Below, piece by piece: positions 1 to 33,548 of a stretch of 33,548 nucleotides of DNA. Location of the stretch: NCBI GenBank assembly GCA_030754995.1, contig JASLZG010000009.1, positions 1 through 33,548 of the forward strand, read 5' to 3'. The notes beneath the pieces are model-generated. The model was not told the origin of the DNA, ran no database searches, and saw nothing but the letters and a program-made list of their open reading frames with translations. The stretch comes from Lentisphaeria bacterium (GTDB lineage: Bacteria > Verrucomicrobiota > Lentisphaeria > JABSQK01 > CAJWLW01). The translations under genes and the position numbers were made by a program. The first letter of the stretch is position 1; every line of letters begins with the position of its first letter.

Positions 1-11
1 CTCGGCACAAA

Positions 12-683
12 TCAGTCGATCCGTTCCGCGGTGCCGCCGCAGCAGGCCTGGATCAGGCCGATCGCTTCGCCGGCAACCTGCTGTTGCCGTTCTGCGGACA
101 TCGCATCGGTGCTCTCGACGATCAGCAGCACCTCCTTGCTGGCGGCGGTGACCTTGCTGAACTCGCCCTGCACGACGTCCAGTCGGCAAATGACGCGATT
201 GTCCGCATCGACGTATCCGAATTCGCCCGCCGTCACCGGCTGCGGTTCCTCACTGCCGAGCGGAACAAACGTCTCACTGCCGTCGAACAACTGCAGGGTC
301 ACCGGCAGCGACATGGTTGCGAGATCGTGAGCCCCCAGGCTGAACAGGGTTCGCAGCGAAATCAGGTTGTAGGCATCGACGAAGTTGTTGATGCTCGGCA
401 GGCAGCCGCGTTTCAGAGCGTAGCGATACAGGTTGGGTATCGACGGCGGGTGCTTCTTCGGATTGACGCCGACGCTGCGAAACAGTTCGTAGAGCCGCGT
501 CAGTTCCGGGGTGGCGATCAACTCCTTGAGATCGGCGTAACGACCGCGTGCCTGCGCTGCCGCCGCTTCGATGTCCGCCTGCAGCCCGGCATTGGCCGGG
601 CCGATGGTGACGTCGCGAAAGACAACAGCGGTGGCGCGCAGGCCGAGGCGCAGACAGTCATCGGAAACTTCGAAGAGGCTCAC
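12..683 (-). CDS. B3/B4 tRNA-binding-domain protein
   Basis: A 223-residue protein that resembles the free-standing B3/B4 domain found inside the phenylalanyl-tRNA synthetase beta chain. Family knowledge suggests a tRNA- or amino-acid-related editing or recognition role, but the substrate cannot be read from sequence. Supporting segments are the central 'PPSIPNLYRYALKRG' and 'NNFVDAYNLISL', typical of stand-alone B3/B4 proteins, followed by a beta-rich stretch with 'GEFGYVDADNRVICRLD'. The start is a GTG that overlaps the purA stop by four bases (GTGA), so it is probably translationally coupled to purA. There is no signal peptide, so the protein is likely cytoplasmic. The family call is fairly firm; the function is open. 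Confidence 0.8.
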   Translation of the reverse strand: MSLFEVSDDCLRLGLRATAVVFRDVTIGPANAGLQADIEAAAAQARGRYADLKELIATPELTRLYELFRSVGVNPKKHPPSIPNLYRYALKRGCLPSINNFVDAYNLISLRTLFSLGAHDLATMSLPVTLQLFDGSETFVPLGSEEPQPVTAGEFGYVDADNRVICRLDVVQGEFSKVTAASKEVLLIVESTDAMSAERQQQVAGEAIGLIQACCGGTAERID

Positions 684-1960
684 TCCGAGCGATGGATCAG
701 CGCGTCACGGGCCGGGCCGACGGAAATCATCGTGATCGGCGCGGCGATCAGCGACTCGATCTTCTCGACGTAGTCGCGAGCGGCAGCTGGCAGTTCGTTG
801 TATTCACGAACCTCCGAGACATCCGACTTCCAGCCGGGCATCGTCTCGTACACCGGCCTGGCAATGTCCAGGGCACCGCCGACCGGAAAATCCGTGACCG
901 TCTCGCCGTTGACGTCGTAGGCCGTGCAGATCGGGATTTCATCGAGGTACCCGAGCACATCGACCAGTGACAGCACGACATCGGTGGCGGCTTGCAGCCG
1001 CACGCCGTACTTCGTGGCGACGGCATCGAACCAGCCGACCCGCCGCGGGCGTCCCGTGGTGGCGCCGTATTCGCCGGCGTCGCCGCCGCGCTCACGCAGC
1101 TCGTCGCCGTCTGCTCCCGGCAACTCAGTGACAAACGGGCCGGCCCCGACACAGCTCGAATATGCCTTGGTGACGGCGATGACCTTCTCGATGGCGTAAG
1201 GCGGCACGCCGGCCCCGACGCAGGCGTACCCCGCCAGTGTCGATGACGAAGTGGTGAACGGGTGGATGCCGTGTTCCGGGTCGCGCAAGGCGCCAAGCTG
1301 GCCTTCGAGCAGGATGTTCTTGCCGGCCCTGACCGCGTCGTGCAGCAGCACCGTAGTGTCGCAGATGTAGGAGGTCAACCGGGTGCTCAGCGTCGTCAGG
1401 TAGTCGATGATCGCATCGATCGACATGGGGTCCTTGCCGTAGAGCTCGGTCATCAGCGCGTCCTTGGCGGGCAGGGCGCGTTCGAGCTGGTTGCGCATGC
1501 GGTCAGGATCGGTGAGATCGGAGACGCGGATACCGACCTTCAGCGCCTTGTCGGCATAGAACGGGGCGATACCGCGCTTGGTGGAGCCGAAACTGGCGCC
1601 GGCGAGACGTTCCTCCTCGTAGCCGTCGAGCAGTCGGTGGTGCGGCAGCACGACCTGGGCGCGGTCCGAAACCTTCAGTTGCGGCTCGGGCACGTTGCGC
1701 TGCTGCAACTCGTCGAGCTCATCCCAGAAAACATCCAGGTCCAGCGCTACGCCGGGGCCGATCACGTTGGTGACACTGGGATAAAAGACCCCGGACGGCA
1801 GCAGGTGCAGGGCGAATTTGCCCTGCGGATTGATCACCGTATGGCCGGCGTTCGCCCCGCCTTGAAAGCGCACGACGAAGTCGGCATCGACGGCCAGCGA
1901 ATCGGTGATCTTGCCCTTGCCCTCGTCTCCCCAGTTACCGCCGGTGATGGCTGTAATCAT
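680..1960 (-). CDS. purA: Adenylosuccinate synthase
   Basis: Catalyses GTP-dependent joining of aspartate to IMP to give adenylosuccinate, the first committed step to AMP, in the cytoplasm. At 426 residues it has the normal family length. The N-terminal P-loop-like 'GNWGDEGKGK' (about residues 8-17) and 'GGANAGHTV' are diagnostic. The loop usually written GTTGRGIGPAY reads 'GSTKRGIAPFY' here, so this belongs to a divergent subgroup. An AGGAG ribosome binding site lies 8 bases before the ATG. The leader carries two stem-loops, and the B3/B4 gene overlaps its stop. A second purine gene, apt, lies 30 kb away in the window. Confidence 0.96.
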   Translation of the reverse strand: MITAITGGNWGDEGKGKITDSLAVDADFVVRFQGGANAGHTVINPQGKFALHLLPSGVFYPSVTNVIGPGVALDLDVFWDELDELQQRNVPEPQLKVSDRAQVVLPHHRLLDGYEEERLAGASFGSTKRGIAPFYADKALKVGIRVSDLTDPDRMRNQLERALPAKDALMTELYGKDPMSIDAIIDYLTTLSTRLTSYICDTTVLLHDAVRAGKNILLEGQLGALRDPEHGIHPFTTSSSTLAGYACVGAGVPPYAIEKVIAVTKAYSSCVGAGPFVTELPGADGDELRERGGDAGEYGATTGRPRRVGWFDAVATKYGVRLQAATDVVLSLVDVLGYLDEIPICTAYDVNGETVTDFPVGGALDIARPVYETMPGWKSDVSEVREYNELPAAARDYVEKIESLIAAPITMISVGPARDALIHRSE

Positions 1961-1982
1961 CGGTGTCTCCTAATTAAGTCCG

Positions 1983-2002
1983 GGCGGTGACGATGCACCG
2001 CC
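1983..2002 (-). promoter_or_regulatory. Stem-loop in the purA leader
   Basis: GGCGGTG and CACCGCC are perfect 7-base arms around a 6-base loop, ending about 22 bases before the purA start codon and just upstream of its ribosome binding site. It could affect purA translation. No known purine riboswitch core is evident. The inverted repeat is seen directly; the role is inferred. Confidence 0.4.
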
Positions 2003-2033
2003 TCCCGTAGCGGATCAAATACGTCCATGGCGG

Positions 2034-2056
2034 CAATCGCCGGATTCCGGCGATTG
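2034..2056 (-). terminator. Strong GC stem-loop between the DUF2142 gene and purA
   Basis: CAATCGCCGG and CCGGCGATTG form a perfect 10-base-pair stem with a 3-base loop, 22 bases past the stop of the DUF2142 gene. No T-run follows on the minus strand, so it is not a classic intrinsic terminator. It may stabilise the upstream mRNA end or sit in a long purA leader. Confidence 0.45.
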
Positions 2057-2066
2057 TGCCGTGCAC

Positions 2067-2095
2067 AATATAGTGACGTCATCCGGCAAACCAAA
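2067..2095 (-). promoter_or_regulatory. Possible purA promoter
   Basis: TATATT on the minus strand (2067-2072) matches a -10 box in 5 of 6 positions. A poor -35 candidate, TTTGGT, lies 17 bases upstream (2090-2095). If used, purA has a leader of about 100 bases containing both stem-loops. The weak -35 keeps confidence low. Confidence 0.3.
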
Positions 2096-3533
2096 ATCGT
2101 TTGAAAACAACGGCCGTAGCCACCGCCAGGGTCAGCACCGCCGCCGCCGCAAAGACCCACGACTTGACACGCAATTGCACCGGCAAGGGCAACCGGCCGC
2201 GGGTGCAGCAGTACAGGCAGAACAGGGCGCTCATCGCCAGCGGAATGTAATAGCGCCCCTGGACGATCCGCATCTTCATTTCGCTGACGGTGACCAACAG
2301 CGCGTGCAGGACGAATACCGCCACCAGGAAAACGAACCCGGCGACCAGCCCGGGCCGGCCCAACGCCCTGGTCGTGGCGGCGGGTGCCGGTTCGGCCGCA
2401 ACCGCCACCAGCAGCATGACCAGGAAGGCGATCACGAAAAACATCGGCACCGGCGTATCCAGCCAGCCGAGGCGGCCGACAAACTGTCCGTACACCAGCG
2501 GCAGCGTCATGTTGTTGTAGATATTCTGCAGGTAAAAGAGCAGCGCACTCCACGGGCTGTCGATGATCGCACCGATGGCGTCCGGGCCGGCGGCCTGCAA
2601 ATGCGGCAATCCCGACTGGCGCACGATCAGCAGCCAGCCAGCCAGCAGTAGCGCGGCGGTGCCGGGTACGGCGATCATTGTCACGGCCCGCAGCCGGCGG
2701 TTTGCGAACTTCGCAGCTGGCAGCATCAGGCAGAGCAGACAGAGCGGCAGGTAGGCGATCTTGGCGACCGCAATGATGGCGGCCAGCACGGTCAGTTCAA
2801 CGATGGCCCGCCGGCCGACAGCCTGGCGGCTGTCGTCAAGCGTCAGCCGCAGGATTTTGGCAAGGAAAAGAAAGGCGGCCGCGTTGACGATGCTGTCCGC
2901 CCCCGGCGCCATCGCCTGCTGCATCGACATCGGCATCAGCGCCAGCAGGAACAGCGCCGGCTTGAGGACCGGCATCTGTTTGAGCGCCCACCAGACGATG
3001 GCCAGGTAGACGATGAGATTGGCGCCGCGGATCAGGTACAGCACGATGAGCACCGGCAGGTTCAGCGAATACCCGATGAAGCTGACAAGCGTCTGCGGCA
3101 GATACCCGATGAACGGGTAGTTGCAGGTATTGGAGAAGTCGTAGTATCGCGTACCGCCCTGACGCATCCGCACGTCGAAAGCCGCGACCAGCCGGGCCAG
3201 GTCCTGGGGGTTCGACTGTTTCGACGGGCTGGTGATGACGCTGATGTCACGCGCTGCGAGTTCCTCTTCGGTCCGGATCAGGGCGCCTGGCAGGACGGCG
3301 CCCGTGCCGGATTCGCCGGTAACCGGGCGGCAGCACAGACGCCCCTGGGCGAAGCTGATGGCGCGGTAAAAGTGATTGTACTCGTCCGGCGTCTGGAACG
3401 GCGGGACCAGGAGGATCCAGGCAACGCCGAACGCCAGGCCGATGCGCAGAAACAACCGGTGCCATTGCGTCTCTCCGGGCGATGCCGTTTCCAACTCTTC
3501 CTGCGAGCTTGCGGATTCGTGATTGTCGTTCAA
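2079..3533 (-). CDS. DUF2142 family polytopic membrane protein
   Basis: A multi-pass inner-membrane protein of about 484 residues. The family is often found near polysaccharide genes and is thought to have a glycosyltransferase-C-like fold, but no reaction is established. After the first membrane helix comes 'PPFQTPDEYNHFYRA', the family signature. Later segments include 'YPFIGYLPQ', 'QQAMAPGADS' and roughly ten hydrophobic helices. The track start at 3722 is rejected: its first 63 codons lie over the opposite-strand DUF3127 gene and its promoter and look non-coding. No ATG lies between there and the conserved region, so I chose the TTG at 3533, about 40 bases below a good minus-strand promoter. 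The start is uncertain; the family is fairly clear. Confidence 0.82.
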   Translation of the reverse strand: MNDNHESASSQEELETASPGETQWHRLFLRIGLAFGVAWILLVPPFQTPDEYNHFYRAISFAQGRLCCRPVTGESGTGAVLPGALIRTEEELAARDISVITSPSKQSNPQDLARLVAAFDVRMRQGGTRYYDFSNTCNYPFIGYLPQTLVSFIGYSLNLPVLIVLYLIRGANLIVYLAIVWWALKQMPVLKPALFLLALMPMSMQQAMAPGADSIVNAAAFLFLAKILRLTLDDSRQAVGRRAIVELTVLAAIIAVAKIAYLPLCLLCLMLPAAKFANRRLRAVTMIAVPGTAALLLAGWLLIVRQSGLPHLQAAGPDAIGAIIDSPWSALLFYLQNIYNNMTLPLVYGQFVGRLGWLDTPVPMFFVIAFLVMLLVAVAAEPAPAATTRALGRPGLVAGFVFLVAVFVLHALLVTVSEMKMRIVQGRYYIPLAMSALFCLYCCTRGRLPLPVQLRVKSWVFAAAAVLTLAVATAVVFKRFWFAG

Positions 3534-3582
3534 GTTGTAGGGCGTGTGGTGACGAATAATGGAATGGCAACGCGGCGACGGT

Positions 3583-3610
3583 ATTATATTGTCGGACCCG
3601 TTAAAGGCAA
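3583..3610 (-). promoter_or_regulatory. Sigma-70-like promoter for the DUF2142 gene
   Basis: On the minus strand TTGCCT (3605-3610), a 16-base gap and a perfect TATAAT (3583-3588) form a good promoter. It overlaps the ribosome binding site of the divergent DUF3127 gene. A plus-strand TATTAT covers nearly the same bases (3582-3587), so the two promoters may compete. Confidence 0.55.
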
Positions 3611-3622
3611 AGGAGAGTGCAC

Positions 3623-3988
3623 ATGGAGATCCAGGGACGCCTGCTGGAGGTCGGGGAAACCGTCGATGTTTCCGATCGCTTCCGCAAACGCGAGTTTGTT
3701 GTCGAGTACGCCGACAACCCACAGTACCCGGAGTACCTGAAGTTCGAGCTGGTCCAGGACAAGTGTACCATGCTCGACGACTACAATCCGGGCAGCGATG
3801 TTGTCGTGCATTTCGATCTGAAGGGTCGCAAATGGACCGACCCCCAGGGACAGGTGAAGTATTTCAATTCACTGCAGGCCTGGCGCCTGGCGCCTGCCGG
3901 CAATACCGGCCCGCCGCCGCCAATGCCCCCACCGCCCGACGATATGGGCGTTGAGGAGTTCGAGAATATCGACGACCTGAAGTTCTGA
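3623..3988 (+). CDS. DUF3127 protein, SSB-like OB-fold
   Basis: A 121-residue cytoplasmic protein matching DUF3127, a small family with an OB-like fold related to single-stranded DNA-binding proteins. The N-terminal 90 residues are the beta-rich core ('MEIQGRLLEVGET', then 'KREFVVEY', then 'FDLKGRKW'). A Pro-rich linker (PPPPMPPPP) leads to an acidic tail ending 'DDLKF'. That tail imitates the SSB C-terminal tip (acidic residues then a final Phe), which recruits repair and replication proteins. AAGGAG lies 8 bases before the ATG at 3623, so I prefer this start to the in-frame GTG at 3617. It faces the alpha-2-macroglobulin gene tail to tail. DNA binding is inferred from family and tail. Confidence 0.82.
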   Translation: MEIQGRLLEVGETVDVSDRFRKREFVVEYADNPQYPEYLKFELVQDKCTMLDDYNPGSDVVVHFDLKGRKWTDPQGQVKYFNSLQAWRLAPAGNTGPPPPMPPPPDDMGVEEFENIDDLKF

Positions 3989-4026
3989 GCCGGTAGCACG
4001 AAGCTTTTCGGGCCTGTGCTGCGTCG

Positions 4027-7000
4027 TCACCGCACTTCCAGCATGAAACTCTCCGAATGGCTGTTGAACTCCGGCGCGTACATGCACTGGATGTTGGCGA
4101 TGCCGCTCTGATACCTGCCCCGGTGCGCCACCCGCGTCGAATACTCGAAGACATACGTGCCCTTCGGCAGATAGTCGATAAAGAAGTGACTCGCCGTGTC
4201 GCGGGTGCTCTGGTAATACGCCAGCCCGTCCTGGTACCTGTACTTCGACAACACGTTCACCGGTTCCGTACCGGCCCCGCGCTGGTCCTTCAAGTGCACG
4301 TACTCCATGTCGCGGTCGACGCGCAGCACCAACCGCACCACCAGCTCGTCACCGACGCCGATGACCCCCTCTACCTTGTTCAGCACCGGCCCCTTCCCGG
4401 TGTTCTCCTTGATGTACAGCGCCTTCTCCAGCGTCAGCGGCGTCGCCGTGTGCGGCGTGATCTTGCGCATGTCCTCCATGTACTGCCAGTGGATGCTGCC
4501 CCAGCTCACACCCTCGTCGATCTTGGTCAGCGTGACTTCGCCCATTGCCGGCTTGACCTCAGCCCCGCCAAAACGCTCCTCGTAGAAGCCGGTGCCGGCT
4601 TCGACGTTTTTCGGCTCGATCGCGACGCCGGCCAATGCCACCGCCACCAGCTCGTCCGAGGCCAGCAGGTCGGTGCCGCGCAGCAGCATGGCGTACACCG
4701 CATCGGCGGTGGCGCGTGTCGTCTTCCAGTCGCGCGTTTGTTTCTGCTTGAGCAGCCAGACCTTGCAGTCCTCGACCGCCTTGTCGTCTTTGGCGACTTC
4801 GTCGAAGGCCTCGATCATCATCGCCTGGGTCTCGATCGGCGCCCGGTACCACCACCAGGAATGCTCGGTGTCGCGCCAGTACATGCCCATCTCCTCCTCG
4901 TTCACAGAATGCTCGTGGATCGATCGCATGATCTTCGCCGGGGTCCCTTTGCCCGCCCCGAACCGCTGCAGGCCAACCGCCAGGTGTCCTTGCGACAGGC
5001 GCGACACGGTCAGCCACTGTTTGCGTGCCTGCCCGAGAAAGTAGTCAACGGCCTCCTTCGCATTCGCCGCAATGACCTGGTCCTCGAGAAAGAAGCTGCG
5101 CCCGTAGATGTACAAGGCGATCGCCGGGCCCAGATTGTTGTTGTCAAGACGTTTGTCCCGCTTCAACTGCTGATATCTCTGGTTGATCGAGCCATCCAGA
5201 AAGTTGAGTGCCTTCAGCGCCGGCTTGACGTCGATGCGCTTGACGCCGAGATGGCGCAGCCGACCGTAGCCCGTAGTGATGTACAACGTGATGTAATGAT
5301 TCGACGGGCCGCCGGGGAACCAGCCCCACGAACCGTCGCCGCGCTGCATTTCCTCGAGCCGGCGCTGCTGCCCGCGGCGTTCGCGGTTGAGCCGATTCCT
5401 GTCGAACAGTATGCCGAGGTTGCGCCGCGCCTCGCTCTCGCTCCCGGCTTGGCGGACCCATGGGGTTTCCTCGAGCATCACGGCCTTGAGCTCGGCGTTT
5501 TTCTCCAGCGGGCTGTCGAGCGCCTCGGTCCCTTTCCACTGGTCGAAAATCCGCCGGATCTTCGGGTCGGAACTGGCGATGTGCGAAGCCAGGGCATTGG
5601 CGTACAAACGGTTGAACACCTGCTCGGCGCAGCCGTGCGGGTACTCCATCAGGTAGGGCAGAGCCATCACTGCGTACCACGCCGGCTGTGACACCATCTG
5701 CACCGTCAGGCTCTCGTGCCGGATCGTGTCGGAACCGCCGGAGGCCAGGAGTTTTTCGAACTTGAACGTCTTCTTGCCGGCGTCGCGGACCGGCAGCGGC
5801 AGCGATTCGGTGACCATGATGCGACGCGGCAGTACCGGCAGGTAGCCTTCCTCGCCGTCCGAAAGCTTGTTGGTCGCGGCCACGGCGGTGTAGCTGAGGA
5901 ACCCCTGGCCATCGGGCACCGCGAGCGCCCAGGAATACGTCCGCGACTCCTTGGCGGGAATGTCGAACCCCTTGTCGGTCCGCTCATTTCCCAGCGCTTG
6001 ATCGGCGGACTGCGTAGTTCTTGCGTCGGCCAGGGACAGGCGGACGGTGCCCTGCTGGCGGGTCGGTGACTGGTTGATCACCTTGACCGTGAACTCGAGC
6101 CTGTCACCCTCGCGCAGGAAGCGCGGCGGATTCGGCTGCACCATCAGGTCCTTGGCGGTGACCACGCTGTCCTGCAGGAAACCGCTGCGCAGCCCGGCAT
6201 CGTGCGCCAACGCCATGAACTTCCACTTGGTCAGAGCCTCCGGCATCTCGAACTCCAGCTTGACGCGACCCTCGCCGTCACTGATCAGGTGGGGGAAGAA
6301 GAAAGCGGTTTCCTGCAGGTTCCTGCGGGCCGTTACTTTGCCCAGGTCCGGTCCCTTCGGCGCGCCGCCGGCGGCGGCGGTCGGCGGCGCCGCCGGGTCC
6401 AGGGCAACAGCTCCGTCCTTTCGAGCTGCCTTCCCCTGGGCGAGCACGGTGCCGTCAGCCATTTCCATCCCATCGGCATCCGCCGCCATCTCCATCGACG
6501 CCATCGGTGCCGGGGCACTGCTTAAGCTGCGATATTCGACGACCCCGCCCCGGCGGCCGCCATAGCTGTGATAGAAGTTCCTGGTGACATCCGGGTGAAA
6601 GCCGCGATATCTGAGGTTGCCGTTTTTCCGGTGGCTCGGCCAGCGGCCCTGCAGACGATGCCAGGAAACAAGAAGGTTCTGAAACTGCGACTGCAGGCGT
6701 GACCGGTCATGCCGGAATACGCCGATGCTTTGCGCCCAATGATGCGGCAGATAGGCATCGAGCGATTCGTCGTAGAGCCCGGCGACCATCTCGGCCACCA
6801 CCTTTTCGGCGTCCGTCCCGGTGATTATCGCAGTCCAGGTTTCCTTTTCGGCCGGCCCGAGCTTCGAAGTGAAATGCTCCCACTTCACCTGGAGTTTCTT
6901 GTTGCTCCACGGCACCGTGACCGGGCGCACTGTTATGTAGCCCCGATTCTCCCGCACCATCGTAACGCGCACCGTGAAGCCACCGCGCATCTCCTCGGTC

Positions 7001-10000
7001 ACTGCCAGTTCGATGATCTCCTGGGTGAGTTGCGGGTCGGTCCAGAAACTCCGCAGAATCTTCTTGCGATGCTCGATCTCGATGTATGCCCGGGCCCGAT
7101 CGTAGCCGCTGCCCCACAGCGCCGTGAGGCTGTCACCCGGCTCAACCTGCCAAGTCGGTGCCGTGAGCAGGAATGGAATCTTCAGGTTGCACTTGGGCGC
7201 CTGCGGATCGAGCACCTGCAACGGCTGCAGAGCAGTGACCGGCTTGCCGAAACGATCAGTCGACTCCAGTTTGGCACGGTACAGCCCGGGCTCGAGCGCC
7301 ACCGAAAGCTCCGCCCCGCCCTCGGCATCCGTCGTGAACGGCCGTTCGGCGGCAACCTCGCCGACTGGCCAGGTGTTGGGATCGGCAAGGTCCGGCTCTG
7401 CCGCCTGCCCGGCCGGCGACGGCATGCGGCGATGCCGCTGCCAGCCTTGGGGCCGGGGACGCTGGACGGTTGCCGGCGCCTGCAGCCGGAAAATCCTGAC
7501 GGTACCCTCAGCCCTCTGGCCGACGCCATCAAGCGTGCGCGTACCGATCGTCAGCACCACGGGCTTGTCCTTCTCCTGCCACTGGCCGGTGCTGAGTGTC
7601 GCCTGCAGAGTGGTGTAGCCGACGTTGACGGTGCGGCTGGCGGAGCGTGTTTCGCCGGCGGTGTCGGTGACATCGGCGTCGACCGAGAAAGTGAAGGTCG
7701 GTTCGTCGGCCGCCGGCACCGTCCGGTCCGGCGTGGCATTGAAGGTGACCTTGAACGAGCCGTCGGTCTCGGTCCGCACGATCCCGTGGAGGATCTCCTG
7801 GCCGCCGGACTGCGGCGGCATCCACCAGCGATACCAGCCCCACCACGGCGGATACCGAACCTCACGCACGACGCGGTACTGCACCTTGGCGCCATTGACC
7901 GCGGCCCCGGTGTAGCTGATGGCATGTCCCGTGATGGTGACGCCGGCATCCAGCTTCGGGGCGGTTTCCGGCGGCTCGAGGGTGACCTCGAACTTCGGCC
8001 GCTTGTACTCCTCGACCGTGACGTTGGTAATGCCGTTGGGCTGACCCTCGACGGCGATCGACATGCGGCCCATCAGCCGATCGCGCGGCGCCGTGAAGCT
8101 GCCGGAAAACGAACCGTAATCGTTGGTGCGAAAGTCGCGGCGCTCAATTTCCTTGTGATTGACGTCGCGGAAAGTGACCATGAGCTTGCGGTTGTTGATG
8201 GTGCGGTACGCGTCTTTCCCTTGGTCCGAATATATGCAGATGCCCTTGAAACGGATCGTCTGTCCCGGGCGGTAGAGCGAGCGATCGGTGAAAAACATGG
8301 TGTGTTCCTGCGGCCGGACCGTCATCTCATAGGCGCGTGCCGAAAGGTTGTTGGTCGAAACACGATCGCCCTGGTGTTTCGCCACAATGACATGCGGCTG
8401 CGGGTTGATGGCCGCTTTGAAATAGCCGTTTTTGTCGGTGCGCACATCGCCCCCCGTCCGCTGCCAATTCCGGCGAACCCGGTGCCAGAACTGGACCTGT
8501 ACACCCTCGATCGGCTCGCCGCTGCGCGCCGCCAGCACGAAACCGCCGACCCGGTTCGATCCCTGTCGCGTTCGCGTGACGATCGCCAGGTCACTGACCC
8601 AGAAGCTGCGATAGTTCACGAAATTCCTCTCCTTCTGAAAATTCGGGGTGCAACTGGAGATGACGAAATAATGACCCTTCGCCAGGTCCCCGGGCACCTC
8701 GACCTGATGTTGCCGCAACTGATAATCGTCCGTCGGCGGCAGATCCACAGACCAGGATTTAACCGGCGGCATGCCGATCAGTTCCTGCTGTTGCCGGCGC
8801 GTCGCCAACTGATCGAGCGACCAGCTCCGTGAACTGAGCAGCTTGTTCCAGTCGTACGGCACGACGCGAAACCAGATCTTGTCGATGTTCTTGTAGCTGA
8901 CACTGACTTTCGGCCATGGCTCGTTCCACACCTGCTCGACCATCAGGTCGACCTGCTTCGCTTCGATGGTTTGGACCAGGTTGTGGCAGGAATTGCCGCC
9001 CGGGGTCTCCGGGTGTGCCCTGGCGCCGCGCGTCGCCAGCCGGTGGGCACCGGCGAAATCGCTGTCGTTCTGCAGGATCATCGCCCAGTGATGCAGCGCC
9101 CGGGCCGAGATGCGGTGGTCGGCCCACTGATCGACGAAGCGCTCGAGCGCGGCGATGTAGCGCTCTTTTTTGTCGGCGCCGTAGGCCTGGTTGTAGCCGT
9201 AGACCAGGCGGCCGAGGTCGGCATCGATGCGGGCGTCCGGGTTGGCGTCGCTCTTGTGGAAGCGCAGCACCTCCTGGTAGACCTGCAATGCCCTGACCTT
9301 GGTCGAGGTGTCGTCGGTGGTCTCGATCTGCCAGGCGAGGAAGTCGTCGAGCTTGTCGAAGACCGGGGTGTCGGCGGCGAGGTCGAAGGCGTCCTGGGCG
9401 CGGTTTCCCGCCTGCTCGCCGGCACTGTAAAAACCCAGGGCCTCAAAGGCCAGGAAATCGTAGAGGGTCGGGCGGAAGCTGTCCGGTGCATTGCCGGCGG
9501 TGAGCAGTTCCGTATAATCGGCGATCGGCATCTTCTGCAGGGTTTCGGCGGCCGCCAGGGCGGTTGAGAAATGCTTGTCGATCTCGGCCAGGATCGTTGC
9601 CAGGTCCCAGCTCATGATGTCGTTGCCGGCGGCTTCGCCGGTCTGCGTGCGCTGCATGAAGCGCCAGCGGTTCTGCTGGAAAAAGTGCCAGTACCAGTGG
9701 GCCAGAATAGTCTGGAGAATCGGCTTGACCTCGTCCGGCGCGTCTTCGATTTCGGCTTGGAGGTTGGCGATCTTCTCTTCCGCCTTGCCGCCCTGGATCT
9801 CGGTGTGGTGGCGGATCTTCTTGGTTATCGCCTTGACCGCTTCGGCATAGGCTTTGTCGGCCAGGGCACCTTCGACGATCGGTTCGAGCAGTTCCATGGC
9901 GGTTTTTGGCAGGCCGTTGGCTTCGGCTTCGGCGACGTCCTTCCAGGCCGCCGTGCGGTCGGCGGCAAAGGCGCAGTGGACGAGCAGGAACAGGGGTATG

Positions 10001-10020
10001 AAATAACGAATCATTGACAC
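4027..10020 (-). CDS. Alpha-2-macroglobulin family protein with CAEQ thioester
   Basis: A 1997-residue exported protein, longer than the roughly 1650-residue E. coli YfhM type. A signal peptide (about residues 1-20) ends 'AFA' with no good lipobox. An alpha-helical N-terminal region is followed by a carboxypeptidase-regulatory-like module (about 490-540), the macroglobulin MG2 motif 'DRSLYRPGQTI' (near 580), a Met/Ala/Gly-rich low-complexity stretch (about 1163-1217) that may be the exposed protease bait, 'NLQETAFFFP' (near 1237), the thioester-forming 'GCAEQ' (Cys1464, Gln1467) in an alpha/alpha domain, and a receptor-binding-like end. Such proteins trap proteases at the cell envelope. No PBP1C gene is adjacent, unlike the common bacterial pairing. 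GGAGG lies 5 bases before the GTG at 10020 and 11 before an ATG at 10014; either could start translation. Confidence 0.93.
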   Translation of the reverse strand: MSMIRYFIPLFLLVHCAFAADRTAAWKDVAEAEANGLPKTAMELLEPIVEGALADKAYAEAVKAITKKIRHHTEIQGGKAEEKIANLQAEIEDAPDEVKPILQTILAHWYWHFFQQNRWRFMQRTQTGEAAGNDIMSWDLATILAEIDKHFSTALAAAETLQKMPIADYTELLTAGNAPDSFRPTLYDFLAFEALGFYSAGEQAGNRAQDAFDLAADTPVFDKLDDFLAWQIETTDDTSTKVRALQVYQEVLRFHKSDANPDARIDADLGRLVYGYNQAYGADKKERYIAALERFVDQWADHRISARALHHWAMILQNDSDFAGAHRLATRGARAHPETPGGNSCHNLVQTIEAKQVDLMVEQVWNEPWPKVSVSYKNIDKIWFRVVPYDWNKLLSSRSWSLDQLATRRQQQELIGMPPVKSWSVDLPPTDDYQLRQHQVEVPGDLAKGHYFVISSCTPNFQKERNFVNYRSFWVSDLAIVTRTRQGSNRVGGFVLAARSGEPIEGVQVQFWHRVRRNWQRTGGDVRTDKNGYFKAAINPQPHVIVAKHQGDRVSTNNLSARAYEMTVRPQEHTMFFTDRSLYRPGQTIRFKGICIYSDQGKDAYRTINNRKLMVTFRDVNHKEIERRDFRTNDYGSFSGSFTAPRDRLMGRMSIAVEGQPNGITNVTVEEYKRPKFEVTLEPPETAPKLDAGVTITGHAISYTGAAVNGAKVQYRVVREVRYPPWWGWYRWWMPPQSGGQEILHGIVRTETDGSFKVTFNATPDRTVPAADEPTFTFSVDADVTDTAGETRSASRTVNVGYTTLQATLSTGQWQEKDKPVVLTIGTRTLDGVGQRAEGTVRIFRLQAPATVQRPRPQGWQRHRRMPSPAGQAAEPDLADPNTWPVGEVAAERPFTTDAEGGAELSVALEPGLYRAKLESTDRFGKPVTALQPLQVLDPQAPKCNLKIPFLLTAPTWQVEPGDSLTALWGSGYDRARAYIEIEHRKKILRSFWTDPQLTQEIIELAVTEEMRGGFTVRVTMVRENRGYITVRPVTVPWSNKKLQVKWEHFTSKLGPAEKETWTAIITGTDAEKVVAEMVAGLYDESLDAYLPHHWAQSIGVFRHDRSRLQSQFQNLLVSWHRLQGRWPSHRKNGNLRYRGFHPDVTRNFYHSYGGRRGGVVEYRSLSSAPAPMASMEMAADADGMEMADGTVLAQGKAARKDGAVALDPAAPPTAAAGGAPKGPDLGKVTARRNLQETAFFFPHLISDGEGRVKLEFEMPEALTKWKFMALAHDAGLRSGFLQDSVVTAKDLMVQPNPPRFLREGDRLEFTVKVINQSPTRQQGTVRLSLADARTTQSADQALGNERTDKGFDIPAKESRTYSWALAVPDGQGFLSYTAVAATNKLSDGEEGYLPVLPRRIMVTESLPLPVRDAGKKTFKFEKLLASGGSDTIRHESLTVQMVSQPAWYAVMALPYLMEYPHGCAEQVFNRLYANALASHIASSDPKIRRIFDQWKGTEALDSPLEKNAELKAVMLEETPWVRQAGSESEARRNLGILFDRNRLNRERRGQQRRLEEMQRGDGSWGWFPGGPSNHYITLYITTGYGRLRHLGVKRIDVKPALKALNFLDGSINQRYQQLKRDKRLDNNNLGPAIALYIYGRSFFLEDQVIAANAKEAVDYFLGQARKQWLTVSRLSQGHLAVGLQRFGAGKGTPAKIMRSIHEHSVNEEEMGMYWRDTEHSWWWYRAPIETQAMMIEAFDEVAKDDKAVEDCKVWLLKQKQTRDWKTTRATADAVYAMLLRGTDLLASDELVAVALAGVAIEPKNVEAGTGFYEERFGGAEVKPAMGEVTLTKIDEGVSWGSIHWQYMEDMRKITPHTATPLTLEKALYIKENTGKGPVLNKVEGVIGVGDELVVRLVLRVDRDMEYVHLKDQRGAGTEPVNVLSKYRYQDGLAYYQSTRDTASHFFIDYLPKGTYVFEYSTRVAHRGRYQSGIANIQCMYAPEFNSHSESFMLEVR

Positions 10021-10211
10021 GAATCCCTCCGTTGGGTGGTTGGGGTATACAGTATAGACGTACGTGGGTGTATTTTCTTATGTATTAAAATTCAGATCGC
10101 CGTACTGGAACAACCCGCCTCCCGCGCCGCGGTCACCGGGGGTCTCCTTGTTTTCGGTAAAAACTGCAACATCTTCCGTTCGAGGCAACCCCACAACTAT
10201 CCGGATTCCAA

Positions 10212-11384
10212 ATGGAAATAACTGACGTCATCTGCCATGTCCTGCTGCTCCCCGATCTCCATGCCGAAGACACCGATGGGTCACAGGACGATATCGTCGT
10301 GGAGATCCACACCGACGAGGGTATTATCGGCATCGGCGAAAGCGACACCAATCCGTGGGGCGCCCGCGCCATCATCGAAAGCCCCACCATTCACACTATG
10401 GCACTGGGCCTCAAGGACGTGCTTATCGGCCAGGACCCGCTGCAGGTCGAGGCGCTTTGGGACCGCATGTACGTCGGCAGCATGCACTATGGCCGGCGCG
10501 GCCTCGGCATCAATGCGATCGGGGCGCTGGACATGGCGCTGTGGGATATCAAAGGCAAGGCGCTTGGCGTCCCGTGCTGGCAGCTGCTCGGCGGGGCGCA
10601 GCAGCCGGCCATCAAGCCCTACGCCTCATTGCAGCCACGCGGCAAGGATCTCGATTCGTACAGCAAGTCGCTGGCCGAATGGGCCGTGCGCGCCAAGGAA
10701 TACGGCTTCCCGGCGGCCAAGCTGGAGGTGACGCTGTCCGGGCCGTACGCCCACCACGGCCTCGACGAACCGGCAGAGTTGGTGCCCGAAGTTGTTCGCG
10801 TCTGCCGCGAAGCGGTCGGTCCGGATTTCGTGCTCATGGTGGACGTGCAATACACCTGGTCCGACGCAGGTGAGTGCCTGCAAACACTCAAGCGGCTGGA
10901 GGAATTCGATCTGTTCTTCATCGAGACCCCGCTGCAGATGGATGACATCGATGGCATAGCGTTCCTGCACGACAATCTCAATATCCGCATCGCCTACGGC
11001 GAGTGGCAGACAACACGGTTCGAGTTCATCGAGCTGATGGACCGCGGCAAGATCGACGTCGCGCAACCGGACGTCGGCCGCGTCGGCGGGCTGACCGAGG
11101 CGAAGCGCGTCTGTGACCTGGCGGCGGACCGCGACCGGTTGATCGTGCCGCATTGCTGGAAGTCCGGTATCGGCATTGCCGCCTCGGTGCACATGGCGGT
11201 CACTGCCCCGAACTGTGCCTACGTCGAGTACTTGCCGGCCGAGCTCTGCCATTCGGCGCTGCGCCGCGAGCTTGTAGGGGAAGAGTTGTGCATGGAAAAC
11301 GGCGTGATTCCGCTGCCGACCCAACCGGGGCTGGGTGTCGAGCTCAATCGCGACACCGTCGAGCGGCTGCGGTCACCGGTTTGA
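10212..11384 (+). CDS. Mandelate racemase/muconate lactonizing family sugar-acid dehydratase
   Basis: A 390-residue enolase-superfamily enzyme. An N-terminal capping domain (about 1-125) precedes a TIM barrel. Visible metal ligands are Asp211 ('VDVQYTW'), Glu238 ('FIETPL') and Glu264 ('YGEWQ'). An Asp287-His314 pair ('QPDVGR' and 'VPHCWKSG') matches the general acid/base dyad of the mandelate racemase subgroup. The usual Lys-x-Lys on the second strand is Lys170-Leu-Glu172 here, so the second lysine is missing and the substrate should not be copied from a KxK enzyme. Most relatives dehydrate aldonic or aldaric acids. A TIM-barrel hydrolase-like gene follows 123 bases downstream, suggesting a sugar catabolic pair. 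No sequence-specific regulator is nearby. Confidence 0.85.
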   Translation: MEITDVICHVLLLPDLHAEDTDGSQDDIVVEIHTDEGIIGIGESDTNPWGARAIIESPTIHTMALGLKDVLIGQDPLQVEALWDRMYVGSMHYGRRGLGINAIGALDMALWDIKGKALGVPCWQLLGGAQQPAIKPYASLQPRGKDLDSYSKSLAEWAVRAKEYGFPAAKLEVTLSGPYAHHGLDEPAELVPEVVRVCREAVGPDFVLMVDVQYTWSDAGECLQTLKRLEEFDLFFIETPLQMDDIDGIAFLHDNLNIRIAYGEWQTTRFEFIELMDRGKIDVAQPDVGRVGGLTEAKRVCDLAADRDRLIVPHCWKSGIGIAASVHMAVTAPNCAYVEYLPAELCHSALRRELVGEELCMENGVIPLPTQPGLGVELNRDTVERLRSPV

Positions 11385-11507
11385 TGATCAAGGGATCGGG
11401 CAACGAAATCAGTGTTGTTGCCGCTGGCGCTGCCGGCACCGCACGCTGTTTCGAGCATACCAGTCTGATGCAAGGCCGGTGAGTCCAGACGTTCTACAAA
11501 GGAGATC

Positions 11508-13532
11508 ATGATGTCCGAAAATGATCCTTCCGGGTCGAGTCGACACGCCATGCTTAACAAGCAGGACGGCTGGTTCAGGTACTGCCGCCCTTACCTGGAG
11601 GAGTTGAATCCCAGGGATGACCTCGACCTGGCCACTTACGTGGGCGACATGGTCGCGCGGGCCAAGGGGTTCAAGGCCGATACCCTGGTGATGATGGCGG
11701 ACGACGGCGGTTATCCGCTCTTCCCGAGCGCCCTGGCCCCGATCAACTCCCATATCCACGGTCAGGACCTGTTGGGGATGATCGAACGGGAATGCCGTCA
11801 GGCGGAACTTCGGTTCGGCCTTGGTTTCCTGGGCGTGCACACAAACTCGCATATCGCGGCCACGCGTCCGGAATGGGCAATGCGCGACGAGAACGGCCAG
11901 ACCTACCCGTTCTTCCACACACACCTGATCTGCCTGAACTCGCCCTACACCCAGTACTACACAGACCTCATCGGGGAGGCGTTGGCACGGTACCCGGTCG
12001 ACTACCTCTACGTCGAGGGCGAGTATTTCTACATACAGGGCTGTCACTGTGCCTCCTGCAACGAGAAGTTCAAAACGATTTTCGGGAAGGATTTCAGCCA
12101 AGCCGAGCCGGCGGAGCTCCACACATTCCTGAACGACAGCGTGACTGCTTTCCAGGCTGCCGTGAAGGCGGTCGCCGATGCCGTGTCGCCGGAGACCGTG
12201 GTAGTCGGCACATCCTACCACTCGATGGACTGCTGCGACCTGGCCGCCTTCCCGAAATACACGGACATGGTGTCCATCGAGAATCAATGGGGGATCGGCC
12301 GGGCCCGCCCCTCCCTGCACCAGGTGGGCCTGGACATACTGCACCATCGGGCGATGTCCCGGAAACCGGTGTCCGGGACATGGTGGGCGAGTCACAATGT
12401 GGACTTGAACTACCACCAACGTTCCCCGACACACGCCAAGCTCACTTTCATGCAGACCCTGGCATACGGCGCGACGGTGCAACCCCACATTCAGACGGTG
12501 TTCGAGTTCGAGCCATCCCTGATACCGACGCTGACCGACCTCTTCTCCTGCGTTGAGCGCCTGCGCGACTACCTGCTGGACGCCGAGTTGCTGCCGTACA
12601 TCGCCATCGTGGACAGTCCGCAGGCGGCGGGCTACTGCACCGCGCTGATCGAACACCACCTGCCGTTCGACCTGATCGCGCCCGGGGAACTGGACCGGCA
12701 GCGGCTGGACGCCTATTGCGCCGTAATCGTCGGCAACGCGCGCACCCTGAGCGGGCAGGCGGTGAAGAATCTCGCTGCCTACATCGAGGCGGGAGGCGGC
12801 CTGGTGTGTGCGGGCCAGGTCAGTGCGGAGCTGGCGGCGCTGATCGGGCTGGAACTGGACGGCGAGATCGACAGCGGCCGCGACGAGCTGCCGCTCTACT
12901 ACCGATTCGAAACGGCAGCCGAGCCCTGGGGCGCCTGGGGCGGAAGGCTCCTGTCGTTCGGCTTTCCCTGCGCCCGGGTGCGGCCGTCCGCGGACTTTCG
13001 CGTCGAGGCCCAGATCATCGGCCTGGACACGGACAGGATGCACGAGGACCACATGGGCATCAAGCCGTATCCCGGCTCCCCGCAGGGCCCGATGGTGCTC
13101 ACCCGCCGTGTCGCCGATGGCCGGGTGCTCTATCTTGCCGGCGACTTGGCCGACAGCGCCGTGCCTGGAAAGACCGCCGATGCGGATGTGCTGGAGGTGT
13201 TGGCCAAGGCGGTGCTCTGGGCCGCCGCCGAGCCGCCGCCGATCACCACCAGCGCGCCGCCGTCGGTCGAGCTGGTGACGCACGTGAAACAGGACCGGAT
13301 GGCGATCTTTGTCCTCAACCAGACCATGAACCAGGTCGAGAACAACGACGTGATACGCTATGTCGTGCCCCTGCCGGACCAGGAGATCCGGGTGCGGGTG
13401 AAGGCACCGGTGCACACGGTGACGGCGATCAGCGGCCAGCCGGTTCGCCACGAAGTCGACGACGGCTGGCTGAGCGTTCGCGTGCCGAGGATCGACGAGT
13501 ACGAAGTGCTGCTGGTCGACCACACGGCATAG
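11508..13532 (+). CDS. GHL6-like TIM-barrel glycoside hydrolase with trimerisation-like domain
   Basis: A 674-residue protein without a signal peptide. Residues up to about 330 resemble the hypothetical glycosyl hydrolase 6 barrel, with 'PVDYLYVEGEYF' (a candidate catalytic acid strand) and a Cys pair 'CHCASC' that may bind metal. Residues about 360-560 resemble the beta-galactosidase trimerisation (class-I glutamine amidotransferase-like) domain, with 'YCAVIVGNARTLSG' and 'GGGLVCAG'. A beta-rich C-terminal domain follows. AAAGGAG lies 4 bases before the ATG at 11508 and 7 before a second ATG at 11511, which may be preferred. It probably acts on an oligosaccharide or glycoside feeding the neighbouring dehydratase. 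The substrate is not predictable, and catalysis is inferred from fold resemblance. Confidence 0.72.
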   Translation: MMSENDPSGSSRHAMLNKQDGWFRYCRPYLEELNPRDDLDLATYVGDMVARAKGFKADTLVMMADDGGYPLFPSALAPINSHIHGQDLLGMIERECRQAELRFGLGFLGVHTNSHIAATRPEWAMRDENGQTYPFFHTHLICLNSPYTQYYTDLIGEALARYPVDYLYVEGEYFYIQGCHCASCNEKFKTIFGKDFSQAEPAELHTFLNDSVTAFQAAVKAVADAVSPETVVVGTSYHSMDCCDLAAFPKYTDMVSIENQWGIGRARPSLHQVGLDILHHRAMSRKPVSGTWWASHNVDLNYHQRSPTHAKLTFMQTLAYGATVQPHIQTVFEFEPSLIPTLTDLFSCVERLRDYLLDAELLPYIAIVDSPQAAGYCTALIEHHLPFDLIAPGELDRQRLDAYCAVIVGNARTLSGQAVKNLAAYIEAGGGLVCAGQVSAELAALIGLELDGEIDSGRDELPLYYRFETAAEPWGAWGGRLLSFGFPCARVRPSADFRVEAQIIGLDTDRMHEDHMGIKPYPGSPQGPMVLTRRVADGRVLYLAGDLADSAVPGKTADADVLEVLAKAVLWAAAEPPPITTSAPPSVELVTHVKQDRMAIFVLNQTMNQVENNDVIRYVVPLPDQEIRVRVKAPVHTVTAISGQPVRHEVDDGWLSVRVPRIDEYEVLLVDHTA

Positions 13533-13671
13533 GCTGACGCCGCTGATGCCAATCCGCGAAATCCGTAATCAACGCGGAATTTGAAATTGACACAAAGCGG
13601 GGCAACGGTAATGCCGAACGGAAAAATCGGCGTTACGCGCCGCAATTTGCTGTTGGGGACACATTTTCACC

Positions 13672-15666
13672 ATGCCAGACGATACACAGGATCTGCTCAA
13701 TGACCGTGTGTTGCGGCGCTCGAGACACCTCGAGTCGCGCGATGTGCCCGATGGCGTACAGCTGTTGAAGCAGACGCGGCTCGCCAACTACCTGGCACTC
13801 TCAGAGAAGCAGCAGGAGTTGTTTTCCGAGTTTGACGGTGAGCGCAACGTCCAGCAGATCCTGCACGAGCTTCTACGGAAACAGGAGCGGCCGAATCTGC
13901 GCAGCTTCTATGACTTCGTGGTGACTGCCACCGAGCGCGGCTTCCTGGTCCCCGCCGGCGACGAAGAAACACAGGATGCCGAATCGGCGCCCCTGCGGAC
14001 GTTGTCACTGCCGTTCGGCTGGGGCTTTGCAGCGGCGGTCATCCTCAGCGGCATCATGATTGCCGGGGGCATCTGCTTCATTAGCCAGGTCAGCCATACG
14101 ATCCCGTTGACTGCCGTGGACTGGCTTCTGGCACTGATCGTGATCAGTGTGGGCATGAGCCTTTCCGGCATACTTTCCGGCTTCGTATTGAAAGGATTTG
14201 CCCGGGTTGTTTATGGGCCGTCGCTCAACCTGAAACGGGTTATCCCGTACATCGCCGTGGATACCCGTGACGGCTTTATGGGTGGCCGAAAATGCGAAAT
14301 CGCGACCGCCCTGCAGGCTGGCGCCACACCGTTTTTGATCATCGTTGCCGGTGCCGTGCTTGACAACGGTGTTGTCGTATTCGCCGCGGTCCTCACGGCG
14401 TTCATTCTTCTCTGCCCGGTGGGCGCCACGCCCGGCGCCGATCTCATTCATGCGATTTTCCGCAAGCAGTATCGCTTGCGGCGCTTGTCGGCGCGCTTTC
14501 TCGGGCGGCGACTGATCGTGCAGTTGCGGCGCTTTGTCCCGGAGTTCTTTTCCCGGAAGAAAGACAAGGGCGAAGAAAACTACATGTTCGTATTCGTCAC
14601 CTGCACACTCATCTGGCTGGGCACGGCGCTGCAGTTCGGCGGTGACATCATTCGCAACAGCGGCAGTGTGCTGGTATGGGACCTGGAGCATGCGCCGGAG
14701 TTGTCACAGCGGCTGTTCGCCGGAGTATCCCTGGCAATCACCTTTATTCTCATCGCGGGGCCGCTGTTGTACCAGGTTTGGGTGGTTCTGCAGAATCTTT
14801 TTCAACTGCTGCGGCCACGGCTGTTTTCGACGGAGCGTCGCATCGCGAAGCGTCACCGGGCGCCAGAGTCGGAAGCGACGGTGGAGGAGGTGTTGTTGTA
14901 CCTCAAGGACAGCCTGTTGTTCGCCCAGCTTCCAGAGGAAGTCCTGAAAGCCGTGGCGGCCGCGATGACCCCGCTGGCGGTCGCGCCGGGGACGGAGGTG
15001 ATCCACCAGGGTGAATCCGGGCAGGCGCTGTACATGATCACCACCGGCCGGGCCCGCATTGAGCGCGAAGATGAGTTCGGGGAGAGTCGTGTTGTCGCCG
15101 CCATCGGGCCGGGCGATGTCTTCGGAGAGATCGCACTGATCGACAATATTCCCAGGACCAGCACGGTGGTCAGCAACACTCCTTTGACCCTGCTGCAGCT
15201 CGAACGCGCCGATTTCGAGCGCCTGGTCCTCGATCAACTTGGCGCCGAGACCGTTCGCACAACCATCCAGGTTTGCGGGTTTCTGCGCAAATGCGACATG
15301 TTCTCCGGCTGGCATAACCAGGCATTGATGTCGATCGCCCTGAAATTTAAGTTCCGCGACGTCGCCAACGACGAAAAGGTGATTGACGAGGACAGGGAGA
15401 ATGATCGGTTCTTTATGATCTACGAAGGTCAATTTCAGGTGAGTCGTGGCGGCAAGCCGATCGTCGCCCTCGGCGCTGGTGACTACTTCGGGGAGATCAG
15501 CCTGCTGCGCAATACGCCGGCGATCTCGAGCGTCGTGGCAGTTGAACCGTCACGGTGCCTGGTCCTGACGCGCGACGAGTTTCTCAACTTCGTCAGCCAC
15601 GATTTTCTCACCGGTTATGCAATCGAAGGGGAATTGGAACAACGCATGTCAGAGGCCGGCGTCTAA
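13672..15666 (+). CDS. PqqD-like / M50-like membrane / double cyclic-nucleotide-binding-domain protein
   Basis: A 664-residue inner-membrane protein. Residues about 20-95 look like a PqqD-type winged-helix module. Residues about 115-390 contain five or so membrane helices whose layout resembles M50/site-2-protease-like proteins, but no HExxH zinc motif is visible, so a peptidase role is not supported. Two cyclic-nucleotide-binding folds follow: CNBD1 has 'FGEIAL' (484-489) with the phosphate-binding Arg495; CNBD2 has 'FGEISL' (606-611) but Ala617 where the arginine should be, so it may not bind nucleotide. It is probably a membrane switch responding to a cyclic nucleotide. A TTGACA at 13587-13592 lies upstream without a convincing -10. 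The next gene is an orphan pseudopilin-like protein. Confidence 0.7.
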   Translation: MPDDTQDLLNDRVLRRSRHLESRDVPDGVQLLKQTRLANYLALSEKQQELFSEFDGERNVQQILHELLRKQERPNLRSFYDFVVTATERGFLVPAGDEETQDAESAPLRTLSLPFGWGFAAAVILSGIMIAGGICFISQVSHTIPLTAVDWLLALIVISVGMSLSGILSGFVLKGFARVVYGPSLNLKRVIPYIAVDTRDGFMGGRKCEIATALQAGATPFLIIVAGAVLDNGVVVFAAVLTAFILLCPVGATPGADLIHAIFRKQYRLRRLSARFLGRRLIVQLRRFVPEFFSRKKDKGEENYMFVFVTCTLIWLGTALQFGGDIIRNSGSVLVWDLEHAPELSQRLFAGVSLAITFILIAGPLLYQVWVVLQNLFQLLRPRLFSTERRIAKRHRAPESEATVEEVLLYLKDSLLFAQLPEEVLKAVAAAMTPLAVAPGTEVIHQGESGQALYMITTGRARIEREDEFGESRVVAAIGPGDVFGEIALIDNIPRTSTVVSNTPLTLLQLERADFERLVLDQLGAETVRTTIQVCGFLRKCDMFSGWHNQALMSIALKFKFRDVANDEKVIDEDRENDRFFMIYEGQFQVSRGGKPIVALGAGDYFGEISLLRNTPAISSVVAVEPSRCLVLTRDEFLNFVSHDFLTGYAIEGELEQRMSEAGV

Positions 15667-15716
15667 CCTGGATTATGCAGGTTAACGGCGCGCCGCGGCA
15701 AAAACGAGGCCAATGG

Positions 15717-15742
15717 GGCGGAGTCAGCGAACGCTGACCGCC
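15717..15742 (+). terminator. Stem-loop between the CNBD gene and the pseudopilin-like gene
   Basis: GTCAGCG-AA-CGCTGAC is a perfect 7-base stem, extended by GGCG/CGCC across a two-base bulge. No T-run follows. It may be a weak terminator, an mRNA-end stabiliser or a leader structure of the downstream gene. Confidence 0.4.
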
Positions 15743-15765
15743 AAAGTGAACACTACGGTTCAATT

Positions 15766-16278
15766 ATGCTGATCAAACTGATAATGCTGTCCGCCCTCGG
15801 CTACCTGGGGTATGCGAACCGTTCCGTGATAGAGAACGCGCGATACACCTTCGACAAGATCAGGGGTGAGCAAATCACGTCGATTGAGATGAAGACAATT
15901 CGCAGAATCATCGTTTATTACCACACCGAGCATGAAACGCTGCCGAACCCGGCGAGCTTTACAAAGTTTCTCGAGGAGAACACCCGCGAAATGGCCGGCA
16001 AAGACACCAGGAAGAACGGTGTTGACATATGGGGTACGCCGTACGTCCTCGAGATCGAGAAAAAGGACTTCACTGTTTGCTCCGCCGGCGCCGATCAGCA
16101 ATGGAACACCGACGACGATATTCGCCTGGTCCAGGCAATAGATGGGGTGCGGAGTGTTGAACAAAGCCCGGAGAAAAAAGAGCGTCGCAAAACCGGTGAA
16201 CGCTCCAAAAAGAAAACCAAGGTGCGAAAGCTCTTGGGCACCGAGTGGAAACGCGGCAAGATCGGGTTTGATCGATAA
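15766..16278 (+). CDS. GspG-like pseudopilin C-terminal domain protein
   Basis: A 170-residue protein with one N-terminal hydrophobic segment (about 1-17) and a middle helix. Its region 'VDIWGTPYVLEI' followed by 'CSAGADQQWNTDDDI' matches the calcium-loop end of type II secretion major pseudopilins (DPWGNPY, then SxGxDGxxGTxDDI). The usual prepilin peptidase site (G-F-T-L-x-E) is absent, so it may be a membrane-tethered pseudopilin fold rather than a processed pilin. The last 35 residues are very basic (KKERRKTGERSKKK). No other secretion genes are in the window. It starts 99 bases after the CNBD protein and may share its transcript. The domain resemblance is good; the role is unknown. Confidence 0.7.
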   Translation: MLIKLIMLSALGYLGYANRSVIENARYTFDKIRGEQITSIEMKTIRRIIVYYHTEHETLPNPASFTKFLEENTREMAGKDTRKNGVDIWGTPYVLEIEKKDFTVCSAGADQQWNTDDDIRLVQAIDGVRSVEQSPEKKERRKTGERSKKKTKVRKLLGTEWKRGKIGFDR

Positions 16279-16572
16279 CCGATTCGCAGAGATTCTCAAT
16301 GAGTTTTGGGAATTACCCTGCCGGTTCCCGGCTTGGATGAGTCATGTCCCGGCAGCACCGCCAGCCAGCAGTACTCGGCCTCCAGGCGTTCGGGGCCGGC
16401 CTCACACCTCCGCGCCACCTTCCGAGCCTCCAGTTGCCGTTGAAACTTCAACCTTGTACGTCGTGGCGTATCCGACGTTGATTATCGAGGATGCGCCATT
16501 GACAGGGGCGGGATCGGCAAAAGGCGTAAGCGGCTGAACGGCCACCGCCTCGCGATATTGCCGGCGGCCTGG
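16279..16572. other. Convergent intergenic region
   Basis: A 294-base region between the convergent pseudopilin-like and cytochrome c genes. I see no RNA gene or good terminator. On the minus strand, directly after the cytochrome stop and in the same frame, an open stretch from a GTG at 16545 to a TGA at 16402 could encode 47 residues (MAVQPLTPFADPAPVNG...). It may be a remnant or chance. Confidence 0.4.
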
Positions 16573-17061
16573 TCAGGGTTGCCCGGACGGCTCGGAAGGG
16601 GTCGATGTTTTGCCGGCGCGGAAGGCCCAGATGTAACTGGTGACGGCGTGGACGCTTGGCGGATCGAGGGTGCGTTTCCAGGCAATCATCTGGGTGCGCT
16701 TGACGCCGTTGGAAACCAGGTCAAATGCTTCACGGTAAGCCGCGGCACTTTTCCACTCCGCCTGGTTGAGGGATGGACCGATGCCACCTACACCTTCAGC
16801 GCCATGGCAACTGAGGCAGTACTGCGTGTAGACACGCCGGCCAAGCGCCACTGTGTCGACGTTCGTGGAGGCGGCCTTGAACTGCTCGGGCGTCACCTCC
16901 CGCCACTGGTCCATCCTGCCCGATGAGTTGCTCATGGTCTGAAAAAACATCAGGCCGACCACGGCAATTGGCACCAGCGCCAGCACGACCAGCACGATAC
17001 GCTGGGCCAGGGACGACGTCGATGACGGTGAAGGAGAAGGATTTGTTTCCGGTTCTGCCAT
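16573..17061 (-). CDS. Membrane-anchored class I cytochrome c
   Basis: A 162-residue monohaem cytochrome held to the membrane by an N-terminal helix (about residues 21-43) that follows a Ser/Pro-rich leader. The haem site is 'CLSCH' (Cys82, Cys85, His86). Met125 in 'TQMIAW' is the likely sixth ligand. The fold ends with a C-terminal helix ('SVHAVTSYIWAF'). It should shuttle electrons on the periplasmic side, but no oxidase or reductase gene is nearby to name the partner. The track start (GTG at 17130) adds 23 low-quality residues; the ATG at 17061 is preferred. It lies downstream of, and co-directional with, the two secreted-protein genes, 153 bases apart, so operon membership is possible but unproven. 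Confidence 0.85.
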   Translation of the reverse strand: MAEPETNPSPSPSSTSSLAQRIVLVVLALVPIAVVGLMFFQTMSNSSGRMDQWREVTPEQFKAASTNVDTVALGRRVYTQYCLSCHGAEGVGGIGPSLNQAEWKSAAAYREAFDLVSNGVKRTQMIAWKRTLDPPSVHAVTSYIWAFRAGKTSTPSEPSGQP

Positions 17062-17214
17062 CGGTCCGGTGTGGTGTATCGGTGGAGGCGGTAAAACACC
17101 TGAGCTATCGCCCGCGGGAAATCCTGACACTGTTTGTGGACTACTCGGCCGGCGGCCGGAATCAACACCCTGCTTAGACGTCGTGAATCACCAGCGCGGA
17201 GGCTCGTGGTACTG

Positions 17215-18714
17215 CTAATTCCTCGGCAGCGGCAGGATGCGGACGAAGGCTTCAACAATGACAGCGTTGCCGGTGACGTTGCCGTCGAAGATGGCGGTGT
17301 TGTAGCCGGCGGCTTGCTGCGGGGTGGTGGGAGACTGCAGTCGCATCTCGCCGGTGTTCGAGCGCATCTGCAGCTCCTCTGCAACGACGTCGTCGAGGCT
17401 TGTCTCCAGGTCGCGGCCGACATCGATGAAGCCGGCGTCCGGTGTCACGATGAGACGCACCGTCTCGATGCCGGGCGGTCCGCTGGCGGCAAATTCGAAC
17501 GCCATGTCGCCGGGCGGAACGACCGTCGGCACGTTGGCCTTGAGATGGTTGAGGCCGGGCGCGTAGCGGTTGGGACAGATCTGCAGAACGTTGCCGACGG
17601 CATCGACATAGCGCAGAATGAAGCTGCAGTCCTGCGTCGCCAGCAGCGTGAAGGAAATACGCTCACCGTAGAACGGCTGGTGGCCGTGGGCGTGAACGTA
17701 GGCAGCATCGCGCAAGCCGGCGTTGGAGTCGCTGTAAAAGTAAACGCCCCCCAGTCCGTGGTTGGGTGTGATGCTGACGCGGAAGCCGTTTTCCGGCACG
17801 ACGGTTTCAGCCGTCGCCGGCAGTTCATAGGCGGCGGCGACCAGTTTTGAGAAGGTCGCATTAAGTACGGACGACAGATTGACGCTGTTGAGGTCGGCCT
17901 GGCCCATATCGGAGAGGTAGCCGCCGGCATCGATGTCGGAGATTGCTTCGAGGGCGGCGTTGCGCCCGTCGATCCACTCAAAGGCCTGGGCGTAATGCGC
18001 GAAATTGAGCAGCTGATACTGATCGGCCAGCAGCCGGGTACGGACCATTTCGCGCCAGCGCTCGAAGTAGCGGTCGAGGGTCGGGAGCTGTTCATCCTGC
18101 AGCTTGTCGACCATGTCCGCCAGGAACTCTGTCTTGACGTCGGCATAGTGCTTGAACAGCTGCACCTTGCCCTCTTCATCAAGCACTTTGGAGAGGCGTT
18201 CGGTCTGTGCGACCAGGTCATCACGCATGCCGACAAGATCGCGCTCCATGAGCTGGTTGAGTTCCGTGAGCCGGTCCTGCTCGGCGCTTGTCGCTTCGCC
18301 GAGTCGCCGGTAAAGGTCCTGGGCTGCCTCCAGGTCGCTTACCAGCGTGCGCTCGACGATAATCCGCTGCTGCAGAATCGCGATCACCTCCGGAAAACCG
18401 TCGCGGCGGCCATCGGCGCCTTCGGAGACAATGCGCTCGAGCTGCGGGGTGATATCGAGGCGGGCGTCCTGCAGCCGGTCCATGGAGCGGCGAATGCGGC
18501 GCATGACCTTGGCGAAGCGTTCCGAAAGTTCGGCAAGCCTGCTGCCGGAAGATTTTGCGGTGGGCGTCCCGGCAGCGTCTGCTTTCGTCTGCGCCGGCAG
18601 CGGATCGGCAGGTGCCATCAGGATGATCATGACCGGCAAAAGAACAGGCCATGGCAGGCGCCGGCAAGAAAATGCCGCGCGAGTCGCCGGAGGTTTTAGT
18701 CTGCTCTGCACCAT
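17215..18714 (-). CDS. Secreted coiled-coil protein with DUF4384-like C-terminus
   Basis: A 499-residue exported protein. A signal sequence (about 1-42, 'WPVLLPVMIILMAPADPLPAQ') is followed by a long helical, charged region (about 55-260) likely to form coiled coil, then a beta-rich domain. In that domain 'GERISFTLLATQDCSFILRYVDAVGNVLQICPN' resembles DUF4384, a domain of envelope-associated proteins that usually presents a beta sandwich. The motif 'YLSDMGQADLNSVN' (about 266-279) resembles 'YMRDLGISNLESTN' in the secreted protein at 20306, suggesting common ancestry. The track start at 18759 overlaps the upstream gene; the ATG at 18714 lies 14 bases after that gene's stop and gives a clean signal peptide. 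Function unknown; co-transcribed with the SHD1-like gene. Confidence 0.7.
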   Translation of the reverse strand: MVQSRLKPPATRAAFSCRRLPWPVLLPVMIILMAPADPLPAQTKADAAGTPTAKSSGSRLAELSERFAKVMRRIRRSMDRLQDARLDITPQLERIVSEGADGRRDGFPEVIAILQQRIIVERTLVSDLEAAQDLYRRLGEATSAEQDRLTELNQLMERDLVGMRDDLVAQTERLSKVLDEEGKVQLFKHYADVKTEFLADMVDKLQDEQLPTLDRYFERWREMVRTRLLADQYQLLNFAHYAQAFEWIDGRNAALEAISDIDAGGYLSDMGQADLNSVNLSSVLNATFSKLVAAAYELPATAETVVPENGFRVSITPNHGLGGVYFYSDSNAGLRDAAYVHAHGHQPFYGERISFTLLATQDCSFILRYVDAVGNVLQICPNRYAPGLNHLKANVPTVVPPGDMAFEFAASGPPGIETVRLIVTPDAGFIDVGRDLETSLDDVVAEELQMRSNTGEMRLQSPTTPQQAAGYNTAIFDGNVTGNAVIVEAFVRILPLPRN

Positions 18715-18728
18715 GCGGCCACAACGAG

Positions 18729-19793
18729 CTACTTCTTTTTTACCTTGCCAAGGCGCCACTTCGTCCCGCCCTGTGTCATTTTGGTATTGTTGCCGTCGAT
18801 AAGAAAATCGGGACCTTTATCCGAGAATTTTTTTTCGGGGTCGTTACCGATAAGGAATTCCGAGCCGCGTTTGGCCAGGGGCGCATCCGAATCGGTGCCG
18901 GGGCGGGATTCATCGGTCGGCTCGGAATTCGAGCTCAGCAGGAAGTCCGGCACATATCGCGAATTCGGCAGCTCACTGCTCGAGGTGCCGTAGTAGTTCG
19001 TGGCGGCGGCGGCGACCGGTTCCAAATGCGCCGGCGGCGCCTGTGGCAGCAGCGGGCGTCGCGACAGGCCGGACGGCGCCTGGGCATAGGCTTCCCGATC
19101 AAACTTACGCAGCAGGTCGGCGATCTCCTGTTCGGCCACCCTCCTCCACTTGGTTTCGGGAAAGAGTTCGAGCACTTCACGGATGCCGGTGATCGCGTTC
19201 TGGTAATCGACACGCGAAGGTTGCGCCAGGTGCTGAATCTTTCTCGACGCGACAATTGCCGTCTCGAACGCCTTCAATTCCTCCACCTCTTCCACCGGCA
19301 GCCAGCGACCGCGGTGTTGCACGAGCCCGAGCGCTTCCTGGCGCTGCTTGAACGGGATCCAGTGGTTCTCGTGGAGGACATAGCCGCGGGCCTTGTTGCG
19401 AATGTTCTCGAGCTCCGGCCGTTCCCAGTCCTCGATCTCGAGAAACCCGCGGGCACTATAGGCATGCCTGAACAGGACCTGTGCCTGCGGGACCTGCCCA
19501 CGGTCGTACTGTGCCTGGGCCTCCTGCAAACAGCCGATCACCTGCTGTCGAATTTCATCGCGCAGCGGGCGCGGCAGGCCCTGGGCATCGAGCTCGTGCC
19601 ACCGGTAAAGTTTGCCTCCCTGCTTGCTGCGGAGGTACAACCCCTCGGGTTTGCGGCTGAACTTACCTTCCACCAACCGCCCGTCATGCAGGCGGAATGC
19701 GGTCGTCTGCACGACAATGCCGGCACCGCCGGAAACGGCGAAAATACACAACGCCAGCAGGGCGAGGGCAGTGTGTTTTTCGTAGGTCAGCAT
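18729..19793 (-). CDS. Secreted protein with SHD1-like N-terminal domain
   Basis: A 354-residue exported protein. A signal peptide (about 1-24) precedes 'TAFRLHDGRLVEGKFSRK', then 'LYLRSKQGGKLYRWHELD', which follows the pattern of SHD1/SH3-like domains common in Planctomycetes and Verrucomicrobia. Two nearby segments with a 'W-x-P' pattern ('ENHWIPFKQRQEA', 'RGRWLPVEEVEEL') follow, then a helical stretch that reads like a tetratricopeptide-type repeat. The low-complexity C-terminus holds three spaced copies of a [PS]-[DE]-F-L-[IL] motif (VPDFLL, SEFLI, PDFLI), possibly short linear binding motifs, and ends in a basic tail 'KVKKK'. It is first in the minus-strand unit behind a strong promoter and divergent from the Tol/Exb-like cluster. 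Function unknown. Confidence 0.65.
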   Translation of the reverse strand: MLTYEKHTALALLALCIFAVSGGAGIVVQTTAFRLHDGRLVEGKFSRKPEGLYLRSKQGGKLYRWHELDAQGLPRPLRDEIRQQVIGCLQEAQAQYDRGQVPQAQVLFRHAYSARGFLEIEDWERPELENIRNKARGYVLHENHWIPFKQRQEALGLVQHRGRWLPVEEVEELKAFETAIVASRKIQHLAQPSRVDYQNAITGIREVLELFPETKWRRVAEQEIADLLRKFDREAYAQAPSGLSRRPLLPQAPPAHLEPVAAAATNYYGTSSSELPNSRYVPDFLLSSNSEPTDESRPGTDSDAPLAKRGSEFLIGNDPEKKFSDKGPDFLIDGNNTKMTQGGTKWRLGKVKKK

Positions 19794-19859
19794 GGATTGC
19801 CGAATTGTGTGTCTGAACAGCAGAACAGCGGTGGAGCTTCGACCAGCGGCATGGATGGA

Positions 19860-19888
19860 AATATACGGTCAAGCGTTTCTTCTGTCAA
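19860..19888 (-). promoter_or_regulatory. Near-consensus sigma-70 promoter of the minus-strand secreted-protein unit
   Basis: On the minus strand a perfect TTGACA (19883-19888), a 17-base gap and TATATT (19860-19865) form the best promoter in the window. It predicts a start near 19853 and a leader of about 60 bases before the SHD1-like gene. Confidence 0.7.
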
Positions 19889-20186
19889 CGGTTGTAGCGG
19901 TCGCACCGTGTCTGCCGCCACCGTCGGTGTCCTTTTCTTGGACGCGCATGAAGAGCGAACATTCATTTGACGAGGATCGCCGTGCCGTGGCAGGCAGGCA
20001 TTGCGCCGCATACGGGGAGGGGTGTACCTGTTGAAATTCATGAATTCAGGATTGTGACAGGCAATCATAATCTCCATGGGCAGTCGCCGGCCGCTCCGCC
20101 AATGGACCGGTGCGCCGGTCGATTTGGTTGTCCTTGCGATGCAGTGTGATTTCCCGGCGCCGTCATTTGCCCGCCGCACCTGCGAA

Positions 20187-20215
20187 TTGACGTTTTTTTG
20201 TGCCCGGTGAATAAA
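20187..20215 (+). promoter_or_regulatory. Candidate promoter of the Tol/Exb-like cluster
   Basis: TTGACG (20187-20192), a 17-base gap including a run of seven T, and AATAAA (20210-20215) resemble a moderate sigma-70 promoter about 90 bases before the first plus-strand gene. Confidence 0.42.
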
Positions 20216-20305
20216 ACTGATGTTCCGCCGTCAAAAAGCTCGACAACTCACTCGCAGCCGCTCCCAGCGGCCAGCTACGATCAACCAGTCACTCACGGGG
20301 AACCC

Positions 20306-21397
20306 ATGAAGATGCACCTCTCGCTCACCTTCGGGACGCTGCTGCTCGTTGCTGCCACGGTACAGTCGGCGCGCATCGAAGATCTGCAGGATCAACTTGA
20401 GTTGCTCACCGACACCTTTCGACAGACGGCCCGGGGCGACAAGCACCTCAACGATCTGCGCGAGCAGATCATGACCGCCGAGGAGGTCGGGGCGCGCAAG
20501 GAGGCGTTTGACGAATACAAGGGCAAGCTCGCCGACCTGCTGGAGGCCCAGGACCGCTTAATGCAGCAGGTCAACGGGGCGCTCGCCACCGCCAGCGGCC
20601 TCAGCTTCGACAAGTCGCCGGATCTCGAACACATTCTCGACAGCTTCGACAGTGACCTGCGCGACATCGAGGGGTCACTGAAACTTCTCGAGGCCAGTTC
20701 GCTGGCAATGCGCCGGAATCAGGGATTCTCCAAGACCGGCGAGATCCTGGCCAAGAACCTGGCGCAGATGCGCAAGGCCTTCGCCGTCCTTATTCGCGAA
20801 CGCCGCGCCCTGCTCGATGAAGACACCGGCAAGTTCGACAAGGGCCATCTCGAAAGCTTTCTGGAGGCCCTGAGGATTTCCGCGGCGACGCGCCAGCAGA
20901 CGCTGTTCTTCGAATTCACCATGACCGCCCAGGCGGCACGTATCACCGACTACTACGATCAGTTGCGCGACCTTTACGCGACCCTGCTGCAGGGCAAGTC
21001 CTTCGCCATCTACATGCGCGACCTCGGCATCAGCAACCTCGAATCCACCAACTATCTGGCCGAGCTCAATGACATTCTCTCCGACGAAACCTTCGTGCTG
21101 CCCAATCCGGTCAATGACCTGGAGATCGAGAAAGTGCTCCTCGAGGTAAAGGACCTGGAAGAATTTTACCCGTATGAGCGCCTCGGCCGCAACTTCTATT
21201 TCGATCCACAACTCGACCAGTGGTACACACGGATGGAAAAGCGCCGTATTTACTGTCCGGTCGACGACGAAGCCGGTTCCGGAAAGTTCACCCGGATGCA
21301 TGCCGACGGCTTCTTTTACAGCCACGCACCGTGGTACGACCAGCCCCGGCAATTGACGTTCACCGAGGACTGGGTCGCCGAGGTCCAGGGCAACTGA
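20306..21397 (+). CDS. Secreted helical protein, first gene of the Tol/Exb-like cluster
   Basis: A 363-residue exported protein of no family I recognise. A signal peptide (about 1-22, 'LTFGTLLLVAATVQSA') leads into a long charged helical region (about 23-230) with coiled-coil character. The 'YMRDLGISNLESTN' segment (about 236-249) resembles the minus-strand DUF4384-like protein. A compact aromatic-rich C-terminus follows ('FYPYERLGRNFYFDP', 'YTRMEKRRIY'). The track start at 20198 adds 36 residues before the signal peptide; the ATG at 20306 is preferred. The second secreted gene starts 54 bases downstream. It is probably a periplasmic or outer-membrane-associated structural partner of the channel complex encoded further on, inferred from position only. 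Confidence 0.72.
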   Translation: MKMHLSLTFGTLLLVAATVQSARIEDLQDQLELLTDTFRQTARGDKHLNDLREQIMTAEEVGARKEAFDEYKGKLADLLEAQDRLMQQVNGALATASGLSFDKSPDLEHILDSFDSDLRDIEGSLKLLEASSLAMRRNQGFSKTGEILAKNLAQMRKAFAVLIRERRALLDEDTGKFDKGHLESFLEALRISAATRQQTLFFEFTMTAQAARITDYYDQLRDLYATLLQGKSFAIYMRDLGISNLESTNYLAELNDILSDETFVLPNPVNDLEIEKVLLEVKDLEEFYPYERLGRNFYFDPQLDQWYTRMEKRRIYCPVDDEAGSGKFTRMHADGFFYSHAPWYDQPRQLTFTEDWVAEVQGN

Positions 21398-21451
21398 GGC
21401 CGCCCCTTCCACCTTAATTCCAAGCCACCGACACCCACAAGGAGACCGATC

Positions 21452-22648
21452 ATGCAACGAATTCACCACCCCGCCCACCTGCTGCTCTGTGCCATGCTGT
21501 TCACTGCTGTCGTGACCAGCGCCGATGAATCGGAACGTCGCGTCGACGAGCTCAAGCTCAAGCAGTTCCAGCGTTCCGTCAAGATCGTCGAGGTTCATTA
21601 TACCGAGCTCGACGCGGCCATGGACACCCAGTTCGACAAGCTGGTCACCGACGCCCTGAACGGTGGCATACAGGATGATCAGGCGTATGTCGAACCCGTG
21701 GCGGACCTCGCCGAACGCATCCTCGAGGAGTTCGATGACCAGCTCAACGACTCCATGGTCGCACGACTGCGAAATACCCTGGCGCGGCAGGACAGTGAAT
21801 TCGCCGGGCACGTCAATGCCGTCATTGTCGAACGCAACCGCCTGGCCGCCGATCTGATCGAACCGGTCCGCGCCAGCTACACCGAACCGAAAGACGACGA
21901 GATCCCGGCCGAATTGACCCTCAAACTCTTTCAGACCCGCGCCGATGCGCTCGTCGACGAACTCATCGCCAACGGCGAGCTGCTCAAGCAGATAAGCATG
22001 GATCGTGATCGTATGGAGGACTTTCTGGCGGAAACCTCGCGCAAGATCTGGGTGTATGTCGATAAAGGCAGGAGGCGTCACTATCTGCCCGGTTCGCGCA
22101 AGGCGAGCCTGCAGAAAATCATGCGGAACTACTTGAAGAAGGGCAAATATTTCGACGCTGAAGAACCCCTGCGCCTGGCCTGCGACAAGTTCGGCAAGCG
22201 AGACAAGGACTCATCCCTGCACCTGCTGTACTCGTTTGTACTGCTGATCAACAAGAGTAACCCGGCGGCTGTCGAGAAAGGCTATATCGAGCTCGAAAAA
22301 GCGTTCGACAAACTGCACACCGAACGGCTGGCCTACAATATCGTCCGCGTCGGCGCGCGCCTCAACCGCCTCGACGTGCCGCGGCTCATGAAGCTCATCG
22401 ACCACGCCAGTTTCCGCGACGACTCCGCCGGGCTCGACAATTTGTACAACCTGGCCATGCACCAGTTCGTCAAGCACAATCGCCTCGACCAGGCGGTGGC
22501 GCTGTACGACCGGCTGCTCAAGGAAAAACGAACCCAATCACTGGCGCCGATCTTTTCCTTCCTCGTTCTCATGCATACCGGCGAATACGAACGCATCCAG
22601 GGCGAAGTCCAGGCCGACAGCCTCGAAGCCCTGACCGCGGCAGATTGA
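21452..22648 (+). CDS. Secreted helical-repeat protein of the Tol/Exb-like cluster
   Basis: A 398-residue exported protein. AAGGAG lies 7 bases before the ATG. The signal peptide (about 1-24) ends near 'VVTSADES'. The first half is charged helix; the second half, from about 220 ('LKKGKYFDAEEPLRLACDKFG', later 'FVKHNRLDQAVALYDRLLKEK'), reads like tetratricopeptide-type helical pairs that would bind another protein. No family is recognised. It lies between the first secreted gene and the ExbB-like gene, with 159 bases and stem-loops before the latter. It may be a periplasmic adaptor, as TPR proteins such as CpoB are for Tol-Pal; this comparison is inference. Confidence 0.72.
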   Translation: MQRIHHPAHLLLCAMLFTAVVTSADESERRVDELKLKQFQRSVKIVEVHYTELDAAMDTQFDKLVTDALNGGIQDDQAYVEPVADLAERILEEFDDQLNDSMVARLRNTLARQDSEFAGHVNAVIVERNRLAADLIEPVRASYTEPKDDEIPAELTLKLFQTRADALVDELIANGELLKQISMDRDRMEDFLAETSRKIWVYVDKGRRRHYLPGSRKASLQKIMRNYLKKGKYFDAEEPLRLACDKFGKRDKDSSLHLLYSFVLLINKSNPAAVEKGYIELEKAFDKLHTERLAYNIVRVGARLNRLDVPRLMKLIDHASFRDDSAGLDNLYNLAMHQFVKHNRLDQAVALYDRLLKEKRTQSLAPIFSFLVLMHTGEYERIQGEVQADSLEALTAAD

Positions 22649-22740
22649 GGGATTCGAACTATGACCACGGCCTTCACTGCCACATGACGGCCGGATTTTG
22701 GCGGGGACCGGGCAACGACCGATCCCCCGACACCTGCGCT

Positions 22741-22773
22741 GGCCGAAGGCCGACTGGCCGCCGAATGGCGGCC
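22741..22773 (+). promoter_or_regulatory. Pair of GC stem-loops inside the cluster
   Basis: GGCC-GAA-GGCC (22741-22751) is followed at once by GGCCGCC-GAAT-GGCGGCC (22756-22773), a perfect 7-base stem. They lie about 35 bases before the ExbB-like gene. Without a T-run they are more likely mRNA-processing or stabilising elements that set different levels for the secreted and channel genes. Confidence 0.4.
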
Positions 22774-22807
22774 GTGACCAACGGCAGCGTCAAACCTGGG
22801 GCCTTGT

Positions 22808-23584
22808 ATGCTCGCATGGGCAACTATCAACGTCGGTGATACACTCGACCTGGTCTGGTCGAGCCTCGGCGTTTTCCGATATCTGTTCGCCGTCGCCCTG
22901 CTTGCCATCGCGGTCTTTCTATTCCGCGGCTGGCGCGAGCTTGGTCGCGCCGCCTGCCCCTTCGATCTTGCTTATCCTCTCGATAATGGGACGCGCAGCA
23001 ACCTCTGGCAGCTGGTACACCATGGCATGGCGTCGGCACAGGTGCGCGGCCTCTTTTTTGCCGGTGACGAAACGACCGGGAGCAACCTGTTCTACCAGTA
23101 TCTCGTGCGTTTCGGCAGCCGCGACTGCCAGGCGCCGTTGTCGCCGTCGCTGTTGCAAGGCACCGAGGAGTCATACCGCCTGCTGCAGATCCGCAACGTC
23201 TCGGTTTCCGCCCGGTTCCTGGCGGCGCTGCTGCCGGCGATCGGCCTGCTCGGCACCCTGATCGGCATGTTCAATGCCTTCTTCGGCACCGACTTCACCG
23301 AAGGCACCGAGCTCGCCACCACCATGCAGCAGCTCATGCAGAATTTCGCCCTGGCTTTGTTCACGACGATCGCTGCGGTGATCCTCAAGATCGGGGTCGA
23401 CCTGTTCAATCACTTCACCCTCGAGACGCATATTGACCGGACACGCGGTGATGTCGCCAAACTGCGGTCGGTACTGCAGGACCTGCTCAGCCAGTCCGAA
23501 CCTCGACCGGCAGGCGCCCCCGCCCCGGCCGAGGGCTGCAGCGGCAACGGTGGCTCACCTGGACTGATTGCCGGCAATGATTGA
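22808..23584 (+). CDS. MotA/TolQ/ExbB family proton-channel subunit
   Basis: A 258-residue inner-membrane protein with three predicted helices: about 20-42, 135-159 and 173-197. The second contains the family signature 'PAIGLLGTLIGMFNAF', with the channel-lining Thr; the third contains 'LALFTTIAAVILKIGVD'. Family members form a pentameric ring around a dimer of the ExbD/TolR/MotB subunit and use the proton gradient to do work on the periplasmic side. The C-terminus is a Pro/Gly-rich cytoplasmic tail. The next gene overlaps its stop by 8 bases, the tight coupling usual for ExbB-ExbD pairs. I cannot say whether it is closer to TolQ, ExbB or MotA. Confidence 0.88.
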   Translation: MLAWATINVGDTLDLVWSSLGVFRYLFAVALLAIAVFLFRGWRELGRAACPFDLAYPLDNGTRSNLWQLVHHGMASAQVRGLFFAGDETTGSNLFYQYLVRFGSRDCQAPLSPSLLQGTEESYRLLQIRNVSVSARFLAALLPAIGLLGTLIGMFNAFFGTDFTEGTELATTMQQLMQNFALALFTTIAAVILKIGVDLFNHFTLETHIDRTRGDVAKLRSVLQDLLSQSEPRPAGAPAPAEGCSGNGGSPGLIAGND

Positions 23585-24083
23585 ACAACCACAAATCTAC
23601 GCCGACGACCTGCTCGACGGCTTGCAGGGTGAACCGGTCCGCGGCGCCTCGAGCACCGAGGACTTCTGGATGTTCTTCTCGTTCGCCATGATCCTGCTGG
23701 TCTTTGTGCTGATGAATTATGTCAGCTACCTCTACTCGATGGTCGTCAATCCGCCGGAGCAGATCGCCACCGTCGACATCAGCGCCGTCGCCGATGCCGA
23801 CGTCGCCGATATCCGTATCTACGTGCGCCACGACAGCGGCGACGTTTATTTCACCTTTGCCGACGACGAGCATGCCAGGCTCGATGCCGTCGCCCTGGCA
23901 GCCGGGCTGCGCCGGCGCCTCAGCCTGGTCGATAGTGAGAAAGATGTACGGGTGTTTGTGCACGCCCCCGGCGAAATCCTCTATCAGCATGTTTTCGACG
24001 CCAGCTTCTCCGCCTGGCAACTCGACGATGCGACCATGGCCCGGCGCCTCGACGTGCATCTGGTCTACGAAGAAACCCCGTGA
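23577..24083 (+). CDS. ExbD/TolR/MotB-like single-pass channel subunit
   Basis: A 168-residue protein with a cytoplasmic N-terminus, one membrane helix (about 30-53, 'FWMFFSFAMILLVFVLMNYV') and a periplasmic domain of about 110 residues. Asp29 in 'STEDFW' precedes the helix and resembles the proton-carrying Asp of MotB ('ADF') and ExbD ('ID'). The periplasmic domain has strand patterns like ExbD ('VADIRIYVRHDSGDVYFTF', 'DVRVFVHAP', 'RRLDVHLVYEE') but is too divergent for a clear match, and there is no OmpA-like peptidoglycan-binding domain. The ATG at 23577 overlaps the ExbB-like stop (ATGATTGA), which supports this start over the track's TTG at 23568. The pairing with the ExbB-like gene gives most of the confidence. 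Confidence 0.75.
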   Translation: MIEQPQIYADDLLDGLQGEPVRGASSTEDFWMFFSFAMILLVFVLMNYVSYLYSMVVNPPEQIATVDISAVADADVADIRIYVRHDSGDVYFTFADDEHARLDAVALAAGLRRRLSLVDSEKDVRVFVHAPGEILYQHVFDASFSAWQLDDATMARRLDVHLVYEETP

Positions 24084-24135
24084 CGCGAGGCTCTCCGAGG
24101 CAGCGCCTTCTTGAAATCCGAAATCGGAGTGAATC

Positions 24136-25152
24136 ATGAAACTGAAACGATCCATCATCACGGTAGCCACGGTCATCGTTCTGATCGTCGGCGCCATATT
24201 TGTTACCATCGGCCTGCAGCAACCGTCGTTGTCCGTGGAAGGGTTGCCGAACGGCATCGATGCCGGGGCACCCTTCATCGGCAAGCTTATCGTAGTCAAC
24301 CCCAGGCACTACGTCATCGACGTCAGCAGCAGCCGGGGCGATCTCGAAATCGACCCGGAGAGTTTTCAGATTCGCTGGCCATCGCCGCCGCCGGGCAGTT
24401 ACAACGTGGCCTTCACACTGCATCGCAAGCAGGGCGACCGCCGTACTGTCGTCGACGAGAAGATCTGGCCGGTCCTCGTCGCCGGCAACATCCCTGGCAA
24501 GAGGCCGCCGGAACCCGAAAACATTGTTGCGGACACCGCAGGTCCGCCGGCTACAGACACGATCGGGCCGGCACCGCCGCCGGCCGCGGTCGAACCGCCA
24601 CCGACTGCCGTCGAGCCTCGACCAGCACCGCCGGTCGAGCCGGCAACCGGTCCGGGATCGACTGCGGCAGTTGAACCAGTGCCGGTTCAGCCGATGACAC
24701 TGACGCGCACCGTCGGTAAACTGCCGGATGAAGTGAGCGTCAGCCTGCCCAACGGGCAACAGGTCTTCGGCCGCGGCCGCCCCGGCAACTGGACACCGCG
24801 CCAGGTGTATCTGCGCGGGCTGTTGAGCCAGGTGCGTTATGTCTACGATTTCCCGGATGACCCGGTTCAGGCCGATGCCGATGTCGGTGTCCTGCTGCAG
24901 CTCGGTGCGGGGCTTGCCGATACCGAGGGCCCGTTCACGATCGCGCTGAATGACCGCGGTCGGGCTGCCATGCAGCGCCGCAAAACCGTGAGTTTGCGCT
25001 TGCCGGCCGAGTTGTGGGGGGCTGTCCTGCGGACCACGAACGTCGTCGCAGTAGTTAATCACGGCCGCGTCCGCTGGCGTCTGGCCGCCTACGAGCCGCG
25101 GTCCGGTGCGTACGCGGTGGTCGTTGGGTCGGGCGATATCCAGAGACAGTGA
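24136..25152 (+). CDS. TonB/TolA-like bitopic protein, arm 1
   Basis: A 338-residue protein with an N-terminal membrane anchor (about 7-27), a beta-rich module (about 30-115), a Pro-rich linker (about 123-195) able to span the periplasm, and a folded C-terminal domain (about 200-338) of unknown family. GGAG lies 6 bases before the ATG. The beta module pattern 'LPNGIDAGAPFIGK' and 'GSYNVAFTL' recurs in the next gene. Anchor, Pro-rich linker and C-terminal domain next to an ExbB/ExbD-like pair match the TonB layout. The histidine usual in TonB and TolA anchors is not visible, so coupling to the channel is inferred from context. The next gene starts 1 base after its stop. Confidence 0.7.
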   Translation: MKLKRSIITVATVIVLIVGAIFVTIGLQQPSLSVEGLPNGIDAGAPFIGKLIVVNPRHYVIDVSSSRGDLEIDPESFQIRWPSPPPGSYNVAFTLHRKQGDRRTVVDEKIWPVLVAGNIPGKRPPEPENIVADTAGPPATDTIGPAPPPAAVEPPPTAVEPRPAPPVEPATGPGSTAAVEPVPVQPMTLTRTVGKLPDEVSVSLPNGQQVFGRGRPGNWTPRQVYLRGLLSQVRYVYDFPDDPVQADADVGVLLQLGAGLADTEGPFTIALNDRGRAAMQRRKTVSLRLPAELWGAVLRTTNVVAVVNHGRVRWRLAAYEPRSGAYAVVVGSGDIQRQ

Positions 25153-25153
25153 C

Positions 25154-26623
25154 ATGCTGCGGTCGCAGACATTCCGTGGTGCTGCCGTCTGCCTCATCCT
25201 CGCGCTCCTGGTGGCGCTCGTCGCCCATCTCCTGCGGCATCCGCAGGCGGAGCTTGAGCTGCCGGCGAAGGCGCCCGAGCTGGTCCTGAACCTCCCCGGC
25301 CGTATCCAGGCGGGTGTGCCCTTTGCCGGTACCGCGAAAGTCACCGGCGGCCGGCTCCGGCGCCCGGCTTGCTCACGACCGGACATTCAGTTTCGCAGCG
25401 ACGGTGTGATCGCCTGGGCACAGCCGTTGGCGGGGATGTACGAGATTACTTTCACGGTCGCGGGCAGTGGTGAACCGATGACCGCAAACTGGCAGGTGAC
25501 AGTTTTCGAGCCGCCGCCGAAGAAGGAGCGCCCGAAAGTCGTGCGGCTCGCGGCGCTGCAGCGGCCGCCGCCGCCGGAAGAGCAAACCGAGCCGCACCGG
25601 CAACCGCCACCGCCGCGCCGGGAGCCGCCACCGCCCACCGAACCGGCGCCCCGGCCGCCGCCTGTTGCCGTTGAGCCGGCGCCACAGCCGGCGGCCCCCG
25701 TCGACGCGGCCAGGCGCGCCGCTTATGCCCGGCACCAGGCGGCGTTGGCCGCTGCCAAGGCCGCTCGCGAGGCGGCGGCGAAGAGGGCCGAAGAGGCTCA
25801 GGCCCGGGCTCTCGCCAAGGCTGAAGAGGCGCGCCTGAGAAAGGCAGCACTGGAAAAGGCGGCACAGACCGAGAAAAACGCCATGCGTCAGGCCGAGCTG
25901 AGGCGCCAGGCGGAGTTGCAGGCAGCGCGAGAAACGGAGCAACGCCGGCGCCTCGAGGCACTCCGGAAGGAGCGGGCCCGGCAGGTCGAGCTGGAACGGC
26001 AACGGCAGGCGCAGCACGCCGAAGAGGCCGGCGAACGACAACGCCGGCAAGCAGAAGCGCGGCGGCAGGCCGAGGCGGAACAGGCACAGCGTGATGCTGT
26101 GGACTCCGCCGTCCGGGAACCGCTAGATTTTTCCAGTTACGATTTCATCCTGCGCCAGGCGGCTTTTTCCGATTTCATGGACATTGCGGCGGCCAACGGC
26201 ATTCGGGTGTTTTTCCTGACGATCACCCAGGGCCGCCTCGACGCGGCCCGGGAACCGTACGCCGTCATCGGTGCCAATGGCGACGTGCCGGTCGTGGAGG
26301 TCAGCAGTTATGAAGCGATCAAGGCGTTGTTCGAAGGACGTTACAACCGCAAGTACGTGCGGGTGGCGCAAATCAGCGCGGACCGGGACTGGTCGTCGAT
26401 CAACCGTCGGCTGCGCGACGATCTTGGGACCAGTGCCGACTACAGCCTGATCGCGTTTTTTCCGAATTCATTCATCGTGGCGCTGGACCATGCGTCGCGG
26501 GCCCACTATCGGGAGCGGCGGACCGACCCGGCCTTGCCTTTCGAGAAAGGCGCCGGCGCGATTGTCTTCACGGTGCACAAGCCGGACCTTATCGAGATCC
26601 TGAAAATGGACAATGTGAAGTAG
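25154..26623 (+). CDS. TolA-like bitopic protein, arm 2
   Basis: A 489-residue protein: membrane anchor (about 9-27, with a His at residue 25), beta module (about 36-118) paralogous to that of the preceding protein, Pro-rich linker (about 119-183), a long Ala/Glu/Arg/Gln-rich single helix (about 184-320, e.g. 'AAKAAREAAAKRAEEAQARA') exactly like the TolA stalk in style, and a C-terminal domain (about 321-489, 'PLDFSSYDFILRQAAF') of unknown family. The track start at 25106 overlaps the previous gene; the ATG at 25154 follows its stop by one base and begins the anchor. It is probably the energy-transducing arm reaching the outer envelope. It ends the cluster. Confidence 0.75.
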   Translation: MLRSQTFRGAAVCLILALLVALVAHLLRHPQAELELPAKAPELVLNLPGRIQAGVPFAGTAKVTGGRLRRPACSRPDIQFRSDGVIAWAQPLAGMYEITFTVAGSGEPMTANWQVTVFEPPPKKERPKVVRLAALQRPPPPEEQTEPHRQPPPPRREPPPPTEPAPRPPPVAVEPAPQPAAPVDAARRAAYARHQAALAAAKAAREAAAKRAEEAQARALAKAEEARLRKAALEKAAQTEKNAMRQAELRRQAELQAARETEQRRRLEALRKERARQVELERQRQAQHAEEAGERQRRQAEARRQAEAEQAQRDAVDSAVREPLDFSSYDFILRQAAFSDFMDIAAANGIRVFFLTITQGRLDAAREPYAVIGANGDVPVVEVSSYEAIKALFEGRYNRKYVRVAQISADRDWSSINRRLRDDLGTSADYSLIAFFPNSFIVALDHASRAHYRERRTDPALPFEKGAGAIVFTVHKPDLIEILKMDNVK

Positions 26624-26687
26624 TTTGGATGATACAGGTCGAGGGGATTGTCTTTTCCGACAACATCCGTGCATGGGAGAACAGAAG

Positions 26688-27485
26688 CTACTGGGAGCGC
26701 CACTGCTTCAGGCGCTCGATAATGAAGTCGACAGAGGCGCGGTGGGCTTCCTTGCCGTTCCCCTCGACCTCGAGCGCCGGGCCGCATTCGAAGTGCAGGT
26801 CGAGCGACGGGTCGATTGGCCCGATGTCCTTGATCAACCGGCCCTTGGCGAGAAATTCCGTGCGCAAAGCGATCGGTACGATGGGTGCGCCGGTACCGCG
26901 CGCCAGCTTGGCACCAAGGGAATTGAAGGCGACCGGATCGACCTCGAGACTGCGGGTATGCTGCGGGAACAGCAGCACAGATTTGCCCGCCTCGAGTCGG
27001 GCGCGCCCTTCGGTCAGCACCGTCTTGAGGTCTTCCCTGGCATTGGCGCGCGCGACGACGATGGGGTCTAAGCCGTTCAGAACCTTGCCCAGGACCGGGT
27101 AGTTCATGAGGCTGGACTTGAGCACGAACGAGAATGGCTTGAACGGTAGAATCATCCCGGGCAGGACCATGGTTTCGAATGAGCTGATGTGGTTGGCGAC
27201 GATGACGGCCGGGCCATCGACCGCTTCGAGATGCCGGAACCTGGAGATATGGCACCGGCACCCCGCTGTTTCGGCAAGCAGCAGGACACGCCGTCCGTGC
27301 TCTGCTGCCGCATACCGGTCCAGGACATTGTCCTTTACCTTGGAAGAAACGCTGAAAAGTGTCGCAAGCATCCGGGTGTGGAACCAAACCGCGTTCAACG
27401 GTCCCAGGCGACTGGCAAAACCGGCCCGGCCCGGTGGTGTGGTGTACTCATGGCGGATCGCTTCGGTGAATTCGGCAAAGGTCAT
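26688..27485 (-). CDS. PlsC-like lysophospholipid acyltransferase with variant motifs
   Basis: A 265-residue protein of the glycerophospholipid acyltransferase fold. Catalytic motif I, normally NHxSxxD, reads 'NHISSFE' (His99, Glu104), so Asp is replaced by Glu. Motif III, normally FPEGTRS, reads 'FPQHTRS' (about 173-179). Motif IV-like 'APIVPIAL' is present. Some environmental PlsC-like families carry FPQxTR, so this may be a coherent variant and not a dead enzyme. Likely role: acyl transfer to a lysophospholipid or other acceptor at the inner membrane. I prefer the ATG at 27485 to the TTG at 27515. It converges on the Tol/Exb-like cluster with only 64 bases between stops. Confidence 0.78.
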   Translation of the reverse strand: MTFAEFTEAIRHEYTTPPGRAGFASRLGPLNAVWFHTRMLATLFSVSSKVKDNVLDRYAAAEHGRRVLLLAETAGCRCHISRFRHLEAVDGPAVIVANHISSFETMVLPGMILPFKPFSFVLKSSLMNYPVLGKVLNGLDPIVVARANAREDLKTVLTEGRARLEAGKSVLLFPQHTRSLEVDPVAFNSLGAKLARGTGAPIVPIALRTEFLAKGRLIKDIGPIDPSLDLHFECGPALEVEGNGKEAHRASVDFIIERLKQWRSQ

Positions 27486-27541
27486 GGCGGTGGAATGAAT
27501 ATCGGGGTTTTTCAAAGCGTCAGTGATAAGGGATGAGGAAT

Positions 27542-27570
27542 ATTCTACTCGTCAGCGGTCCTTGAATCAA
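27542..27570 (-). promoter_or_regulatory. Promoter of the PlsC-like gene
   Basis: On the minus strand TTGATT (27565-27570), a 17-base gap and TAGAAT (27542-27547) match 4/6 and 5/6 of the sigma-70 consensus. The predicted start near 27535 leaves a leader of about 50 bases to the ATG. Confidence 0.55.
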
Positions 27571-27596
27571 TTCGATGAAGCGACGGTGATGAGCCG

Positions 27597-27625
27597 TTGC
27601 ACATGGGCAAGGCTAATCCTATATT
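27597..27625 (+). promoter_or_regulatory. Promoter of the thioredoxin-like gene
   Basis: TTGCAC (27597-27602), a 17-base gap and TATATT (27620-27625) lie about 40 bases before the chosen ATG. This placement argues against the track start at 27597, which would put the promoter inside the gene. Confidence 0.5.
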
Positions 27626-27665
27626 CGATGTTTGCGAATCACTGAATCAACCCGGAGCACCTGAG

Positions 27666-28241
27666 ATGGTGGGTAAGTGGGTGTTGACAATTATAGCGGT
27701 CATTGGGCTGGCATTTGCTGCCGCAGCCGAAGAGGAGCTCCATTCGGAGTTGCCTTCCCAAGAAAAACCGCAAAGTCCACCTTTGGCGGCAGCCGAAGAG
27801 AAGGTCCATTGGGAAACCGACTACGACGTGGCGCTGGCAAAGGCCGAGGCGACCGGGCGCTTTGTATTCATGAACTTCACCGGTTCCGACTGGTGCATCT
27901 ACTGCATGGTGATGGACAAAAAATTCTTCAGGCACAAAGAGTTCATCAAGTTCGCCGCCGACTTTTTCGTATGCCTTGCGGTCGACTTCCCAAGGTTCAA
28001 GGAGCAGGACGAGGAATTGAAGAAGTTCAACAAGGAGATGGCGCAGAAACACCTCGTACGTGGCTATCCGACAATTATCATCACCGACGACAGCGGCAAG
28101 GCGATCGGCCGCTCCGGTTACAAGCGGGGCATGGACGGCGCCCAGTACGTCGAACACCTGACGGCGCTGCTGGGCCGCGCCAATCTCACCGAACCAAAGC
28201 CGCCGCCGCCGGAAAACATCTATGAAGATGACCTTGACTGA
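27666..28241 (+). CDS. Exported thioredoxin-fold protein
   Basis: A 191-residue protein with a signal peptide (about 1-21) and a thioredoxin fold of the DUF255/thioredoxin_7 type. The redox motif is 'WCIYC' (Cys77, Cys80); 'YPTIIITD' gives the cis-Pro. It probably reduces or shuffles disulfides, or guards against peroxide, in the periplasm. GGAG lies 8 bases before the ATG at 27666. Between signal and domain a short block is duplicated: 'AAAEEELH' and 'AAAEEKVH', about 20 residues apart, with matching DNA, so this linker grew by a recent tandem duplication. The C-terminus is Pro-rich then acidic. It converges on the lipoprotein gene. Confidence 0.85.
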   Translation: MVGKWVLTIIAVIGLAFAAAAEEELHSELPSQEKPQSPPLAAAEEKVHWETDYDVALAKAEATGRFVFMNFTGSDWCIYCMVMDKKFFRHKEFIKFAADFFVCLAVDFPRFKEQDEELKKFNKEMAQKHLVRGYPTIIITDDSGKAIGRSGYKRGMDGAQYVEHLTALLGRANLTEPKPPPPENIYEDDLD

Positions 28242-28390
28242 TCACTTCATACCGTACAGGTGGCGTGCCGCAGATGGTTGCGCGTGGCCTCAAGGCCCTG
28301 CCGCCGGTAAAACGGAAATTTGCCCGGGCCCGCACTGAGCCGGCCTGTCCCAGGCGTACGGCCTGCATGGTGTCGACGCGAGACGGCAGG

Positions 28391-29284
28391 TTATTCGTCC
28401 CCGACAATTATATCGCGACCAAACGTCAACTCGCGACCCGCGCGCTTCCTGACAACTGATTCGGCCTGCCGCTCAATGACGGTGCGCAGGTCGGCGAACA
28501 GCACGAAGTTGGAATTCACCCTCTCGTCACTGGTCCACTTTTCGCCTTGGACGATCGTAGCACCTCCCGTGACGACGAAAAAACCGCCTGGCTTGAAGTA
28601 TTCGATATGCTGGCCGACAAGATAATCGGCCGAATCGGTGACCGGATCGACCCAGCGCAAAACGGCCGGGTTGCCGGCCATGTGTATGCTGTCCTCGGGT
28701 GAAACCTGGAAGGATCGGTCGCCGGCCATGATGAAATTCTCGGCGAGTGGCAGCTGCTTCGTTTCCAGCGGAACCACGGTGTTGTGTGCGTCGTGGCGAT
28801 AACGGGCAGTGATGCCTGCTTCGCCGCCGCCGTAGACAATGAAAAAGTCACCGGACGCGGCAATAATTCGATCGACACCGCCGCTGACGATCACGTCCGG
28901 AATCGTGGCCTGCCAATCGGCAAAGAACGTATACAGCTCGCCGTCTTCTATTGACCACATGACATTGCCGGTCATCTCCGGTGCGTCGGCTTCCATCTGG
29001 CCGTCGAGACCAACGATTCCGACTTTCACCGAGATCGTGCCGATGCCCCCCTCCTGCAAATCGAGAACGACGAATTTCTGCTTGCCGGTGACACCATATC
29101 GCGGCCGCTCCTCCCAAACGCCTATGAGGTCGACCGTAAGATTCTCGACCCGCTCGTCGAGACTTTCGATCGTCTGTTTCTGCCCGCTGCCGCAGCCACA
29201 CAGCAGCAGCGCCAGCGCCAATGCCGAGGCAGCGGCATGGCGGCAGGTGCGACGATACGGCCGTGACTTCAATATTTGACTCAT
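28391..29284 (-). CDS. Lipoprotein of unknown function
   Basis: A 297-residue protein with a lipoprotein signal peptide: basic start, hydrophobic run 'ASALALALLLCGC' and lipobox L-C-G-C (lipidated Cys near residue 32). The mature part is beta-rich with no recognised family. It begins 'LIGVWEERPRYGVTG', reminiscent of lipocalin-like or TIGR03067-type ligand-binding domains, and contains repeated short strands such as 'QKFVVLDLQEGG' and 'AASGDFFIVYGGG'. The track ORF extends to 29758 over the opposite isomerase gene; the ATG at 29284, directly before the signal peptide, is the credible start. It is divergent from the isomerase-like gene, with 127 bases between. Confidence 0.72.
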   Translation of the reverse strand: MSQILKSRPYRRTCRHAAASALALALLLCGCGSGQKQTIESLDERVENLTVDLIGVWEERPRYGVTGKQKFVVLDLQEGGIGTISVKVGIVGLDGQMEADAPEMTGNVMWSIEDGELYTFFADWQATIPDVIVSGGVDRIIAASGDFFIVYGGGEAGITARYRHDAHNTVVPLETKQLPLAENFIMAGDRSFQVSPEDSIHMAGNPAVLRWVDPVTDSADYLVGQHIEYFKPGGFFVVTGGATIVQGEKWTSDERVNSNFVLFADLRTVIERQAESVVRKRAGRELTFGRDIIVGDE

Positions 29285-29342
29285 AAGATGGGTATGCGGT
29301 ATGGGCCGGCGTGTGAAATGCCAATTCGGCATTCCTAAAAGG

Positions 29343-29367
29343 TAGCACAAGCAACCCTCGCGTGCTA
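29343..29367. promoter_or_regulatory. Inverted repeat upstream of the isomerase-like gene, possible operator
   Basis: TAGCAC and GTGCTA are perfect 6-base arms separated by 13 bases, 45 bases before the isomerase-like start and right beside a C10 run. The size and symmetry suit a dimeric regulator site. Confidence 0.4.
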
Positions 29368-29371
29368 TCGT

Positions 29372-29381
29372 CCCCCCCCCC
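29372..29381 (+). repeat. C10 homopolymer tract
   Basis: Ten consecutive C residues lie about 17 bases before the GGAGG ribosome binding site of the isomerase-like gene. Such tracts are prone to length change; in promoters or leaders they can switch expression. Confidence 0.85.
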
Positions 29382-29411
29382 TGACTACAACATCTTTGGA
29401 GGCGAGTGTCT

Positions 29412-30828
29412 ATGGCTGCGGCAAATATGAAAATCGGGTTCATTCCGGCCAATCGCGGTTTCTTCAGCAGCGAGCTGGCGGCGGCGATGCGATCAGAAAC
29501 CATCGACGTCATGAGGCAACTGGCGCTCGACCCCGTGGTGCTCGAAGACGGCCAGTCAAATCTTGGCTGCGTCGAGACCCGGCAGGAAGCTGAGGCCTGC
29601 GCCCAGTTGTTCCGCGAGCAGGAAGTCGAGGGCATCGTCATCGGTGCCGTCAATTTCGGCGACGAGCAGGCCGCGGCCCTGGCGGTGAAGCAAGCAGGGC
29701 TGAACGTACCGGTATTGATCTTCGGCTGCCAGGAAGAACACGCGCTGACACCCGGCATGAGCCGTCGCGATGCCTTCTGCGGGCTGCTCAGTATCGGTGA
29801 GGCACTGCGCCAGATCGGTTTTACCTACAGCGTGGGGCAACGGCCGGTCTGCTTTCCATCCGATCAGGCCTTCCGCGACGACCTCGACTGGTTTGTCCGC
29901 GTTTGCCGGGTCGTCAACGGCATTCGCAAGGCGCGCTACGGCCAGATCGGAGCGCGGCCAGACGCCTTCTGGACCTGCCGCTTCGATGAGAAACGTCTGC
30001 AGCGGCTCGGTCCGACTACCGTCACGCTTGATCTCTCCGAAGTATTCGGCGGTGTCCGTGCCATCAGCGACGATGATGCCGAAGTCCGCGGCCTGATCGA
30101 ATCGATCGCCGATTACGCTGATTCGTCGAAAATGGCGGAGGCAGGCGGAAAACGATCTCGACGCGTTCGCTGTGCAGTGCTGGACCAGTATCCAACGCCA
30201 CTACGGTGTCTGCGCCTGCACCACCATGAGCCGTTTCACCGATACGCTCACCCCGGCAGCCTGCGAAGCGGATATCATCGGCACGCTCTCGATGCATGCG
30301 CTGCAATTGGCCAGCGGCAAACCCGCTGCCCTGGCAGACTGGAACAATCTGCACAATGACGACGACGACCTCGTCAATATCTGGCATTGCGGTGTGTTCC
30401 CGAAGAGCTTTGCCAAGGAGCAGCCGCGTCTGGCATCGCACGACATCCTGTTGACTGCCGGCATCGCGGCCGAAAATCAGGTAGAGGGCGTCGTCGAACT
30501 GCAAATGAAAGCGTCGCCGGTCACTTTGAGCCGGATCACGCAGGACATCGACGGCGGCTGGCAGGCGCTGATCGCTCAAGGTCAAATCGAGGACAATCCG
30601 GCCAGTACATCGGGTTCGTACGGATGGTGCCGCATCGAAGATCTGCAATGGCTGTATCGCAACGTCGTGCTGCAGCGCTTCCCCCACCACGTGGCGATCA
30701 CCCCGGCGACTATCGGCAACGTGCTGTGGGAAGCCTTCGGCAATTACCTTGGCTTCGACGTTTTCCATACCCGCCAGGCGACACCCGGTCAGTATCAGGC
30801 CGCTATGCCGTTCAACCAGGCGCCATAA
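29412..30828 (+). pseudogene. L-fucose/L-arabinose isomerase-like protein, frameshifted
   Basis: Two overlapping reading frames together make one protein of about 470 residues, the usual length for L-fucose-isomerase-like proteins. Frame one runs from 29412 ('MKIGFIPANRGFF', after GGAGG) to about 30140; its sense then stops although the ORF drifts on to 30359. Frame two carries on from about 30145 ('ENDLDAFAVQCWTSIQ') to 30828 and has conserved blocks 'CEADIIGTLSMHAL' and 'VNIWHCGVFP', which should supply metal-binding Glu and His. One extra base (or two missing) around 30138-30148 explains the break. It could be a true pseudogene, an assembly error or, less likely, programmed frameshifting. 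The family converts aldoses to ketoses. The hydratase gene follows one base after its stop. Confidence 0.78.
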
Positions 30829-30829
30829 C

Positions 30830-31600
30830 ATGGCAAACGAATTCGCAACCCAGCTTTGGCAAGCCCGCCTGCAGGGGACGCAGGTCGATGTGCAGGCGGT
30901 CGAGCTGCCACAGACAGTCGACGAAGCCTACGATGTGCAGGCGGCAATCACCAGGCTGTCGGAGGCAACGACCATCGGCTACAAAGTCGGATTGACGACG
31001 GCGGCGGCCATGGCAGCGTTCGGAATGACGGATTCGATGTTCGGACCGATCTACGAGCAGTTCCTTTACGACAGTGGCGATGCCGCGCCCTGTAAACACC
31101 CGGTGTTGCTGGAGACCGAGGTGCTCGTGGCCCTGGGACAGGACCTGCCGCCACGACCGGAGCCTTATACCGCGGCGGATATCGCCGCCGCAACCTCGTG
31201 GATCGCAACGGGGTTCGAGCTGGTCGCCTGCCGGTTGAGCGAGAAACTGCCGGAACTGCCGCACCTGGCGATCGCCGACAGCGGGTTCAACGACGGTCTC
31301 GTCATCGGTGACCGGACGGACGATTGGTCAGCCCTCGATCTGTTCCGTACGCCCGTGAGCCTGACGATCAACGGTGCCGAGAAAGACCGCGGGCACACGG
31401 GAGTCTCCCTCTACGGCGAGCCGTTTGCCGTCGCAGCCTGGCTGGCGAATCACCCTGTGCTCGCCGCCACCGGCCTGGCTGCCGGAGCAATTGTGGCGAC
31501 CGGAACCTGCACCGGGATGGTGCCCGTTGGCCCCGGCGATACCGCTCACGGCGTGATCGATGGTTTAGGGGAAGTGACAGTGAATTTCGTCGCTGCCTGA
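30830..31600 (+). CDS. 2-keto-4-pentenoate hydratase / fumarylacetoacetase-fold family protein
   Basis: A 256-residue cytoplasmic enzyme related to MhpD and the fumarylacetoacetate hydrolase fold. Metal ligands are visible as Glu95 and Glu97 in 'LLETEVLVAL' and Glu130 in 'TGFELVACR'. Further conserved patterns are 'IGYKVGLT', 'GPIYEQFL' and 'GTCTGMVPVGPGD'. Relatives hydrate or decarboxylate 2-keto acids from aromatic breakdown, and some act in sugar-acid routes. Directly behind a sugar-isomerase-like gene, a sugar-derived 2-keto acid is the more likely substrate. The ATG at 30830 lies one base past the upstream stop; the track start at 30749 overlaps that gene and is rejected. Confidence 0.85.
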   Translation: MANEFATQLWQARLQGTQVDVQAVELPQTVDEAYDVQAAITRLSEATTIGYKVGLTTAAAMAAFGMTDSMFGPIYEQFLYDSGDAAPCKHPVLLETEVLVALGQDLPPRPEPYTAADIAAATSWIATGFELVACRLSEKLPELPHLAIADSGFNDGLVIGDRTDDWSALDLFRTPVSLTINGAEKDRGHTGVSLYGEPFAVAAWLANHPVLAATGLAAGAIVATGTCTGMVPVGPGDTAHGVIDGLGEVTVNFVAA

Positions 31601-31633
31601 GCGCTGCGCAAAAATGCCACGAGACCTCCGCGC

Positions 31634-31650
31634 CCGGGCACTCAGCCCGG
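31634..31650. terminator. Stem-loop between convergent genes
   Basis: CCGGGC-ACTCA-GCCCGG, a 6-base GC stem, lies between the convergent hydratase and apt genes. It could end transcription from both sides, but neither strand shows a T-run. Confidence 0.35.
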
Positions 31651-31711
31651 CCAAGACCGCTGGAAGCCTCTCCAGTTTCTGCCTACCCTGTGTTCCTGCA
31701 GCACGGCCCGG

Positions 31712-32239
31712 TCAATCGCTCACCTCGATCAAGGAATTCACCGTGTAGCCGTCGAGCTTGTCACGACCGTTGAGAAATGACAGCTCAATGACAAACTCCA
31801 GCGCGATGATGCGGGCGCCGATCTTTTCGATCAGGTCCGCCCCCGCCCTCGCGGTGCCGCCGGTCGCCAGCAGGTCGTCGACAATCAGCACCCGGTCACC
31901 AGCGGACACCGCGTCGATATGGATCTCCACCGCCGCCGATCCGTACTCGAGTTCGTACGATACCGAGTACGTTTTCCACGGTAGCTTGCCTTGCTTGCGC
32001 ACCAGTGAAATCCCACAACCAAGCTTGTATGCCAGGGCCGAGCCGAAAATGAAGCCGCGTGCATCGATCACGACGATCGAGTCGATCTGCTGATTCTCGT
32101 AGCGCGCCCCGATAATGTCGATCACTTCCGCAAACAACGCACCGTCCTGCAGGATCGGTGAAATGTCCTTGAACATGATCCCCGGCTTCGGAAAGTCAGG
32201 AATGTCGCGTATCGCTGCTGTCAATGTCTCAAGACTCAC
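31712..32239 (-). CDS. apt: Adenine phosphoribosyltransferase
   Basis: Salvages adenine: adenine plus PRPP gives AMP and pyrophosphate, in the cytoplasm. The 175 residues are the normal length. The opening 'IRDIPDFPKPGIMFKDI' is diagnostic for Apt, and the PRPP-binding motif is 'VLIVDDLLATGGTA'. Its start overlaps the end of the DUF721/DciA gene by 11 bases, so the two are translationally coupled. Together with purA at the other end of the window it supplies AMP by salvage and de novo routes, though they are not in one operon. Confidence 0.96.
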   Translation of the reverse strand: MSLETLTAAIRDIPDFPKPGIMFKDISPILQDGALFAEVIDIIGARYENQQIDSIVVIDARGFIFGSALAYKLGCGISLVRKQGKLPWKTYSVSYELEYGSAAVEIHIDAVSAGDRVLIVDDLLATGGTARAGADLIEKIGARIIALEFVIELSFLNGRDKLDGYTVNSLIEVSD

Positions 32240-32717
32240 GATTGCCTCCCCGCTTGTTTCCAGGGCGCATCGTCGTTCCGCCGACGATCAATTTGACATC
32301 CTTGATGCGGCCGGCGCTGAGACGCGTGACCGCGTCAATCATCTGCTGCCGTACCCCGAAACTCTGGATGTGATAGCGGAATGCGGCGTTGAAGACTTCC
32401 ACATGCAGAACATCACCTTCGATCCGCCGCGGCACCGCCTGCTCCGCGGTCGTTTCATCGACGATACTGTCCCATTGATCGACGATGGTGCGCATCAACA
32501 CTTGCTCATCGCCACCCATTTCAGCCTTGAGCGCGTCGATCAATCCGCCAATCCCACGTGCTGCGGGTTGTTGCGACTCCACCTCTCGATCAGCAAGCTC
32601 CTCACCGTACCACTCCCGCAAGAGCCGTTCGCGCGACCGCATTTTGGCGGGCCGCGGCCGACCGAAATTGATGCGGCTGGTGCTGCGATAGTTGAGATTG
32701 TCGTCGGAGTCAGGCAT
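32229..32717 (-). CDS. DUF721/DciA-like protein
   Basis: A 162-residue cytoplasmic protein. The C-terminal half (about 50-150) matches DUF721: 'LMRTIVDQWDSIVDETTAEQAVPRRIEGDVLHVEV', then 'LSAGRIKDVKLIVG'. Proteins of this family include DciA, the ancestral partner and loader of the replicative helicase DnaB. The N-terminal 50 residues are basic and low in structure ('GRPRPAKMRSRERLL'), suited to DNA or protein contact. It is the first gene of a two-gene unit with apt. The helicase role is family knowledge; nothing in the neighbourhood confirms it. Confidence 0.82.
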   Translation of the reverse strand: MPDSDDNLNYRSTSRINFGRPRPAKMRSRERLLREWYGEELADREVESQQPAARGIGGLIDALKAEMGGDEQVLMRTIVDQWDSIVDETTAEQAVPRRIEGDVLHVEVFNAAFRYHIQSFGVRQQMIDAVTRLSAGRIKDVKLIVGGTTMRPGNKRGGNRES

Positions 32718-32759
32718 ATTGCGTCACGTCACTTAATTCACGTTAATTCGCGGTCCACG

Positions 32760-33446
32760 ATGAAAGTTAAGATCACCTCACGACTCGACGATGTCAATCG
32801 ACGGATTGCGGCGCTGGCAACAACTGCCGGCCGCGACCCGGAAAACGTGCGCCTGATCGCGGTCAGCAAAACGATAGACTGCGATCGTATCCGCGAGGCC
32901 TACGATGCCGGGCAACGCCGCTTCGGTGAGAACCGAATTCAAGAGTTGGTGGAGAAAGCCGCGGTGCTGCCAAGCGATATCGAGTGGCACGTTGTCGGCC
33001 ATGTGCAACGCAACAAAGTGCGTCCCGCCGTGCAGCACAGTTACCTGATTCACTCGGTCGACTCCCTGCAAATGCTGCAGCGCATCGATAGTATAGCGGG
33101 CGAGCTGGGCAAGGTGCAGAACATCCTGCTGCAGGCGAACTTCATCGGCGAGGCAACAAAGTCCGGGCTTTCCGAGACCGCCCTCGAAGAACTCGCCGTG
33201 GCAGTGGGCGACTGTAGCAACGTCGCGTTCCTCGGCTTCATGACCATGGCACCGTTCGGAGTGGCTGCGGAAACCCTTGCCGAAGTTTTCGGCGGGCTGC
33301 GTGACTTTCGCGACCGCCTGGCCGCAACCCATGGCCTGCCTTTGCGCGAGTTGTCAATGGGCATGTCCGACGACTACCAACACGCTATCGCGCACGGCGC
33401 AACCCTCGTCCGGGTCGGCACCGCGATCTTCGGGAAACGGTTATAG
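32760..33446 (+). CDS. YggS family pyridoxal-5'-phosphate homeostasis protein
   Basis: A 228-residue cytoplasmic single-domain TIM-barrel protein that binds PLP through Lys37 ('IAVSKTI') and helps keep vitamin B6 and amino-acid pools in balance. Other family marks are 'RRFGENRIQEL', 'WHVVGHVQRNKV', 'GFMTMAPFG', 'LSMGMSDDYQHAI' and 'VRVGTAIFG'. The track extends the frame back to 32115 over the opposite apt and DUF721 genes; the ATG at 32760, directly before 'KVKITSRLDDVNRRI', is the normal family start. Only 42 bases separate it from the divergent DUF721 gene, so the two promoters must overlap. Confidence 0.95.
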   Translation: MKVKITSRLDDVNRRIAALATTAGRDPENVRLIAVSKTIDCDRIREAYDAGQRRFGENRIQELVEKAAVLPSDIEWHVVGHVQRNKVRPAVQHSYLIHSVDSLQMLQRIDSIAGELGKVQNILLQANFIGEATKSGLSETALEELAVAVGDCSNVAFLGFMTMAPFGVAAETLAEVFGGLRDFRDRLAATHGLPLRELSMGMSDDYQHAIAHGATLVRVGTAIFGKRL

Positions 33447-33548
33447 GATTTCAATCAACTTCATGCCGCGGCACACCGAAGCTGTCGGGCAATTTTTACC
33501 GTGCGGATGCCCCAGGCCCACCAGCGGCGAGACCAGATCATGACAGGC
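33441..33548 (-). CDS. Possible C-terminal end of a gene running in from the right
   Basis: On the minus strand the last 108 bases are open in one frame and end in a TAA that abuts the yggS stop: 35 residues ending 'VCRGMKLIEIL'. The composition looks protein-like, with several Cys and His, but the stretch is too short to assign a family and an open frame of this size can occur by chance. Confidence 0.3.
   Translation of the reverse strand, partial: ACHDLVSPLVGLGHPHGKNCPTASVCRGMKLIEIL

Follow-up and report, generated by a model that had tools for sequence, protein, structure and literature searches.

A site-2 protease homologue without zinc ligands, with an RRE-like head, twin cyclic nucleotide-binding domains and a clade-specific partner gene in Verrucomicrobiota

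Introduction

What can a membrane protein built like a site-2 protease do when its zinc motif is gone? The question is raised by a 664-aa protein encoded at 13672..15666 (+) in a Lentisphaeria contig, of which 33,548 nt, called the window here, were analysed. A sequence-only reading had seen in it a PqqD-like part, an M50-like membrane part without HExxH and two cyclic nucleotide-binding domains (CNBDs). It had also suggested that the first CNBD senses and the second is structural.

Site-2 pseudoproteases are already known in plants. The chloroplast EGY3 of Arabidopsis is reported to stabilise other proteins (PMC10978774). A search of the open-access literature turned up no account of a bacterial family of such pseudoproteases. 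It found no paper on the combination of PqqD, M50 and CNBD either, which, being confined to open-access sources, is weak evidence of absence.

Results

Layout and N-terminal head

The ORF opens with ATG at 13672, closes with a stop at 15664-15666 and shows coding-type GC by codon position. It has full-length relatives, and AF2 modelled the whole protein with a mean pLDDT of 87.9 and a pTM of 0.77, and aa 1-401 with 89.4 and 0.85. The layout is an N-terminal PqqD/RRE fold, a zinc-less M50-like membrane core and two CNBDs. Pfam recognises two cNMP-binding stretches only (E 1.5e-37), and neither Pfam nor NCBIfam gave a useful match in the N-terminal and membrane parts. PF05402 (PqqD) and PF02163 (M50) matched neither the window protein nor its four nearest relatives, and the PF05402 matches in its own genome fall elsewhere. 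A plasmid collection returned similarity at the CNBD level only, and the viral contigs searched held no relative.

Where Pfam is silent, profile and model comparisons speak for the first two parts as the sequence-only reading had named them. The reference was a set of ten intact PqqD-M50 proteins of the same phylum, each with HExxH and a PF02163 match (10/10). The N-terminal domain (aa 10-96; 13699..13959, +) aligned with their PqqD part in hhalign at P 5e-5. With the aa 1-401 model, Foldseek placed RREs at the N-terminus (TbiB1, TigE and TfuB1, prob 0.96-1.00), TbiB1 with TMt 0.65-0.67, rmsd about 3 A and prob 0.99-1.00. The N-terminus is thus a winged-helix RRE fold as modelled, with putative peptide binding.

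The RRE fold, found with prob 1.00, and the phylum's intact PqqD-M50 relatives could also fit a role in exporting or maturing a RiPP, in which the head would bind a leader peptide. We regard this as very improbable, since the loci of the relatives show no conserved modification enzyme, exporter or precursor. The earlier remark that no peptide-modification genes lie nearby fits this picture, although it overlooked the conserved next gene described below.

Membrane core

The core comprises helices within aa 119-384 (14026..14823, +). Compared directly with the intact PqqD-M50 set, the family gave a weak but specific hhalign match (P 0.002). Its local score was 29.7, whereas the highest among 30 block-shuffled decoys was 18.0 and the reversed profile reached 16.5. 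Seven paralogues of about 1,030 aa with the same layout, one of them from the same genome, served as a bridge. They matched the intact set with Prob 99.3, E 1.2e-20 and score 163, and the window family with Prob 98.6, E 7e-16 and score 126, while reversed decoys scored 16-17. The membrane part alone gave E 1.7e-15 and 1.1e-10, respectively, with reversed decoys at 0.3-0.5. The bridging paralogues themselves lack HExxH in the core, several having by eye REL.., RELLR or KEVTR.

Structure comparison, clear at the head, was faint at the core. Foldseek with the aa 1-401 model matched the M. jannaschii protease MjS2P (3b4r) weakly (prob 0.51, TMt 0.42, E 0.84), and its first match in a viral library was a phage M50 peptidase (prob 0.75). 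The Foldseek E-values for head and core, 0.008 at best, are not significant alone, but the matches point the same way as the profiles. Run against PDB sequences, the core profile returned only chance-looking matches (designed beta-trefoils, PsaK). The profile alignments indicate that the core scaffold is homologous with the M50/site-2 proteases and that all three zinc ligands have been replaced.

The 664-aa protein has no HExxH, as had been noted from its sequence. In the place of the motif stands SGILS (aa 165-169; 14164..14178, +), with small residues at both zinc-His positions. Among 36 aligned relatives, column 165 is G, A or S in all 36 and column 169 is A, S, G, E, T or P, so a zinc His occurs at either column in 0/36. 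The third ligand, the Asp of the LDG/FDG motif, is replaced by Pro254 (14431..14433, +), in a column of P, A, R, I, V, L or W with Asp in 0/36. The motif register comes from the hhalign alignment and could shift by one residue, yet no His-based HExxH is found anywhere in the helix. Homologues with an intact zinc motif in an aligned position, which the sequence-only reading had allowed for, were thus not seen among the 36.

Three relatives contain HELVH or HELPH, which we considered as a displaced zinc motif. It was rejected because it sits in a P-x-x-x-x-L-x-H-A stretch aligned to FDGYYxL of the intact M50 proteins.

In the AF2 model, the former HExxH helix is followed by a predicted beta-hairpin (aa 181-197; 14212..14262, +). 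It takes the place of the membrane-reentrant loop of site-2 proteases, which in RseP binds substrate transmembrane segments, type II proteins being cleaved there (PMC4597795).

Other core residues are strongly kept, namely D200 and P249 in 36/36, D197 in 30/36 and R206 in 27/36. D[TAG]RD[AG]F[ML][GA]G counts among the best-conserved parts of the core. The core might accordingly still be active through a new, non-zinc site made of D197-x-x-D200 and R206, joined by H260 in most of the partner-bearing clade. We find this quite improbable, because the counterpart of D197 and D200 in the intact M50 proteins is DxTD(S)W, which makes scaffold residues the simpler reading. The intact PqqD-M50 metalloproteases have the same order of a PqqD/RRE-like domain and then an M50 core, and the family shares with them the NP-motif Pro and the D-x-x-D that follows the hairpin. 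It differs from them in having lost HExxH and the FDG Asp and in ending with two CNBDs.

Twin CNBDs

Both CNBDs belong to PF00027, and the nearest to the pair by sequence and fold are the tandem CNBDs of PKA/PKG regulatory domains. CNBD1 (14935..15240, +) carries the phosphate-binding cassette FGEIALIDNIPRTS with Arg495, and CNBD2 (15304..15600, +) the cassette FGEISLLRNTPAIS with Ala617. The earlier assignment of the Arg to the first domain only, with its numbering, is correct.

Cassette residues were counted by alignment column, as a pattern search missed the cassettes starting with Cys. The Arg of CNBD1 is kept in 25/36 relatives and missing from 11/36, and is present in every partner-clade member that possesses CNBD1. 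In CNBD2, the Gly-Glu pair (G607/E608) is invariant (36/36) and the Arg position holds A, S, P or T in 36/36. One partner-bearing member (L047) has a single CNBD, the second.

That CNBD1 is the sole sensor of cAMP or cGMP and CNBD2 purely structural would agree with the distribution of the Arg, including its constancy in the partner clade and its absence from CNBD2 throughout. We nevertheless find it rather doubtful. CNBD2 is the more invariant domain at its Gly-Glu, CNBD1 can be lost while CNBD2 and the partner stay, and the Arg-less PKA regulatory subunits of kinetoplastids have nanomolar affinity for nucleosides (PMC6440977, PMC10959531). The proposed split between sensor and structural domain is therefore not secured, and the reverse division of labour is at least possible. 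The same genome has five class III cyclase matches, so a cyclic nucleotide as a ligand is plausible.

Partner gene

The next gene (15766..16278, +) encodes a 170-aa leaderless, GspG-like membrane protein with an N-terminal hydrophobic stretch, predicted to be single-pass from hydropathy. It is the next gene in 18/18 loci of one clade that have enough downstream DNA for the test. Its overlap with the pseudoprotease gene is exactly 4 nt in 16/18; in the window, 99 nt separate the stop from the start of the partner gene. The partner-bearing members form a single clade with support 100/100, in which L035 is counted though its contig ends before a partner could show. In the inspected loci of a more distant branch there is neither a partner nor a common neighbour.

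The partner is the only widely conserved neighbour. Upstream in the window, a GHL6/beta-galactosidase-like hydrolase (11508-13532, +) is not a conserved neighbour, and farther off lies a 1,997-aa bacterial alpha-2-macroglobulin-type protein (4027-10020, -).

Within the class, the pseudoprotease and the partner are co-distributed. Strong partner matches occur in exactly 4/198 class genomes, which are those with full-length family members; these matches largely built the profile and score high by construction, so it is the absence elsewhere that informs. Weak matches elsewhere in the 198 genomes were two for the partner (46 and 39 bits) and one for the family (21 bits). One genome has two tandem pairs of pseudoprotease and partner.

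The partner profile matches GspG structures at E 1.5e-5. The T2SSG Pfam gives 34.4 bits in one relative and 20.3 bits in the window copy, just under the cut-off of 21. The partner shares the soluble domain and the acidic SxGxD...TxD loop with the major pseudopilin GspG (29jd, 3g20). Both likenesses would suit a factor that assembles or anchors a divergent machine of the pilus or type II secretion kind, with the partner as a minor pseudopilin-like subunit and the core as no more than a nucleotide-gated membrane platform.

We judge such a machine unlikely. Unlike GspG, the partner has no prepilin leader, the peptidase motif G-[FMLIYA]-[ST]-[LIV]-x-E being found in 0/18 partners, with the upstream frame also checked in the window. 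Secretion or pilus genes are not conserved around the relatives. Moreover, some partners (in L032, L036, L039 and others) have a long C-terminal extension that resembles Sel1-type repeats by eye.

Family and selection

Relatives were found at about 40 loci, nearly all in Verrucomicrobiota. Full-length relatives share 36-41% identity and come from MAGs mostly titled Lentisphaerae, Kiritimatiellota or Verrucomicrobia, and the more distant branch comes from other families within the phylum. Pairs of close relatives have a dN/dS of 0.06-0.19, which indicates purifying selection, so the gene family is not decaying. The partner gene is likewise under low dN/dS. This is an old, selected pseudoprotease family of several Verrucomicrobiota lineages.

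Four records (L029, L034, L038 and L040) are titled Klebsiella pneumoniae, Akkermansia muciniphila or Proteobacteria, at odds with tree and similarity, and look like mislabelled MAGs. The oddly titled records included in the tree fall within the clade of the full-length relatives.

The window's genome holds further relatives. On contig C18 (L066:9948-13046), a 1,032-aa paralogue, the one that served in the bridging set, has a PqqD-like head, an M50-like core without HExxH and two CNBDs. Several genomes in the class carry relatives of this paralogue; in L023, one lies about 4 kb away from the tandem pairs. Contig C519 (L106:779-2938) encodes a PqqD-M50 protein that is intact, with HEFGH, so active-type and dead relatives coexist in this genome.

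Discussion

The best single account, which we infer at about an even chance, is a nucleotide-gated pseudo-site-2 protease that binds the transmembrane segment of its partner uncut. To take the partner's single N-terminal transmembrane segment, with no cleavage, the core would use the hairpin together with the emptied groove of the former active site. The cytosolic CNBDs would bind ligands, a cyclic nucleotide in CNBD1 and, in CNBD2, possibly a different nucleotide or a nucleoside. Binding may then act as a switch on holding, stabilising or releasing the partner. The RRE-like head would bind a cytosolic peptide segment, perhaps the N-terminus of the partner. The zinc positions carry the same small residues in the distant branch, in whose inspected loci no partner was seen, so the groove may instead serve intramolecular or dimer packing.

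A more specific form of this account is a previously undescribed signalling module. In it the pseudoprotease would be the nucleotide-gated receptor of one dedicated, single-pass pilin-like client, and CNBD2 would recognise a ligand other than cAMP or cGMP, e.g. a nucleoside. We advance this form tentatively.

EGY3 is also a site-2 protease homologue that is functional without HExxH; it is eukaryotic, and the available part of its description mentions no RRE, CNBD or linked single-pass partner (PMC10978774). The group III site-2 proteases SpoIVFB and MjS2P likewise join the core to a C-terminal cytosolic domain of a small-molecule-binding type, but they are active zinc proteases with CBS instead of CNBD and have no RRE (PMC11486902).

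The kinetoplastid PKA regulatory subunits (6flo, 6hyq) have tandem CNBDs with small neutral residues for the cassette Arg, like CNBD2 here. They differ in being soluble kinase subunits and in lacking the Arg in both CNBDs. Their cassette Ala is changed to Glu, whereas the same position is Ser or Gly in CNBD2.

With these subunits as a precedent, CNBD2, which lacks the Arg but is invariant otherwise, is a candidate bacterial CNBD for a ligand that is not a cyclic nucleotide. Because one clade carries a candidate client gene, it can now be tested directly in bacteria whether dead intramembrane proteases hold clients that they leave uncut.
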